Assembly (NCBI GenBank): GCA_900472175.1
Contig: UCHD01000009.1
Span: 62,001-126,000 of the forward strand
Length of the DNA stretch: 64,000 nt
DNA from: Hyphomicrobiales bacterium
GTDB lineage: Bacteria; Pseudomonadota; Alphaproteobacteria; Rhizobiales; Rhizobiaceae
Direction of reading: 5' to 3'
Shown: piece after piece, positions 1 to 64,000 of the stretch
How positions within the stretch are numbered: position 1 is the first letter of the stretch
Layout of the letters: each line of letters starts with the position of its first letter
The notes under the pieces: model-generated
Database searches by the model: none
Told to the model about the DNA's origin: nothing
What the model saw: the letters and a program-made list of their open reading frames with translations, nothing else
Program-made: the position numbers and the translations under genes

Positions 1-489
1 GGGCTCGGGATTGGCCAATGCATCGACATAGCCGACGACACAGCCCCGTCCGGAGCCATCCGCCACTTTCGAGACGACGAGAACCTGACCTTTCAATTTC
101 GGTGACGGTTCGTAGGTGACCGGATCGATATTGTCGAGAAACCAGCGCAGGATTGTCGCAGCCGGTTTGCCGTCCGCACCAAGCCGCCATTCGATCTTTC
201 GCGTCGCAGTGTTGAATGGCTCGAAACTCTCGAAGACGTCGTTGACATAAGTGTCGCTGACGGAGCCGTAGAGGATGCTCTGGCGCAGATCGCCTTCCTT
301 GAAATAAACCGCATAATCCTTGAACCCCTTGCAGCGCAGCGAAACGCTGCCGCTTTCCGTATCTTCCGGCAGAAGGGCCTTGCAGTGATCGGTATCTAGG
401 TCCGTATACGCGCTGTCATTGGCATGGGCCGGGCCGGCCGCCATCGAGAATGGCATCAGAAACGGTATTGCATAGGCGAACTGTTTCAT
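1..489 (-). CDS. Secreted protein of unknown function (partial, C-terminus outside window)
   Basis: An open frame of 163 codons starts at an ATG at 489 and runs off the left edge without a stop. The first 23 residues look like a signal peptide: a Lys near the N-terminus, a hydrophobic stretch, then an Ala-His-Ala cleavage-like end before Asn-Asp-Ser. The mature part has two cysteines early on and no motif I recognise. It is divergent from ppa, with about 150 bases between the two starts. A purine-rich GAGGAACTCCG lies just upstream of the ATG as a ribosome site. The coding call rests on the intact long frame and the signal peptide; the function is unknown. Confidence 0.75.
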   Translation of the reverse strand, partial: MKQFAYAIPFLMPFSMAAGPAHANDSAYTDLDTDHCKALLPEDTESGSVSLRCKGFKDYAVYFKEGDLRQSILYGSVSDTYVNDVFESFEPFNTATRKIEWRLGADGKPAATILRWFLDNIDPVTYEPSPKLKGQVLVVSKVADGSGRGCVVGYVDALANPEP

Positions 490-641
490 CGGAGTTCCTC
501 TTGCAGATATACGTCCCAGCCTGCGCGAATATTCGCTCAAACGTCGCATTTTTCGGACGAAAACGAAAGTAATGTTGCGCTGCGTCATGTTTCCCTTTAT
601 CGGACTTGCCATCCGAAAAACTGGCCCTTGGGGGAAAACTC

Positions 642-1175
642 ATGCGTATTGATGCAATTTCGATTGGCAAGAATCCGCCGGAAGATATCAACGTGATCGT
701 CGAGGTTCCGGTTGGCGGCCATCCGATCAAGTATGAAATGGACAAGGAAGCCGGCACGCTGGTTGTCGACCGTTTCCTTTACACGCCGATGACCTATCCG
801 GGCAATTACGGCTTTGTGCCGCACACACTGTCGGAAGATGGCGACCCGATCGATGTGCTGATCGCATCGACCCGCCCGCTGGTTCCAGGCTGCGTCATCA
901 ACGTGCGTCCGATCGGCGTCTTGATGATGGAAGACAATTCCGGCAAGGACGAAAAGATCGTCGCCGTGCCGAACTATCACCTGACCAAGCGCTACGACAA
1001 GGTAAAGGATTATACCGACCTGCCGGAAATCACCCTGCAGCAGATTGAGCACTTCTTCGAGCATTACAAGGATCTGGAGCCCGGCAAGTGGGTGAAGATC
1101 TTTGGCTGGAAGGATGTCACGGTTGCGCAGAAGCTGATTCTCGAAGCAGTCGAGCGCGCCAAGGCTGAGAAGTAA
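642..1175 (+). CDS. ppa: Inorganic pyrophosphatase
   Basis: Soluble family I pyrophosphatase that hydrolyses diphosphate to two phosphates in the cytosol, pulling biosynthetic reactions forward. The 177-residue length fits the bacterial family. The family signature is present as DGDPIDV at residues 66-72, whose three aspartates bind catalytic magnesium. I start at the ATG at 642, preceded by GGGGGAA, rather than at the longer frame beginning at 606, because the protein then begins MRIDAISIG as in relatives. It is monocistronic and is followed by a repeat and a strong terminator. Confidence 0.97.
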
Positions 1176-1239
1176 CGGCTCGCGGTGCGTGCTCTCTACC
1201 CAGTGGGGTAGGGACTTTTCTCGAGTTCTGGGCTTGTAG

Positions 1240-1290
1240 CCCCTCATCCGGCCCTTTGGGCCACCTTCTCCCCGGTGGGGAAAAGAGGGA
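1240..1290. repeat. Dispersed intergenic palindromic repeat, copy 1
   Basis: A single copy of the element that recurs in this window. It starts CCCCTCATCCGGCCC and continues into a GC-rich hairpin, CTTCTCCCCGGTGGGGAAAAG. It sits between ppa and its terminator. Similar units are at 12035, 34305, 51118, 59361 and 62562, always between genes. Confidence 0.8.
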
Positions 1291-1317
1291 GGGAGCCAGC
1301 AGCGACCGCTCCATAAA

Positions 1318-1358
1318 ACAAAACCTCCGGATCAGGCCGATCCGGAGGTTTTTTGTTT
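1318..1358. terminator. Bidirectional rho-independent terminator
   Basis: Arms AACCTCCGGAT (1322-1332) and ATCCGGAGGTT (1340-1350) form a perfect 11-bp stem with a 7-base loop. T-rich tails follow in both directions (TTTTTTGTTTT on plus, TTTTGTTTTA on minus). It separates the convergent genes ppa and the YggT-like gene, so it can end both transcripts. Confidence 0.92.
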
Positions 1359-1397
1359 TCGAATATTCAAACCGTGAGCCCGTAGGCGCCGCAGCGT

Positions 1398-1691
1398 TTA
1401 GCTGAGCAAGGCGGCAGCAACGGTCGTGTTGAGGAAATACCAGAGGAAATAGAGGATGACCAAAACCACCAGTGGCGACAGGTCGACACCGCCCATGTTG
1501 GGCAGAATGTTGCGGATCGGCCGGTAGAGTGGTTCCGTCAACTGGTAGAGCGAACGGCCGATCATGTTGATGGCGTTGTTGTTCACGTTGATGACGTTGA
1601 AAGCGTAGAGCCAGGAAAAAATGGCCGAGGCGATGACCAGGAACCACGCTATGTTGATGATGAAATTCAGGGTCGCAATGACAGCAAGCAT
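1398..1691 (-). CDS. YggT family integral membrane protein
   Basis: A 97-residue protein with two long hydrophobic segments, about residues 5-30 and 70-95. Between them is the polar motif LTEPLYRPIRNILP characteristic of YggT (YGGT/CCB3) proteins. Bacterial relatives are small inner-membrane proteins of uncertain role, linked with osmotic tolerance or membrane-protein assembly. The ATG at 1691 has GGAG nine bases upstream; an in-frame ATG at 1721 would add ten polar residues and is less likely. It is convergent with ppa and divergent from the MFS gene. Confidence 0.88.
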   Translation of the reverse strand: MLAVIATLNFIINIAWFLVIASAIFSWLYAFNVINVNNNAINMIGRSLYQLTEPLYRPIRNILPNMGGVDLSPLVVLVILYFLWYFLNTTVAAALLS

Positions 1692-1820
1692 GCCGGTCTC
1701 CAATTCGTTATTGACAGACATGTAGACATTGACGGTTAAACCGGCAAGTCCGTGCTTTCGCGATGGGCCAAACATGTTTAATACGGCGGAATAACTGTCA
1801 TTGTCGGGGAAGATTGCCGT

Positions 1821-3065
1821 ATGTCCGTTCATCAGGATGCTGACCGGTTCGCCGCGTTCCGGCATGTCTCCTACGCCCGTTTCTTCTTCGCCCGCTTCCT
1901 TGCGTCCTTCGCCATCCAGATCATCAGCGTCTCGGTGGGATGGCAGATGTACGAGCAGACGCAGAACACGCTGTATCTCGGTCTGATCGGCCTCTTCCAG
2001 TTCCTGCCGTCGCTTTTGCTTATCCTCATCACCGGGCATGTGGCCGACCGGCACTCGCGCCGCATGATCGTCTCGATCTGTATGATCATCAGCGCCCTTT
2101 GCGCGGCGGCGCTGCTCGGGCTGACGCTTGCCCACGCCTTTTCGCCCTGGCCGGTATTTGCCATCCTGATCATCTTCGGCATCGAGCGCGCCTTCATGGC
2201 GCCCGCCGTGCAGTCGCTGGCGCCGAACCTGGTTCCGGCCAAGGACCTGGCGAACGCTATTGCCTGGAACTCATCCTCCTGGCAGACGGCGGCGATCCTC
2301 GGGCCGGTGGCCGGTGGCCTGCTCTATGGTCTGAGCGCCATCGTTGCCTATTCCGTGGCGCTGGTGTTTCTTGTGCTTGCCTCCATTCTCATCTTCATGA
2401 TCGCAAAGCCGGCGCAGCATAGCCTTAGCGAGCCGCGCGACTGGACCTCGGTGTTGGCCGGGTTCAGGTTCATCCGTACGGAAAAGATCGTTTTGGGAGC
2501 CATCTCGCTCGACCTGTTTGCCGTGCTGCTCGGTGGCGCCGTGGCGCTGATGCCGGTGTTTGCGAGCGAAATCCTCGTGCTGGGTCCGCTTGGTCTCGGG
2601 ATGTTGCGGGCAGCGCCCGGCATCGGCGCCATCCTCGTGGCCGTGACCCTGGCCGCCTACCCGATACGCCACAATGCCGGACGGCTGATGTTTGCCGGTG
2701 TGGCGCTGTTCGGTCTCGGCACGGTGGTTTTCGGTCTGTCGCACGTCGCTTGGCTGTCGATCGCAGCCTTGATGCTGATGGGCGGCGCCGACATGATCTC
2801 GGTCTATGTGCGCGAAACACTGATTGCGCTGTGGACGCCGGACGCTGTGCGCGGCCGGGTCAATGCGGTCAACATGGTGTTTGTCGGAGCGTCCAACGAA
2901 CTGGGTGAATTCCGGGCTGGAACGATGGCGCATTTCATCGGCGCGGTGCCGGCCGTCGTCATCGGCGGCGTTGGCACGCTGGCGGTCGCGGTGATCTGGG
3001 CGCTCGGTTTTCCGCAGTTGCGCAAGATCGATTCGCTCGATGCACCGGATCGCAGCAAGGCGTGA
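1821..3065 (+). CDS. MFS transporter, EntS-like (DHA3-type) exporter family
   Basis: A 414-residue protein with about ten to twelve hydrophobic helices covering nearly its whole length. The loop ADRHSRRMIVS near residue 73 matches the MFS loop 2-3 signature. The overall pattern resembles the MFS_3/EntS-type group, which exports siderophores or drugs in other bacteria. No neighbouring biosynthetic genes hint at a substrate, so the cargo is unknown. The stop is only a few bases from the stop of the convergent amidotransferase gene. Membrane transport is certain; specificity is not. Confidence 0.85.
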   Translation: MSVHQDADRFAAFRHVSYARFFFARFLASFAIQIISVSVGWQMYEQTQNTLYLGLIGLFQFLPSLLLILITGHVADRHSRRMIVSICMIISALCAAALLGLTLAHAFSPWPVFAILIIFGIERAFMAPAVQSLAPNLVPAKDLANAIAWNSSSWQTAAILGPVAGGLLYGLSAIVAYSVALVFLVLASILIFMIAKPAQHSLSEPRDWTSVLAGFRFIRTEKIVLGAISLDLFAVLLGGAVALMPVFASEILVLGPLGLGMLRAAPGIGAILVAVTLAAYPIRHNAGRLMFAGVALFGLGTVVFGLSHVAWLSIAALMLMGGADMISVYVRETLIALWTPDAVRGRVNAVNMVFVGASNELGEFRAGTMAHFIGAVPAVVIGGVGTLAVAVIWALGFPQLRKIDSLDAPDRSKA

Positions 3066-3068
3066 CGA

Positions 3069-3812
3069 TCAGAGAGCGGTCTTCTCGCCGTTACGCTGGA
3101 AGATGTGGGTGAGAAACTGATCCATCCAGGCGCGCAGCGGCGCATCATAGTCCATCCGGCCTTCGAGATGCAGGCGGCCCAACTGGGCGCCCGGCAGGTC
3201 GAACCGGTGGGCGCCATGAACGACCCAGCGGTGCATCATCACCCGCGTCAACTCACCATGAAACTGGATGCCCCAGGCGTTTTCGCCATAGCGGAAGGCC
3301 TGGTTGGGGTAGGTGGCGCCGGACGCCAGCAGTTCGGCACCCGCCGGAAGATCAAAGCCCTCGCGGTGAAACTGGTAGACCATCGGCGGCCACTGCATCA
3401 GGGCGCGGCCCTTGTCGGTCGCTTCAAGCGGATACCAGCCTATTTCCGTTTGGCCTTCATGATGCGGGCCGACCACGCCGCCGAGATGACGCACCAGCAT
3501 CTGGGCGCCAAGGCAGATGCCGAGGAAGGGCTTGTTTTCCGTGAGAGGCACGGACAGCCAGTCGATCTCGCGGCGGACATAGTCTTCGTCGTCATTGGCG
3601 CTCATCGGTCCGCCGAAGACAACGGCGCCGGCATGCTGATCCAGCGTTGCGGGCAAGGGATCGCCCAACACCGGGCGGCGAATATCGAGGCTCAGCCCTT
3701 TTTCCAAGAGGAGATGGCCGACACGGCCAGGGCTGGAGCGCTCCTGGTGCAGGACGATCAGGACCGGCTTGCCTGCGTTGCGCCTATAGTAAGTACGGTT
3801 GTCGAAAAGCAT
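3069..3812 (-). CDS. Class I glutamine amidotransferase-like protein
   Basis: A 247-residue stand-alone GATase1 domain. The nucleophile elbow is GICLGAQM with Cys100. The later FHGELT motif supplies His185 and Glu187, so the triad is complete. Such free-standing proteins are often annotated as GMP-synthase-like amidotransferases or gamma-glutamyl hydrolases; the acceptor reaction is not evident here. I start at ATG 3812, one base after the stop of the TerB-like gene, which indicates translational coupling. The open frame extends further upstream but only as a shadow of that gene. Confidence 0.88.
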   Translation of the reverse strand: MLFDNRTYYRRNAGKPVLIVLHQERSSPGRVGHLLLEKGLSLDIRRPVLGDPLPATLDQHAGAVVFGGPMSANDDEDYVRREIDWLSVPLTENKPFLGICLGAQMLVRHLGGVVGPHHEGQTEIGWYPLEATDKGRALMQWPPMVYQFHREGFDLPAGAELLASGATYPNQAFRYGENAWGIQFHGELTRVMMHRWVVHGAHRFDLPGAQLGRLHLEGRMDYDAPLRAWMDQFLTHIFQRNGEKTAL

Positions 3813-3813
3813 G

Positions 3814-4299
3814 TCACTTTTCCTGGTGGGCTGTGGCCTCCTCCACGATGTCCAGTTTGGCGGCAACCTCCTGCCGTTTGATGATCCGGTCCCTGCCGGA
3901 TACGCCCAGGAGATCGGCGACCCGCCAGATGACGTGATCTTCCATCTCGCTGCGCTTGCCATCGGCATAGGCAATTTCCCACAGCATGCCGACCAGATCG
4001 ATCCGCTGTTCCTCGGAGAAATGCCGCTTGATGTCGGAGGTGAAGCGGAAGAAATCGATGGCCTGGCTTTCGGCGGTCTCGCCCGCCGCAATCAGTGCAT
4101 CGAGTGACGCATCGTCCAGCTGATAATGATCCTTGACCATCGAGCGCACTTTCTTGCGCTCCTTCTCGTGGATCTCGCCGTCGGCCTCCATCACCTGGAT
4201 GCAGAGCGCGGCAATGGCGATGCGGGGATCACCGGGCTGGATGGTGACCGGTCCGCCGCCGGTCAGGCTATCGAGGAAAGTTCGAAAACGTTCAAACAT
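3814..4299 (-). CDS. TerB-like (tellurite-resistance B fold) protein
   Basis: A 161-residue soluble protein with the TerB-type all-helical fold pattern. Two similar acidic segments, MEADGEIHEKE near residue 40 and AYADGKRSEMED near 113, resemble the metal-binding repeats of this family. The name is historical: most stand-alone members have no shown role in tellurite resistance. It is tightly coupled to the downstream amidotransferase and sits below hemY, probably in one transcript. Function unknown. Confidence 0.85.
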   Translation of the reverse strand: MFERFRTFLDSLTGGGPVTIQPGDPRIAIAALCIQVMEADGEIHEKERKKVRSMVKDHYQLDDASLDALIAAGETAESQAIDFFRFTSDIKRHFSEEQRIDLVGMLWEIAYADGKRSEMEDHVIWRVADLLGVSGRDRIIKRQEVAAKLDIVEEATAHQEK

Positions 4300-4329
4300 G
4301 GTTTTCCGTCAAAGGATCGGGGTTGCTTC

Positions 4330-5994
4330 TCAAAACAGGCGAAATGTCGTCTTTTCCAGCGGCTTGCTGTTGTCGTCGCGAACGCCGGGATCATCCGGCG
4401 GGCGGCCGAAGAAGGGCTCAACGACAGCCTCTGCAGGCTTGGCTTCCACAGTCCTGGCCGGGGCCGGTTTGGGCTCGGCCTTCACCGTTTGCGGCACGAT
4501 CACCGATTCGCTCGGTGCCGGTACGGCGATGGTCTTGACTGTCTCCGGCGCCTTATCCGCAGCTTCGATCACCGGGCTCGCCTTGACCGCAACGGTGGCC
4601 CGCTCCGGCTGTGGTTCCGGGCGCTGGTGGACGATGGCAACAGGCGGCAGGCTGCGGATCGCCGCGTCGGCGGTATCCGGCCTGCCTTCTTCAATCGCCC
4701 CGGCAATCTCGGCGACCGGCTGCTTCCATTCGAAGGCGTCGAGACGGCCGCTGACCGGCGAGACCGGCAGCCATTCCGGCGATGTGACGCCATCGGCGGT
4801 CCAGGCTGGATCACGCGGGCTTTTCAGTGCCTGGTTCATCCAGTGACGGATGCGGCCGTCATCGTTGGTATCTGCCTCCTCGATATCGGCGAGCAGCAGA
4901 AAGATGTTTTCGTTCGGCTGGATGCGGGCGGCGGCTTCCGCCTTGGCGCGGGCCAGCGGCAATTCGCGGGCCTCAAGTGCTGCTTCGGCGACGGCGGCGA
5001 GCGCGATCGGATTGTTGGGCCGCAATGCTTCGAGCTTGTTGGCGCGCTTCAGCCGGTCGGTGGCGGAATCGCCGCTGCGGGCACGGACATAGAGCTTGGC
5101 GACGTCCGGATGCGGCTCCTGCTTCCAGAGCTTTTCCAGAATGGCGGCACCCTTGCGCAGATTGTCCTCGCGAAACAGCGCCTTGGCGGCGATGAGGCCG
5201 GCCGGCACCAGGTCCTCGGCCAGTTTGAGCGCTGCCTGCGCATCGTCGCGGGCGCCCTTTGGATCGGCCTCCAGTTTTTCGGAAGCGCGGGCGGTCAAAA
5301 GTACCGCCTTCTTGCGGTCGGCTTCCTTGCGCTCGATAACATGCGCCGTGCGGCTCTGGTCGAGCAGGCGGATGGCCTCGTCCCACTGGCCGGTCTGGCT
5401 GCGGTAGTCGAGAGCGGCCAAGGTCGCCCAAGGGAGATGCGGCGCCTTGTCGGCGGCGCGTTCGGCATATTGGCGGGCGGCTTCATTGGCGCCCAGCCGC
5501 TTGGCTTCCAGATAGAGGCCGCGCAAGCCGAGTTCGCGGGTTTCCGGGTCGTCGGCCATCAGCTCGAACTTCTTGCGGGCGTCGTCGTATTTGCCTTCAA
5601 TCAGCGCCGTCTGCGCTTCGAGCAGATGGATCAGCGGCTCCTGGTCGGCGCTGAGCAGTCCGTGAGTGCGGGCGGTCATCTTGCGGGCAAGGGCACTGTC
5701 GCCGGCACCGGCGGCGATCAGGCCGGTGGACAGGGCCTGATAGCCCCGGTCACGCTTGCGGGCCCGAAAATAGCGGGAGATCGAATGGGGCGAAAGCCAG
5801 ACGACGCGGATGAACCAGACGACGATCAGGATGGCAGCGATCAGCGAGGCAAGCAGCGTTGCCGCCACCATCAGGCTCATCTCGATGCGTTGGCCCTGCC
5901 AGATCAGAGACAGTTCGCCGGGACGATCAGCCAGCCAGGCAAAGCCTGCGCCAAGGGCGAGGACGACGAGAACATAGAACAGAATACGGATCAT
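4330..5994 (-). CDS. HemY family membrane protein with tetratricopeptide-like repeats
   Basis: A 554-residue inner-membrane protein. Hydrophobic helices lie near residues 2-20 and 41-65 (HemY_N region), followed by helical repeats with TPR character and a Pro/Ala-rich C-terminal tail. In proteobacteria this family sits at the end of hem operons, as here after hemC, hemD and the Mic60-like gene. It is not the protoporphyrinogen oxidase that shares the HemY name; its molecular role is unsettled. It starts ten bases after the stop of the preceding gene. Confidence 0.9.
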   Translation of the reverse strand: MIRILFYVLVVLALGAGFAWLADRPGELSLIWQGQRIEMSLMVAATLLASLIAAILIVVWFIRVVWLSPHSISRYFRARKRDRGYQALSTGLIAAGAGDSALARKMTARTHGLLSADQEPLIHLLEAQTALIEGKYDDARKKFELMADDPETRELGLRGLYLEAKRLGANEAARQYAERAADKAPHLPWATLAALDYRSQTGQWDEAIRLLDQSRTAHVIERKEADRKKAVLLTARASEKLEADPKGARDDAQAALKLAEDLVPAGLIAAKALFREDNLRKGAAILEKLWKQEPHPDVAKLYVRARSGDSATDRLKRANKLEALRPNNPIALAAVAEAALEARELPLARAKAEAAARIQPNENIFLLLADIEEADTNDDGRIRHWMNQALKSPRDPAWTADGVTSPEWLPVSPVSGRLDAFEWKQPVAEIAGAIEEGRPDTADAAIRSLPPVAIVHQRPEPQPERATVAVKASPVIEAADKAPETVKTIAVPAPSESVIVPQTVKAEPKPAPARTVEAKPAEAVVEPFFGRPPDDPGVRDDNSKPLEKTTFRLF

Positions 5995-6004
5995 GAACTC
6001 TTCC

Positions 6005-7300
6005 TTAGCCCTGGTTGGCCGTCATGGCGCCGGCAACGGTGGCGTCGATCAGACCCTCGACGCGGATACGCTGGTCCAGCTTGGTCTTGAAAGCGGCACC
6101 TGCGGCCTTTGCCGGTTCCGGCAGCGCGTCCCATTCCAGGCTTGCGCCCTTCAGGTCGCCATTCACCAGCTTGTCCTCGATGCGGGCAACGACGGCTTCC
6201 GGACCTTCGCCCTCGACGCTGCCGACGGGGCGGATGCGGATGGCCGAAGATGCACTGTCCATCAGGCGGGAGAACACACCTTGATTGGGATCGGTGTGCC
6301 GGGTTGCCTCTAGCATGGTATCGGCAACGGCTGGGAAATCACGCACGAGGTCGGCGCGCGGGGAAATACCGGTCTTGGCGTCCTCCGCAAGGCCGGTGAC
6401 GGCCGGATCAGTGGCGGCGACGCTTTTCAGCGCGTCGAGCTCGGCCAGGAACGGTCCGCCACGATCAATCGCCGTCTTCAAAGCTGTGACCGCTACGGCC
6501 CGGGCCAGTTGCACATCGCTTGCCGGCTCATCGATCTTCTTTTCGGCTGCGTCAAGGCGGGTCGAAAGCTCGGATTTGGCGGCTTCGGTTGACTGCTGTG
6601 CATCGGCCAACGCCGCTTTCAGCGTGGCGATTTCACCGGTCAGGTTGGTGATCTGAGCATTGAGGCCCGAGACATCGGCGGCCGCGCCATTGCCCGCTTC
6701 GGCGGTCTTCTTCTCCAGTTCGGCAATGCGGGCATCGAGCGGGCTAAGATCGGCCGCCGCCTGCGGCGCCGGAGCTGCAGCGAGCTGCGCTTTCAGGGCT
6801 TCGATATCGCTGGCAAGGCTCTGCTCGATCGCGGTATTGCCACCGCCCGGGCCAAGCGAGGGCATGATACCGGCATATTGCAGGACGCCGGCGCCGAGAA
6901 GCGCGATCAGGCCGCCGAGAATGCCGGCGGCAAGGGCGCCGGAATTGGAGGTACGATGCTGTGCAGGGTAGATGGGCCTTGCCGGTTCTTCTGCCGCAGT
7001 CGCGGCCGATACCGGTTCCTCAGCAAAGGCTGCGGATGCGGCTTCTGCCCGTGCATTCTCTTCGTCCGGCTGAGCTGTGGAGCCGGTGTCTGTTCTGGCG
7101 TTATCGGATGCTTCGGCAATATCGGCCCGAACGGTTTCATCGGCTTCCCCAGCCCGGATGTCGGCCGTGTCGCCATTTTCAGCGGTTTCCACGGCTGCGT
7201 CGTTTTTTGCATCGTCCGCAGTGGCCGGATTGGCATCCAGATCGATCGTCAACGGCTCCTGATCGGACTTCGAGCGGCGCGGAGGGTTTTCCGGTCCCAT
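6005..7300 (-). CDS. Mitofilin/Mic60-like inner membrane protein (COG4223)
   Basis: A 431-residue protein with the architecture of alphaproteobacterial Mic60: an acidic, low-complexity N-terminal region (1-118), one transmembrane helix (about 121-143), a coiled coil (about 155-265) and a C-terminal mitofilin-like helical domain (about 280-425). Bacterial Mic60 shapes inner or intracytoplasmic membranes and is the relative of the mitochondrial crista-junction protein. Its place between hemD and hemY is the conserved alphaproteobacterial context. ATG 7300 starts a polar, proline-rich N-terminus. Confidence 0.85.
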   Translation of the reverse strand: MGPENPPRRSKSDQEPLTIDLDANPATADDAKNDAAVETAENGDTADIRAGEADETVRADIAEASDNARTDTGSTAQPDEENARAEAASAAFAEEPVSAATAAEEPARPIYPAQHRTSNSGALAAGILGGLIALLGAGVLQYAGIMPSLGPGGGNTAIEQSLASDIEALKAQLAAAPAPQAAADLSPLDARIAELEKKTAEAGNGAAADVSGLNAQITNLTGEIATLKAALADAQQSTEAAKSELSTRLDAAEKKIDEPASDVQLARAVAVTALKTAIDRGGPFLAELDALKSVAATDPAVTGLAEDAKTGISPRADLVRDFPAVADTMLEATRHTDPNQGVFSRLMDSASSAIRIRPVGSVEGEGPEAVVARIEDKLVNGDLKGASLEWDALPEPAKAAGAAFKTKLDQRIRVEGLIDATVAGAMTANQG

Positions 7301-7441
7301 GATGATCTCTTTCCGTTATCGCATGAACTTGACGTACTGTCTTAAACCTAGACATGCGATGGGGATAGGGAAAGCCCCCAAGCGACAATTCCTTGACCGC
7401 CGTTGGATGGATTTGTGTTCCGTTGCCTGTGGTGCAGCGGG

Positions 7442-8164
7442 TCAGACGAGGGCGAGAAGGGCTTCTTCGGAAGGCTCCGCGGCAATGGCGACCGGCCCGA
7501 AACCCGGCGGTACGGCATCCGCGACATGCTCACTCAAACAGATCAGCCGCATGCCGGAAATCCGCTTTGCCGTTTCTTCAGAAAGCAGCGCGAAAAAATG
7601 CCGCGCGGTTTCATAGGAATAGAGGAGGGCGATGTCTGGAACGGGAGGATGCAGCAGCCCTTCGATGGTCTCGGGCGTATGGGCGATGGCGGACATCCGG
7701 TAGGTTTCGGCGGTGCGGCAGGCGATACCTGCGGCCTGCAAACCGGCCTCGAAAGCAGGAGAGCGGGGCCAGCCTGCGAGATAGACCAGACCGTCGCCAA
7801 GGTCTGCCGATGCGTCCGCGACGATCTTTGCCAGGGACAGCCCGGTGCCTGTGCCGGAAACAACCAACTGAAACCCCATTTTCCGCGCCGCCTGCGCCGT
7901 TGCAGGCCCGACGCAATAGACGGTTGTCTGGAAATGCGGCGTCAGCCGGTCCCTGTAGGGAGCCAAGGCGCGAAACACTTCGGCGCTGGTGACCGCGATG
8001 GCGCTGTGGGTGTGGGCAAGCGCCTCCAATGCTGCCAGTGGCTGATGGATCGCTTCCATGACCGGCAGAAGCACGGCCTCATGCCCCATTGCTTCAAGCC
8101 TTGCTGCCGTCGCCGCTGCTGATGGCTGAGGCCGGGTGACAAGAATACGCAAAGGGGCAGGCAT
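7442..8164 (-). CDS. hemD: Uroporphyrinogen-III synthase
   Basis: A 240-residue protein that cyclises hydroxymethylbilane to uroporphyrinogen III with inversion of ring D, in the cytosol. Sequence conservation in this family is low. Support comes from the N-terminal LRILVTRPQPSA, the bilobed length, segments such as AVTSAEVFRAL and VYCVGPATAQAA, and above all the position two bases after hemC. The ATG at 8164 follows the hemC stop directly, indicating coupled translation. Confidence 0.92.
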   Translation of the reverse strand: MPAPLRILVTRPQPSAAATAARLEAMGHEAVLLPVMEAIHQPLAALEALAHTHSAIAVTSAEVFRALAPYRDRLTPHFQTTVYCVGPATAQAARKMGFQLVVSGTGTGLSLAKIVADASADLGDGLVYLAGWPRSPAFEAGLQAAGIACRTAETYRMSAIAHTPETIEGLLHPPVPDIALLYSYETARHFFALLSEETAKRISGMRLICLSEHVADAVPPGFGPVAIAAEPSEEALLALV

Positions 8165-8166
8165 GT

Positions 8167-9096
8167 TCAGACCCAGCTCGAAAAGAAGTCCGGTCCTGCA
8201 TCGAGGCGGATATCGTCGCCGGCCTTGGCGCCAAGCCGTTCGGCATCGGCGGCCTTGCCTTCCGTCGACACACGGAAATATTCGCTGCCGTCAGGCGTCA
8301 GGACCATGCCGGAAAAACGAATGTTCTCGCCATCAGAGACAGCGTAACCGGCAATCGGCGTGCGGCAGGAGCCGTCGAGCGTCCCAAGGAATGCGCGTTC
8401 ACAGGTGACGGCCTCATGGGTTCGCGCATCGTTGATCGCTTCGAGCAGACTATTGACCCGGTCGTCGCCGATGCGGCTTTCGATACAGATTGCGCCCTGT
8501 GCCGGGGCTGGCGGGAAAGTTTCGGGATCGAGAAGCTCGGTTAGCACGTCGTCCTTGCCCAGCCGCTTCAGGCCCGCAAAGGCAAGCAGCGTCGCATCGA
8601 CCTGGCCCTCGGCCAGCTTTCTGAGCCGGGTATCGACGAGGCCGCGATAGGTGATGACGTTGATATCCGGGCGCAGGCGCTTGATCAGCGCCTGACGGCG
8701 CAATGACGACGAGCCGATGGTGGCGCCCTGCGGCAGGTCGAGCAGCTTTGCGGCCGTGCGGCCGACAAAGGCGTCGCGGGCGTCTTCACGCGGCAGATAG
8801 GCGGAGAGATACAGACCCGTTGGCAGCTTGGTCGGCATGTCCTTGGAGGAATGCACGGCAAAATCCAGCCCGCCGGAGGTGAGCATATCCTCCAGTTCCT
8901 GAGTGAAGAGGCCCTTGCCGCCGATTTCCGACAGCGACCGGTCAGTGATCCGGTCGCCCATGGTCGACAGCACGACGATTTCGAACATTTCGGCCGGCAT
9001 GCCATGCGCAGCCACCAGCCGGTCCCGCGTTTCATGGGCCTGCGCCAACGCCAGGGGGCTGCCCCGCGTGCCGATCCGGAAAGGTTTTGTTTGCAT
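8167..9096 (-). CDS. hemC: Porphobilinogen deaminase (hydroxymethylbilane synthase)
   Basis: Condenses four porphobilinogens to hydroxymethylbilane in tetrapyrrole synthesis. The 309-residue length is usual. Key residues are visible: [13 protein letters not shown] at the N-terminus, VHSSKD with catalytic Asp86, the arginine-rich SSLRRQ, and DGSCRTP with Cys244, which carries the dipyrromethane cofactor. I start at ATG 9096 ([14 protein letters not shown]), because the longer frame to 9192 adds a non-conserved leader that overlaps the divergent tsaD. It is the first gene of hemC-hemD-mic60-hemY. Confidence 0.97.
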
Positions 9097-9172
9097 CCAC
9101 TGCGATCCGTTGTTACCGGAGTTCCGTGTATCCGCCTTTCCCCGCGACCGCAATGTTCGAGTAATTCTGCCC

Positions 9173-10270
9173 ATGTCTGCCCGCCTGCGCATCCTCGGTA
9201 TCGAAACAAGCTGTGATGAGACCGCAGCTTCCGTCGTGTTGCGCGACGAAAACGGCCATGGAGAAATTCTGGGCGACGTGGTGTTGAGCCAGCTGGAAGA
9301 GCACAGCGCCTACGGTGGCGTCGTCCCGGAGATCGCTGCGCGCGCCCATGTCGAGGCGCTGGATACGCTGATCGAGGAAGCGCTTTTGCGCGCCGGGGTA
9401 ACCCTTGCGGATATCGATGCGATCGCCGCCACCAGCGGTCCCGGCCTGATCGGCGGCCTGCTTGTGGGCCTGATGACCGGCAAGGCGATGGCAAGGGCAT
9501 CGGGAAAACCGCTTTATGCCGTCAATCATCTGGAAGGCCATGCGCTGACAGCGCGGCTGACCGATGGGCTGGCCTTTCCCTATCTGATGCTGCTGGTTTC
9601 CGGTGGCCACACACAGCTGATCCTGGTGAAGGGTGTCGGTGTCTACGAGCGTTGGGGCACGACGATCGACGATGCGCTGGGCGAGGCGTTTGACAAGACC
9701 GCGAAGCTTCTGGGCCTGCCGTATCCGGGCGGCCCGGCGGTGGAGCGTGCGGCAAAAAGTGGCAATCCGGACAGGTTTTCCTTCCCGCGTCCGCTGGTCG
9801 GCGAAGCGCGGCTCGATTTTTCGTTTTCCGGCCTGAAGACGGCCGTGCGCCAGGCGGCGCAGTCGATCGAGCCTGTGACCGAACAGGACATCGCCGATAT
9901 CTGCGCCTCCTTCCAGAAGGCGATTTCGCGCACATTGAAGGACCGGATCGGCCGCGGGCTTGCCCGCTTCAAGGAGCAGTTTGCCGGCACGGTGGCGCAT
10001 CCGGCGCTGGTGGTGGCCGGTGGCGTGGCGGCCAACCAGACGCTGCGGGCGACGCTGCAGGAGCTGTGCGACAAGAACGGTTTTCACTTCATCGCGCCGC
10101 CGATGCAGCTGTGCACGGACAATGCGGCAATGATCGCCTGGGCGGGGGCCGAGCGCATGGCGGCAGGATTGCCGGCCGATGATCTCGATGTGGCGCCGCG
10201 TTCGCGCTGGCCGCTGGATGCGGATGCGAAAGCCCTGATCGGGTTTGGCAAGCGGGGAGCAAAGGCGTGA
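9173..10270 (+). CDS. tsaD: tRNA N6-adenosine threonylcarbamoyltransferase
   Basis: Transfers threonylcarbamoyl to adenosine 37 of tRNAs that read ANN codons, working with TsaB, TsaE and TsaC. The 365-residue length matches. The metal-binding pair is in NHLEGH (His119, His123), and the protein opens with [12 protein letters not shown] typical of the family. I use the ATG at 9173; the frame is open back to 8903 but that part overlaps hemC. It is divergent from hemC with a 76-base gap and overlaps gpsA by one base. Confidence 0.97.
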
Positions 10271-11268
10271 TGGCGGACGTCATGAATACGGATCGTATCG
10301 TCGTCGTTGGCTCCGGGGCCTTCGGAACGGCACTGGCCGCCGTTGCCGCCGCCTCCGGCAAGGTGCCGGTGACGCTGCTCACCCGCCGCGAAAGTATCGT
10401 CGAGGAGTTCAAGCAGACCGGCCGCAATGACAGCGCGCTGCCGGGCATCGACCTGCCGGAAACGCTTGTTGTTTCCCACGATCCAACCGTTCTTGAGGGT
10501 GCCGGCATCGTGCTCTTCGCCATGCCATCGCAGGCGCAGCGCGAGGCTGGGCGGTCGCTGCACGGTTTCATCGGCAAGGGGGCCGATGTGGTGATCTGCG
10601 CCAAGGGCATGGAGCGGGCGAGTGGCCGGTTGCTGACCGATGTCGTCGAGGAAGAGCTGCATCTGCAGAATGTCGCCGTACTCTCCGGCCCGGGGTTTGC
10701 CGCCGATATCGCCAAGGGTCTTCCGACGGCAATGGTGATTGCGGCAGGCACTGTCGAGCGAGCCGCGGTTCTGGCCGAAGCCTTGTCGGGTGCGACTTTT
10801 CGTCTTTATCCGTCGGCTGACCGTATTGGGGTGCAGCTCGGCGGCGCGTTGAAGAATGTGCTGGCGATTGCCTGCGGTATCGTCGAAGGGGCAGGTCTTG
10901 GCGATTCCGCCCGGGCGGCGCTGATTTCGCGCGGACTGGCCGAGATGTCACGGTTCGTTGCGGCACGGGGCGGCGAGGCGGATACGGTGCGCGGGCTTTC
11001 CGGTCTTGGCGATCTGGTACTGACGGCAACCAGCCATCAGTCGCGCAATCTGCGTTATGGCATCGCGCTCGGGCAGAGCGGCAGTGCCAAGGGGCATTCG
11101 AATGAGCTGGTCGAAGGTGCGTTTGCTGCCTCCGTCGCTGCCGAGGTTGCCCGGAAACTGGGTGTCGATATGCCGGTCACCGAAGCGGTGGCTGCGATTA
11201 TTGATGGAAAGATGGACGTGAAGACGGCGCTGGAACAGCTGATGTCCCGGCCGATCACGCAGGAATAA
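10270..11268 (+). CDS. gpsA: Glycerol-3-phosphate dehydrogenase [NAD(P)+]
   Basis: Reduces dihydroxyacetone phosphate to glycerol 3-phosphate for phospholipid synthesis. The N-terminal Rossmann motif is [10 protein letters not shown]. The conserved [13 protein letters not shown] in the C-terminal half contains the catalytic lysine. The ATG at 10270 overlaps the tsaD stop (TGATG), giving 332 residues; the ATG at 10282 ([10 protein letters not shown]) is an alternative. Likely one transcript with tsaD, the YciI gene and the EVE gene. Confidence 0.96.
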
Positions 11269-11286
11269 TCAATTAAGGAGAAAACC

Positions 11287-11580
11287 ATGCTGTTTGCGGT
11301 TCTGTGCACGGACAAGCCGAATGCCCTGCAGGTGCGGATGGATGCCCGCCCCGCGCATGTCGAGTTTCTGAACGATCTCAATGCCAAGGGCGCGCTGGCT
11401 TTCGCCGGTCCGTTCCTTGACGATGCCGGTAAGCCGAATGGCAGCCTGGTGGTTCTTCATGCAGAGACGATCGAGGACGTGCGGGCCATCGCGAGCGCCG
11501 ATCCCTATGCCAAGGCCGGCCTGTTTTCCAATGTCGATATCAAGCCCTGGAACTGGGTCTTCAACAAGCCGGAGGCTTGA
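11287..11580 (+). CDS. YciI-like protein
   Basis: A 97-residue protein of the YciI family (ferredoxin-like alpha/beta fold). It begins MLFAVLCTDKP and has a conserved His near residue 25 (RPAHVEF) and the family pattern FAGPFLDDAGKPNGSL. The role is unknown in most bacteria; some relatives are dehalogenase-like enzymes. A clear AAGGAG precedes the ATG. Its stop overlaps the start region of the EVE gene. Confidence 0.88.
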   Translation: MLFAVLCTDKPNALQVRMDARPAHVEFLNDLNAKGALAFAGPFLDDAGKPNGSLVVLHAETIEDVRAIASADPYAKAGLFSNVDIKPWNWVFNKPEA

Positions 11581-11582
11581 GC

Positions 11583-12014
11583 GTGGGGTACTGGCTTTAC
11601 AAGTCCGAACCATTCAAATGGTCCTGGGCAATGCAGAAGGATGCGGGCGCCAAGGGGACCGAATGGACGGGCGTGCGCAACTATCTGGCGCGCAACAACA
11701 TGCGGGCGATGCAGATCGGCGACAAGGGCTTCTTCTATCACTCGAACGAGGGGCTGGAGATCGTCGGGATCACCGAGGTCTGTGCACTGTCGCACCCGGA
11801 TTCGACCGCTGAGGGCGATGCCCGCTGGGACTGCGTCGATATCCGCGCCGTCTGCGACCTGCCGAACCCGGTATCGCTGAAGGATATCAAGGCCAATCCG
11901 AAATTCGAGAAGATGGCTCTCGTGACGTCGATGCGCTTGTCGGTGCAGCCGGTGACCGAGGACGAGTATCTGGAAATTTGCCGGATCGGCGGGCTGGATA
12001 ATCCGCCGCGGTGA
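11583..12014 (+). CDS. EVE domain protein
   Basis: A 143-residue single EVE domain, the PUA-like fold that recognises modified bases in DNA or RNA. The start YWLYKSEPFKWSW and the internal GVRNYLARNNMR and GFFYHS are typical of the short bacterial and THYN1-like proteins. I choose GTG at 11583, because the protein then begins MGYWLYKSEP; a TTG at 11577 in the same frame is possible. It ends the tsaD-gpsA run. The ligand of the bacterial protein is not established. Confidence 0.9.
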   Translation: MGYWLYKSEPFKWSWAMQKDAGAKGTEWTGVRNYLARNNMRAMQIGDKGFFYHSNEGLEIVGITEVCALSHPDSTAEGDARWDCVDIRAVCDLPNPVSLKDIKANPKFEKMALVTSMRLSVQPVTEDEYLEICRIGGLDNPPR

Positions 12015-12034
12015 TGCGGGTTTAGCTGATAATA

Positions 12035-12101
12035 CCCCTCATCTGCGGCAACCTCTGTCGTCCCCTCTCCCTGCGGGCGGGGAGAGGGTTAGGGTGAGGG
12101 G
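12035..12101. repeat. Dispersed intergenic palindromic repeat, copy 2
   Basis: CCCCTCAT at the left and GGTGAGGGG at the right flank a central hairpin, CCCTCTCCCTGCGGGCGGGGAGAGGG. It fills most of the gap between the EVE gene and the methyltransferase gene. It belongs to the same broad family as the other intergenic copies but has a different middle. Confidence 0.75.
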
Positions 12102-12134
12102 CCTTCTCCCAACTCCGACGAAAACAAATGCCCC

Positions 12135-12794
12135 ATGAAAACCAATCCCGAAACCTTCATCCGCGAGAACACGGACATCATGGCGCCGCCACATGTGCCG
12201 GAGGTGCGGCTCTATCTGGCCAGTGAAGCGCATGATCTGTGGCTGAAGACGGAGGAGGAACTGGAGGAGATTGGCCTGCCGCCGCCGTTCTGGGCATTTG
12301 CCTGGGCAGGTGGGCAGGGGCTGGCGCGGCATATTCTCGATCATCCGGACCTAGTGGCCGGCAAGCGGGTGATTGATTTCGCGTCCGGCTCGGGTCTCGT
12401 GGCGATTGCGGCGATGAAGGCAGGCGCATCGTCGGTGCTGGCCGTCGATATCGATCCGTGGACCGAAACGGCGATCGGGCTCAATGCCGCGCTGAACAGT
12501 GTTGAAGTGTCTTCGGCGGGATTGGACATGATCGGCGCTGGACGGGAAGCGGATGTCTATCTGGCTGGCGATGTCTTTTATGACAAGGTGTTTGCCGACC
12601 GTATCGTTCCGTGGCTGAGCGCGCTTGCCGAAGCGGGGGCGGATGTCCTCGTCGGCGATCCTGGCCGTGCCTATTGCCCGCGTGAGCGGATGCAGATGCT
12701 GGCGACCTACCAGGTACCGGTGACCCGGGCGCTGGAGGACAGCGAGGTCAAGAAAACCACGGTCTGGCGGTTTTTGAGCGCAGTGCGCGACTGA
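12135..12794 (+). CDS. Class I SAM methyltransferase, probable ETF-beta lysine methyltransferase type
   Basis: A 219-residue Rossmann-fold methyltransferase. Motif I is VIDFASGSGLVAIAA (from about residue 79), the acidic residue after strand 2 is Asp105 (AVDID), and a conserved VGDPGRAY lies near residue 174. The layout PPFWAFAWAGGQGLAR before motif I and the DPGR motif resemble the METTL20/ETFBKMT group. Members of that group, including an Agrobacterium protein, methylate lysines of the electron transfer flavoprotein beta subunit. The substrate assignment is by resemblance only; no etf genes are nearby. Confidence 0.8.
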   Translation: MKTNPETFIRENTDIMAPPHVPEVRLYLASEAHDLWLKTEEELEEIGLPPPFWAFAWAGGQGLARHILDHPDLVAGKRVIDFASGSGLVAIAAMKAGASSVLAVDIDPWTETAIGLNAALNSVEVSSAGLDMIGAGREADVYLAGDVFYDKVFADRIVPWLSALAEAGADVLVGDPGRAYCPRERMQMLATYQVPVTRALEDSEVKKTTVWRFLSAVRD

Positions 12795-12845
12795 AGACTT
12801 TTGCTGCGCGGCGAACGCTGTGGCGCCGGGCCGCAGCGCGGATGA

Positions 12846-13202
12846 TCAGCACTCCGCCGCCGCGTATGCCTGTGCAACATACCCGGCAACGTGTCTTGTT
12901 TCGATATCCTGCAGTGTCTCCAGCTTGATATGGCGGCGGAACTTGCCGTCGCCGGACAGGAAGCCGTGGGGATCGGCGAGTGCCGCACCCTGGCTGAATT
13001 CGAGCGTCACATGGGCCTTGTAGGGGAAAACGCCGCAGAAGCTCGGGCCGCAGGAGAACAGCAATCCACCATATTTCACCTCTTCGGTGATGGATGGACC
13101 AGTGGCCAGAACGATGGCGCGCACACGCGCGACAATCGGAAAGAGGTCCGCGCGATGCTCTTTTACGTCCTGCAGGAGGATTGCGATTTTATCGATACTC
13201 AC
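12846..13202 (-). CDS. DUF1801 domain protein
   Basis: A 118-residue protein of the DUF1801 (YdhG/iron-chaperone-like fold) family. It shows the usual TEEVKYGGLLFS and GVFPYKAHVTLEF patterns, with a basic, RHIKL-containing end. The biochemical role of bacterial members is unknown. It is transcribed toward the methyltransferase gene and starts 18 bases after the stop of the secreted Arg/Tyr-rich protein gene, so the two may share a transcript. Confidence 0.82.
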   Translation of the reverse strand: MSIDKIAILLQDVKEHRADLFPIVARVRAIVLATGPSITEEVKYGGLLFSCGPSFCGVFPYKAHVTLEFSQGAALADPHGFLSGDGKFRRHIKLETLQDIETRHVAGYVAQAYAAAEC

Positions 13203-13220
13203 GCTGCTACGCCTTGTCCG

Positions 13221-13844
13221 TCACCGCCGGATTACGCAGACGCCGGATTCCCAGGAGCAGGCGCGCGCGTTGGTGGACGGATTGACGTGGATGATTTTCG
13301 GGCGCGCCGCAGGATAGGTCATGCCGGTATCATCCGAAAAATAGCCATAGCCGTTACGTTCCGAGCGGAAATAGGTGCCGTTGCCGGGATCGGTCCAGGC
13401 AGACAGGCCGCCGAAATAGGTGCCGGCATCGGTGTGCGATGGGAAACCGTCATTGCCATAGGACTGGTTCCAGCCGGGTCGACGCTCACCACGAAATCCC
13501 CGCACCGGCAGAGTGGGGTCGTAGCGGTCACGCCCATATCTTGGCGCGAAATGGCCGCGATTGGCCTGGCGCCTGTCGAACTGGAACCGGTCATAGCGAC
13601 GATCGACGCGATATCCGCGGTCACGCCGGCCGTGCCGGTAATGATAGCGATCGGCGGTTACGCCGGAAACGGCTTCCTGCCGTCCCAAGCGCGGGCGCTG
13701 GTCAAACGACCGTTCGAAATGTGGACGGCGGATCTGGTTCCGGTCGCTCCGGTCACGCGCTTCGGCGAAATTGGCAAACGAGAGCATCACGGCAAGCGCC
13801 GCGATCAAGACTTTCGTCGCATTCTGCATACTGATTGGACGCAT
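13221..13844 (-). CDS. Secreted Arg/Tyr/Gly-rich protein of unknown function
   Basis: A 207-residue protein with a signal peptide (about residues 1-25, hydrophobic core VLIAALAVMLSFANF, ending AEA). A highly basic segment follows, dense in Arg, Tyr, Asp and His (for example YRVDRRYDRFQFDRRQ). The C-terminal part is less biased and holds the only two cysteines, ACSWESGVC, a likely disulfide. I start at ATG 13844, with GGAGGG nine bases upstream; ATG 13829 is an alternative. Similar basic secreted proteins are common in rhizobia and have no agreed function. Confidence 0.75.
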   Translation of the reverse strand: MRPISMQNATKVLIAALAVMLSFANFAEARDRSDRNQIRRPHFERSFDQRPRLGRQEAVSGVTADRYHYRHGRRDRGYRVDRRYDRFQFDRRQANRGHFAPRYGRDRYDPTLPVRGFRGERRPGWNQSYGNDGFPSHTDAGTYFGGLSAWTDPGNGTYFRSERNGYGYFSDDTGMTYPAARPKIIHVNPSTNARACSWESGVCVIRR

Positions 13845-14148
13845 TTCGTGCAGCCCTCCGCACAACCCTTAATAAATCCTTAAGAGGCAATGTGGGGTAG
13901 AGACGGGCAAAAGTCACGGATTGCGTTGAATTTTCACGCCTTATCGTTAACGCGGTGGGCGAATCGCATCCGTCAAGCCGCCACATTTTCGTCTAATCGA
14001 TTAAATTGATTTTGCAGTGCAAACACACTTGTCGTTAATCAATATGGTGATTAAACGTCGGCTGACTGAATTGCGCACAATCAGGTGCAATACCGGATGA
14101 AAATAGTCCAGTTTTTGGGCATCTTTCCGGGTCTTCCGTGAGGTTCAG
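13845..14148. promoter_or_regulatory. Divergent upstream region of the sdh operon, with an inverted repeat
   Basis: A 304-base gap with no credible gene. It is AT-rich relative to its surroundings, as expected of a promoter region. It contains TTAATCA (14035-14041), six bases, then TGATTAA (14048-14054), a perfect 7-bp inverted repeat about 95 bases before sdhC. A palindromic AATCGATT lies at 13995-14002. These could be an operator for the sdh operon; the protein that binds is unknown. Confidence 0.45.
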
Positions 14149-14541
14149 ATGACGAATGTCACCAAAAGCCGGCCTTTGTCGCCGCATCTACAAATCTATA
14201 AGCCTATTCCCACCATGGTCATGTCCATTGTGCACCGCATCACCGGATGTGCCTTGTACTTCGGCACGGTGCTTGTTGCCTTCTGGCTGATCGCCGCAGC
14301 CAGCGGACCGGAATATTACGATTGGGCCATGTGGGCCTTTGGCACGATCATCGGCCAGCTCATTCTGTTTGGCTATACCTGGGCGCTGGTGCATCATCTG
14401 TTCGGCGGTCTCAGGCACTTTGTCTGGGATCTCGGCTACGGCTACGAAAAGCATTTCGCCACCAAGCTTGCCATTGCCAACCTGATCGGTTCGGTCGCGG
14501 TTACCGCGCTGATCTGGATCGTCGGCTACGCGGTTCGCTGA
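14149..14541 (+). CDS. sdhC: Succinate dehydrogenase cytochrome b556 subunit
   Basis: Membrane anchor of complex II that binds heme b and ubiquinone together with SdhD. The 130-residue protein has three membrane helices and the family motifs RPLSPHLQIYK near the N-terminus and SIVHRITG near residue 25. The histidine in VHHLFGGLRH near residue 84 is the expected heme ligand. First gene of sdhCDAB; sdhD follows after 15 bases. Confidence 0.96.
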   Translation: MTNVTKSRPLSPHLQIYKPIPTMVMSIVHRITGCALYFGTVLVAFWLIAAASGPEYYDWAMWAFGTIIGQLILFGYTWALVHHLFGGLRHFVWDLGYGYEKHFATKLAIANLIGSVAVTALIWIVGYAVR

Positions 14542-14556
14542 GAGGACAAAAATTCC

Positions 14557-14937
14557 ATGGATATGCGTACTCCCCTCGGCAAGGTTCGCGGCCTCGGTTC
14601 GGCCAAGGAAGGCACCGATCATTTCTGGCGCCAGCGGCTGACGGCCGTCGCCAACGTGCCATTGATCATCTTCTTCGTGCTGTTCCTGATCAAATATGCA
14701 GGGGCGCCTTATGCTGAGGTCGTCGTTGCCCTGTCGAACCCCTTCGTGGCTGTGGTCATGGGGCTGGTGGTTATCTCCGGCCTGATCCACATGAAGCTCG
14801 GCATGCAGGTCGTCATCGAGGACTATGTTCACAACGAAGGCGCCAAGGTCGTCCTCGTCATGCTCAATACGTTTTTTGCGATCGCAGTTGGCGGGCTCTG
14901 TCTTTTCGCCATCCTGAAGATCGCGTTTGCAGGGTAA
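14557..14937 (+). CDS. sdhD: Succinate dehydrogenase membrane anchor subunit
   Basis: The second membrane anchor of complex II, 126 residues with three hydrophobic helices. It begins [19 protein letters not shown], with the conserved [12 protein letters not shown] before helix 1. The segment [16 protein letters not shown] near residue 73 matches the quinone/heme side of SdhD. GAGAGGACAAAAA precedes the ATG. It sits between sdhC and sdhA with short gaps, so is part of one transcript. Confidence 0.95.
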
Positions 14938-14943
14938 TTCACA

Positions 14944-16788
14944 ATGGCACCCACCTCATCGCCGCTCATCAACGGCCACGCCTATGATTATGTCGACCAT
15001 GCCTATGACGTCATCGTCGTCGGCGCTGGCGGCGCCGGATTGCGCGCCACGCTCGGCATGGCCGAACAGGGCTTCAAGACGGCCTGCATCACCAAGGTCT
15101 TTCCAACGCGCTCGCATACGGTCGCGGCCCAGGGCGGCATTGCCGCCTCGCTGACCAACATGACGCCGGACAGCTGGCAGTGGCATCTCTATGACACGGT
15201 CAAGGGCTCTGACTGGCTCGGCGACGTCGATGCCATGCAGTATCTGACCATGGAAGCGCCGAAGGCCGTTTACGAGCTGGAACATTACGGCGTTCCTTTC
15301 TCGCGCAATGCCGAAGGCAAGATCTACCAGCGGCCGTTCGGCGGCCACATGCAGAACTACGGCGAAGGCCCGCCGGTTCAGCGCACCTGCGCCGTTGCCG
15401 ACCGTACCGGTCACGCCATCCTGCACACGCTGTATGGCCAGTCGCTGAAGAACAATGCCGAATTCTTCATCGAGTATTTCGCACTCGACCTGATCATGTC
15501 GGATGACGGCAGCCGCTGCACCGGCGTCGTTGCTTGGAACCTCGACGATGGCACGATCCATCGCTTCTCCGCCAAGATGGTCGTTCTGGCGACCGGCGGT
15601 TATGGCCGCTCCTATTTTTCGGCGACGTCTGCCCATACCTGCACCGGCGACGGTGGCGGCATGGTGGCGCGCGCCGGCCTGCCTTTGCAGGACATGGAAT
15701 TCGTCCAGTTCCACCCGACCGGTATCTATGGCTCGGGCTGCCTGATCACCGAAGGTGCGCGCGGCGAAGGCGGTTATCTCGTCAATTCCGAAGGCGAGCG
15801 CTTCATGGAGCGCTATGCTCCATCGGCCAAGGACCTTGCCTCGCGTGACGTGGTGTCCCGCTGCATGACGCTGGAAATCCGCGAAGGCCGAGGCGTCGGC
15901 AAGAACAAGGATCATATCTACCTGCATCTCGACCATCTCGACCCAGCCGTTCTGCACGAGCGCCTGCCGGGCATTTCCGAGAGCGCCAAGATCTTTGCCG
16001 GTGTCGACGTGACGCGCGAGCCGATCCCGGTTCTGCCGACCGTTCACTACAATATGGGCGGTATTCCGACCAACTATTGGGGCGAAGTTCTGAACGCCGA
16101 CAGCGCCAATCCGGAGCGTGTGCTGCCGGGCCTGATGGCTGTCGGTGAAGCCGGTTGCGCCTCGGTGCACGGCGCAAACCGTCTCGGCTCCAATTCGCTG
16201 ATCGACCTCGTGGTCTTCGGCCGCGCCGCTGCGATCCGCGCCGGTGAAGTCATCGACCGCGCCGCACCGATCCCGGCGATCAACGAAAAGGCCTGCGAAA
16301 AGATCATGACGCGCTTCGACAAGCTGCGTTATGCTGATGGTTCGACGCCGACCGCCGTGTTGCGTGAAAAGATGCAGAAGACCATGCAGGACGACGCGGC
16401 CGTGTTCCGCACCCAGGAATCGCTGGAGAGCGGCTGCAAGCGCATGAGCGCCATCTGGCAGGAACTGGCCGACGTCAAGGTCACCGACCGTTCGATGATC
16501 TGGAATTCCGATCTGGTGGAAACGCTGGAACTGGAAAACCTGATGGCCAACGCCATCGTCACCGTTTATGGCGCCGAGGCCCGCAAGGAAAGCCGCGGCA
16601 GCCATGCGCGCGAGGACTTTGTCGACGGCCCGTTTGCCGGCCGCGACGACGTCAACTGGCGCAAGCATACGCTGTCCTGGGTGAACGAGGCCGGCGAAGT
16701 CCGTCTCGACTACCGCCCGGTTCACACCGAACTTCTGGCTGACGGCATCGATCCGAAAAAGATCGAGCCCAAGGCACGTGTGTATTGA
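14944..16788 (+). CDS. sdhA: Succinate dehydrogenase flavoprotein subunit
   Basis: Oxidises succinate to fumarate and passes electrons via FAD to SdhB at the inner membrane face. The 614-residue protein shows the FAD-binding [11 protein letters not shown] (about residues 25-35) and the covalent FAD attachment histidine His58 in [11 protein letters not shown]. The active-site region [11 protein letters not shown] and the C-terminal RREDYP-type end are also present (VRLDYRPVH). It starts six bases after sdhD and is complete. Confidence 0.98.
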
Positions 16789-16800
16789 GGAGAATGATCC

Positions 16801-17580
16801 ATGGTTGAACTCGCTCTCCCCAAGAACTCGACGATGACGGAAGGCAAGGTCTGGCCGAAGCCGGCCGGTGCCACCAACACCCGCGAATTCCGCATCTATC
16901 GCTGGAGCCCGGACGACGGCAAGAACCCGTCGATCGACACCTTCTATATCGATGTCGACGACTGCGGCCCGATGGTTCTCGATGCGCTTCTGTACATCAA
17001 GAACAAGATCGACCCGACGCTGACGCTGCGCCGTTCCTGCCGCGAAGGCATCTGCGGTTCCTGCGCCATGAACATCGACGGCACCAATACGCTGGCCTGC
17101 ACCAAGGGCATGGACGAGGTGAAGGGGGCGGTAAAGGTTTACCCGCTGCCGCATATGCCTGTCGTCAAGGACCTGGTGCCGGATCTCACCAATTTCTACG
17201 CCCAGCACCGGTCGATCGAGCCCTGGCTGAAGACGGTGTCTCCGACGCCGGCCAAGGAATGGAAGCAGAGCCACGAGGATCGCCAGAAGCTCGACGGCCT
17301 CTATGAGTGCATTCTCTGCGCCTGCTGTTCCGCCTCGTGCCCGAGTTACTGGTGGAATGGCGACCGTTACCTCGGCCCGGCCGTGCTGCTGCAGGCCTAT
17401 CGCTGGCTGATCGACAGCCGCGACGAAGCCAAGGGTGAGCGTCTCGACAATCTGGAAGACCCCTTCCGTCTCTATCGCTGCCACACGATCATGAACTGCG
17501 CCCAGACCTGTCCGAAAGGCCTCAATCCGGCCAAGGCGATCGGCGAGATCAAGAAGATGATGGTCGAGCGCCGCGTCTGA
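16801..17580 (+). CDS. sdhB: Succinate dehydrogenase iron-sulfur subunit
   Basis: Carries electrons from FAD in SdhA to ubiquinone through three Fe-S clusters. In the 259-residue protein, the [2Fe-2S] ligands lie in [10 protein letters not shown] followed by a later LAC. The [4Fe-4S] motif is [12 protein letters not shown], and the [3Fe-4S] and remaining ligands are in [30 protein letters not shown] precedes the ATG. It is the last gene of sdhCDAB and is followed by a terminator. Confidence 0.98.
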
Positions 17581-17654
17581 TAACCGGGTGTGGGGCGATC
17601 GGTGGGACCGCTTGCTTCGGCTTCCATTCAGATCGACACTTTTCATGTATTGAA

Positions 17655-17690
17655 GCCGGCCGCAGCAAACGTTGCGGGCGGCTTTTTTAC
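17655..17690 (+). terminator. Rho-independent terminator of the sdh operon
   Basis: Arms GCCGGCCGCAGC (17655-17666) and GTTGCGGGCGGC (17671-17682) pair with two mismatches around an AAAC loop, followed by a run of six T. It lies 75 bases after sdhB and points the same way. Confidence 0.8.
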
Positions 17691-17785
17691 TAAAAAGCTG
17701 TCGCCGCGCCGCACGCGCCCCCCCCCGAGGCTGCAAGACAAGTCACGCCATACTTTTGGGAAAATCGGCGAAATGATCGCTGTGA

Positions 17786-18712
17786 TCAAAGGTATAAGGT
17801 TGATGCAGCCTGTTGTTTGGCTGGTGCGTAATTCGCAAAGAGTTCGAGCGCTTTGCGGTAGGCGGGGACATCCTTCAGGTCATATCCTTCGCCAAGCTGT
17901 TCGAGGTCTTTATAGGCCTGCAACAACATATCGACAAATGAGAAGCCGGAACTCAGGTCTTCTGGCTCGACCCCGGCATGCTCCGCGCCATGCTCATAAA
18001 GGCGTTGTGTCGCTGCCCGCTGCTCCATCCATTCGATAGACGTGGTTTTTTCTTCATAGCTGACCTTGTCGAGCCAAAGAGCCCCTGCCTTCCCGACAGC
18101 GATGTGATTGGAAGGGTCTGATACGAACGTTTCCGCCAGCCGTATCGGGCCAGCATAGAGCCCCATGGCGAGCCCCTGCTGATTTGCCATGATTGACGCC
18201 GCCATATCCTTTTCCTCCTTGGAAAATAGACCGGTGGTGTCGGTGCGCATGGCATTTAGAGCCCGGCGATCCAAATCGCCGAGGGCTGAATACCAATCCT
18301 CGCCCTCATGACTGTTGTACCCGAACGGTTGTCCATTCCCGCTCATCTGGGCGTATCGGCTGTCGATCGCCTTGCGTGCGGCTTCGGCAATCTCCGTCTT
18401 TGTCTTGCCTGACGAGAATGGTTCCGCCGCCGGATCGGTGATCGCGAGTGCCAAATTGTTGGACGAAAACCCGGGGCGGACCGGCATGTAAATTTCGAAG
18501 CCATTCGGCCGCGATGTTACGAAGCTGCCGGATATCGGCGCCAAGTTGCCAAAACTATCGTATGTTCCGATGTCACCGTCGTCACCCTCCGGCTCAGGAG
18601 CGCCATAGGAGGCGGCAGGCTCAACCGGATTTCCGGAGGTGGTCACCTGTCTGGCCGGGGCCAACGGCCCGTCGGTTTGAATGTTGAAATAGTTGATGCT
18701 GCTGATATTCAT
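17786..18712 (-). CDS. Hypothetical protein, 308 residues, no recognised domain
   Basis: A complete frame with no signal peptide or membrane helix. The N-terminal 100 residues are Gly/Pro/Ser/Asp-rich and look disordered. The middle (about 105-210) is helical and includes a KEEKDMAASIM segment. The C-terminal 100 residues are helical (for example FVDMLLQAYKDLEQ). It begins MNISSINYFNIQT, a style seen in flagellar-associated or secreted rhizobial proteins, but I cannot assign a family. By eye it is less GC-rich than its neighbours. It stands alone between the sdh operon and the omp19-like gene, with long gaps on both sides. Confidence 0.7.
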   Translation of the reverse strand: MNISSINYFNIQTDGPLAPARQVTTSGNPVEPAASYGAPEPEGDDGDIGTYDSFGNLAPISGSFVTSRPNGFEIYMPVRPGFSSNNLALAITDPAAEPFSSGKTKTEIAEAARKAIDSRYAQMSGNGQPFGYNSHEGEDWYSALGDLDRRALNAMRTDTTGLFSKEEKDMAASIMANQQGLAMGLYAGPIRLAETFVSDPSNHIAVGKAGALWLDKVSYEEKTTSIEWMEQRAATQRLYEHGAEHAGVEPEDLSSGFSFVDMLLQAYKDLEQLGEGYDLKDVPAYRKALELFANYAPAKQQAASTLYL

Positions 18713-19116
18713 CGCCTGCGCTTTTCCCTGTGTGCTTTCGCTTTAGAGGGGAATTCTTGCCTCAATCTGTCGTTACGGTTGAGCAATGGTTGTTTGGCTG
18801 TAGGCGAGCCTTCGGGCTTTCCGAGCTTGGGATCTCCTCTTTCGAAGGAGCTGCCAGATATTGCGTTGCCGGTTTGCGCTGTAGATTCAGCGTGTTCAGA
18901 TTGAAGTCTGTCAGTGTTGCGTCATTGTCGCCAATGCAGCGGATATCGCCGGGCATCCTGGTGCGCCGGCAACTCTGCCACGCAGGATCGGAACCGTTTC
19001 AATCATGCCACAGTGTTAAAGAATCAGCGCTGTCTTGATTTTAAAGTTAGTTTTAAGCTAATTCCGCCTATATTCCCCTGGACAACGCGATAGCAGAGAT
19101 GATCGGGAGCTAAAAC
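18713..19116. other. Intergenic region, 404 bases
   Basis: No convincing gene. Short frames exist on both strands but none has a ribosome site with a conserved-looking product. The region must hold the promoters of the divergent orphan gene and of the omp19-like gene. The last 90 bases before the latter are AT-rich (GATTTTAAAGTTAGTTTTAAG), but I cannot fix promoter boxes. Confidence 0.5.
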
Positions 19117-19659
19117 ATGCGGACAATACATACGGTAGCGGGACTGGCCTTGGTGCTGGCGCTGGCTGGATGTCAGAGGACGTCCATGACCGATTTCGGT
19201 GGCAACAACATGTCTCCGGCTCCGGTTCAGGCGCAGCCTGTGCCGACCGTCTCGTCCGGCCAGCTTGCCGCTCCCGGCGATACCTCGCAGTTTCCGGCGG
19301 CTCCGGTCAGCGGCACGGCCGCGGTCGGCGGCGTCACGACGCCGGGTGCCGGCGATACTGCTGCGGCGGCCAATGCGCTTGATGTGACCAAGGAATCGAT
19401 GGTCGGTAACTGGCGTGTCTCGAATGCGGGCGCATCCTGCGACATGTTCCTGACGCTGACCAATCTCGGCAGCGGCTCGCGCGGCGGTACACGCGGTTGC
19501 GCCGGTGAACTGACGTCGATGGGTTCCTGGGAAGTGGCCGGCAAGCAGGTCGTCTTGAAGGATCGCAACGGCAATCCGCTCGCTCGCCTGTTCAAGACAG
19601 CCGATGCGCGCTTTGACGGCTCGACCAATGGCGGCCAGCCGGTCAGTCTCAGCCGCTAA
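19117..19659 (+). CDS. omp19: Omp19-like outer membrane lipoprotein, AprI/Inh protease-inhibitor family
   Basis: A 180-residue lipoprotein. The signal peptide ends in the lipobox LALAGC with Cys19 as the acylation site. A Pro/Ala/Gly-rich linker follows to about residue 85. A C-terminal beta-barrel domain (about 90-180) has a cysteine pair (SCDMF and RGCAGEL) and ends in [14 protein letters not shown]. This layout and ending match Brucella Omp19, an Inh-family lipoprotein that inhibits proteases. The gene symbol rests on that resemblance. Confidence 0.85.
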
Positions 19660-19664
19660 TCATC

Positions 19665-19692
19665 AGCCCGGCTTGAGCCGGGCTTTTTCTTG
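19665..19692 (+). terminator. Rho-independent terminator after the omp19-like gene
   Basis: A perfect 8-bp stem AGCCCGGC / GCCGGGCT (19665-19672, 19677-19684) with a TTGA loop and five T starts a few bases after the stop codon. Confidence 0.9.
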
Positions 19693-19724
19693 CCGTCGTT
19701 TCCGACACCAGGGCGGTCCAGCGC

Positions 19725-20879
19725 GTGCCAAATCCCGAAGACAGTATTTCGCGAAAACTCGAAGCCATGGTCGCGGCGGGAACGCTGTCGCGTGACCCGG
19801 CGCAGCTTGCCATCGCCAAGCGCCTCGATCATCTTTCCTCAGAACTGGCTGCTGGCCGGGCTGAGCGCAAGTCGAATGCGCTTGGATGGCTGTTTGCTTC
19901 GCGCAAGAACGAACATCCGCCGCTGAAGGGGCTTTATCTCTACGGCGGCGTCGGGCGTGGCAAGACCATGCTGATGGACTTGTTCTTCGAGACGGTGCCG
20001 ATCAAGCGCAAGCGGCGGGCGCATTTCCACGAATTCATGGCCGACGTGCACGAGCGTATCTTCAAGCACCGGCAGAAGCTGAAGAACGGCGAGACGCGGC
20101 AAGCCGATCCGATGCCGCCGGTGGCGGCCGAGATCTTTGCCGAGGCCCGCCTTCTGTGCTTCGACGAGTTTTCTGTGACCGATATCGCCGATGCGATGAT
20201 CCTGTCGCGGTTGTTTGGCGAGCTGTTTTCCAAAGGCTGCGTGCTGGTGGCGACATCGAATGTCGAACCGGGTAATCTCTACAAGGACGGTCTCAATCGC
20301 GGCCTGTTTCTGCCGTTCATCGATCTGTTGAAGGCGCATGCCGCTATCGTACCGCTGGATACGACGACGGATTACCGGCTGGCTAAGATCGAAGGCCTGC
20401 CGGTCTGGTCGTCGCCGCTTGGGCCACAGGCTGACGCCGAACTCGACAATGCCTGGAAGCTGGCGACGGCGGGGCTGACGGTTGCCTCCGCCGAGGTGGC
20501 GTTCAAGGGACGCAAGATCGTCGTGCCCAAGGCTGCCGGTGACTGCGCCCGGTTTTCCTTCGCAGACCTCTGCGAAAAGCCGCTGGGCGCGGCCGACTAT
20601 CTTGCTATCCTCTCGCACTACCGGACGATCTTCGTCGAGCACATCCCGCATCTCGGGCCGGAGCGCCGCAACGAGACCAAGCGCTTCATCATGCTGGTGG
20701 ATACGATTTACGATCACGGTGCCCGGCTGTTTGCTTCGGCGGCCTCGGCGCCGATCGATCTGCTGACGGCGAAAAAAGGCACCGAAGGATTTGAATTCGA
20801 CCGTACGGTATCGCGCCTGATCGAGTTGCAGAGCAAGGAATATGCGGCCAACCATCACGCAGCTTCTGCTATTTTGTGA
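19725..20879 (+). CDS. zapE: Cell division protein ZapE (AFG1-like ATPase)
   Basis: A 384-residue P-loop ATPase. Walker A is GGVGRGKT (residues 74-81) and Walker B is LLCFDEFSVTD near 137. The conserved ATSNVEPGNLYKDGLNR is the sensor-1 region. Bacterial ZapE acts at the division ring; the mitochondrial relative AFG1 assists respiratory-complex quality control, which fits the energy-gene context. The start is GTG at 19725, giving MPNPEDSISRKLE. It lies between the omp19-like terminator and mdh. Confidence 0.93.
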   Translation: MPNPEDSISRKLEAMVAAGTLSRDPAQLAIAKRLDHLSSELAAGRAERKSNALGWLFASRKNEHPPLKGLYLYGGVGRGKTMLMDLFFETVPIKRKRRAHFHEFMADVHERIFKHRQKLKNGETRQADPMPPVAAEIFAEARLLCFDEFSVTDIADAMILSRLFGELFSKGCVLVATSNVEPGNLYKDGLNRGLFLPFIDLLKAHAAIVPLDTTTDYRLAKIEGLPVWSSPLGPQADAELDNAWKLATAGLTVASAEVAFKGRKIVVPKAAGDCARFSFADLCEKPLGAADYLAILSHYRTIFVEHIPHLGPERRNETKRFIMLVDTIYDHGARLFASAASAPIDLLTAKKGTEGFEFDRTVSRLIELQSKEYAANHHAASAIL

Positions 20880-20897
20880 CGTATCGGCGACAAAATA

Positions 20898-20915
20898 TCT
20901 TACGTTTACGTAAGA
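20898..20915. promoter_or_regulatory. Perfect inverted repeat after zapE / upstream of mdh
   Basis: TCTTACG, TTTA, CGTAAGA forms a perfect 7-bp dyad flanked by AAAAT and ATTTT. It may be a weak terminator of zapE or an operator for mdh. A second dyad, AAAAGTATCA-GT-TGATATTTTA, lies at 20951-20972, about 100 bases before the mdh start. Confidence 0.5.
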
Positions 20916-20980
20916 ATTTTATGATCTAACCGATTGAAATTGTTCCACCCAAAAGTATCAGTTGATATTTTAGGTTTTGA

Positions 20981-22036
<1,056 letters not shown>

Positions 22037-22067
22037 TTGCCGCTCGGCTTAAACAGGAAATATCCCC

Positions 22068-23261
<1,194 letters not shown>

Positions 23262-23280
23262 TTTTTAAGGACCCGAACTC

Positions 23281-24183
23281 ATGTCTATTCTCGTCAACAA
23301 GAATACCAAGGTCCTGGTTCAGGGCCTGACCGGCAAGACCGGCACGTTCCACACCGAACAGGCGCTTGCCTACTACGGCACGCAGATGGTCGGCGGTATC
23401 CATCCGAAGAAGGGTGGAGAAACCTGGACCGGCTCGAAGGGCGAAAGCCTGCCGATCTTCGCGTCTGTCGCTGAAGCCAAGGAACGCACCGGCGCTGACG
23501 CATCGGTGATCTACGTTCCGCCGGCAGGTGCTGCCGACGCGATCATCGAGGCGATCGAAGCCGAGATCCCGTTCATCACCTGCATCACCGAAGGCATTCC
23601 GGTCATGGACATGGTCCGCGTCAAGGCTCGCCTCGACCGTTCCAAGTCGCGCCTGCTCGGCCCGAACTGCCCAGGCATCCTGACACCGGAAGAATGCAAG
23701 ATCGGCATCATGCCGGGCTCGATCTTCCGCAAGGGTTCGGTCGGTATCGTGTCGCGCTCCGGCACGTTGACCTATGAAGCCGTGTTCCAGACGTCGAACG
23801 AAGGCCTTGGCCAGACGACGGCTGTCGGCATCGGCGGCGACCCGGTCAAGGGTACCGAGTTCATCGATGTGCTTGAGATGTTCCTGGCCGATCCGGCCAC
23901 GACCTCGATCATCATGATCGGCGAAATCGGCGGCTCGGCTGAAGAAGATGCAGCACAGTTCCTGATCGACGAAGCCAAGAAGGGCCGCAAGAAGCCGATG
24001 GCAGGCTTCATCGCCGGCCGTACCGCTCCGAAGGGCCGCACCATGGGCCACGCCGGTGCTGTCGTTTCCGGCGGCAAGGGCGATGCGGAATCGAAGATCT
24101 CGGCCATGGAAGCGGCTGGTATCAAGGTATCGCCTTCCCCGGCGCGCCTCGGCAAGACGCTGGTCGAAGTCCTCAAGGGCTGA
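23281..24183 (+). CDS. sucD: Succinate-CoA ligase alpha subunit
   Basis: The CoA-binding subunit of succinyl-CoA synthetase, 300 residues. The N-terminal Rossmann domain carries the [10 protein letters not shown] motif and [10 protein letters not shown]. The phosphorylated histidine is His257 in [12 protein letters not shown]. It follows sucC directly and is complete. An RNA hairpin without a T-run lies just downstream, before sucA. Confidence 0.97.
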
Positions 24184-24203
24184 GACGTTCCAAGCGATAA
24201 CGT

Positions 24204-24234
24204 GACCGGGCCGCCCATTGCGGCTGGCCCGGTC
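24204..24234 (+). other. Hairpin in the sucD-sucA gap
   Basis: GACCGGGCC (24204-24212) and GGCCCGGTC (24226-24234) form a perfect 9-bp stem over 13 bases that can pair further inside. There is no T-run, so it is probably a stability or processing element rather than a terminator. Confidence 0.6.
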
Positions 24235-24320
24235 CGCACCATCTGATGACGCGAGGGCGCATCCGGCGCTTTCGAAAATGCGGTTTACCGGGGCCATCCA
24301 CCCGGCAGAGTTAACTAGTC

Positions 24321-24351
24321 AGGAGGCGGACGGACAGGTCCGCGGAACACC
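24321..24351 (+). promoter_or_regulatory. Ribosome binding region of sucA with an interposed hairpin
   Basis: A strong AGGAGG (24321-24326) is too far from the sucA ATG at 24352 for direct use. A 6-bp hairpin, GCGGAC / GTCCGC (24326-24331, 24338-24343), lies between them. Folding it would leave about eight bases between AGGAG and the ATG. The only other candidate is a weak GGA at 24344. Confidence 0.45.
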
Positions 24352-27348
24352 ATGGCACGGCAAGAAGCCAACGAGCAATTTCAGCTGACCTCGTTCCTCG
24401 ACGGAGCGAATGCTGGCTATATCGACCAGCTCTATGCGCGCTACGAAAACGATCCGTCGTCGGTCTCCGGCGAATGGCAGTCGTTCTTCAAGGCGCTGCA
24501 GGAGCAGCCGGAAGACGTGATCAAGGCCGCCAAGGGCGCTTCGTGGAAGAAGCCGCACTGGCCAATCCAGGCCAGTGGCGAACTGGTCTCGGCGCTGGAC
24601 GGCGACTGGGGCACGGTTGAAAAGGTCATCGAAAAGAAGGTTCAGGCGAAGGCCGAAGCCAAGGCTGCCGTGACCGGCGTTGCCGCAGCGCCTGCCGACG
24701 TTCACCAGTCGACCCGTGACAGCGTGCGCGCCATCATGCTGATCCGCGCCTACCGCATGCGCGGCCATCTGCATGCCAAGCTCGATCCGCTGGCAATCGC
24801 CGCTCCGGTCGAAGATTATCACGAGCTTTCGCCGTCGAATTACGGTTTCGGCCCGGAAGACATGGACCGGCCGATCTTCATCGATAACGTGCTGGGCCTG
24901 GAGTACGCCACTCTGCGCGAGATCGTTGACATCCTTGAGCGCACCTATTGCTCGACGCTCGGTGTCGAGTTCATGCACATCTCCGATCCGGAAATCAAAG
25001 CCTGGATCCAGGAGCGCATCGAAGGTCCGGACAAGGGCGTCGAATTTACTGCAGAAGGTAAGAAAGCCATCCTGCAGAAGCTGATCGAGGCTGAAGGCTT
25101 CGAGCAGTTCATCGACGTCAAGCACAAGGGCACCAAGCGCTTCGGCCTCGACGGTGGTGAATCGCTGATCCCGGCGCTGGAGCAGATCATCAAGCGTGGC
25201 GGCCAGGAAGGCCTGAAGGAAATCATCCTCGGTATGGCCCATCGCGGCCGTCTGAACGTCCTGACCAACGTTATGGGCAAGCCGCACCGCGCGGTGTTTC
25301 ACGAGTTCACGGGCGGCTCCGCCGCGCCTGACGACGTTGAAGGCTCGGGCGACGTGAAGTACCATCTGGGTGCCTCCTCCGACCGCGAGTTTGACGGCAA
25401 CAAGGTGCATCTGTCGCTGACGGCCAACCCGTCGCATCTGGAAATCGTCAATCCTGTCGTCATGGGCAAGGCCCGCGCCAAGCAAGACCAGATGGCGAAG
25501 ATTTTTGAAGGCGACGTCATTCCGCTTTCCGAGCGTGCGCAGGTCATGCCGCTTTTGCTGCACGGCGATGCGGCCTTTGCCGGCCAGGGCGTCACGGCTG
25601 AAATCCTCGGCCTGTCAGGCCTGCGCGGTCACCGCGTTGCCGGTACGGTACACTTCATCATCAACAACCAGATCGGCTTCACCACCAATCCGGCCTTCTC
25701 GCGTTCGTCGCCCTATCCGTCGGACGTTGCCAAGATGATCGAAGCGCCGATCTTCCACGTCAACGGCGACGATCCGGAAGCGGTCGTTTACGCTGCCAAG
25801 ATCGCCACCGAATACCGGATGAAGTATCACAAGCCTGTCGTCGTCGACATGTTCTGCTATCGCCGCTTCGGCCATAACGAGGGCGATGAGCCGTCGTTCA
25901 CGCAGCCGAAAATGTACAAGGTCATCCGCGCCCACAAGACGGTCGTGCAGATCTATGCCCAGCGTCTGATCGCCGAAGGCCTGATCACCGAAGGCGAACT
26001 GGAAAAGATGCGGGCCGATTGGCGTGCGCATCTTGAGCAGGAGTTTGAGGCAGGCCAATCCTACAAGCCGAACAAGGCCGATTGGCTGGACGGTGTCTGG
26101 TCGGGGCTTCGCGCCGCCGACAACCAGGATGAGCAGCGCCGCGGCAAGACCTCTGTTCCGATGAAGTCGCTGAAGGAGGTTGGCCGCAAGCTGTCGGAAG
26201 TTCCGGCGGGCTTCAACGCGCACAAGACCATCCAGCGCTTCATGGACGGCCGTGCCAACATGGTCCAGACCGGTGAAGGTATCGACTGGGCGATGGCGGA
26301 AGCGCTTGCATTCGGCACGCTCTGCGTCGAAGGCACCAAGATCCGCCTGTCGGGCCAGGATTGCGAACGCGGCACGTTCTCGCAGCGTCATTCCGTTCTC
26401 TACGATCAGGAGACCGAAGACCGCTACATCCCGCTCGCCAACCTGTCGCCGGCCCAGGCCCGTTACGAAGTCATCAACTCGATGCTTTCGGAAGAGGCGG
26501 TACTCGGCTTCGAATACGGCTACTCGCTGGCCCGCCCGAACGCGCTGACGCTTTGGGAAGCCCAGTTCGGCGACTTCGCCAACGGCGCGCAGGTCGTTTT
26601 CGACCAGTTCATCTCGTCGGGCGAACGCAAGTGGCTGCGCATGTCCGGTCTCGTCTGCCTGCTGCCGCATGGCTACGAAGGCCAGGGTCCGGAACACTCT
26701 TCGGCCCGCCTCGAACGCTGGCTGCAGATGTGCGCCGAAGACAACATGCAGGTTGCCAACGTCACGACGCCGGCCAACTACTTCCACATCTTGCGCCGCC
26801 AGGTGAAGCGCGACTTCCGCAAGCCGCTGATCATCATGACGCCGAAGTCACTGCTGCGCCACAAGCGCGCCGTCTCTTCCCTGTCGGAAATGGCTGGCGA
26901 GACCTCCTTCCACCGTCTGCTCTGGGACGATGCCGAGGTCATCAAGGACGGCCCGATCAAGCTGCAGAAGGACGCCAAGATCCGCCGCGTCGTGCTCTGC
27001 ACCGGCAAGGTCTATTTTGACCTGCTGGAAGAGCGCGAAAAGCGTGGCATCGACGATGTCTATCTGCTGCGCGTCGAACAGCTCTATCCGTTCCCGGCCA
27101 AGGCGCTCATCAATGAGCTCTCGCGCTTCCGCCATGCCGAAATGGTCTGGTGCCAGGAAGAGCCGAAGAACATGGGCGCATGGTCGTTCATCGACCCGTA
27201 TCTGGAATGGGTGCTTGCCCATATCGATGCGAAATACCAGCGCGTGCGCTATACCGGCCGTCCGGCTGCCGCCTCGCCGGCGACGGGCCTTGCTTCCAAG
27301 CACAAGGCACAACTCGAGGCATTCCTCGAAGACGCCCTCGGGGGCTGA
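24352..27348 (+). CDS. sucA: 2-oxoglutarate dehydrogenase E1 component
   Basis: Thiamine-diphosphate-dependent decarboxylation of 2-oxoglutarate and transfer of the succinyl group to the lipoyl arm of SucB. The 998-residue protein opens with the E1o N-terminal helix (SFLDGANAGYIDQLY). It has the catalytic segments GMAHRGRLNVL and LLHGDAAFAGQG, and the ThDP/magnesium loop HFIINNQIGFTT. The C-terminal transketolase-like domain contains LPHGYEGQGPEHSSARLER. It is complete and lies 168 bases after sucD. Confidence 0.98.
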   Translation: MARQEANEQFQLTSFLDGANAGYIDQLYARYENDPSSVSGEWQSFFKALQEQPEDVIKAAKGASWKKPHWPIQASGELVSALDGDWGTVEKVIEKKVQAKAEAKAAVTGVAAAPADVHQSTRDSVRAIMLIRAYRMRGHLHAKLDPLAIAAPVEDYHELSPSNYGFGPEDMDRPIFIDNVLGLEYATLREIVDILERTYCSTLGVEFMHISDPEIKAWIQERIEGPDKGVEFTAEGKKAILQKLIEAEGFEQFIDVKHKGTKRFGLDGGESLIPALEQIIKRGGQEGLKEIILGMAHRGRLNVLTNVMGKPHRAVFHEFTGGSAAPDDVEGSGDVKYHLGASSDREFDGNKVHLSLTANPSHLEIVNPVVMGKARAKQDQMAKIFEGDVIPLSERAQVMPLLLHGDAAFAGQGVTAEILGLSGLRGHRVAGTVHFIINNQIGFTTNPAFSRSSPYPSDVAKMIEAPIFHVNGDDPEAVVYAAKIATEYRMKYHKPVVVDMFCYRRFGHNEGDEPSFTQPKMYKVIRAHKTVVQIYAQRLIAEGLITEGELEKMRADWRAHLEQEFEAGQSYKPNKADWLDGVWSGLRAADNQDEQRRGKTSVPMKSLKEVGRKLSEVPAGFNAHKTIQRFMDGRANMVQTGEGIDWAMAEALAFGTLCVEGTKIRLSGQDCERGTFSQRHSVLYDQETEDRYIPLANLSPAQARYEVINSMLSEEAVLGFEYGYSLARPNALTLWEAQFGDFANGAQVVFDQFISSGERKWLRMSGLVCLLPHGYEGQGPEHSSARLERWLQMCAEDNMQVANVTTPANYFHILRRQVKRDFRKPLIIMTPKSLLRHKRAVSSLSEMAGETSFHRLLWDDAEVIKDGPIKLQKDAKIRRVVLCTGKVYFDLLEEREKRGIDDVYLLRVEQLYPFPAKALINELSRFRHAEMVWCQEEPKNMGAWSFIDPYLEWVLAHIDAKYQRVRYTGRPAAASPATGLASKHKAQLEAFLEDALGG

Positions 27349-27353
27349 AACAT

Positions 27354-27380
27354 GGGAGGCTGAAAGGCCTCCCTCTTTTG
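27354..27380 (+). terminator. Attenuator-like hairpin between sucA and sucB
   Basis: GGGAGGC (27354-27360) and GCCTCCC (27367-27373) form a 7-bp stem, followed by TCTTTTG. It lies six bases after the sucA stop and resembles a weak intrinsic terminator that could lower the level of downstream transcript. Confidence 0.55.
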
Positions 27381-27423
27381 CCTCAACAGAAACAGACACC
27401 CGATCAACGGACGACAAAAAATC

Positions 27424-28665
27424 ATGGCCACAGAAATCCGCGTTCCCACTCTGGGCGAATCCGTCAGCGAAGCCACCATCGGCACCTGGTTCAAAAAGGT
27501 TGGCGATACCGTCAAGGCCGACGAGCCGCTGCTTGAGCTTGAAACCGACAAGGTGACGATCGAAGTACCGGCTCCTGCCGCCGGCGTTCTGTCTGAAATC
27601 GTTGCTGCCGCCGGCGAGACCGTCGGCCTTGGCGCGCTGCTCGGCAATATCGCAGCAGGCGCTGCTGGTGCTGCCGCACCGGCCGCCGCTGAAAAGAAGG
27701 CCGAGCCGGCTGCTGCTGCTCCTGCAGCCGCAGCTGCTGCACCGGCCGCCACGCCGGTTGCTTCCGCCGCCATGCCTGCGGCTCCTGCCGCTGCCAAGAT
27801 GCTGGCTGAAAACAATCTCTCGGCCGATCAGGTCGACGGCTCCGGCAAGCGTGGCCAGGTTCTGAAGGGTGACGTTATCGCTGCCGTTGCCAAGGGCATT
27901 TCGGCACCAACCGCTTCCGAGCCGGTGAAGGTCGTGTCGCGCGGTCCGTCGTCGGCCGAGGATGCGCCGCGCGAAGAGCGCGTCAAGATGACCCGCCTGC
28001 GCCAGACCATCGCCAAGCGCCTCAAGGATGCGCAGAATACGGCTGCGATGCTGACTACCTATAACGAGGTGGACATGTCGGCCGTGATGGCGCTGCGCAC
28101 CAAGTACAAGGACATTTTCGAGAAGAAGCACGGCGTCAAGCTCGGCTTCATGGGCTTCTTCACCAAGGCTGTGACGCATGCCCTGAAGGAAATTCCTTCG
28201 GTCAACGCCGAGATCGACGGCACCGACATCATCTACAAGAACTTCTGCCATATCGGCATGGCTGTCGGCACCGACAAGGGCCTCGTCGTTCCGGTCATCC
28301 GCGATGCCGACGAGATGTCGATCGCCGAAGTCGAGAAGGATCTCGGCCGTCTCGCCAAGCTCGCTCGCGATGGCGCACTCTCCATGGGCGACATGCAAGG
28401 CGGCACGTTCACGATCACCAACGGTGGCGTCTACGGCTCGCTGATGTCCTCGCCGATCCTCAATGCACCGCAGTCGGGTATTCTCGGCATGCACAAGATC
28501 CAGGACCGTCCGGTCGTCGTCGGGGGTCAGATCGTCATCCGTCCGATGATGTATCTGGCGCTCTCCTACGATCACCGCATCGTCGATGGCAAGGAAGCGG
28601 TGACCTTCCTCGTCCGCGTCAAGGAAAGCCTGGAAGATCCGGAACGCCTCGTTCTCGATCTGTAA
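27424..28665 (+). CDS. sucB: 2-oxoglutarate dehydrogenase E2 (dihydrolipoyl succinyltransferase)
   Basis: The core of the 2-oxoglutarate dehydrogenase complex, transferring succinyl to CoA. The 413-residue protein has an N-terminal lipoyl domain with lipoyl Lys43 in ETDKVTIEV. An Ala/Pro-rich swinging linker (about 78-125) and a peripheral-subunit-binding domain (about 127-160, [12 protein letters not shown]) follow. The catalytic domain ends with SYDHRIVDG, giving His384 and Asp388. Four genes separate it from its E3 partner lpdA. Confidence 0.98.
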
Positions 28666-28677
28666 GGAACGACAGGT

Positions 28678-29091
28678 ATGGACCCGGCAGCACTGGCGGT
28701 ATCGCCGTTCGTCACGCTCCTTGCCTGGAGCGTGGTGCTGCTGGTGTTTCATGTCTCGCTGCAGGGATTTTCCGCAACCCTCGAACTTGGATCGGCATGG
28801 AATGCCGGTCCGCGAGACGAGGAAAAGAAGCCCTCCGGCAAACTGGCCGGACGTGCGGCACGGGCATCGGCCAATTTTCGTGAGACCTATCCGGCTTTTG
28901 TCGGCCTGGCTCTTGCGCTGGCCATCACCGGTGATCTCACCGGCTGGGGTCTGATCGGCGCCTGGACTTGGTTTGTCTGCCGGATCATCTATATTCCGCT
29001 TTATCTGGCGGGTGTTCCCTATATCCGCTCGCTCATCTGGCTCGGTTCGCTTGCCGGGCTTCTCATAATGGTCGCGACGCTGATTTTCTGA
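28678..29091 (+). CDS. MAPEG family membrane protein
   Basis: A 137-residue protein with four hydrophobic helices and the MAPEG pattern: a polar loop rich in Arg around residues 55-65 (GRAARASANFRETYP), then AFVGLALALA. MAPEG proteins are membrane-associated eicosanoid/glutathione-type enzymes; bacterial substrates are unknown. It starts 12 bases after sucB with GGAACGACAGGT before the ATG, so is co-transcribed with the suc genes. Confidence 0.85.
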   Translation: MDPAALAVSPFVTLLAWSVVLLVFHVSLQGFSATLELGSAWNAGPRDEEKKPSGKLAGRAARASANFRETYPAFVGLALALAITGDLTGWGLIGAWTWFVCRIIYIPLYLAGVPYIRSLIWLGSLAGLLIMVATLIF

Positions 29092-29119
29092 CGTCCCGCA
29101 GCGATAAACGGAGAGTGCA

Positions 29120-29761
29120 GTGCATCCCTATCTGTTCGAACTCGCCTCGCTGATGGCCATCTTCTCCTTCGCTATCGTTTCTCCGGGTGCCGATCTTGCC
29201 ATGGTCATGCGCCAGTCGATCGTCAACGGCCGCCGTTCCGCCATCATCACGTCGTTTGGCGTTGGCACGTCGCTGATGTTCCATGTGACCTATACGATCC
29301 TCGGTCTGGGGCTGATCATCTCGCAGTCGATCTACCTTTTCAACATCGTCAAATGGTGCGGTGTCGCTTACCTTCTCTATATCGGCGTCAAGTCGCTGCG
29401 GGCGGGCAAGACCGACATGACGGCGCAGGCCGAAGGGGTGCAGGCCGGTGAAAAGCGCCAGTCGGGGCTGAAGGCATTCGGCCTCGGCTTTGCCGCCAAT
29501 GCCTTGAACCCGAAGCCGGTCTTCTTCTTCCTGTCGATCTTCTCGACGGTGGTCAGCGCCCATACGCCGATCATGGTCAAGTTCGGCTACGGGCTGGTGA
29601 TGGCCAGTTGCCTGATCCTCTGGTTCGTCGGTGTCAGCATGTTCATGACGACGCCGAAGATGCGCGCCGCCTTCTCGCGCGCCAGCCAGTGGATCGACCG
29701 CGCCAGCGGCATGGTCTTCATTGCGCTTGGCCTGAAGCTCGCCACGGAAAAGGCGGCCTGA
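29120..29761 (+). CDS. LysE family translocator
   Basis: A 213-residue LysE/RhtB-type exporter of amino acids or their derivatives. About six hydrophobic helices are present. The N-terminal SPGADLAMVMRQSIVNGRR matches the family signature, and NALNPKPVFFFLSIF in the middle is typical. The start is GTG at 29120 with GGAGAGTGCA upstream. The substrate is not identifiable. It is close to the MAPEG gene and just ahead of an exported-protein gene. Confidence 0.88.
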   Translation: MHPYLFELASLMAIFSFAIVSPGADLAMVMRQSIVNGRRSAIITSFGVGTSLMFHVTYTILGLGLIISQSIYLFNIVKWCGVAYLLYIGVKSLRAGKTDMTAQAEGVQAGEKRQSGLKAFGLGFAANALNPKPVFFFLSIFSTVVSAHTPIMVKFGYGLVMASCLILWFVGVSMFMTTPKMRAAFSRASQWIDRASGMVFIALGLKLATEKAA

Positions 29762-29763
29762 GC

Positions 29764-30258
29764 ATGCGTCTCGCTGGCCCCGCGTCTATCCTGAGCGCAT
29801 TTCTGGCGGTTTCGCCGGCAGGTGCCGCCGACTGCCTGCAGGAACAGGCGATCTATGGTGATGCGGATAATGCTTACGAGTTGCATTTCGAGCCGGTCGG
29901 CTCGGCCAGTGCCGCCACCAGCAATCATTTCAAGGTCAAGGTCGGCAAGACCGATCTGGTGCTTGATGGCATCGTCATGCAATCGGACGAGCCGGTGCGT
30001 GCCAATGGCATGATCATGCACAATTGCCCGGAAGGCGATGTTACGGGCGACGATATCGCCGCCTGCACCGTCTGGCAGGGCGTGATCTATTCCGTCGGTA
30101 CCGACGGCAAGGTGGCTTCGCTGCCGGGGGAGGGGCTGGAAGCTGCTTCACAGGTGCTTTTGCCGGATTTCGGCCCGGCGATCCGCAATTCATCCATCTG
30201 GGGCAAAGCGACCGTCGCGCCCTGGGATGTTCTGACCTTCAAGGAATGCAGCCAATGA
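29764..30258 (+). CDS. Exported hypothetical protein
   Basis: A 164-residue protein with an N-terminal signal peptide (MRLAGPASILSAFLAVSPAG, cleavage near AGAAD). Four cysteines remain in the mature part (DCLQ, HNCPEG, AACTVW, KECSQ), probably two disulfides. No known domain recognised. ATG 29764 lies two bases after the LysE stop, and the stop TGA (30256-30258) overlaps the ATG of the next gene, so the four small genes look translationally coupled. Confidence 0.78.
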   Translation: MRLAGPASILSAFLAVSPAGAADCLQEQAIYGDADNAYELHFEPVGSASAATSNHFKVKVGKTDLVLDGIVMQSDEPVRANGMIMHNCPEGDVTGDDIAACTVWQGVIYSVGTDGKVASLPGEGLEAASQVLLPDFGPAIRNSSIWGKATVAPWDVLTFKECSQ

Positions 30259-31013
30259 CGCGGAATGACAGGCCCGTTCTGCTGGTCACCGGCGGCAGCC
30301 GCGGCATCGGTGCCTCCATCTGCCGGTCGGCCGCTGAACAGGGCTGGGCGGTTGCCGTTAACTATGCCTCCAACCGGCCTGCTGCCGACGCGGTCGTGGC
30401 CGCGATCGAAGCAGAAGGCGGCACGGCCATCGCAGTGGAAGGTGATGTCGGCAGCGACGCCGGGATCACGGCCATTTTTGCCGCGATCGACAAGAGGTTC
30501 GGCCGTCTTGACGGACTGGTCAACAATGCCGGCATCGTCGGCCCGCCGGCGCGGATCGACGAGATCACGCCGGAGCGGCTGGAGCGTATGTTGCGTGTCA
30601 ACGTCTCCGGCTCGATCCTCTGTGCCGCTGCGGCAGTCCGCCGTATGTCGGTGCGTCATGGTGGCAAGGGCGGCGTCATCGTCAATATTTCCTCGATGGC
30701 ATCCGTGCTCGGCTCGGCCGGGCAGTATGTCGATTATGCCGCCTCCAAGGGCGCCATCGATACGTTCACCATCGGCCTGTCGCGCGAAGTCGCCTCGGAT
30801 GGCATCCGTGTCAACGCGGTGCGCCCCGGCGTCATCGATACGGATATCCATGCGTCCGGCGGGCTTCCAGACCGCGCCCGCGATCTCGGGCCGACCATTC
30901 CCATGAAACGGCCAGGCACCGCGCAAGAGGTCGCCGACGCCGTTCTCTATCTTCTCTCCCCTTCGTCGTCCTATGTTACGGGCGCCATTCTCAACGTCAG
31001 CGGCGGACGCTAG
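30255..31013 (+). CDS. Short-chain dehydrogenase/reductase
   Basis: A 252-residue classical SDR. The cofactor motif is [10 protein letters not shown] (from residue 12), with NNAG at about 90-93. The catalytic Ser is in VNISSMAS (about 146-147), with Tyr161 and Lys165 in DYAASKG. The pattern VTGGSRGIG and the end [16 protein letters not shown] are like glucose-1-dehydrogenase or 3-oxoacyl reductase types such as YgfF. Substrate unknown. ATG 30255 overlaps the preceding stop. Confidence 0.92.
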
Positions 31014-31036
31014 CCGCTCTCAGGAAGGACTTTTCA

Positions 31037-32443
<1,407 letters not shown>

Positions 32444-32455
32444 GACAAACTGCGA

Positions 32456-32480
32456 GGGGCCGTGACAATCGGCCCCTTTG
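32456..32480 (+). terminator. Probable terminator after lpdA
   Basis: GGGGCCG (32456-32462) and CGGCCCC (32470-32476) form a 7-bp stem over a 7-base loop, followed by TTTG only. Position just after lpdA supports a weak terminator. Confidence 0.6.
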
Positions 32481-32531
32481 CGGCTCTTGAGTGCGCGGTC
32501 TAGGATCGGCGCATTCAAGGAGCACGCGCCT

Positions 32532-33029
32532 ATGGCCCCCCGCACGCATTCCGTTCCGGTCACCTTGCCGCACCCGGCCCTGCCGCTCGCCGACTGGGCG
32601 GATTGTTACGAGCTTCTGGTACCAGGTCAGGCGACCACGGCCATCTCTGCGGCCAAACGGGCATTGGGTGATTTTCCGGCTTGGGTGCGCGCTTTGATGT
32701 GGCTGCGAAACGCCATTGTCAGCCCGTTTGGCCTGAAGGGGTCAGATAACAGTCCGGGCGGAAAAGCGGAGATGGTCGGCTTTTTCCCCGTCATTTCGCA
32801 ATCAAGCGAGCAGGCCGTGCTCGGCTTTGATGATACTCATCTGGATTTCCGCATTGTCGTCGATGTTCGCCAAGCGGGCGAGCTTGCCCAAAGGGTCAGC
32901 GTCACGACGCTAGTGCGCCGCAAGATCCTGCTGGGCAGGATCTACGTTGCCGTCATCACACCGTTTCACCGGCTGATCGTCAGGACGATGCTGGCCCGGC
33001 TTGCCCGTCCCGTGACGGCAATGAGCTGA
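32532..33029 (+). CDS. DUF2867 family protein
   Basis: A 165-residue protein resembling DUF2867 proteins, seen in WALFALMWLRN-type helices (AWVRALMWLRNAIVSPFG) and the strand pattern HLDFRIVVDV. It ends in a basic helix, HRLIVRTMLARLAR. Function unknown; the family occurs alone or fused to sugar epimerase-like domains. I start at ATG 32532, preceded by AAGGAG; the open frame continues upstream into the terminator. Confidence 0.78.
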   Translation: MAPRTHSVPVTLPHPALPLADWADCYELLVPGQATTAISAAKRALGDFPAWVRALMWLRNAIVSPFGLKGSDNSPGGKAEMVGFFPVISQSSEQAVLGFDDTHLDFRIVVDVRQAGELAQRVSVTTLVRRKILLGRIYVAVITPFHRLIVRTMLARLARPVTAMS

Positions 33030-33091
33030 CGTTTTCGCGGCCGTCGAACTCCGGGGCGGAGGCCTTCTGCCAATCGCCCCGGATCAGAGTC

Positions 33092-34117
33092 TTACTGCAA
33101 TGTGCGGAACTGTGCCGCCTGTGCCGGGATGCCGCCGGTATCGGCGCCTGCAGCCTGGCCGTCGAGGCCGGTGGCGACGACCGAAACGCGGAAGACGCCG
33201 TCGAGGCTCTTGTCGAAGATCGCACCGACAACGATGTCGGCATCCTCATAGACTTCCTCGCGGATGCGGGTCGCAGCCTCGTCGACTTCGAACAGTGTCA
33301 TGTCGGAGCCGCCGGAGATCGAGATCAGCACGCCCTTGGCGCCCTTCATCGAGACTTCGCTCAGCAGCGGATTGGCAATCGCCGCTTCGGCAGCCTTGGA
33401 AGCGCGGCCGTCACCGGCAGCTTCACCGGTGCCCATCATAGCACGGCCCATGCCCTTCATCACCGATTTGACGTCGGCGAAGTCGAGGTTGATCAGGCCT
33501 TCCTTGACGATCAGGTCGGTGATGCAGCCAACGCCGGAATAGAGAACCCGGTCGGCGATGACAAAGGCGTCGGCAAAGGTGGTCTTGGCATCGGCGATGC
33601 GGAAGAGATTCTGGTTGGGAATGACGATGACGGTGTCGGCGGCTTCACGCAGCCGCTCGATGCCTTCCTCTGCCGACTGCATGCGGCGCTTGCCCTCGAA
33701 GCTGAACGGCTTGGTAACGACGGCGACCGTCAGGATGCCGGCATTGCGCGCCGCCTGTGCGATAACCGGTGCTGCACCGGTGCCCGTGCCGCCGCCCATG
33801 CCGGCGGTGACGAAACACATATGGGTGCCGCCGAGATGATCCATGATCTCGTCGATCGATTCTTCGGCTGCTGCGCGGCCGACTTCCGGCAGCGATCCGG
33901 CGCCGAGACCTTCGGTCACCAGTGACCCGAGCTGGATCAGCCGTGTCGCTTTCGACATGGTCAGCGCCTGCGCATCGGTGTTGGCGGCAACGAATTCGGC
34001 GCCCTGCAGGCCCTCGGAGATCATGTTGTTGATGGCATTGCCACCACCACCGCCAACGCCGATGACAGTGATCTTCGGCCTCATTTCCGAAATCACGGGT
34101 TTCTTGATCTCTGTCAT
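33092..34117 (-). CDS. ftsZ2: Short FtsZ paralogue (FtsZ2 type)
   Basis: A tubulin-like GTPase of 341 residues. The GTP-binding loop [10 protein letters not shown] (residues 108-117), the N-terminal [12 protein letters not shown] and the T7 loop [11 protein letters not shown] are intact, so it should bind and hydrolyse GTP. It ends soon after the polymerising domain, without the long linker and conserved C-terminal peptide that bind FtsA and ZipA-like partners. Sinorhizobium has a similar short second FtsZ. AAGGAGACAAG precedes ATG 34117. It is far from a division/cell-wall cluster, supporting paralogue status. Confidence 0.92.
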
Positions 34118-34447
34118 CTTGTCTCCTTGGACGTAAGCGCGGCCCCGGCATATGGAAGCGCGTTCCGGGAGCTGCATCGAATGCGAAGCGGAGCGGGCGC
34201 GAATCAGGCCGCTGCAGGTTATGATGGCAAAAAGGCAGAGAGACGGCGCGCGTGCAAGAGTCACAGCTAAAATTGCTGTACTGGCGATGGTTTCTGGAGG
34301 CACTTCCTCTTCTCCCCAGCGGGGAGAAGGTGGCCTGAAAGGCCGGATGAGGGGCCGCAGGTGCGGAATACGCCGAAACGCCCCCTCATCGCCTCACTAC
34401 GTTCGGCAATTCTTCCCGCGGGGGGAGAAGAGGGAGCCCGTGGCCGC
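34118..34447. other. Intergenic region upstream of ftsZ2, largely repeat
   Basis: A 330-base gap. The half next to ftsZ2 holds its leader; the ftsZ2 frame stays open to 34303 but has no better start than 34117. The other half is the paired repeat at 34305-34436. No small gene seen. Confidence 0.5.
34305..34436. repeat. Dispersed intergenic palindromic repeats, copy 3 (inverted pair)
   Basis: Two units face each other. The left one is CTTCTCCCCAGCGGGGAGAAG followed by a GGATGAGGGG end. The right one begins CCCCCTCATC and ends with a GC-rich CCGCGGGGGGAGAAGAGGG hairpin. Together they can form a long imperfect cruciform. Confidence 0.8.
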
Positions 34448-35551
34448 TCAATTGGCGGCCGGCATGCCGGTGACGGTAAAACCGTCCTTGCGCAGAAGCT
34501 CGATTACGCCTTCGTTGCCCGGCAGATGCAGGGCGCCAACGGCCATGAAGACGGCGCCGTTATCGAGGATCGGCTTGGCGCGGGTGGCCATGGTCTTGTT
34601 GCGGTCGGTGATGATCCGCTGTTCGAAATCGGCATAGCCTGCGTCATCGCTGGTGGACTTCTCTTCCGACACGGCTTTCATCATCGGCATGATCAGGCCG
34701 GTATCGCCGGCGAGATAAAGCTCCGTGGTTGTTTCCATCACGTCGGTGATGGTGTCGCCAAGCGCCAGCGTCTCGATCAGTGCCTCTAGATGAAACTGAA
34801 CCGGCAGCGCATCCATAGCTTGCAACTGCTCGACCATGGTTTCCAGGCCCTTCAGGGTCTTGCCCTGTTTCAGGGCGTCTTCGGCGAGCTTCTTGTCGAG
34901 GAAGGCGGCGCCGGCGGCTTTGCGGCTCATTTCGCAGGCAGGCAGGGCAACGAAGCTGGCAAGCATCCATGGCTTCATCTTGGCCACCAGCGTCAACGGG
35001 ATGCCACGCGTTTTCAGCCCCGCTTCCAGCTTCGTGACGTCTTCGGGCTTGAGGAAGTCCTTGATCGTCTTGCCATCGGCAAACATCGTCAGCCCGGGCT
35101 GCATCATGATCGTCGCGGCCGCCTTGCGATCATCGACGATCTCGTCGGATTCCACGATGACGGTCTTGGCCGCATCATAGGCCTGGCTGGCGCCGGCAGG
35201 CATGGCCAGCACGCGCGGATCGGTCACGTGCATGGTGCCGAGCAGATAGGAGGGGGCGACGCCTGCCTTCTCGATCTTCCAGAATGTGCCCTTGCCGTTC
35301 GGTATCGCTGCCGCTTCCTTCTCCAGAGCGGCAAACCTGGCCGGATCGGAGACCTCCATTTCGGCAATCAGGTTCTTGCCACCGCAGGACACGTCCTGCG
35401 CACGCGCAGGCGAGATCGACAGCAGGATGACAATGAGGCTGAGTGCAAACAAGACGTGCAGTGTAGCGATCAGCGCAAGCAGGTTGTCGCCCAACCTGCC
35501 GGTCAATCTATCTGCCAGGCTGCGTACCGGTTTTGCCCAGTGCTGAAACAT
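34448..35551 (-). CDS. TraB/GumN family protein
   Basis: A 367-residue protein with an N-terminal membrane segment (about residues 25-50, LLALIATLHVLFALSLIVILL), probably an anchor or uncleaved signal. The TraB/GumN (TIKI-like) domain then starts at about 85 with KAGVAPSYLLGTMHVTDPRV. The conserved GALHLPGNEGVIELL near the C-terminus fits the metal-dependent protease-like fold proposed for the family. Role in rhizobia unknown. ATG 35551 gives a polar, basic head before the helix. Confidence 0.88.
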   Translation of the reverse strand: MFQHWAKPVRSLADRLTGRLGDNLLALIATLHVLFALSLIVILLSISPARAQDVSCGGKNLIAEMEVSDPARFAALEKEAAAIPNGKGTFWKIEKAGVAPSYLLGTMHVTDPRVLAMPAGASQAYDAAKTVIVESDEIVDDRKAAATIMMQPGLTMFADGKTIKDFLKPEDVTKLEAGLKTRGIPLTLVAKMKPWMLASFVALPACEMSRKAAGAAFLDKKLAEDALKQGKTLKGLETMVEQLQAMDALPVQFHLEALIETLALGDTITDVMETTTELYLAGDTGLIMPMMKAVSEEKSTSDDAGYADFEQRIITDRNKTMATRAKPILDNGAVFMAVGALHLPGNEGVIELLRKDGFTVTGMPAAN

Positions 35552-35650
35552 TGTCGATCCCGTCTGCGAAGATTCTATCCGGCGATTCTTACCGCCCCGG
35601 CCTCACGGGCTGTTTAACAAAACTGGTTAACGTGCCTTAACCGGCAAAAT

Positions 35651-36592
35651 TCAGGCCCGCGGATGGGCGCGATCGTAGATTTCCAACAGTCTGGCCGAAT
35701 CGACGCCGGTATAGACCTGCGTGGTCGAGAGGCTGGCATGGCCGAGCAGTTCCTGGATGGTCCTCAAGTCGCCGCCGCCCGCCAGAAGGTGGGTGGCGAA
35801 GGAGTGGCGCAGGGCATGCGGCGTCGCCGTGTCCGGCAGGCCGAGCGCGCCGCGCAGCTTCTGCATCTCGCGCTGGATGATCGCCGGTTGCAGCTTGCCG
35901 CCCTTGGCGCCGCGAAACAGCGGGCCGTCCGAGGCTAGGTGATAAATGCAGAGTTTTTCATAAGCGCGCACGGCATCGATTGCCGCCGAAATCAGCGGTA
36001 CGATGCGGGTCTTGCCGCCCTTGCCATGGATGCGCAGCGCTGTCGGCGTACCGGCAAAATCGGCTGGCGTCAGGTCCAGCGCTTCGGAAATACGCAGGCC
36101 GCAGCCGTAGAGCAACGTCAGGACGGCAGCGTTGCGGGCGGCAATCCAGGGCTCTTCGGCCAGTTGCGCATCATTGGTAACGACCGTCAGCGCATCTACC
36201 GCCGTCAGCGGCTTTGGCAGGGATTTCGGTTGTTTGGGCGAGCGCACGGCGGAAGCACCGGCGGCGTTGGCCATGCCTTTCTTTTCCAGATAGCGCAGGA
36301 AGGAGCGCAGGCCGGCCAGTCCGCGGCCAAGCGTTCGCGCTCCTGCACCGTCGCGCCTGCGGGCAGCGAGAAAACCGCGCAGATCGCCGGGGCGCAACGC
36401 GCTGATGTCGCTCAGCCGAGCCGGGCCGCTCAGGTGCCCGGTCAGGAAATGCAGGAATTGGCGGGTGTCGCGCTCATAGGCTTCGATGGTTTTGTCCGAC
36501 AGCCGCCGCTCCTCGCCAAGGTTCGAAAGCCAGCGCTGGCGCTCCGTCATCAGCTCGGGATGACCAATGATCAGGAGTTCGTTCACAGCCAT
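35651..36592 (-). CDS. xerC: Tyrosine recombinase XerC
   Basis: Resolves chromosome dimers at dif together with XerD. The 313-residue protein has an N-terminal SAM-like DNA-binding domain (about 15-110) and a catalytic domain with all active residues: Arg167 (GLRISE), Lys191, His259 and Arg262 (HALRHS), His285 (LLGHASL) and Tyr294 (QVYTGVD). Being chromosomal, complete and among housekeeping genes, it is the cell's Xer enzyme and not a phage integrase. Confidence 0.95.
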   Translation of the reverse strand: MAVNELLIIGHPELMTERQRWLSNLGEERRLSDKTIEAYERDTRQFLHFLTGHLSGPARLSDISALRPGDLRGFLAARRRDGAGARTLGRGLAGLRSFLRYLEKKGMANAAGASAVRSPKQPKSLPKPLTAVDALTVVTNDAQLAEEPWIAARNAAVLTLLYGCGLRISEALDLTPADFAGTPTALRIHGKGGKTRIVPLISAAIDAVRAYEKLCIYHLASDGPLFRGAKGGKLQPAIIQREMQKLRGALGLPDTATPHALRHSFATHLLAGGGDLRTIQELLGHASLSTTQVYTGVDSARLLEIYDRAHPRA

Positions 36593-36722
36593 GCTCCGCG
36601 ATTTGAGATGAGCCGACTCTGCGCGTTCGCCGGTTATGTTTTTCCTAACAGCCCTTGGAATTTGTCATGCCCGGATCATATTCAACTGCGATAGCTCAAG
36701 CGCAGGCAAGGCGGAAGAAGCG

Positions 36723-37649
36723 ATGGCGCGACGGGATTCGGCAAGCGGTTTCACCTATTTCGCGGAGACGGTGGCGCTGGTATCGCATGGCCAGCCCGGC
36801 CATATCGTCGATACGCTGATTGCCGAACGCGGCCAGCGCATCGTCCAGCACCCACTCTGGCCGGTGATGCGGCCGGTTCTCTATACGGTGCTGAACTATC
36901 GCAAGGCGATCGAGTTTGCCGATGCCGTTGCCAATGCGCCGGGTTTCCAGGCGTTCGAGCATCTGAGCCGGACCCTGTCGCTTGATATCCGCGTGCGCAA
37001 TGAAGAGCGCATCCCCGAAAAGGGCGGTTTCCTGTTGGTGAGTAACCATCCGACCGGCATTGCCGATGGCATCGCGGTGTTTGATCTTTTGAAAAACCGC
37101 CGTCCGGACATGATGTTCTTTGCCAATCGCGATGCGATCCGGGTCAATCCGCGCTTTGTGGAAATGGTCATCCCGGTCGAGTGGCGCGAAGATTACAAGA
37201 GCAAGCTGAAGGCGCGTGAAACCTTGCAAATCACCAACCGGGCGATCTCGGAGGGCAAGGCGACGGTGCTGTTTCCGTCCGGCCGCATCGCCTATTGGGC
37301 GGATGGGCGGCTCAATGAGCGGTCATGGAAAACGTCGGCCGTCGGGTTTGCCCGCAAGTACAATCTGCCCATCCTGCCGGTGCATATGTCGGCGCGCAAT
37401 TCCGGGCTGTTCTACTGGCTCGCCAAATGGTCGGCCGAACTGCGCGACATGACGGTGTTCCACGAACTTCTGAACAAGAAGGGCGACCTGTTCGATTTCA
37501 CCATCGGCAATCTCATTCAGCCGGATGCGCTGGATGGCGATCCGATCGAGGTGACCCGGGCGCTGGAGCGGCACACCGTGGCCGATCTGGCCTTCGATGC
37601 CGATGCCCGGTTTCGCAACCCGGTTTCGTCCGTGGAGACGATCGGGTAA
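36723..37649 (+). CDS. PlsC-like lysophospholipid acyltransferase with altered HX4D motif
   Basis: A 308-residue member of the glycerol-3-phosphate acyltransferase superfamily. The catalytic block reads SNHPTGIADG, where His109 and Asp115 are separated by five residues rather than the usual four. Motif III, normally FPEGTRS, is FPSGRIAYW here. It lacks a clear membrane helix. The reaction is probably acyl transfer to a lysophospholipid or related lipid, but the altered motifs make the substrate doubtful. I start at ATG 36723; the frame upstream to 36636 has weaker support. It runs 10 bases ahead of the ATPase gene. Confidence 0.82.
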   Translation: MARRDSASGFTYFAETVALVSHGQPGHIVDTLIAERGQRIVQHPLWPVMRPVLYTVLNYRKAIEFADAVANAPGFQAFEHLSRTLSLDIRVRNEERIPEKGGFLLVSNHPTGIADGIAVFDLLKNRRPDMMFFANRDAIRVNPRFVEMVIPVEWREDYKSKLKARETLQITNRAISEGKATVLFPSGRIAYWADGRLNERSWKTSAVGFARKYNLPILPVHMSARNSGLFYWLAKWSAELRDMTVFHELLNKKGDLFDFTIGNLIQPDALDGDPIEVTRALERHTVADLAFDADARFRNPVSSVETIG

Positions 37650-37659
37650 ATTCTGCATC

Positions 37660-38793
37660 ATGCAGATTCGCTCCATGTTCGCCGCCAATTACCGTTCGCT
37701 CAAATCCATCCGCATGGATATGGCAGACGTCAACTCGTTCATCGGCGAGAATGGCGTCGGCAAATCCAACCTTTACCGCGCCTTGCAACTGGTTCAGGCG
37801 GCCGTGCGTGGTAGGCTGGCGCACGAGATTGCCCGCGAGGGTGGCATGGCTTCGGCTCTGTGGAGCGGCAAACGCCGCAGCGGCGATCCCGTTCGCATCA
37901 AGCTTGAGGTCGAGCTGCTCGACGAGGTCCAGGCGCTGAGTTTCCTCTACCGTGTCGAGGCCGGGTTGCGTCCCGCAAAGGCTGCGGCCGGATTCATCTT
38001 TGAGCCGCAGGTGAAGGAGGAGGAGCTGAAGGTCGATGCCGGCCGGCCGGTGACGGTGATGAAGCGGGCCGGGCCGGGCATCTTCGTCAGAAACGCGGCA
38101 GGCCGCATGGAGGAACATCCGGAACAGGCGCTGACGTCGGAAACCGCCATCGCGCTCTTGGGCGATGCCGGGCACTACCCGGAGATCGGCACGTTCCGGC
38201 GGGCGATCGACGGTTGGCGCTTTTTCCACGGGTTCCGCACCGATCGCGATTCGCCGCTGCGCTCACCTTGCCTTGCCGTCACAGCGCCGATGCTGGACGA
38301 GGACGGCTCCAATCTGGCGGCCGTCTTTGCAACACTGTTTCACACCCGCCAGGATACGGTAGATCTTGACCGGGCGATTGCCGATGCGTTTGGTGGCGCC
38401 CGGCTGGTGGTGCCTGAACCGGAAGAGTTTGCCGAATTCTCGCTGGTCTTCCCGGATTTTCCACAACGCCAGTTTTCGCCGCGCGAACTGTCGGATGGCC
38501 AGATGCGGTTCCTGGCGCTTGCCGGTGCGCTGTTGTCCTACCGCAAGCCCCGCTTCATCGCTCTCAACGAACCGGAAACCAGTCTGCATCCCGATATGCT
38601 GCCCGCTCTTGCCGAAATGATCGCGCAAGCATCGACCGACAGCCAGATCTGGATCGTTACCCATTCTGAACTGCTGGCCACAGAAATCCACAAGCGCTGC
38701 GGCGCCCGCCCGAAACGGGTGATCCGCAACGATGGCGCCACCTGGATCGAGGGCATGCGGCTGACCGGCGTGATCGAAGAGGATGATGATTGA
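37660..38793 (+). CDS. AAA family ATPase (SMC/RecF-like, COG4637 type)
   Basis: A 377-residue ABC-class ATPase head. Walker A is GENGVGKSN near residue 29. The signature-like ELSDGQMRFLALAGALL lies near 285-301, and Walker B FIALNEPETSLHPDML near 308-323 is followed by the switch histidine in IVTHSELLA. No coiled-coil insert is present, so this is a short RecF/OLD-like relative without a nuclease domain. The role is unknown. The ATG at 37660 follows the acyltransferase stop closely, suggesting co-transcription. Confidence 0.85.
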   Translation: MQIRSMFAANYRSLKSIRMDMADVNSFIGENGVGKSNLYRALQLVQAAVRGRLAHEIAREGGMASALWSGKRRSGDPVRIKLEVELLDEVQALSFLYRVEAGLRPAKAAAGFIFEPQVKEEELKVDAGRPVTVMKRAGPGIFVRNAAGRMEEHPEQALTSETAIALLGDAGHYPEIGTFRRAIDGWRFFHGFRTDRDSPLRSPCLAVTAPMLDEDGSNLAAVFATLFHTRQDTVDLDRAIADAFGGARLVVPEPEEFAEFSLVFPDFPQRQFSPRELSDGQMRFLALAGALLSYRKPRFIALNEPETSLHPDMLPALAEMIAQASTDSQIWIVTHSELLATEIHKRCGARPKRVIRNDGATWIEGMRLTGVIEEDDD

Positions 38794-38795
38794 AA

Positions 38796-38827
38796 CAAAA
38801 AAGCCCCGCGATTGTCTCGCGGGGCTT
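38796..38827 (-). terminator. Rho-independent terminator of the transaldolase gene
   Basis: Arms AAGCCCCGCGA (38801-38811) and TCGCGGGGCTT (38817-38827) form a perfect 11-bp stem. On the minus strand a run of six T follows. It lies 26 bases past the transaldolase stop and directly after the ATPase stop, so it may also block read-through from the plus strand. Confidence 0.88.
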
Positions 38828-38852
38828 CGTTCATTCCAAAACCTCAAAAAAA

Positions 38853-39506
38853 TCAGGCGATCTTCTGGCCGGTCTTGGCCCAGTCGGCCAAGAAGGTGGA
38901 CAGGCCAGCGTCGGTCAGCGGGTGCTTGACGAGGGCCTTCAGGGTTGCCGGCGGGGCGGTGATGACGTCTGCGCCGATCAGGGCGGCTTCCTTGACGTGG
39001 TTGACCGTGCGGATCGAGGCAGCGAGGATTTCGGTCTCGTAGCCGTAGTTGTCGAAGATCTGGCGGATTTCGCGGATCAGGTCCATGCCGTCGAAGGCGA
39101 TGTCGTCGAGGCGGCCGACGAAAGGCGATACGAAGGTAGCGCCGGCCTTGGCGGCGAGCAGGGCCTGGTTGGCCGAAAAGCACAGGGTCACGTTGGTCAG
39201 GTGACCATCCGACGACAGGTTCTTGCAGGCCTTGAGGCCATCGAGCGTCAGCGGCAGCTTGATGCAGATATTGTCGGCGATCTTGGAAATGACAGCCGCT
39301 TCCTTCATCATCTGTTCGTATTCGGTGGCGGCGACTTCGGCGGAAACCGGGCCGTCAACGATGCTGCAGATTTCCTTGGTCACTTCGACGATGTTGCGGC
39401 CGGACTTCAGGATCAGCGAAGGGTTGGTCGTGACGCCGTCGACGAGACCGAGGTCGTTCAACTCCCGGATTTCATTGACATCGGCTGTATCGACAAAAAA
39501 CTTCAT
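38853..39506 (-). CDS. fsa: Transaldolase, TalC/fructose-6-phosphate aldolase type
   Basis: A 217-residue small transaldolase (class 3B/4-like) that transfers dihydroxyacetone units in the non-oxidative pentose phosphate pathway. It begins [16 protein letters not shown] and has VTTNPSLI. The Schiff-base lysine is Lys83 in CIKLPLT, and [11 protein letters not shown] is also present. By sequence it cannot be decided between transaldolase and fructose-6-phosphate aldolase activity; in alphaproteobacteria such proteins usually serve as the cell's transaldolase. Divergent from priA. Confidence 0.92.
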
Positions 39507-39588
39507 AGGTATTCTCCCTTGGGATGCGGGGGCTGCTGTGTTGTTTCGGGGTTTTCTTTAACGCAATCCGGAGGCAAGGTCACGGCCG

Positions 39589-41793
39589 ATGACTGAAGAT
39601 TCGACCGATTTGTTTGACGACCTGTTCGCCCGCCGCGTCGTGCCCGTTCTGGTGCCGATGCCCGCCCCGAAACCATACTCCTATGCGGTGCCGGAGGGAA
39701 TGGCTGTCGAGCCCGGATCGATCGTCCAGGTGCCACTCGGCCCGCGCCAGGTCGTGGGCGTCGTCTGGGACGGCGTCGACGATGGCAGCGTCGATCCAAA
39801 GAAATTGAAGCAGATCACCCAGGTCTTTGATTGCCCGCCTTTGGCAAGGGATATGCGGACCTTTCTCGATTGGGTTGCGACTTATACCGTCTCGCCGCCC
39901 GGGCTGGTTGCCCGCATGGCGCTGCGCGCACCAGCGGCGTTTGATCCCGAGCCGATGGTCGAAGGACTACGGCTGACAGATGCGCGTCCGGAGCGGATGA
40001 CATCGGCGCGCGAACGTGTGATCGCCACGGCCGATAACGGATTTACCTGGACGCGGTCAGGATTGGCGCATGCTGCGGGAACCTCATCAAGTGTTATCGA
40101 CGGGCTGACAGCGCAAGGCGTGTTCGAAACGGTGTTCATGCCGCCACCGCCGGTGGTGGCCTTGCCCGATCCCGATTATGTCGAGCACCGGCTCGAAGGG
40201 CCGCAGAAGCAGGCAGCGCTCGATCTGCTCGAAAGCGTCGATGCCGGCGGTTTTTCCGTGTCGCTGATCGATGGCATTACCGGCTCCGGCAAGACCGAGG
40301 TCTATTTCGAGGCGATCGCCGCAACCTTGAAGGCGGGAAAGCAGGTGCTGATCCTGTTGCCGGAAATTGCGCTCACGGCAAGTTTTCTCGAGCGTTTCCA
40401 GGATCGGTTCGGCTCGAAGCCGGCCGAATGGCATTCGGACCTTGCGCCGCGCACCCGTGAAAAGGTCTGGCGGCAGGTGACGGAGGGTGGCGTACGGGTC
40501 GTCGCCGGCGCCCGCTCGGCGCTGTTCCTGCCATTCGAAAATCTCGGCCTCATTATCGTGGATGAAGAACACGACCCGGCCTACAAGCAGGAAGATCGTG
40601 TCTTCTATAATGCGCGTGACATGGCGGTGGTGCGTGCCCGGATCGGTGAGTTCCCGATCGTGCTGGTGTCGGCAACGCCTTCGGTTGAAAGCCGGGTCAA
40701 CGGCGATCTTGGCCGCTACAATCCCATCCACCTGCCCACCCGGTTTGGCGATGCGGCGCTGCCGGATCTCGGCCTCGTCGACATGCGCAAACATCCGCCG
40801 GAGCGCGGCGGCTTCCTTTCGCCGGTGATGCTGCGCTATATCGGCAAGGCGGTGGAGCGCGGCGAACAGGCGCTGCTGTTTCTCAACCGGCGGGGCTATG
40901 CGCCGCTGACGCTCTGCCGTGTGTGCGGCCACCGGTTCCAGTGCCCAGATTGCTCCAGCTGGCTGGTCGAGCACCGGTTTCGCGGCCAGATCCAATGCCA
41001 TCATTGCGGCTATGCGCAAAAGACACCGGAGAGCTGCCCGGAATGCGGCACGTTCGATCATCTGGTCGCCTGCGGCCCAGGCGTCGAGCGGATCGCCGAA
41101 GAGGTCGACCGGCATTTTCCCGATGCCCGCACCATCGTGCTTTCGTCCGACCTGATGGGCGTCAAGCGCCTGCGGCTGGAACTCGAAGCCATCGCCAAGG
41201 GTGAGGCGGATATTGTCGTCGGCACGCAGCTGGTCGCCAAGGGGCATAATTTTCCGATGATGACTTTCGTCGGCATTGTCGATGCCGATATCGGCCTCGC
41301 CAATGGTGATCCGCGCGCCGCTGAGCGGACATTCCAGCTTTTGAGCCAGGTGACGGGCCGCGCGGGGCGAACCGGCCTGAAATCGCTCGGCCTGCTGCAG
41401 ACCTACCAGCCGCAGCACCCGGTGATGCAGGCGATCGTCTCGGGCGATTCGGATGCCTTCTACGAGCGTGAGATCAGCGAGCGGGAAAAGGCGCTTCTGC
41501 CGCCGTTCGGGCGTCTTGCCTCGATCATCGTCTCTGCCGATACCCGCGCCGACGCCGAAGGGCATGCGCGCGGCCTGCGGCAGGCGGCACCCAAGGTCAG
41601 CGGCATTACCATTTTAGGCCCAGCCGAGGCGCCGCTGGCGCTGATCCGCGGGCGGCATCGGTTCCGGCTTCTGGTGCACGGCCGCCGCAACAGCGACATG
41701 CAGGTTTTTGTGAAAACGATGATGGCCAATGGGCCAAAGCTGCGCGGCTCGGTCAGTGTTCAGCTGGATATCGATCCGCAGAGTTTTCTTTGA
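39589..41793 (+). CDS. priA: Primosomal protein N' (replication restart helicase PriA)
   Basis: A DEAD-like 3'-5' helicase that reloads the replisome at stalled forks. The 734-residue protein has the N-terminal 3'-binding domain (FARRVVPVLVPMPAPKPY), Walker A GITGSGKTEVYF near residue 233 and the DEEH box in IIVDEEHD. The cysteine-rich insertion (CRVCGHRFQCPDC, CHHCGYAQ, CPECG) coordinates two zincs. Complete and of usual length. Monocistronic, divergent from the transaldolase gene. Confidence 0.96.
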   Translation: MTEDSTDLFDDLFARRVVPVLVPMPAPKPYSYAVPEGMAVEPGSIVQVPLGPRQVVGVVWDGVDDGSVDPKKLKQITQVFDCPPLARDMRTFLDWVATYTVSPPGLVARMALRAPAAFDPEPMVEGLRLTDARPERMTSARERVIATADNGFTWTRSGLAHAAGTSSSVIDGLTAQGVFETVFMPPPPVVALPDPDYVEHRLEGPQKQAALDLLESVDAGGFSVSLIDGITGSGKTEVYFEAIAATLKAGKQVLILLPEIALTASFLERFQDRFGSKPAEWHSDLAPRTREKVWRQVTEGGVRVVAGARSALFLPFENLGLIIVDEEHDPAYKQEDRVFYNARDMAVVRARIGEFPIVLVSATPSVESRVNGDLGRYNPIHLPTRFGDAALPDLGLVDMRKHPPERGGFLSPVMLRYIGKAVERGEQALLFLNRRGYAPLTLCRVCGHRFQCPDCSSWLVEHRFRGQIQCHHCGYAQKTPESCPECGTFDHLVACGPGVERIAEEVDRHFPDARTIVLSSDLMGVKRLRLELEAIAKGEADIVVGTQLVAKGHNFPMMTFVGIVDADIGLANGDPRAAERTFQLLSQVTGRAGRTGLKSLGLLQTYQPQHPVMQAIVSGDSDAFYEREISEREKALLPPFGRLASIIVSADTRADAEGHARGLRQAAPKVSGITILGPAEAPLALIRGRHRFRLLVHGRRNSDMQVFVKTMMANGPKLRGSVSVQLDIDPQSFL

Positions 41794-41879
41794 ACAACAG
41801 CGGGAATTCGTTCTCGGCGGCGATTCCCTTTCGCCAGGACTTGGGCTAGATCAGGGACGTCAGGCTGAAGGGGCGCACT

Positions 41880-42266
41880 ATGGAGTTCTACATTCCAACC
41901 GAAACGGGAGAATTCCTGGCGTTTTGCGCAGCCGTTGTCACATCGCTGCTCGGGCTTATCTTCCTGTTTGCGCCGGGCATCGCTTTTCGGGCGCTGGGGA
42001 TCGATCTGCGTGAAGGCCGGCGCGGCGGGTATGCCGAGGCGCGTTCAACGATGGGTGGCTTTCATCTTGGTCTTGGCATTGCAGCGCTGCTGCTCGCCCA
42101 GCCGATGGTCTATCTGGCGCTGGGTGCCGCGTTTGCACTTGCAGCATTCGGACGCATCCTGTCGATGCTGTCGGACAGTGGCAATACGGTTGTGAACTGG
42201 TTGTATTTGATCGTCCAGATCGTGCTCTCGGCGTTGCCCTTGGCTTATGTCTTTGGTTTTATCTAA
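41880..42266 (+). CDS. Small four-helix membrane protein (DUF4345-like)
   Basis: A 128-residue protein with four hydrophobic helices at about residues 13-35, 60-78, 80-97 and 105-126. The loop GRRGGYAEARSTMGGFHLGLG between helices 1 and 2 resembles the conserved part of DUF4345 membrane proteins, a tentative match. Function unknown. It stands between priA and the atp operon. Confidence 0.72.
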   Translation: MEFYIPTETGEFLAFCAAVVTSLLGLIFLFAPGIAFRALGIDLREGRRGGYAEARSTMGGFHLGLGIAALLLAQPMVYLALGAAFALAAFGRILSMLSDSGNTVVNWLYLIVQIVLSALPLAYVFGFI

Positions 42267-42527
42267 ACCCCGGCCAGCAAGGGCCTACGACCAGCCTCGT
42301 CAGCTCATACCCCATTTTTGTCAAAATTTGGCCAAACCGGCACGAACTATGCGCATTCGTGCGGTTCGCGTGTTGCGAGTCCAGATATCCTATGCTAGAC
42401 GAACCGCGACTTGTGGGGGGCACAGGCCGCCCGGTCTGTGCATCCTTTAAAATATAGCAGCAAATTCAAAGTGTTGGGTTTACGGTTCTCCGCAGACATC
42501 GCCCTTGAATTAAAATAAGAGAAGCTT

Positions 42528-43094
42528 GTGCCCGTGGCAGACACATCCCAGCTTATTTCCGGTGTTGCAGAAAGGTACGCGTCTTCGCTTTTCGATCTCG
42601 CATTGGAAGCGGGTTCGGTGGAGAGCGTAGCGGCGGATCTGGACAAGTTCCAGTCGTTGGTCAACGAGAGCGCTGATCTGAAGCGCCTTATTGTCAGCCC
42701 GATCTTTTCTGCCGACGACCAGTTCAAGGCCATTTCCGCGATCATCGCGAAGGCCGGAATTTCGGGTCTGGTCGGTAACTTCCTGAAGGTGGTTGCACGC
42801 AATCGCCGCCTGTTCGCGGTGCCTGGCATCGTCAAGTCCTATCGCGAAACTGCTGCCCGTCATCGTGGCGAAGTTTCTGCTGACGTGACTTCGGCGCATG
42901 CTCTGACGGCAGCGCAGCAGACTGAATTGAAGGCGGCGCTCAAGGGCGTCACCGGCAAAGACGTGACGCTCAACGTCACGGTTGAACCCTCTATTCTCGG
43001 TGGTCTGATCGTCAAGGTCGGGTCCCGCCAGATTGACACTTCCCTTCGCACAAAGCTTTCTAGCCTTAAGCTTGCACTGAAAGAGGTCGGCTGA
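42528..43094 (+). CDS. atpH: ATP synthase F1 delta subunit
   Basis: Joins the F1 head to the peripheral stalk of ATP synthase. The 188-residue protein has the typical start ([19 protein letters not shown]) and the C-terminal signature [21 protein letters not shown]. The start is GTG at 42528 (MPVADTSQ); a second GTG at 42534 is possible. Its stop TGA overlaps the atpA ATG. First gene of atpHAGDC; the F0 genes are not in this window. Confidence 0.96.
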
Positions 43095-44623
43095 TGGATA
43101 TCCGCGCCGCGGAAATTTCCGCAATTCTTAAAGATCAAATCAAAAACTTTGGCCAGGAGGCAGAAGTCTCCGAGGTTGGCCAGGTGCTTTCCGTCGGTGA
43201 CGGTATTGCCCGCGTCTACGGTCTGGACAATGTCCAGGCAGGTGAGATGGTCGAATTCCCGGGTGGAATTCGCGGCATGGCGCTGAACCTTGAAGCCGAC
43301 AATGTCGGTGTGGTTATCTTCGGTGCCGACCGTGGCATCAAGGAAGGTGACACTGTCAAGCGGACCGGCGCAATCGTCGACGTTCCGGTCGGTCCGGAGC
43401 TGCTCGGCCGCGTCGTTGACGCGCTCGGCAACCCGATCGACGGCAAGGGCCCGATCAATGCCAAGCAGCGCTCGCGCGTTGACGTCAAGGCCCCGGGCAT
43501 CATCCCGCGCAAGTCGGTTCATGAGCCGATGTCGACAGGCCTCAAGGCCATCGACGCTCTGATCCCGGTCGGCCGCGGCCAGCGCGAGCTAGTCATCGGT
43601 GACCGTCAGACCGGCAAGACCGCGATCATTCTCGACACGATCCTCAACCAGAAGGCCATTCACGACAATGGCCCGGATGCTGAAAAGCTGTATTGCGTCT
43701 ACGTCGCTATCGGCCAGAAGCGTTCGACGGTTGCACAGTTCGTCAAGGTGCTCGAAGAGCGCGGCGCACTGAAGTACTCGATCATCATCGCCGCAACTGC
43801 ATCCGACCCGGCTCCGATGCAGTATCTCGCACCGTTCGCTGGTGCTGCCATGGGCGAATACTTCCGCGACAACGGCATGCATGCGCTGATCGGTTATGAC
43901 GACCTTTCGAAGCAGGCCGTTGCTTACCGCCAGATGTCTCTGCTTCTGCGTCGTCCTCCGGGCCGCGAAGCCTATCCGGGCGACGTTTTCTACCTGCATT
44001 CGCGTCTGCTTGAGCGCGCTGCAAAGCTTTCTGACGAGATGGGTGCTGGTTCGCTGACGGCTCTGCCGGTCATCGAAACCCAGGGTAACGACGTTTCGGC
44101 GTTCATCCCGACCAACGTGATCTCGATCACCGACGGCCAGATCTTCCTTGAAACGGACCTGTTCTACCAGGGTATCCGCCCGGCGGTTAACGTCGGTCTG
44201 TCGGTTTCCCGCGTTGGTTCGGCCGCTCAGATCAAGGCGATGAAGCAGGTTGCCGGCTCGATCAAGGGTGAACTCGCCCAGTATCGCGAAATGGCAGCGT
44301 TTGCCCAGTTCGGTTCCGACCTCGACGCCGCAACGCAGCGCCTGTTGAACCGTGGTGCGCGGCTGACCGAACTCCTGAAGCAGCCGCAGTTCTCGCCGTT
44401 GAAGACGGAAGAGCAGGTCGCGGTCATCTTCGCTGGCGTGAACGGTTACCTCGACAAGATCGCCGTCAACAAGGTTGGCGCGTTCGAGCAGGGTCTGCTG
44501 TCGTACATGCGTTCCGAAGGCAAGGACATTCTTGAAGCTATCCGCAAGGACAAGGCAATCAGCGACGACGTCAAGGGCAAGCTCAAGGCTGCCATCGACA
44601 CGTTTGCGAAATCCTTCGCCTGA
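43094..44623 (+). CDS. atpA: ATP synthase F1 alpha subunit
   Basis: The non-catalytic nucleotide-binding subunit of F1. The 509-residue protein begins [16 protein letters not shown], with Walker [10 protein letters not shown] near residue 170. The F1 alpha signature [13 protein letters not shown] lies near 363-375. It overlaps atpH by one base at the ATGA and is followed by atpG after 28 bases. Confidence 0.98.
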
Positions 44624-44651
44624 TCGGGTACCATTTAGGACGGATTAACGG

Positions 44652-45533
44652 ATGCCTTCACTAAAGGATCTGAAAAACAGGATCGCCTCCGTCAAGGCGA
44701 CGCAGAAGATCACCAAGGCGATGAAAATGGTCGCCGCGGCGAAGCTTCGGCGTGCGCAGGAGGCGGCCGAGGCCGCACGGCCTTACTCGCAACGGATGAG
44801 CGCTGTTCTTTCGAACATCGCCGCCGCTGTCGGTTCGGATGATAGTGCACCTCGCCTGATGACCGGCAACGGTCAGAACCAGACGCATCTGCTCGTGGTC
44901 TGCACGGCGGAACGCGGCCTCTGCGGTGGTTTCAACTCGCAGATTGCCCGCTTTGCCCGTGACCACGTGCGCAAGCTGCTTGCTGAAGGCAAGACGGTGA
45001 AGATCGTCTGCGTCGGCAAGAAGGGCTTCGATATCCTGCGCCGCGAATTCGCATCGCTGATCATCGACCGTGTCGACCTGCGTGAAGTCAAGAAGATCGG
45101 CTTTGAAAATGCCGACCAGATTGGCAAGAAGATCATCAGCCTGTTCGAAAAGAACGAGTTTGATGTCTGCACGCTGTTCTATTCGGAATTCAAGTCGGTC
45201 ATCTCGCAGGTTCCGACCGCCCTTCAGCTGATCCCGGCTGCCGTTCCGGCAGGCGCGGAACAGACGGACGCAGCGGCTGCGATCTACGAATACGAGCCAG
45301 ATGCGGGCGAGATCCTCAACGATCTTATTCCGCGCAACATTTCGGTGCAGGTTTTCCGGGCTTTGCTCGAAAATGTTGCGGGTGAAATGGGTGCCAAAAT
45401 GAGCGCGATGGACAACGCCACGCGCAATGCCGGTGACATGATCAACAAGCTGACGTTGTCCTACAACCGTCAGCGCCAGGCTCAGATCACCAAGGAACTC
45501 ATTGAAATCATTTCGGGCGCGGAAGCGCTCTAA
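44652..45533 (+). CDS. atpG: ATP synthase F1 gamma subunit
   Basis: The rotating central shaft of F1. The 293-residue protein begins [27 protein letters not shown] as usual (only the first part needed: [10 protein letters not shown]). It ends with the conserved helix [20 protein letters not shown] near the C-terminus. TTAGGACGGATTAACGG precedes the ATG. It sits between atpA and atpD in the operon. Confidence 0.97.
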
Positions 45534-47120
<1,587 letters not shown>

Positions 47121-47127
47121 TGACTTT

Positions 47128-47158
47128 CGATCGGGGCGCTTCATTGGCGCCCTGATCG
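47128..47158 (+). other. Hairpin in the atpD-atpC gap
   Basis: CGATCGGGGCGC (47128-47139) and GCGCCCTGATCG (47147-47158) pair over 12 bp with one G-U, around a 7-base loop. No T-run follows. It lies seven bases after the atpD stop. Confidence 0.6.
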
Positions 47159-47249
47159 TCACTCGCTGTGGCTGGCAGGTGTCCGGCCGCGCCGAACGGG
47201 ATTTTCTGCCGGGGTTTCTCGCCGGTAGCGCCAAAAGAAGCGAATGATC

Positions 47250-47657
47250 ATGGCTGATTTCAATTTCGAACTCGTCTCCCCGGAGCGCCTGCTGCTTTCC
47301 GAGCGCGTCAGCGAAGTCGTTCTTCCGGCAACGGAAGGCGAAATGACCGTGATGGCCAATCATGCGCCTGTCATGACGACGATCAAGCCAGGTATCGTCA
47401 GCGTCAAGGCCGTTGACGGCACAGTAACACGCTACGTCGTGTTCGGCGGTTTCGCCGATATCCTGCCGACCGGCTGCACGTTGCTTGCCGAATCGGCTGT
47501 TCCTGTCAGCGAAATGGATGCCAACCTGATCGCGAAGCGCATTGATGCGACGAAGTCGGAGCTGGATGCCAATTCGCACAGCGACGAGCACAAGACCCGC
47601 CTTGAAAGTTTCCTCGCAGAGCTGACACAGCTCAACGAGATCGTCGTTGCGGCCTGA
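47250..47657 (+). CDS. atpC: ATP synthase F1 epsilon subunit
   Basis: Regulates F1 rotation and links gamma to the c ring. The 135-residue protein begins MADFNFELVSPERLL, with the conserved LPATEGEMTVMANHAPVMT in the beta-sandwich. A helical C-terminal arm contains LESFLAELTQLNEI. I choose ATG 47250, nine bases after AGAAG; ATG 47244 would add Met-Ile. The 129-base gap after atpD is the largest in the operon and carries a hairpin. Confidence 0.95.
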   Translation: MADFNFELVSPERLLLSERVSEVVLPATEGEMTVMANHAPVMTTIKPGIVSVKAVDGTVTRYVVFGGFADILPTGCTLLAESAVPVSEMDANLIAKRIDATKSELDANSHSDEHKTRLESFLAELTQLNEIVVAA

Positions 47658-47681
47658 GAGGGTTGAAGACGTCACTTTCCG

Positions 47682-47706
47682 AACCCCGCTCCGGCGGGGT
47701 TTTTTA
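47682..47706 (+). terminator. Rho-independent terminator of the atp operon
   Basis: A perfect 8-bp stem AACCCCGC / GCGGGGTT with loop TCCG is followed by a run of T (47700-47706). It lies 25 bases after atpC. Confidence 0.93.
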
Positions 47707-47894
47707 TTGGCTGAATTTTACTTGATATCTTTGCTTGAAGGGTCTTGCGGCTTGGTGCCATCGCGTTAACGCTTTGATTTTATGAAGGCTCGAACCGGTT
47801 AGTGGGTTCATTTGCCCCGGTTTTGCGTTAGGCTGTGTGAGACGTAGGCAGTTTCGAACGTTTCGAACAATCAGGTTCGGCAAGAGACAAGAGG

Positions 47895-49328
47895 ATGCGC
47901 ATGTCTTCGAAGATCGTGCCGGTCATCATGGCCGGTGGCAAGGGTACCCGGCTATGGCCATTGTCACGCTCGGCGGCGCCGAAGCAGTTTCTCCAGTTCC
48001 TTGGCGACCAATCGCTGTTCCAGAAGACGCTGGAGCGGGTTTCCGATCAGGCGCGGTACACACCGGCGGTGATCGTCACCAATGCCGAATTCCGCTTCAT
48101 CGTCGCAGAGCAGGCGCGGGCGCTTGAGGCGCCGCTATCGGGCATCCTTTTGGAGCCGGTGGCGCGCAACACCGCTCCCGCGCTTGCGGCGGCTGCCTTC
48201 GTCGTCTTGCGCGACCATGGCGATGACGCCATCATGCAGGTGCTGGCCTCCGATCATGAGATCGATGCTGGTGCGCACTATTTCGATTGCATCCGCATTG
48301 CGCAGGAGACGGCACAGGCCGGCAAGCTGGTGACCTTCGGTATCAAGCCGACGGAACCTGCGACCGGCTACGGCTATATCGAAATGGGCGATGATCTCGG
48401 AACGGGTGCAAAAACCGTTGCCCGCTTTGTTGAAAAGCCGGATCAGGCGCGTGCCGAGGGGTTGCTGGCAAGCGGCCGCTACCTGTGGAACTCGGGAATG
48501 TTCATGCTGCCCGTTGGGCAGTTTCTGGCGGAAATCCTGCGCTATGCGCCTGCCGTCTACGATGCGGCGCAGCGGTCAATCCAGGGCGCCGAGCGCGACC
48601 TCGACTTCGACCGGCTGGACGAGGCCGCCTTTTCGCAGGCGCCGAATATCTCGGTCGATTACGCGGTGTTCGAGAATACGCCGCATGCGGCCGTTGTGCC
48701 GTCCTCCTTCAGCTGGTCTGATCTCGGCAGCTGGGACAGCGTCTGGGCGATCGGCGACAAGGACGCGGACGGCAATGTCGTCGGGCAGAAGGCAACCGTG
48801 TCGAATACGCGCAATTCCCTCGTTCTGTCGCGGGACATCCATCTTGCGGTACAGGGGCTGGATGATATCGCCGTCATCGCCAGCGAGGATGCCGTCTATG
48901 TCGGACGCATGGAAGACAGCCAAAACGTCGGCGAGATCGTCAAGCAACTGGCCCGGTCGGCAAAGACAAAAGGGCTGACGGAAAACCATCCGACATCCTA
49001 CCGGCCCTGGGGGGCCGTGGCTTCGGTGCTGAGCGGCGAGCGTTTCGAGGTCAAGCGGCTGCATGTGACACCCGGCCGCAAGATCTCGCTGCAGAAGCAT
49101 CATCATCGCTCCGAGCACTGGATCGTCGTACGCGGCACGGCGGAGATTACGATCGATGGCGAGACACGGCTGCTGCACGAAAACGAGTCAGTTTACATCC
49201 CGCAAGGTGTGGTTCACCGGCTGACCAATCCGGGCAAGATTCCGCTGGAGTTGATTGAGGTGCAGACCGGATCCTATCTCGAGGATGACGATATCATCCG
49301 GCTGGATGACGAGTTCGGGCGGACGTAG
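47895..49328 (+). CDS. Mannose-1-phosphate guanylyltransferase / mannose-6-phosphate isomerase
   Basis: Makes GDP-mannose for surface polysaccharides. In the 477-residue bifunctional protein, the N-terminal pyrophosphorylase has MAGGKGTRLWPLSRSAAPKQ near residues 12-31 and FVEKP near 170. The C-terminal type II isomerase is a cupin with HVTPGRKISLQKHHH near 390-404. The start is ATG 47895; ATG 47901 (MSSKIVPV) is equally possible. Related genes are named manC, cpsB or algA. No polysaccharide cluster surrounds it. Confidence 0.94.
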   Translation: MRMSSKIVPVIMAGGKGTRLWPLSRSAAPKQFLQFLGDQSLFQKTLERVSDQARYTPAVIVTNAEFRFIVAEQARALEAPLSGILLEPVARNTAPALAAAAFVVLRDHGDDAIMQVLASDHEIDAGAHYFDCIRIAQETAQAGKLVTFGIKPTEPATGYGYIEMGDDLGTGAKTVARFVEKPDQARAEGLLASGRYLWNSGMFMLPVGQFLAEILRYAPAVYDAAQRSIQGAERDLDFDRLDEAAFSQAPNISVDYAVFENTPHAAVVPSSFSWSDLGSWDSVWAIGDKDADGNVVGQKATVSNTRNSLVLSRDIHLAVQGLDDIAVIASEDAVYVGRMEDSQNVGEIVKQLARSAKTKGLTENHPTSYRPWGAVASVLSGERFEVKRLHVTPGRKISLQKHHHRSEHWIVVRGTAEITIDGETRLLHENESVYIPQGVVHRLTNPGKIPLELIEVQTGSYLEDDDIIRLDDEFGRT

Positions 49329-49366
49329 ATCGGGCTGCGTTATGAATTTGCGCTGAAAAGCAGACA

Positions 49367-49408
49367 TAAAAACGCCCGGGATCGAAAAATCCCGGGCGTT
49401 GCGGTTTT
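49367..49408. terminator. Bidirectional rho-independent terminator
   Basis: A perfect 12-bp stem AACGCCCGGGAT / ATCCCGGGCGTT (49371-49382, 49389-49400) with a CGAAAA loop lies between two convergent genes. T-rich tails follow on both strands (GCGGTTTTG on plus, TTTTATG on minus). Confidence 0.9.
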
Positions 49409-49430
49409 GAAGTCTTTTTATCCCCGCAGT

Positions 49431-50534
49431 TCAGCCGGCCATTTTGTCGGCATAGGCGCGCTGTTCGTAGTGATGACCGAAGCGGCTCTTCAAGAAGGCG
49501 TCGAGGCCGATTTCTTCCTGGCGGATGAAGCCCTTGGTGGGCAGTTCGCCCTTGGCCAACATGTCGAGAACAGCGCAGATGCTGGTGGCCGTGGTGATCT
49601 GGATGGCGCTCATCATGCGGCCGGCGACGACGGCGCTGTAGACCTTGTTGGCGTAGGTTTCCTGCACCAAGCGGCCTTCCTTGCGGCCGGAAACCGTGAC
49701 GAAGATGATGACGACGTCCTGCATGGTCGACGGCAGCGAGTTTTCGAAGATGTCCTTCAGGACTTCGCGGCGATGGCGCAGGCCGAGGTCGTTGAGCAGC
49801 GCCTTCATGATCGCGGCATGGCCGGGATAACGGATGGTGCGGTAGTTCAGCGTGCGGACCTTGCCCTTCAGCGTTTCGCAGAGCGTGCCGAGGCCGCCCG
49901 ATGTGTTGAAGGCTTCATAGGTGACACCGTCGAGCGAGAATTCTTCGCGCTCTTCGAGCGCCGGTACCGTGATCAGCTGGCCTTCGACGATGGCTTCGCA
50001 GGGTTCAATATATTCGTTGATGACGCCGTCGGTGCTCCAGGTCAGGTTATAGTTCAGAGCGTTGGACGGATACTGCGGCAGGGCGCCGACGCGCATGCGG
50101 ACGCTGTCGAGCGTGTCGAAGCGGCTGGCAAGGTCGTTGGCAACGATGGAGATGAAGCCCGGTGCGAGGCCGCACTGCGGAATGAAGGCGGTGTTGGCCT
50201 TTTCGGCAATTTCCTTGACCTGGCGGGTGGATTCGACGTCTTCTGTCAGGTCGAGATAGTGGACGCCGGCCTGGGAAGCGGCTTCGGCAATCGCAATCGT
50301 CAGATGGAACGGGGCAGCGCTGAGGACGGCAAACTTGCCGGTCAGCAGCTTGACCATGGCGGCGCTGTCGGAAATGTCGATTTCCGTGACCGAAATGGCG
50401 TCGTGCTTTTCGATCAGGGCGAGCTGCTCGGCGCTGCGGTCGGCCAATGTCACCTGATAATCGCCGGAATGGGCGAGAAGGCGGGCAATGGTCGAGCCGA
50501 TCTTGCCGGCGCCGATGACAACGATGTTTTTCAT
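49431..50534 (-). CDS. Saccharopine dehydrogenase family protein
   Basis: A 367-residue NAD(P)-dependent oxidoreductase. The N-terminal Rossmann motif is VIGAGKIGSTIARLL, then AAPFHLTIAIAEAA, and a central sheet domain contains ALPQYPSNALNYNLTWSTDG. The family covers lysine degradation (saccharopine or lysine 6-dehydrogenase) and polyamine synthesis (carboxynorspermidine synthase). Lysine use is favoured because an Lrp/AsnC regulator gene is divergent, but this is inference. I start at ATG 50534 (MKNIVVIGAGK), with TAAG just upstream. Confidence 0.87.
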   Translation of the reverse strand: MKNIVVIGAGKIGSTIARLLAHSGDYQVTLADRSAEQLALIEKHDAISVTEIDISDSAAMVKLLTGKFAVLSAAPFHLTIAIAEAASQAGVHYLDLTEDVESTRQVKEIAEKANTAFIPQCGLAPGFISIVANDLASRFDTLDSVRMRVGALPQYPSNALNYNLTWSTDGVINEYIEPCEAIVEGQLITVPALEEREEFSLDGVTYEAFNTSGGLGTLCETLKGKVRTLNYRTIRYPGHAAIMKALLNDLGLRHRREVLKDIFENSLPSTMQDVVIIFVTVSGRKEGRLVQETYANKVYSAVVAGRMMSAIQITTATSICAVLDMLAKGELPTKGFIRQEEIGLDAFLKSRFGHHYEQRAYADKMAG

Positions 50535-50614
50535 AGTAAGTTCCCCGAATGAGTCTGTCTGTGGCGTCATTGTCCGCTTTCCGATGGTTGATATGAAGCG
50601 CTGATCTGATAAAA

Positions 50615-50644
50615 ATGCCGATCAATAATCGGCATAATGCCGAT
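50615..50644. promoter_or_regulatory. Probable Lrp/AsnC operator: three repeated half-sites
   Basis: ATGCCGAT (50615-50622), CAATA, ATCGGCAT (50628-50635) is a perfect 8-bp inverted repeat. A third copy, ATGCCGAT, follows at 50637-50644. It lies in the 123-base gap between the dehydrogenase and the regulator genes, so could control both. Confidence 0.65.
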
Positions 50645-50657
50645 ATGGATGATCGAT

Positions 50658-51089
50658 ATGACGTTAGCGGATAAAGACCGGCAGCTTCTGGCCATTCTCA
50701 GCGAAAATGCCCGCATGCCGACGGCGCTTCTGGCGCGGAAACTCGGTCTTTCACGCACCACGGTACAGGCAAAGCTCGAGCGGCTGGAGCGGGATGGCAT
50801 CATTGCCGGTTATGGCGTGCGCTTGTCGGATGATTTTGAAAAAGGACTGGTCAAGGCGCATGTGCTGATCACGCTTGCCGCCAAGGCGCTGGGTCGGGTG
50901 ACGCAGGACCTGCACGATATCGAGGATGTGCGCACGCTGCATTCGGTCAGCGGCAGTTTCGACCTGATCGCCATCGTGGCTGCGTCATCGATCAGCGAGC
51001 TGGATCTGGTGATCGACCGGATCGGCGAGATCGACGGGGTGGAAAAGACGCTGTCGTCGATTATTCTGTCGACGCGGATCAACCGGTAG
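50658..51089 (+). CDS. Lrp/AsnC family transcriptional regulator
   Basis: A 143-residue regulator with an N-terminal winged helix-turn-helix (about residues 3-52, including ARKLGLSRTTVQAKLERLE) and a C-terminal RAM ligand-binding domain (about 65-140). Effectors of the family are amino acids such as lysine or leucine. I start at ATG 50658 (MTLADKDRQLL), because ATG 50637 would place the operator half-site inside the gene; ATG 50649 is also in frame. It probably controls itself and the divergent saccharopine-dehydrogenase-like gene. Confidence 0.9.
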   Translation: MTLADKDRQLLAILSENARMPTALLARKLGLSRTTVQAKLERLERDGIIAGYGVRLSDDFEKGLVKAHVLITLAAKALGRVTQDLHDIEDVRTLHSVSGSFDLIAIVAASSISELDLVIDRIGEIDGVEKTLSSIILSTRINR

Positions 51090-51117
51090 TCATTCAGTCA
51101 GTGAAGAGCGTCTGCGG

Positions 51118-51230
51118 CCCCCTCACCCTAACCCTCTCCCCGCTTGCGGGGAGAGGGGATGATAGAGGTTGCTGCTAGTTCCCTTCTCCCCGTTTACGGG
51201 GAGAAGGTGCCCGACAGGGCGGATGAGGGG
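51118..51230. repeat. Dispersed intergenic palindromic repeats, copy 4 (tandem pair)
   Basis: Two hairpin units, CTCTCCCCGCTTGCGGGGAGAG and CTTCTCCCCGTTTACGGGGAGAAG, are bounded by CCCCCTCACC on the left and GGATGAGGGG on the right. They occupy most of the gap between the Lrp gene and the transporter gene, both of whose stops face this gap. Confidence 0.8.
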
Positions 51231-51246
51231 CGACCCAAGCGCGTCC

Positions 51247-52899
51247 TTACCCGAACAATGCCATGCTGGCTCGTAGCGTCACCCAGATGCCCCACAGCAT
51301 CGGAATGCCGACGATGGCCCAGGCGAACAGGGCTGTCCCGTCGAGACCGCCAGTGCCAATGCCGAAGGAACCGGTCGGGCCCGCGTTTGCGGCAGCGGAT
51401 TTGGCTTGCAGGGCAGCCACTTCCTCATCCTTCATGAACCACGTGTCCGATAGTGGCCGGATCAGCGCGTTGGCGATCAGGCCCAGCGCGAGCATACCGG
51501 CAAGGATATACATCGTGCCGGTATAAAGCTCGGGTCCGGGGGCGACGCCGGCTGAAATCTGCGCTTCACGGATATAGTTGACCACGACTGGGCCGACGAT
51601 GCCTGCCGTTGCCCACGCCGTCAGCAGACGCCCGTGGATGGCACCGACGAACTGCGTACCGAAGATGTCAGCGAGGTAGGCTGGTATGGTGGCAAAGCCG
51701 CCACCATACATCGACAGGATGACGCCGAAGGCGAGCACGAACAGCGCCTTGTTGCCAAGACCGGCGAGTGTCGGGGCGAGCGCATAGAGCGCGATGCCGA
51801 GGATGAAGAAGCAGAAATAGGTGTTCTTGCGGCCGATCTTGTCCGACAGCGATGCCCAGAAGAAGCGGCCGCCGATGTTGAACAGGGAGAGCAGCCCGGT
51901 AAAGCCCGCCGCGATGGCGGCGATCGATGCCTTCTGCGTGGTATCGAGGTCGGCAAAGGCGACATCCGGCAGGCCAATCAGCGACCCGGCAAAGATTTCC
52001 TGCAGCATCGGCGATGCCATGCCGATCACACCGATGCCGGCCGAGACATTCAGGCAGAGGACTGCCCAGATCAGCCAGAACTGTTTTGTCTTGTGGGCGT
52101 CGCGCAGATGCACGTGCTTGGTGGTGATCATCGTGCTTTTGGAGGCTGGCGGTGTCCAGCCTTCCGGCCGCCAGCCTGCTGGCGGGATGCGGTACCCGAA
52201 GGCGCCACCCATCATGAAGACGAAATAGATGACCGCCATGACGACGAACGTCTGCCAGACGCCGGCCGAAACATCGGTGCGGAAGTTGGTCATCAGCAGG
52301 TTTGCAAGCGGTGCGCCGATCATGGCGCCGCCGCCAAAGCCCATGATCGCCATGCCGGTCGCCATGCCTCGCCGGTCGGGGAACCATTTGATCAGGGTGG
52401 AAACCGGCGAGATGTAACCGAGGCCAAGACCGATGCCGCCGATCACTCCGGCGCCGAGCCACATCAGCCAGAGCTGATGGGTATAGACGCCAAGTGCCGC
52501 GACAAGAATGCCGCCGCACCAGCAGCAGGCGGAGACGAAGCCTGCCTTGCGCGGACCGACGCGCTCCAGCCAGCCGCCCCAGATGGCGGCCGAGCAGCCG
52601 AGCAGCACGAAGAACAACGTATAGATCCAGCCCAGATCGGCGACGCGCCAGTTGCAGGTGGTGGTAAACAGCGCAGATGCGAGGTTCATGCTGGCGCAGG
52701 TGTCAGGCGTCGTGCCGAGCGCCTTGGACAGCGGCAACCAGAAAACGCTGAAGCCATAAGCCATGCCGATACAGAGATGGATGGCAAGCGCTGCCGGCGG
52801 TACGAGCCAGCGGTTAAAGCCCGGCTTGGCGATGATGCGCTCTCGGTCGAGAAGACCCACCGAGCCTCCGCCCACATAGGTGTCCGTTGTTGCCGTCAT
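51247..52899 (-). CDS. MFS transporter, oxalate/formate antiporter (OFA) family
   Basis: A 550-residue transporter, about 12 helices plus an extra hydrophobic segment near the C-terminus. Typical OFA features are the GMAYGFSVFWLPLSKALG helix 1, RRGMATGMAIMGFGGGAMIG near the middle of the first half, and GGRFFWASLSDKIGRKN in the loop between helices 8 and 9. Family members carry oxalate, formate or pyruvate. ATG 52899 has GGAGGAC well placed; the frame upstream to 53055 is not coding-like. It is transcribed from a sigma-54 promoter at 53029-53044 and is adjacent to a two-component system. Confidence 0.9.
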   Translation of the reverse strand: MTATTDTYVGGGSVGLLDRERIIAKPGFNRWLVPPAALAIHLCIGMAYGFSVFWLPLSKALGTTPDTCASMNLASALFTTTCNWRVADLGWIYTLFFVLLGCSAAIWGGWLERVGPRKAGFVSACCWCGGILVAALGVYTHQLWLMWLGAGVIGGIGLGLGYISPVSTLIKWFPDRRGMATGMAIMGFGGGAMIGAPLANLLMTNFRTDVSAGVWQTFVVMAVIYFVFMMGGAFGYRIPPAGWRPEGWTPPASKSTMITTKHVHLRDAHKTKQFWLIWAVLCLNVSAGIGVIGMASPMLQEIFAGSLIGLPDVAFADLDTTQKASIAAIAAGFTGLLSLFNIGGRFFWASLSDKIGRKNTYFCFFILGIALYALAPTLAGLGNKALFVLAFGVILSMYGGGFATIPAYLADIFGTQFVGAIHGRLLTAWATAGIVGPVVVNYIREAQISAGVAPGPELYTGTMYILAGMLALGLIANALIRPLSDTWFMKDEEVAALQAKSAAANAGPTGSFGIGTGGLDGTALFAWAIVGIPMLWGIWVTLRASMALFG

Positions 52900-53028
52900 G
52901 AATTTTGTCCTCCGTGCGCCCGAGCGGGCGGTTCCCAATGAAGCCATTTCAGGGACGGGCAGAGGTTTTCTGGGCATCACCCGCTCCTCAACGCGTGGTG
53001 CCGCCTTTGCCGCCCTTGCCAACATGGG

Positions 53029-53044
53029 AGCAATCGGTGTGCCA
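53029..53044 (-). promoter_or_regulatory. Sigma-54 promoter of the OFA transporter gene
   Basis: On the minus strand the sequence is TGGCAC, five bases, TTGCT, an exact match to the -24/-12 consensus TGGCAC-N5-TTGCW. It lies 130 bases upstream of the transporter ATG and points toward it. Transcription would start about 12 bases past the TTGC element, near 53017. Confidence 0.85.
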
Positions 53045-53095
53045 AATCGGCTCATTCATGATTTCAATGGTTTATGGGAGGAAAGCCGCCGCTGT

Positions 53096-53133
53096 CGGAC
53101 AAAATGTCCGGCAGATCATGGACATTTTGTCCG
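53096..53133. promoter_or_regulatory. Two identical palindromic upstream activating sites
   Basis: GGACAAAATGTCC at 53097-53109 and its exact reverse complement at 53120-53132 are each near-perfect palindromes (GGACA / TGTCC arms), centred 23 bases apart, about two helical turns. They lie 50-100 bases upstream of the sigma-54 element, the usual enhancer distance, and immediately after the stop of the kinase gene. The adjacent NtrC-class regulator is the likely binder. Confidence 0.75.
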
Positions 53134-53135
53134 TT

Positions 53136-55139
53136 TCAACTGGCTTCCGGCAGCCAGATGGAAAAGGTGGTTCCTTTTCCGGGGGCGCTTTGAACCGAAA
53201 TACGGCCGCCCTGGCGGGAGATCAGCCGCTGGCTGATAGAAAGGCCAAGGCCGGTTCCCTCCTGCCGTTTGGTGGTGAAGAAGGGATCGAAGATCTTGCC
53301 GATCAGCTCCGGCGTCATGCCGACGCCTGTATCGGTGATGTCTATCACGACACCGGCGCGCGCCTCGATATCCTGGTCCAGCGTGCGGATTGTCAGGAAT
53401 CCGCCCTTCGGCATGGCGTGGATGGCATTGACGATCAGGTTGATGGCAACCTGCTGCAGCTCCGTCCGGTTCATCAGAACCAGCCGGGTTGCCTTGTCGT
53501 CGCGGACAAGCTTGATGGCGGCCTTGTGCAGAAGATGCTGCACCAGCGGCAGGCAGTCGGAGATCACGTTCGATGGCGCGTGGCGCTCGACGTAACCGGC
53601 ATACTCCTCCGGCTTGGCAAATTGCAGGAGTTTGGTGACGATCTGGCTGATGCGGTGGATCTGCTCATCGATCAGCCGGAACTCGACCTTCGCTTCTTCG
53701 GCCCTTGCGCCCAGCACGCTGCGCACCACGTCGAGATTGCCCTGGATGACGGCGATTGGGTTGTTGATCTCATGAGCAACGCCGGCGGTGATCTCGCCAA
53801 TGGCGGCAAGTTTTTCCGACATGATCAGCTGCTTGGTCGTCGCCTCGATCTGGCGGTTGGCAAGCTCCAGTTCGCTGGTCCGTTCGGCCACACGATCGTT
53901 CAGTTCCTCGTTCCATTGCCGCAGTTCCCGGTCGCGCTGCTGTAGCTGGTCGAGCAGGCCGTCGAGATGCAGCGCCACGCGGCCGATCTCGTCGCTGGCG
54001 GCTTTCAGTTCGGTGCGCGCGCCCATATTGCCGCCCTCGACGCGGGTGATCGTGTCGCTCATGCGCTCCAGCGGTTTGAAGATTGCCCGTGCCCAGCGCA
54101 GGAAGATCGGCACGCTGATGGCGGTGACGACGAGAAAGGCAAGCACGATGGTCAGCAGCGTCGCGTATTTTGCCTGCCGGAAGGGCGTTTCGAGAAAACC
54201 GACATAGAGCATGCCGACGCGCTTGCCGAAACTGTCGACGATCGGTTCGTAAGCCGAGATATACCAGTCGTTGACGACGAAGGCGCTGTCGAGCCAGGTT
54301 CGGCCCTCGTCCAGAACGGCGGCGCGCACGGCAGCCGAGACGCGGGTTCCGAGCGCGCGGCGATCCTCGAACAGGCGCACATTGGTGCTGATGCGTACAT
54401 CCTCGAGAAACAGCGTCGCGGTGCCCTTGCTGCCTTCCGGCAGGCTTGCCTCACGGTAGACGAGGTCGTTGATCGTATCGATGAAAACGAGATTTTGGTT
54501 GAGCAGGGTACCGCCGACAAGGGCCGCTTTCTCGCCATTTGCCAGCGTTACGGGACTGGCGGAATGAACCACCATTCCACGCGTCTCGCTCTTCCTGTCG
54601 GTTGGCACGGCGTTTGGCGTCTCCACCAGCTCGATCTGGGCGCGTGCAGCCAGTGCGGGGGACAGGGCTGACAGTTGTTCATTGGAGAAAATGTCGATGG
54701 CGGTCGAGGATATTCCGCGAAGCGCAGTGGCCACCACCGGCCATGCACCAGACGGTTGTCCGGCTGTGTTTACGGGTTGGCCTTGCCGATCCACCAGCAT
54801 CAGAAAATCGAGCCCGAGTTTCGCGCGGCTTCTCTCAAGGAATGCTGGCAAGCGCGGCATCTCGCTGGAGCCGACAGTGTCGCGAAACGCGGCGGAAACG
54901 GCCAGCGCCTGGATATGCTCGCCGGTGTTTTCGAGAATGCGGGAGAGATACTGATGGGCTATGGTCAGGTCGCCGTTGACCTTGGTGATCAGCAGAGCAT
55001 CGAACTTGGCGTTCCAGCGGGCAATGGCGATGCCGAGCAGGAGCGGCAGGATGACCAGCGTCGGCAGCAGCGCAATGGCCAGAAGCCGGAAGCGGATGGA
55101 GCGGGCAGGACGCTCCTGCGGGCGGGAGGCCTCAGCCAT
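53136..55139 (-). CDS. Sensor histidine kinase with periplasmic dCache-like domain
   Basis: A 667-residue membrane kinase. Helix 1 spans about residues 17-40, a periplasmic double-Cache-like sensor about 42-320, helix 2 about 325-347, HAMP about 348-400, and a coiled coil about 395-440. In HisKA, phosphorylated His456 is in AGVAHEINNPIAVIQGN. The ATPase domain has NAIHAMPKG and DTGVGMTPELIG plus GTGLGLS. This build is like DctB/MctS kinases that sense small carboxylates. The ATG at 55139 overlaps the end of the regulator gene by eight bases. Confidence 0.92.
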   Translation of the reverse strand: MAEASRPQERPARSIRFRLLAIALLPTLVILPLLLGIAIARWNAKFDALLITKVNGDLTIAHQYLSRILENTGEHIQALAVSAAFRDTVGSSEMPRLPAFLERSRAKLGLDFLMLVDRQGQPVNTAGQPSGAWPVVATALRGISSTAIDIFSNEQLSALSPALAARAQIELVETPNAVPTDRKSETRGMVVHSASPVTLANGEKAALVGGTLLNQNLVFIDTINDLVYREASLPEGSKGTATLFLEDVRISTNVRLFEDRRALGTRVSAAVRAAVLDEGRTWLDSAFVVNDWYISAYEPIVDSFGKRVGMLYVGFLETPFRQAKYATLLTIVLAFLVVTAISVPIFLRWARAIFKPLERMSDTITRVEGGNMGARTELKAASDEIGRVALHLDGLLDQLQQRDRELRQWNEELNDRVAERTSELELANRQIEATTKQLIMSEKLAAIGEITAGVAHEINNPIAVIQGNLDVVRSVLGARAEEAKVEFRLIDEQIHRISQIVTKLLQFAKPEEYAGYVERHAPSNVISDCLPLVQHLLHKAAIKLVRDDKATRLVLMNRTELQQVAINLIVNAIHAMPKGGFLTIRTLDQDIEARAGVVIDITDTGVGMTPELIGKIFDPFFTTKRQEGTGLGLSISQRLISRQGGRISVQSAPGKGTTFSIWLPEAS

Positions 55140-56517
55140 TCCAGACGGCACATTTGCGGTCGATGGTCTTGCGTGAAATGCCAAGGCGGCGGGCCGCTTC
55201 ATCGCGGTTGCCGCGGGTTTCCTCCAGCACTGCCAGAATATGCCGCCGTTCGATGTCGTCCAACGTCTCGCCGGCGGATTGCTGGCTGCGGCCGCCTCGA
55301 AAATCGTCGGGGAATTTTCCGAGGATCAGCGAGCGCTCGATCAGGTTGCGCAACTCGCGTACATTGCCCGGCCAGGAGTAGCGGGTGAGAGCCGCCCGCA
55401 CTGGCGCGTCGATCGTCACCTGCGGCATGCCAAGTTGCTGTGACAGTTTCAGCATGAACAGATCGGCCAGTTCCTGCACGTCATTGCCGCGCTCGCGCAG
55501 CGGCGGCAGGTAGAGCTGCATCACATTGATCCGGTAGAACAGGTCGGCGCGGAAGCGGCCCTTTTCGACCTCCTTCTGCAGATCGGCATTGGTGGCGAAG
55601 ATGAAGCGCAGATCGACCGGTACCTCGCGCTCCGAACCGACCGGCCGAACGCGGCGATCCTCGATCACGCGCAACAGCTTGCTCTGCGTGGCGAGCGGCA
55701 TTTCGCCGATTTCGTCCAAGAACAGCGTGCCGCCCTGCGCATAGGTGAACAGGCCCTCGCGATTGTTTTCAGCCCCTGTGAAAGCGCCCTTGATATGACC
55801 GAACAGCTCGGTCTCGATCATGTCGGCCGGAATGGCGGCGCAGTTGACCGGCACGAAGGGTTTTTCGGCCCGATCGGACAGAGTGTGCAACGAGCGGGCG
55901 GCGACTTCCTTGCCGGTTCCGGATTCGCCGGTCAACAATACCGAAGTCGGCAGCGGCGCGACCCGGGCGATGGTGTCGCGGACATCGCCGATCACCCGTG
56001 ATGTGCCGATCAGCCGGTCGCGCAAAAGGATATGATCGGAGGTGGATTTCAGTTCGTAACGCAGCACAAAATTCTCGCGCTGCAGCCGCATCCGGTCGAG
56101 GCAACGGGCGACGGAATTGAGGATCTGGTTGGAGCGGAATGGTTTCAGCACGAAATCGACGGCGCCGGCGCGCAAGGCCTGGATCGCGGTTTCGAGATCG
56201 GCAAAGGCGGTGATGAGGATCGCTTCGGCGAAGAAGCCGATGGCGCGCTGTTCGGCCAGCCAGTCGACGCCATTCTTGCCGGGCATGATATTGTCGAGAA
56301 TGACAACGTCGAAATGATGGGCGTCGAGCTTGCGCGAGGCCTCGTCGGTATCGGCCGCCTCCTCGATCCGCTTGCAGCGGGGGCCGAGCGTGCGGACGAG
56401 AAAATTGCGCATGCCGGGTTCGTCATCGACAATCAGGATGGAGGCCTGCGCCAGCCACGGGCCGAACTCCGGATCGCGCTCCGGCACGGGCGTCTTTCGC
56501 GCTGCCTCTCCCTGCAA
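55132..56517 (-). CDS. NtrC-family response regulator (sigma-54 activator)
   Basis: A 461-residue regulator. The receiver domain (about 25-140) has phospho-acceptor Asp75 (VVILDN), acidic DDEPG and the conserved lysine in VLKPF. The AAA+ domain has Walker A GESGTGKE and the GAFTGA loop (HIKGAFTGAENN) that contacts sigma-54. The C-terminal Fis-type helix-turn-helix is NRDEAARRLGISRKTIDRK. The start is uncertain: I choose TTG 56517 behind AGAGGGAGAGA because the receiver fold starts just after it; the open frame continues to 56700. Translationally coupled to the kinase gene. Confidence 0.92.
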   Translation of the reverse strand: MQGEAARKTPVPERDPEFGPWLAQASILIVDDEPGMRNFLVRTLGPRCKRIEEAADTDEASRKLDAHHFDVVILDNIMPGKNGVDWLAEQRAIGFFAEAILITAFADLETAIQALRAGAVDFVLKPFRSNQILNSVARCLDRMRLQRENFVLRYELKSTSDHILLRDRLIGTSRVIGDVRDTIARVAPLPTSVLLTGESGTGKEVAARSLHTLSDRAEKPFVPVNCAAIPADMIETELFGHIKGAFTGAENNREGLFTYAQGGTLFLDEIGEMPLATQSKLLRVIEDRRVRPVGSEREVPVDLRFIFATNADLQKEVEKGRFRADLFYRINVMQLYLPPLRERGNDVQELADLFMLKLSQQLGMPQVTIDAPVRAALTRYSWPGNVRELRNLIERSLILGKFPDDFRGGRSQQSAGETLDDIERRHILAVLEETRGNRDEAARRLGISRKTIDRKCAVWNG

Positions 56518-56690
56518 AAGTCTCTCCCTCTTTTGACGGGGCGACCTTAGCAAGGCTGGCGGGCAGGTACAAAGCTCTTTCGAATTTCTTTTGCCGAACA
56601 ACCGATTGGCAAGTGCCGGTTGGCCATGTTTCTTCGTTTCTTCAACTCTGGTAGATGCCCGGATTGGATGCAATGGACGAGGGCGTTTCG

Positions 56691-57296
56691 ATGAATACAC
56701 ATAAAATTCCGGATCATGATGCCTGGAGCGCCTGGCATCCGCTGGAACTGGCGGCCCGGCTGTCCGGCGTGACGAAACCCTGGTGCGTTGTCGGCGGTTG
56801 GGCGCTTGACCTGTGGCACGGCCATCAGACCCGCGACCACGACGATCTCGAATTCACCGTGCTGCGCGCGGATGTCGGGACTTTTCGCCAGGCTCTGCAA
56901 GGACTTGATTTCTACACCGCCGGAAGCGGGGTTGTGACGCCTTTGCTACAAGGTACGGAGCTGCCAGCCGATATCGTGCAAATCTGGTGCCTGGACAGCG
57001 TCGAGCGCCGCTGGCGGGTGGATATGATGATCGAGCCGGGAACGCCGCAGACTTGGGTCTGTAAACGCGATCCGCAAATTGTTGGGTCGCGCAGTGATTT
57101 CGTCCGCACGGCCGCGGACGGAATTCCCTATCTCGCCCCGGCACCAATCCTTCTTTTCAAGGCCAAATACCGGCGGGCCAAGGACGAGACGGATTTTGAA
57201 AACGCTTTGCCGAAGCTGACTGTGCCGGAGCGGGCTTGGCTGAAAGCCAGCCTTGAAAGGGTGCATCCGGGGCATGGCTGGATCGGCGTGTTATAG
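56691..57296 (+). CDS. Nucleotidyltransferase-fold protein, ANT(2'')/LinB-like
   Basis: A 201-residue protein with a minimal nucleotidyltransferase core: CVVGGWALDLWHG at residues 32-44, then DHDDLEF (about 49-55), giving the Gly-Gly and acidic metal-binding pattern. ANT(2'')-type aminoglycoside and LinB-type lincosamide adenylyltransferases share this build. Most chromosomal relatives have no proven drug substrate, so resistance should not be assumed. I choose ATG 56691 behind GAGGG; ATG 56673 is also in frame. It is divergent from the regulator gene. Confidence 0.8.
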   Translation: MNTHKIPDHDAWSAWHPLELAARLSGVTKPWCVVGGWALDLWHGHQTRDHDDLEFTVLRADVGTFRQALQGLDFYTAGSGVVTPLLQGTELPADIVQIWCLDSVERRWRVDMMIEPGTPQTWVCKRDPQIVGSRSDFVRTAADGIPYLAPAPILLFKAKYRRAKDETDFENALPKLTVPERAWLKASLERVHPGHGWIGVL

Positions 57297-57313
57297 GCGG
57301 GGTCGTCCCAATC

Positions 57314-58027
57314 CTACCGGACCTTCAGCCCCAGTTCCGCAAGCAATTGCCCTGCCTGATCACGCGAGATCGTTGCGCCCCTGAATTGTTTGGCGTTGAG
57401 CAGGCGGATACCGCCCAGATCCGCGCCGCGCAGGTCGGCGCCTTCGAAGCGGCATTCGGCGAGGTTTGCGTCGCGCAGGCTGCAATCCTGAAAGATAGCG
57501 TCGCGGAAATCGCATTTCTTCAGGTCGGCCATCTGGAAGTCGAGGCCGTTCAGGCGGGCCTTGCGAAAGGAGAGGCCGGGAAGGCGGGCATCGGCGAGGC
57601 GGGTTTCGTCGAAGGTCAGGTTGAGGGTTTTGGTTTCGGTGAGGTTGGCTCCCGTCAGCTTGCAGCGGTCAAACTGCGCGCCGGTCAGTGTCGCGCCCCT
57701 GAAATTGCTGTTGTTGAAGTCGCAGCCCTCGATCCTGCTTTCGGACAGGTCGGAGCCGGTGAAATCGGCAAAGCCGCCCTTGCAGCTTGACCAGAGGGTG
57801 TTGCTGAGTTTTGCGCCGATGAAATTCGACTGTTTGAGATTGCAGCTCTCGAACACCCAGCCGTCCAGCGCCAGGCGCGAAAGGTCTGCTTCCTCCAGGA
57901 CGCAGTCTATAAGCTTGTGCGGCAGTCCGCTTTTCGAGAGCACTTCGATTGTTGAGCGGTTAAGTTCGCGGTTCTCGATCGTATTGGCCGGTGAAATGGG
58001 GGGGGCCGGGGAGAGGGAGGGCGCCAT
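57314..58027 (-). CDS. Pentapeptide repeat protein
   Basis: A 237-residue protein. From about residue 48 onwards it reads in five-residue units of the A(D/N)LXX type (for example DANLAECRFEGADLRGADL), predicting a right-handed quadrilateral beta helix. Proteins of this type include Qnr and McbG, which mimic DNA and protect gyrase, but many others do not; the N-terminal 45 residues are not repeats. The C-terminus is a short helix, SRDQAGQLLAELGLK. It is convergent with the nucleotidyltransferase gene. Confidence 0.88.
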   Translation of the reverse strand: MAPSLSPAPPISPANTIENRELNRSTIEVLSKSGLPHKLIDCVLEEADLSRLALDGWVFESCNLKQSNFIGAKLSNTLWSSCKGGFADFTGSDLSESRIEGCDFNNSNFRGATLTGAQFDRCKLTGANLTETKTLNLTFDETRLADARLPGLSFRKARLNGLDFQMADLKKCDFRDAIFQDCSLRDANLAECRFEGADLRGADLGGIRLLNAKQFRGATISRDQAGQLLAELGLKVR

Positions 58028-58235
58028 GCTGTTGATCCTTATCGGTCATCGAGAACATACGGCATGGAGCCATGCATCTCACCGGTGATGTGATCAAACA
58101 GATACCGTGAAAACCTGTTGGCTGAAAAGCGCTCAACACAAGAGCTGGCGTATCAAACGGCTCAACTTTCCCTGCATCGTATGCCGGGAGCCGGCGTTGA
58201 TCGTATTCAATACTGGTGCGGGTTTCCCTGTTGTA

Positions 58236-58532
58236 TCAATCGCTGAAGCCAGCCTGCAGCATTTCGGTATCGACATGCTCGGAGGGTTCTGATGGTTTCG
58301 CCGGGCTGCCCGGCCGCTTGATAATGGCGGAGGCCGATATAACCAGCGGGTCGAAACCGGCATCGCCCTGCTCGATCAGTTCGAAGAACGCCTTGCGCAT
58401 GCGCGGTTCCCAGAACTTGTTGATATGGGTCGCGATGCCGGGAATACGCTCGGCTTCGGGCTGCGACTTGAAGAAGGTGGCGATCTGGTTGGCCATGCGG
58501 ACCAGTTTGCCATTGGTGTTATCAAGCGACAT
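58236..58532 (-). CDS. fdsD: Formate dehydrogenase delta subunit
   Basis: A 98-residue accessory subunit of the NAD-dependent molybdenum formate dehydrogenase. It shows the FdsD pattern: KLVRMANQIATFF, then IATHINKFWEPRMRKAF. In relatives it binds the complex and aids cofactor insertion. Its start overlaps the end of fdhD, so it is coupled to it. Last gene of the fds operon in this window. Confidence 0.92.
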   Translation of the reverse strand: MSLDNTNGKLVRMANQIATFFKSQPEAERIPGIATHINKFWEPRMRKAFFELIEQGDAGFDPLVISASAIIKRPGSPAKPSEPSEHVDTEMLQAGFSD

Positions 58533-59349
58533 CGGCGATGGCTCCGGATTGAATGCGGTCAGGGTGGGTGAAAATCTCGAAATCGGCGCCGCGCACCAGC
58601 GCGATCAGCGTCATGCCTGCCTCGTCCGCCGTGCGGATGGCGAGCGCCGTCGGTGCCGATATGGCGATGATGAAGGGGCTGCCGATGATGGCGGTCTTCT
58701 GCACCATCTCGACGGAGACACGGCTGGTGACGACGACGGCGCCGGTCGAGCCGGCATGTCCGGCCCGCGCCGCAGCGCCCACCAGCTTGTCCAGTGCATT
58801 GTGGCGGCCGACATCTTCGCGCACGGCGATCAGCCCCTTGCTTGGCACATAAAACCCGGCGCCATGCACGGCGCGCGTTTCGAAATGCAGCGGCTGCTGA
58901 CCGTTGAGAAGGCTAACAGCTTCGATGATCTGCTGTTCGGACAGCCGCAGCGGCGAGGCCGAGACCGAGGGTGTCTTGCGGACAGCCTGTTCGATCGATT
59001 CGATGCCGCAGAGACCGCAACCGACCGGGCCGGCCATATGGCGCCGCCGGGAGACCAGCGCGTCATTCTGCTCGTCCTTCAGGATGATCTGCAGGTCGAT
59101 GCCTTTCTCATCCGCGACGGCTTCGATCGCTTCGATCTCGGAGGGATCGGTTATGATTCCCTCGGTCAGGCTGAAGCCGACGGCGAAATCCTCGAAATCG
59201 CCGGGTGTCGCCATCATCACCGCATGGGTGGAGCCGCCATAGGACAGCGCGATCGGCGTTTCTTCGGGCACGACGCGGGAGCCTCGCGTGAGCTTACCAC
59301 TGCGATGGGCGGTTTCGGCGACGGTATGAGTGAGCTTGAACGAGGTCAT
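58522..59349 (-). CDS. fdhD: Formate dehydrogenase accessory sulfurtransferase
   Basis: Transfers sulfur to the molybdenum cofactor of formate dehydrogenase, a step needed for activity. The 275-residue protein has the CxxC loop in GPVGCGLCGIES (near residue 115), and the conserved GRHNALDKLVGA and SRVSVEMVQKT segments. The start is ATG 59349 (MTSFKLTHTVAETAH). It lies between fdsA (282 bases upstream, filled with repeats) and fdsD, which it overlaps. Confidence 0.95.
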   Translation of the reverse strand: MTSFKLTHTVAETAHRSGKLTRGSRVVPEETPIALSYGGSTHAVMMATPGDFEDFAVGFSLTEGIITDPSEIEAIEAVADEKGIDLQIILKDEQNDALVSRRRHMAGPVGCGLCGIESIEQAVRKTPSVSASPLRLSEQQIIEAVSLLNGQQPLHFETRAVHGAGFYVPSKGLIAVREDVGRHNALDKLVGAAARAGHAGSTGAVVVTSRVSVEMVQKTAIIGSPFIIAISAPTALAIRTADEAGMTLIALVRGADFEIFTHPDRIQSGAIADVA

Positions 59350-59360
59350 GGGGCAGCCTC

Positions 59361-59602
59361 CCTCTTCTCCCCAGCGGGGAGAAGGTGGCGCGCAGCGCCG
59401 GATGAGGGGGGCGAAGCCACCTTTCCAAACGGCGAGACACTGTGACTGCGAGATGGAAGGGCTGGAAGCAGTGATTGCCGAGCCGCCCCCTCATCCGCCC
59501 TTCGGGCACCTTCTCCCCGCTGGGGAGAAGAGGGAGTTTGCTGCGCAGGTCCCAGCCACTCTCCCCCTTTGAGGGAGAGGTACCCGGTAGGGCGGAGAGT
59601 AG
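59361..59602. repeat. Dispersed intergenic palindromic repeats, copy 5 (triple cluster)
   Basis: The most complex copy. The first unit has CTTCTCCCCAGCGGGGAGAAG and ends GGATGAGGGG. The second is the inverted unit CCCCTCATCCGCCC to CTTCTCCCCGCTGGGGAGAAG. The third, related unit at 59560-59602 begins ACTCTCCCCCTTTGAGGGAGAGG. They fill the fdsA-fdhD gap. Confidence 0.8.
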
Positions 59603-59631
59603 AGAATGCGGCAAACACGATCATCCGAAAA

Positions 59632-62511
59632 CTACTCCGCGGCCTCCAGCTTGCCGGCGATGCGGCGGGACTGGCGGGCTTGTTCGTCGTAATCCACCTG
59701 CCATTGCGACGGGCCGTTCGATGGCGAGATCTGGACCGCCGTCACCTTATACTCCGGACAGTTGGTTGCCCAGTCGGAGAAGTCGGTTGTGATGACGTTG
59801 GCCTGCGTCGTCGGGTGGTGGAAGGTGGTGTAGACGACACCGGGAGCGACGCGATCGGTGATCAGCGCCCTCAGCGTCGTATCGCCTGCGCGGCTTTGCA
59901 GCTTCACCCAATCGCCATCGCGCACGCCGCGCAGTTCGGCGTCATGCGGGTGGATTTCCAGCCGGTCTTCCTCGTGCCAGACGACGTTGTCGGTACGCCG
60001 GGTCTGGGCGCCGACATTGTACTGGCTGAGAATGCGGCCGGTGGTGAGCAGCAACGGGAAGCGCGGACCGGTCTTTTCGTCGGTGGCCACATATTCGGTG
60101 CGGATGAACTTGCCCTTGCCGCGCACGAAGCCGTTGACATGCATGATCGGCGAACCGAGCGGGGCCTTTTCGTTGCAGGGCCACTGAACGGAGCCCATCT
60201 TTTCCAGATACTCGTAGGAGACCATGGCGAAGCTCGGTGTCGTCGCGGCGATCTCGTCCATGATCTCGGATGGGTGCGTATACGTCCAGTTCAGCCCCAT
60301 GGCGTTCGCCAAATTCTGGGTGACTTCCCAATCGGCAAAGCCGTTGCGCGGGGTCATCACCTTGCGGACACGGTTGATACGGCGTTCGGCGTTGGTGAAG
60401 GTGCCATCCTTCTCGAGGAAGGTCGAGCCCGGCAGGAAGACATGGGCGTAGTTGGCGGTTTCGTTGAGGAACAGATCCTGCACCACGACGCATTCCATCG
60501 CGGCGAGGCCGGCCGAAACGTGCTTGGTGTCGGGGTCGGACTGCAGAATGTCTTCGCCCTGGATATAGATGCCCTTGAACGAACCATCGACGGCGGCGTC
60601 CAGCATGTTGGGAATGCGCAGGCCCGGCTCGTTGGAGATCTTTACACCCCAGAGCTTTTCGAAGATGTCGCGGGTCGCATCGTCTGAAACGTGCCGGTAG
60701 CCGGGCAGTTCGTGCGGGAAAGACCCCATGTCGCAGGACCCCTGGACATTGTTCTGGCCGCGCAACGGGTTCACGCCGACGCCGGGGCGGCCGATATTGC
60801 CCGTGGCCATCGCAAGATTGGCGATGCCGATGACGGTCGTTGAGCCCTGGCTGTGTTCGGTGACGCCGAGGCCGTAATAGATCGCGCCATTGCCGCCGGT
60901 GGCAAACAGGCGGGCGGCGCCACGAACTTCTTCGGCCGGAACGCCGGTGAGCGTTTCGATGGCTTCCGGGCTGTGGCGTTCTTCGGCGACGAAGCCGGCC
61001 CAATCCTCGAATTCCGACCAGTCGCAGCGTTCACGGATGAATTTTTCGTCGAACAGGCCTTCGGTGACGATGACATGGGCGAGCGCCGTGACGATGGCGA
61101 CATTGGTACCGGGACGCAGCGGCAGATGGTGCGACGCCTTGATATGCGGCGAGGAGACCATGTCGGTACGGCGCGGATCGATGACGATCAGTTTCGCTCC
61201 CTGGCGCAGACGCTTCTTCAGGCGCGAGGCAAAGACCGGGTGGCCATCGGTCGGATTGGCGCCGATGATGATGACGACATCGGTATGCTCGACCGAATCG
61301 AAATTCTGCGTGCCGGCCGACGTGCCGAAGGTGGCGCCGAGACCGTAGCCGGTCGGCGAATGGCAGACGCGGGCGCAGGTATCGACATTGTTGTTGCCGA
61401 AGCCGGAGCGGATCAGCTTCTGGACGAGATAGGTTTCCTCGTTGGTGCAGCGCGAGGAGGTAATGCCGCCGATCGATTCGCGGCCATATTGATACTGGAT
61501 GCGGCGGAATTCCGATGCCGTATGGGCAAGGGCTTCCTCCCAGCTGACTTCGCGCCAGGGGTCGCTGACCTTTTCGCGGATCATCGGGTTGAGGATGCGT
61601 TCCTTGTGAGTCGAATAGCCATAAGCGAAGCGCCCCTTGACGCAGGAATGGCCGCGATTGGCCTGGCCGTCCTTCCACGGCAACATGCGCACCAGCTCTT
61701 CGCCGCGCATTTCCGCCTTGAACGAACAGCCGACACCGCAATAGGCGCAGGTGGTGACGACGGAATGTTCCGGCTGGCCTATGGCGATGACGGATTTTTC
61801 GGTGAGCGTCGCCGTCGGGCAGGCCTGGACGCAGGCGCCGCAGGAGACGCATTCGGAGGAGAGGAAATCCTCATGCATGCCGGGCGAGACACGGCTGTCG
61901 AAGCCGCGGCATTCGATGGTCAGCGCGAACGTGCCCTGAACCTCTTCGCAGGCGCGCACGCAGCGCGAACAGACGATGCATTTTGCTGGGTCATAGGTGA
62001 AATAGGGGTTGGACTCGTCCTTCGGCATCCACTTGGCGTTGATATCGCCATTGTTGCGCGCCTTGACGTGATTATCGCCCTCATAGCCATAACGCACATC
62101 GCGCAGGCCGACCGCGCCTGCCATGTCCTGCAGTTCGCAGTCGCCATTGGCGGCACAGGTCAGACAGTCGAGCGGGTGATCGGAAATGTAGAGCTCCATC
62201 ACGCCCTTGCGGATATCCTTCAGGCGGCTCGTCTGGGTATGGACGGTGATGCCGGGCGCGACCGGTGTCGTGCAGGAGGCCGGCGTGCCGTTGCGCCCTT
62301 CGATTTCCACGAGACAGAGGCGGCAGGAGCCGAAGGCGTCAACCATATCGGTGGCGCAGAGCTTCGGCACCTGGATGCCGGCCTCCATCGAAGCGCGCAT
62401 GATTGAGGTACCTTCCGGCACGGTGATCTCGTTGCCGTCGATGGTGAGTGTCACCATCTTTTCCGAGCGGGAAGCGGGGGTACCGAAGTCGATTTCAGGA
62501 ACGAGGGGCAT
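59632..62511 (-). CDS. fdsA: NAD-dependent formate dehydrogenase alpha (catalytic) subunit
   Basis: The molybdenum-containing subunit that oxidises formate to carbon dioxide. The 959-residue protein carries an N-terminal [2Fe-2S] ferredoxin-like domain (about 18-95, CRLCLVEIEG), a NuoG-like cluster region (CLTCAANGDCELQ) and two [4Fe-4S] motifs (CIVCSRCVRACEE, CVSCGACVQACP). The molybdopterin oxidoreductase [4Fe-4S] ligands are in CAYCGVGCSF, and active-site Cys383-His384 in RVCHSPTGYG, so this is the cysteine rather than selenocysteine form. ATG 62511 gives MPLVPEIDFG. Confidence 0.97.
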   Translation of the reverse strand: MPLVPEIDFGTPASRSEKMVTLTIDGNEITVPEGTSIMRASMEAGIQVPKLCATDMVDAFGSCRLCLVEIEGRNGTPASCTTPVAPGITVHTQTSRLKDIRKGVMELYISDHPLDCLTCAANGDCELQDMAGAVGLRDVRYGYEGDNHVKARNNGDINAKWMPKDESNPYFTYDPAKCIVCSRCVRACEEVQGTFALTIECRGFDSRVSPGMHEDFLSSECVSCGACVQACPTATLTEKSVIAIGQPEHSVVTTCAYCGVGCSFKAEMRGEELVRMLPWKDGQANRGHSCVKGRFAYGYSTHKERILNPMIREKVSDPWREVSWEEALAHTASEFRRIQYQYGRESIGGITSSRCTNEETYLVQKLIRSGFGNNNVDTCARVCHSPTGYGLGATFGTSAGTQNFDSVEHTDVVIIIGANPTDGHPVFASRLKKRLRQGAKLIVIDPRRTDMVSSPHIKASHHLPLRPGTNVAIVTALAHVIVTEGLFDEKFIRERCDWSEFEDWAGFVAEERHSPEAIETLTGVPAEEVRGAARLFATGGNGAIYYGLGVTEHSQGSTTVIGIANLAMATGNIGRPGVGVNPLRGQNNVQGSCDMGSFPHELPGYRHVSDDATRDIFEKLWGVKISNEPGLRIPNMLDAAVDGSFKGIYIQGEDILQSDPDTKHVSAGLAAMECVVVQDLFLNETANYAHVFLPGSTFLEKDGTFTNAERRINRVRKVMTPRNGFADWEVTQNLANAMGLNWTYTHPSEIMDEIAATTPSFAMVSYEYLEKMGSVQWPCNEKAPLGSPIMHVNGFVRGKGKFIRTEYVATDEKTGPRFPLLLTTGRILSQYNVGAQTRRTDNVVWHEEDRLEIHPHDAELRGVRDGDWVKLQSRAGDTTLRALITDRVAPGVVYTTFHHPTTQANVITTDFSDWATNCPEYKVTAVQISPSNGPSQWQVDYDEQARQSRRIAGKLEAAE

Positions 62512-62561
62512 GGAGGGCCTCCTGTGTGGATGTCGCCATATATGATTTTGCGGAGGCTTTA

Positions 62562-62682
62562 CCCCCCTCTGTCACTGCGTGACATCTCCCCCACAAGGGG
62601 GGAGATCGATCTTTTCCCTCGTAAGCCCGCTGCTTGCGATCTCCCCCCTTGTGGGGGAGATGCCCGACAGGGCAGAGAGGGG
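62562..62682. repeat. Dispersed intergenic palindromic repeats, copy 6 (inverted pair)
   Basis: Two units, CATCTCCCCCACAAGGGGGGAGAT and GATCTCCCCCCTTGTGGGGGAGAT, are bounded by CCCCCCTCTG and CAGAGAGGGG. This is a variant in which the outer ends are complementary. It occupies the gap between fdsB and fdsA. Confidence 0.78.
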
Positions 62683-62697
62683 TAGAACCACGAACTC

Positions 62698-64000
62698 TCA
62701 TTCCGCGGCCTCCACCAATGGCACTGGGCGGAAATCGTCCGGAAAATGGTTCATCGCGCTGGTGACCGGATAGGGCGTGAAGCCGCCGAGTGCGCAGAGC
62801 GAACCGAATTTCATCGTGTTACAGAGGTCAGCGAGCAAAGCGAGGTTCTTCTCGGGTTCGATGCCCTGCGCGATCTTGTCCGCCGTTTCGACGCCGCGGG
62901 TCGAGCCGATCCGGCAAGGAGTGCATTTGCCGCAGGATTCGATGGCGCAGAATTCCATCGCAAAGCGGGCCTGTTTCAACATGTCGGCGGTATCATCGAA
63001 GACGGTGATGCCGGCATGGCCGATCAGGCCGTCCTTGGCGGCAAAGGCTTCATAGTCGAACGGCGTATCGAACAGGGCACGCGGGAAATAGGCGCCGAGC
63101 GGGCCGCCGACCTGAACCGCCTTGACCGGGCGTCCTGATGCCGTGCCGCCGCCGATCTCGTCGACGATCTGGCCAAGCGTCAGGCCGAAGGCTGCCTCGT
63201 ACAGTCCGCCATGCTTGACGTTTCCGGCGATCTGGATCGGGATCGTGCCGCGCGAGCGGCCCATGCCGAAGTCTTTATAAAAGACTGCGCCCTTGTCCAT
63301 GATGATCGGCACGGACGCGAGCGAGATGACGTTGTTGATCACGGTCGGACAGTTGAACAGCCCCTTGTGGGCAGGCAGCGGTGGCTTGGCGCGAACGATA
63401 CCACGCTTGCCTTCCAGCGAATTCAGAAGCGCCGTTTCCTCGCCGCAGACATAGGCACCCGCACCGCTGCGGATTTCGATATCGAAGGCCCGACCGGAGC
63501 CCATCACCGAAGCACCGAGAATACCGGCGCGCCGGGCGGTTTCGACAGCTTCCGTCATCGTGGCGATGGCGTGTGGATATTCCGAGCGGATATAGACGAA
63601 GCCCTTGGTAGCAAGAGTCGCGAGACCGGCGATCGCCATGCCTTCGATCAGCACGAAGGGATCGCCCTCCATGATCATCCGGTCGGCAAAGGTACCACTG
63701 TCGCCCTCGTCGGCGTTGCAGACGATGTATTTGCGGTCGCCGGCGGTATCGAGCACGGTCTTCCACTTGATGCCCGTCGGGAAACCGGCGCCGCCACGGC
63801 CGCGAAGACCGGACTCGGTGACCTGCGCCACCACATCGGCGGGCGCCATCGCCACGGCCTTGGCAAGGCCTTTCAGGCCGTCATGGGCCTTGTAGTCTTC
63901 CAGCGACAGCGGATCGACGATGCCGCAACGGGCAAAGGTCAGCCGTGTCTGATTTTTCAGGAAGGGAATGTCCTCGGTTTTCCCGAGACAGAGCGGATGA
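62698..64000 (-). CDS. fdsB: NAD-dependent formate dehydrogenase beta subunit (partial)
   Basis: The FMN/NAD-binding subunit, homologous to NuoF. The N-terminus lies beyond the right edge; 433 codons plus the stop are visible. The first residues seen read HPLCLGKTEDIPFL. Then come GLRGRGGAGFPTGIKW (NAD/FMN site), the GAYVCGEETALLNSLEGKRG loop and the [4Fe-4S] motif ESCGKCTPCRIGS. It is followed by fdsA in the same direction. The fdsG gene is expected upstream, outside the window. Confidence 0.96.
   Translation of the reverse strand, partial: HPLCLGKTEDIPFLKNQTRLTFARCGIVDPLSLEDYKAHDGLKGLAKAVAMAPADVVAQVTESGLRGRGGAGFPTGIKWKTVLDTAGDRKYIVCNADEGDSGTFADRMIMEGDPFVLIEGMAIAGLATLATKGFVYIRSEYPHAIATMTEAVETARRAGILGASVMGSGRAFDIEIRSGAGAYVCGEETALLNSLEGKRGIVRAKPPLPAHKGLFNCPTVINNVISLASVPIIMDKGAVFYKDFGMGRSRGTIPIQIAGNVKHGGLYEAAFGLTLGQIVDEIGGGTASGRPVKAVQVGGPLGAYFPRALFDTPFDYEAFAAKDGLIGHAGITVFDDTADMLKQARFAMEFCAIESCGKCTPCRIGSTRGVETADKIAQGIEPEKNLALLADLCNTMKFGSLCALGGFTPYPVTSAMNHFPDDFRPVPLVEAAE

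Follow-up and report, generated by a model that had tools for sequence, protein, structure and literature searches.

A conserved sigma-54 promoter with paired palindromic operators in front of an OFA-family transporter gene, the probable control region of a formate signalling-and-uptake module

The 236-bp gap between a sensor kinase gene and an OFA-family MFS transporter gene in the window (the whole stretch of 64,000 nucleotides that was analysed) carries a -24/-12 promoter and a pair of GGACA-N3-TGTCC palindromes a near-whole number of helical turns apart, and in related gaps an IHF-like site usually lies between them. This gap is probably the control region of a dedicated formate signalling-and-uptake module, for which we infer ligand, binding and expression, including the activation of the transporter gene by the kinase and its regulator, from sequence comparisons. 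The sequence-only reading of this DNA, in which the two-component pair activates the transporter in response to an external carboxylate, is supported as a whole, and the comparisons appear to narrow the carboxylate to a monocarboxylate, most likely formate. In the proposed mechanism, external formate or a close small monocarboxylate would bind the periplasmic Cache sensor of the kinase, which would phosphorylate its NtrC-type partner regulator. Two activator dimers would bind the two palindromes and assemble an AAA+ ring, IHF would bend the DNA to let the ring reach the sigma-54 polymerase, and ATP hydrolysis would open the promoter. The OFA transporter thus made would import the acid, and the neighbouring NAD-dependent formate dehydrogenase would oxidise it.

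The genes run on the minus strand in the order NtrC-type regulator, Cache-domain kinase, gap and OFA-family MFS transporter (Table 1). The promoter element, TGGCACACCGATTGCT, matched TGGCAC-N5-TTGCT exactly, as had been claimed, with the GG and GC of the -24/-12 consensus 10 bp apart, and nowhere else in the window was TGGCACN5TTGCW matched without a mismatch. With up to two mismatches, 26 matches were found versus 32 expected, which is no excess. The transcript start is predicted at ~53018 by a hand count with the usual numbering. The claim of two identical 13-bp palindromes upstream, with centres 23 bases apart, was borne out by the sequence: GGACAAAATGTCC is read on the plus strand at the promoter-proximal site and on the minus strand at the distal site, with the cores oppositely oriented (AAA versus TTT). 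Each palindrome consists of 5-bp palindromic arms around a 3-bp core; the centres lie at 53103 and 53126, and 52 bases separate the proximal copy from the T of TGGC. The best other copies resembling GGACAAAATGTCC in the window have two mismatches. The longest open reading frame of the transporter, from 53055, runs through the promoter; the likely start is 52899, where MTATTDTYVGG follows GGAGGA, leaving a predicted leader of ~119 nt. The genome from which the window comes encodes rpoN (PF00309, 65 bits, above the cut-off).

Table 1. Features of the control region and its gene neighbourhood (positions in the window)
Feature	Coordinates	Strand	Remarks
OFA-family MFS transporter with fused C-terminal small-subunit tail	51247..52899	-	550 aa from likely start; MFS_1 122.5 bits
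Sigma-54 -24/-12 promoter element	53029..53044	-	exact match; motif in 55/67 gaps
IHF-like element YAA-N4-TTGA (TAAACCATTGA)	53064..53074	-	starts 30 bp upstream of TGGC
Promoter-proximal palindrome GGACA-TTT-TGTCC	53097..53109	-	centre ~-85
Promoter-distal palindrome GGACA-AAA-TGTCC	53120..53132	-	centre ~-108; 3 bp past kinase stop codon
Sensor histidine kinase	53136..55202	-	periplasmic dCache-like sensor, membrane-proximal sCache_3_3, HAMP, HisKA, HATPase
NtrC-type response regulator	55132..56700	-	REC PF00072, AAA+ PF00158 with GAFTGA, Fis-type HTH PF02954
fdsD, formate dehydrogenase delta subunit	58236..58532	-	PF11390 91.6 bits
fdhD, formate dehydrogenase accessory sulfurtransferase	58522..59349	-	TIGR00129 191.9 bits
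fdsA, formate dehydrogenase alpha subunit	59632..62511	-	TIGR01591 966.5 bits
fdsB-like NuoF-type subunit	62698..64000, runs off window	-	named by resemblance and annotated order in Ponticoccus

Orthologous gaps were compared, as the sequence-only reading had proposed, and the outcome was favourable, giving stronger evidence than the sequence of one window could. The kinase was found at E 1e-60 or better in 17 of 61 genomes (own genome plus 60 close relatives). Both palindromes were present in all 16 gaps from the same genus or family (own included), a few of them having an end letter changed, with a centre spacing of 23 bp in 14 and 22 bp in two; measured start to start, the proximal palindrome and TGGC were 65 apart in 15 and 66 in one. 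The 17th kinase locus, L021 from another family, has three related sites 41 to 42 bp apart and lacks a clear promoter. Scanning named genomes with the kinase alignment returned at least 588 relatives, of which 80 loci (L024-L103) were kept; the nearest named relative among the matches listed was Rhizobium sp. Root1334, whose kinase is 98% identical; L024-L026 duplicate genomes already in the set and were left out of the wide count. The remaining named loci, the close relatives and three plasmid loci gave 97 loci not chosen by motif. An OFA gene lay behind the kinase on the same strand within 1500 bp in 82 and was absent in 15. Removal of near-duplicates left 67 gaps, with the motif-fetched loci L104-L119 kept out.

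The pair was found with up to two mismatches over 20 arm positions in 63 of these 67 gaps (43 exact, 12 with one mismatch and eight with two), whereas no recognisable pair was found in the gaps of L085, L095 and L099. The 63 pairs had centre spacings of 19 to 24 bp in 51 and 41 to 43 bp in 12, two classes that were defined after the data were seen; L089 has two exact sites 32 bp apart, so the spacings lie close to two, three or four helical turns. The -24/-12 motif occurred in 55 of the 67 gaps and was missing from 12. Among the 54 gaps with both elements, the number of bases from palindrome to TGGC was 51 to 55 in 49, 67 in three and 76 to 77 in two. When the 55 gaps were picked by the promoter motif alone, 49 had a site (up to two mismatches in 10 arm positions) 64 to 68 bp upstream, 42 of them exact; one of the five shifted controls in this comparison lands on the distal palindrome and is no control. 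In the 45 main-class gaps, mean pairwise identity reached 0.97 in the arms and 0.96 in the promoter letters, values that are partly by construction since these gaps were selected for having both. It was 0.52 and 0.42 in the two palindrome cores, 0.44 in the promoter N5 and 0.30 to 0.36 in the stretches between and after the elements. Dinucleotide shuffling of 74 gaps, a set that also held L104-L119, produced the pair in none of 3700 shuffles and the promoter motif in 43. Weaker triple sites spaced 41 to 43 bp take the place of the pair in Rhodobacterales and one other lineage (L235, 8863-8960; L237, 8861-8959; L021, 3036-3131).

The IHF-like element was absent from the earlier note and is added here. 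Its pattern, YAA-N4-TTGA, which we take to be the core of the IHF site consensus, lay between the pair and the promoter in 36 of the 54 gaps having both, and 35 of these 36 cores were 29 to 31 bp upstream of TGGC, 26 of them at exactly 30. Letter shuffles placed it there in 26 of 5400 cases, and the full consensus form occurred in nine of the 54 gaps. Both IHF subunit genes were found in the own genome with scores above their cut-offs. Bending of the DNA by IHF between enhancer and promoter is usual at sigma-54 promoters.

We also searched for the operator across whole genomes. The exact pair occurred in 16 of 297 sampled family genomes, at one site each, compared with none of 297 for the reversed-pattern control, and in all 16 it lay between the kinase gene and the OFA transporter gene with a -24/-12 element beside it. 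Class-wide, five of 387 sampled genomes had an exact pair; four of these (own included) were the kinase-to-transporter gap, and the fifth, L242, was an unrelated local repeat. The own genome (5.46 Mb) contained no further exact copy of the 13-mer and two copies with one mismatch, inside a 531-aa and a 118-aa open reading frame, while GGACAN3TGTCC occurred at seven sites versus three for the reversed pattern. In the sampled family and class genomes, the pair looks like a one-operon switch. A chance origin was rejected by the genome pair counts and the shuffles, and a larger regulon in the own genome by the lack of a second exact pair, the other five GGACAN3TGTCC sites being single. The idea that this exact pair also controls the fds genes was rejected likewise, as no other exact pair exists in the own genome, and autoregulation of the kinase and regulator genes was rejected because no copy with up to one mismatch lies near 56700. 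A single target is not universal, since L088 (493-528, 10192-10227) and L103 (1541-1575, 2497-2531) hold further, looser pairs outside the kinase-to-target gap, and some of these pairs are followed by a -24/-12-like motif; these lineages possibly have more than one target.

Among viral contigs, 110 stretches carried paired GGACA-N3-TGTCC dyads, some with two or three pairs in series, perhaps as phage repressor operators, so such dyads may serve unrelated regulators. The palindromes in the gap might then be operators of another regulator, with the two-component pair acting elsewhere, and their assignment to the NtrC-type partner was indeed made from sequence. We find this scarcely credible, because the operators track the kinase/regulator pair, in five loci even across a change of target, because the recognition helix of the regulator is constant, and because the place and phasing of the palindromes are those of sigma-54 enhancers. 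The helix, RKT[IV][DE]R[KR], was found in 79 of the 80 named loci (80 of at least 588 relatives), with L097 unmatched by the expression. The regulator has GAFTGA in its translation, as had been claimed, and its REC domain, AAA+ sigma-54 domain and Fis-type HTH make it an NtrC-type protein. Its listed start is probably too far upstream, since REC begins near residue 86. It scored below the AtoC equivalog cut-off (382.1 bits against an NCBIfam cut-off of 714).

Domain and family model matches agreed with the earlier identification of the kinase and of the OFA-family transporter. The sCache_3_3 domain of the kinase scored 98.2 bits (Pfam cut-off 28.8), and no second match to this domain was found in the own genome. 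All 15 full-length kinase rows keep Met22, so the likely start of the kinase is 55139; the sensor domain covers about residues 61-348. One relative has its kinase gene broken into two reading frames (contig C1 of G013; L018, L022, also L026). The sensor module matched formate-bound chemoreceptor domains, and R270, T273 and T286 show the R, T(+3), T(+16) spacing reported for PacF and align in formate-bound structures. PacF, McpF and Atu0526 are described as formate chemoreceptors in PMC12501870 and PMC8698456. The kinase shares the Cache sensor family with them, whereas their output is chemotaxis. For PacF, the R/T/T residues are reported and formate is said to bind the distal module (second-hand via PMC12501870), unlike the triad of the kinase, which sits in the membrane-proximal module next to a variable distal module. 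The entire proximal module is well conserved, so invariance of the triad alone does not discriminate. Fold matches of similar or higher Z included sensors of other ligands (DctB, LuxQ and PctA).

The transporter was compared with characterised relatives. SfMCT, the nearest solved transporter by sequence, is an L-lactate carrier whose carboxylate-holding residues are described in PMC6573034. Its contact residues Y119, N276, R280, Y331 and F335 correspond to Y162, N341, R345, Y398 and F402 and are all kept. However, the transporter scored 308.2 bits against the SfMCT model NF049980 (cut-off 320), which is under the family cut-off, and it also fell below the OFA subfamily model (140.1 bits, cut-off 374.85). 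The fused small-subunit tail (NF047966, 33.5 bits, cut-off 24) comprises the last 27 residues (51247-51330). A functional role is known for K355 of OxlT, a position occupied here by W429. The kept SfMCT contacts together with this replacement favour a monocarboxylate as the predicted substrate, with formate and lactate not separated. An oxalate/formate exchanger, in which the transporter would be OxlT-like and the signal oxalate, would fit the OFA family name and a nearby formate dehydrogenase that consumes formate. Nevertheless, the score against the OxlT-type antiporter model TIGR04259 was 119.9 bits (cut-off 335), and with the K355 lysine absent we regard this alternative as very improbable. 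Adjoining the transporter is a saccharopine-dehydrogenase-like gene (49431-51089) divergent from an AsnC/Lrp regulator, an arrangement also seen in L024-L026.

The same switch could instead sense and import another monocarboxylate, such as L-lactate, pyruvate or glycolate, with the formate dehydrogenase a mere neighbour. The near-cut-off SfMCT score and the kept lactate-contact residues point in this direction, as does the partner transporter in a Thalassospira MAG (L040, 42% identical), which passes the SfMCT model with 324.2 bits. We nonetheless consider it unlikely, considering that the sensor resembles formate-bound domains, that different kinds of formate dehydrogenase (FdsA, Bradyrhizobium and 2-hydroxyacid type) recur around the switch and that NAD-formate dehydrogenase is among the genes behind it in L082 and L094. 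In the window, the fdsB-like gene, fdsA, fdhD and fdsD lie upstream of the trio on the same strand. A formate gene was found within 7 kb in the fetched flanks of 42 of the 80 named loci (80 of at least 588 relatives), comprising the FdsA type (at least 60% identity) in 21, a Bradyrhizobium-type formate dehydrogenase in 17, FdhD only in two and NAD-formate dehydrogenase in two; the 17 all come from Bradyrhizobium, judged by record title, and are not independent. Another 35 of the 80 had no formate gene in the fetched flanks, three had ClpB/DyP instead (two with encapsulin), and the flanks were short in 13 of the 80. The annotated order on a Ponticoccus plasmid is regulator, kinase, OFA transporter, LysR, formate dehydrogenase gamma, NuoF and formate dehydrogenase alpha. 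On plasmids of Rhizobium, Leisingera and Shinella the trio occurs with no formate dehydrogenase gene in the stretch examined, and on a Sulfitobacter plasmid a related kinase adjoins TRAP transporter genes and the trio is absent. Two further genes of the window lie between the regulator and the fds genes: a nucleotidyltransferase-like gene (56655-57296, plus strand; PF10706, 24.2 bits), which diverges from the listed regulator frame and overlaps it slightly, and a pentapeptide-repeat protein gene (57314-58027, minus strand).

An OFA gene lay behind the kinase in 65 of the 80 named loci (of at least 588 relatives), and the other 15 showed where else the switch may face. Five of them (L082, L084, L086, L094 and L103) keep the pair and a -24/-12-like element, L088 has looser pairs only, located elsewhere, and no pair was found in nine (L053, L065, L075, L081, L090-L092, L100 and L101). 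The sequences of L065 and L101 end shortly past the kinase, and that of L103 ends before the target gene. In L075, a LysR gene and genes for formate dehydrogenase come after the kinase. An NAD-dependent formate dehydrogenase comes directly next in L082 (a partial protein scoring 470.8 bits against a cut-off of 329), and L094 (8998-11647 and beyond) has, in this order, a small open reading frame of ~65 codons, an NAD-formate dehydrogenase (655.3 bits), a DyP peroxidase and an encapsulin. In the Rhizobium loci L084 (9085-14480) and L086 (9085-14577), ClpB comes immediately after the paired operators and the -24/-12 element, and genes for DyP peroxidase and a family-1 encapsulin lie beyond it; a small open reading frame like that of L094 sits between ClpB and DyP in L084. 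The genes behind these switches would form one transcript. In L084 and L086, an encapsulin gene set of Rhizobium may thus be under two-component control. The kinase/regulator pair seems to have been re-aimed rather than duplicated, because each of the five genomes checked at E 1e-30 (L084, L088, L094, L044 and L075) had one copy of the sensor.

By itself, the ClpB/DyP/encapsulin target gives no pointer to formate. The true signal might be acid, peroxide or protein stress, with formate as one stressor, and this would explain ClpB, DyP and encapsulin behind the same operators in L084 and L086 and the company of NAD-formate dehydrogenase, DyP and encapsulin in L094. According to passages of PMC10960027, DyP-encapsulin operons of Enterobacteriaceae also carry NAD-formate dehydrogenase, as L094 does, whereas no two-component or sigma-54 control is mentioned in these passages. 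A stress signal nevertheless appears improbable to us, given the predominance of OFA genes behind the kinase and a sensor of the Cache type known for carboxylates. Returning to formate as the signal, we tentatively suggest, as a possibility that does not quite reach the level of a probable one, a kinase-based sensor of external formate forming a portable cassette. One kinase/regulator/operator set, mainly in Alphaproteobacteria and in a few Gammaproteobacteria, would have served an OFA formate transporter and been re-aimed in evolution at NAD-formate dehydrogenase and at a ClpB/DyP-peroxidase/encapsulin set, so that encapsulin nanocompartments would come to be controlled by sigma-54 and a two-component system.

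The architecture is known in kind, being an NtrC-type two-component control of a carboxylate carrier that is DctBD-like by analogy. In the rhizobial C4-dicarboxylate system DctB/DctD-dctA, a periplasmic Cache kinase and an NtrC-type regulator act through paired upstream sites on a sigma-54 promoter. The module described here does not belong to that system, as the gene behind the promoter encodes an OFA-family MFS protein and not the C4-dicarboxylate carrier DctA, the operator differs, and the sensor is closest in sequence to formate-bound sCache domains. In E. coli, YpdB controls yhjX, and YhjX is an OFA-family protein. YpdA/YpdB-YhjX resembles the present module in that a two-component pair controls an OFA-family transporter in response to an external carboxylate, but it has a LytTR regulator rather than sigma-54 activation, and its signal is pyruvate. 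FhlA shares the sigma-54 activation in response to formate proposed here, yet it binds formate in the cytoplasm without a kinase and controls formate hydrogenlyase. No description of the kinase, the operator or the control of the transporter was found in the titles and abstract openings of the CC-licensed PMC literature, and a text search of this literature with four 13-mers returned unrelated papers only. The formate signal, the operator and the target set were likewise not found described there.

The formate sensors in the literature searched were chemoreceptors; the cytoplasmic sensor FhlA is an exception to the chemoreceptor type. A two-component switch dedicated to formate or a monocarboxylate, with its operator defined, would point to a substrate for a group of transporters now annotated only as 'OFA family MFS transporter' and would supply a formate biosensor part. 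The related gaps would also provide natural variants in which to study how enhancers are spaced by whole helical turns, and the change of target to encapsulin and DyP genes would be a testable cue for what these compartments respond to.
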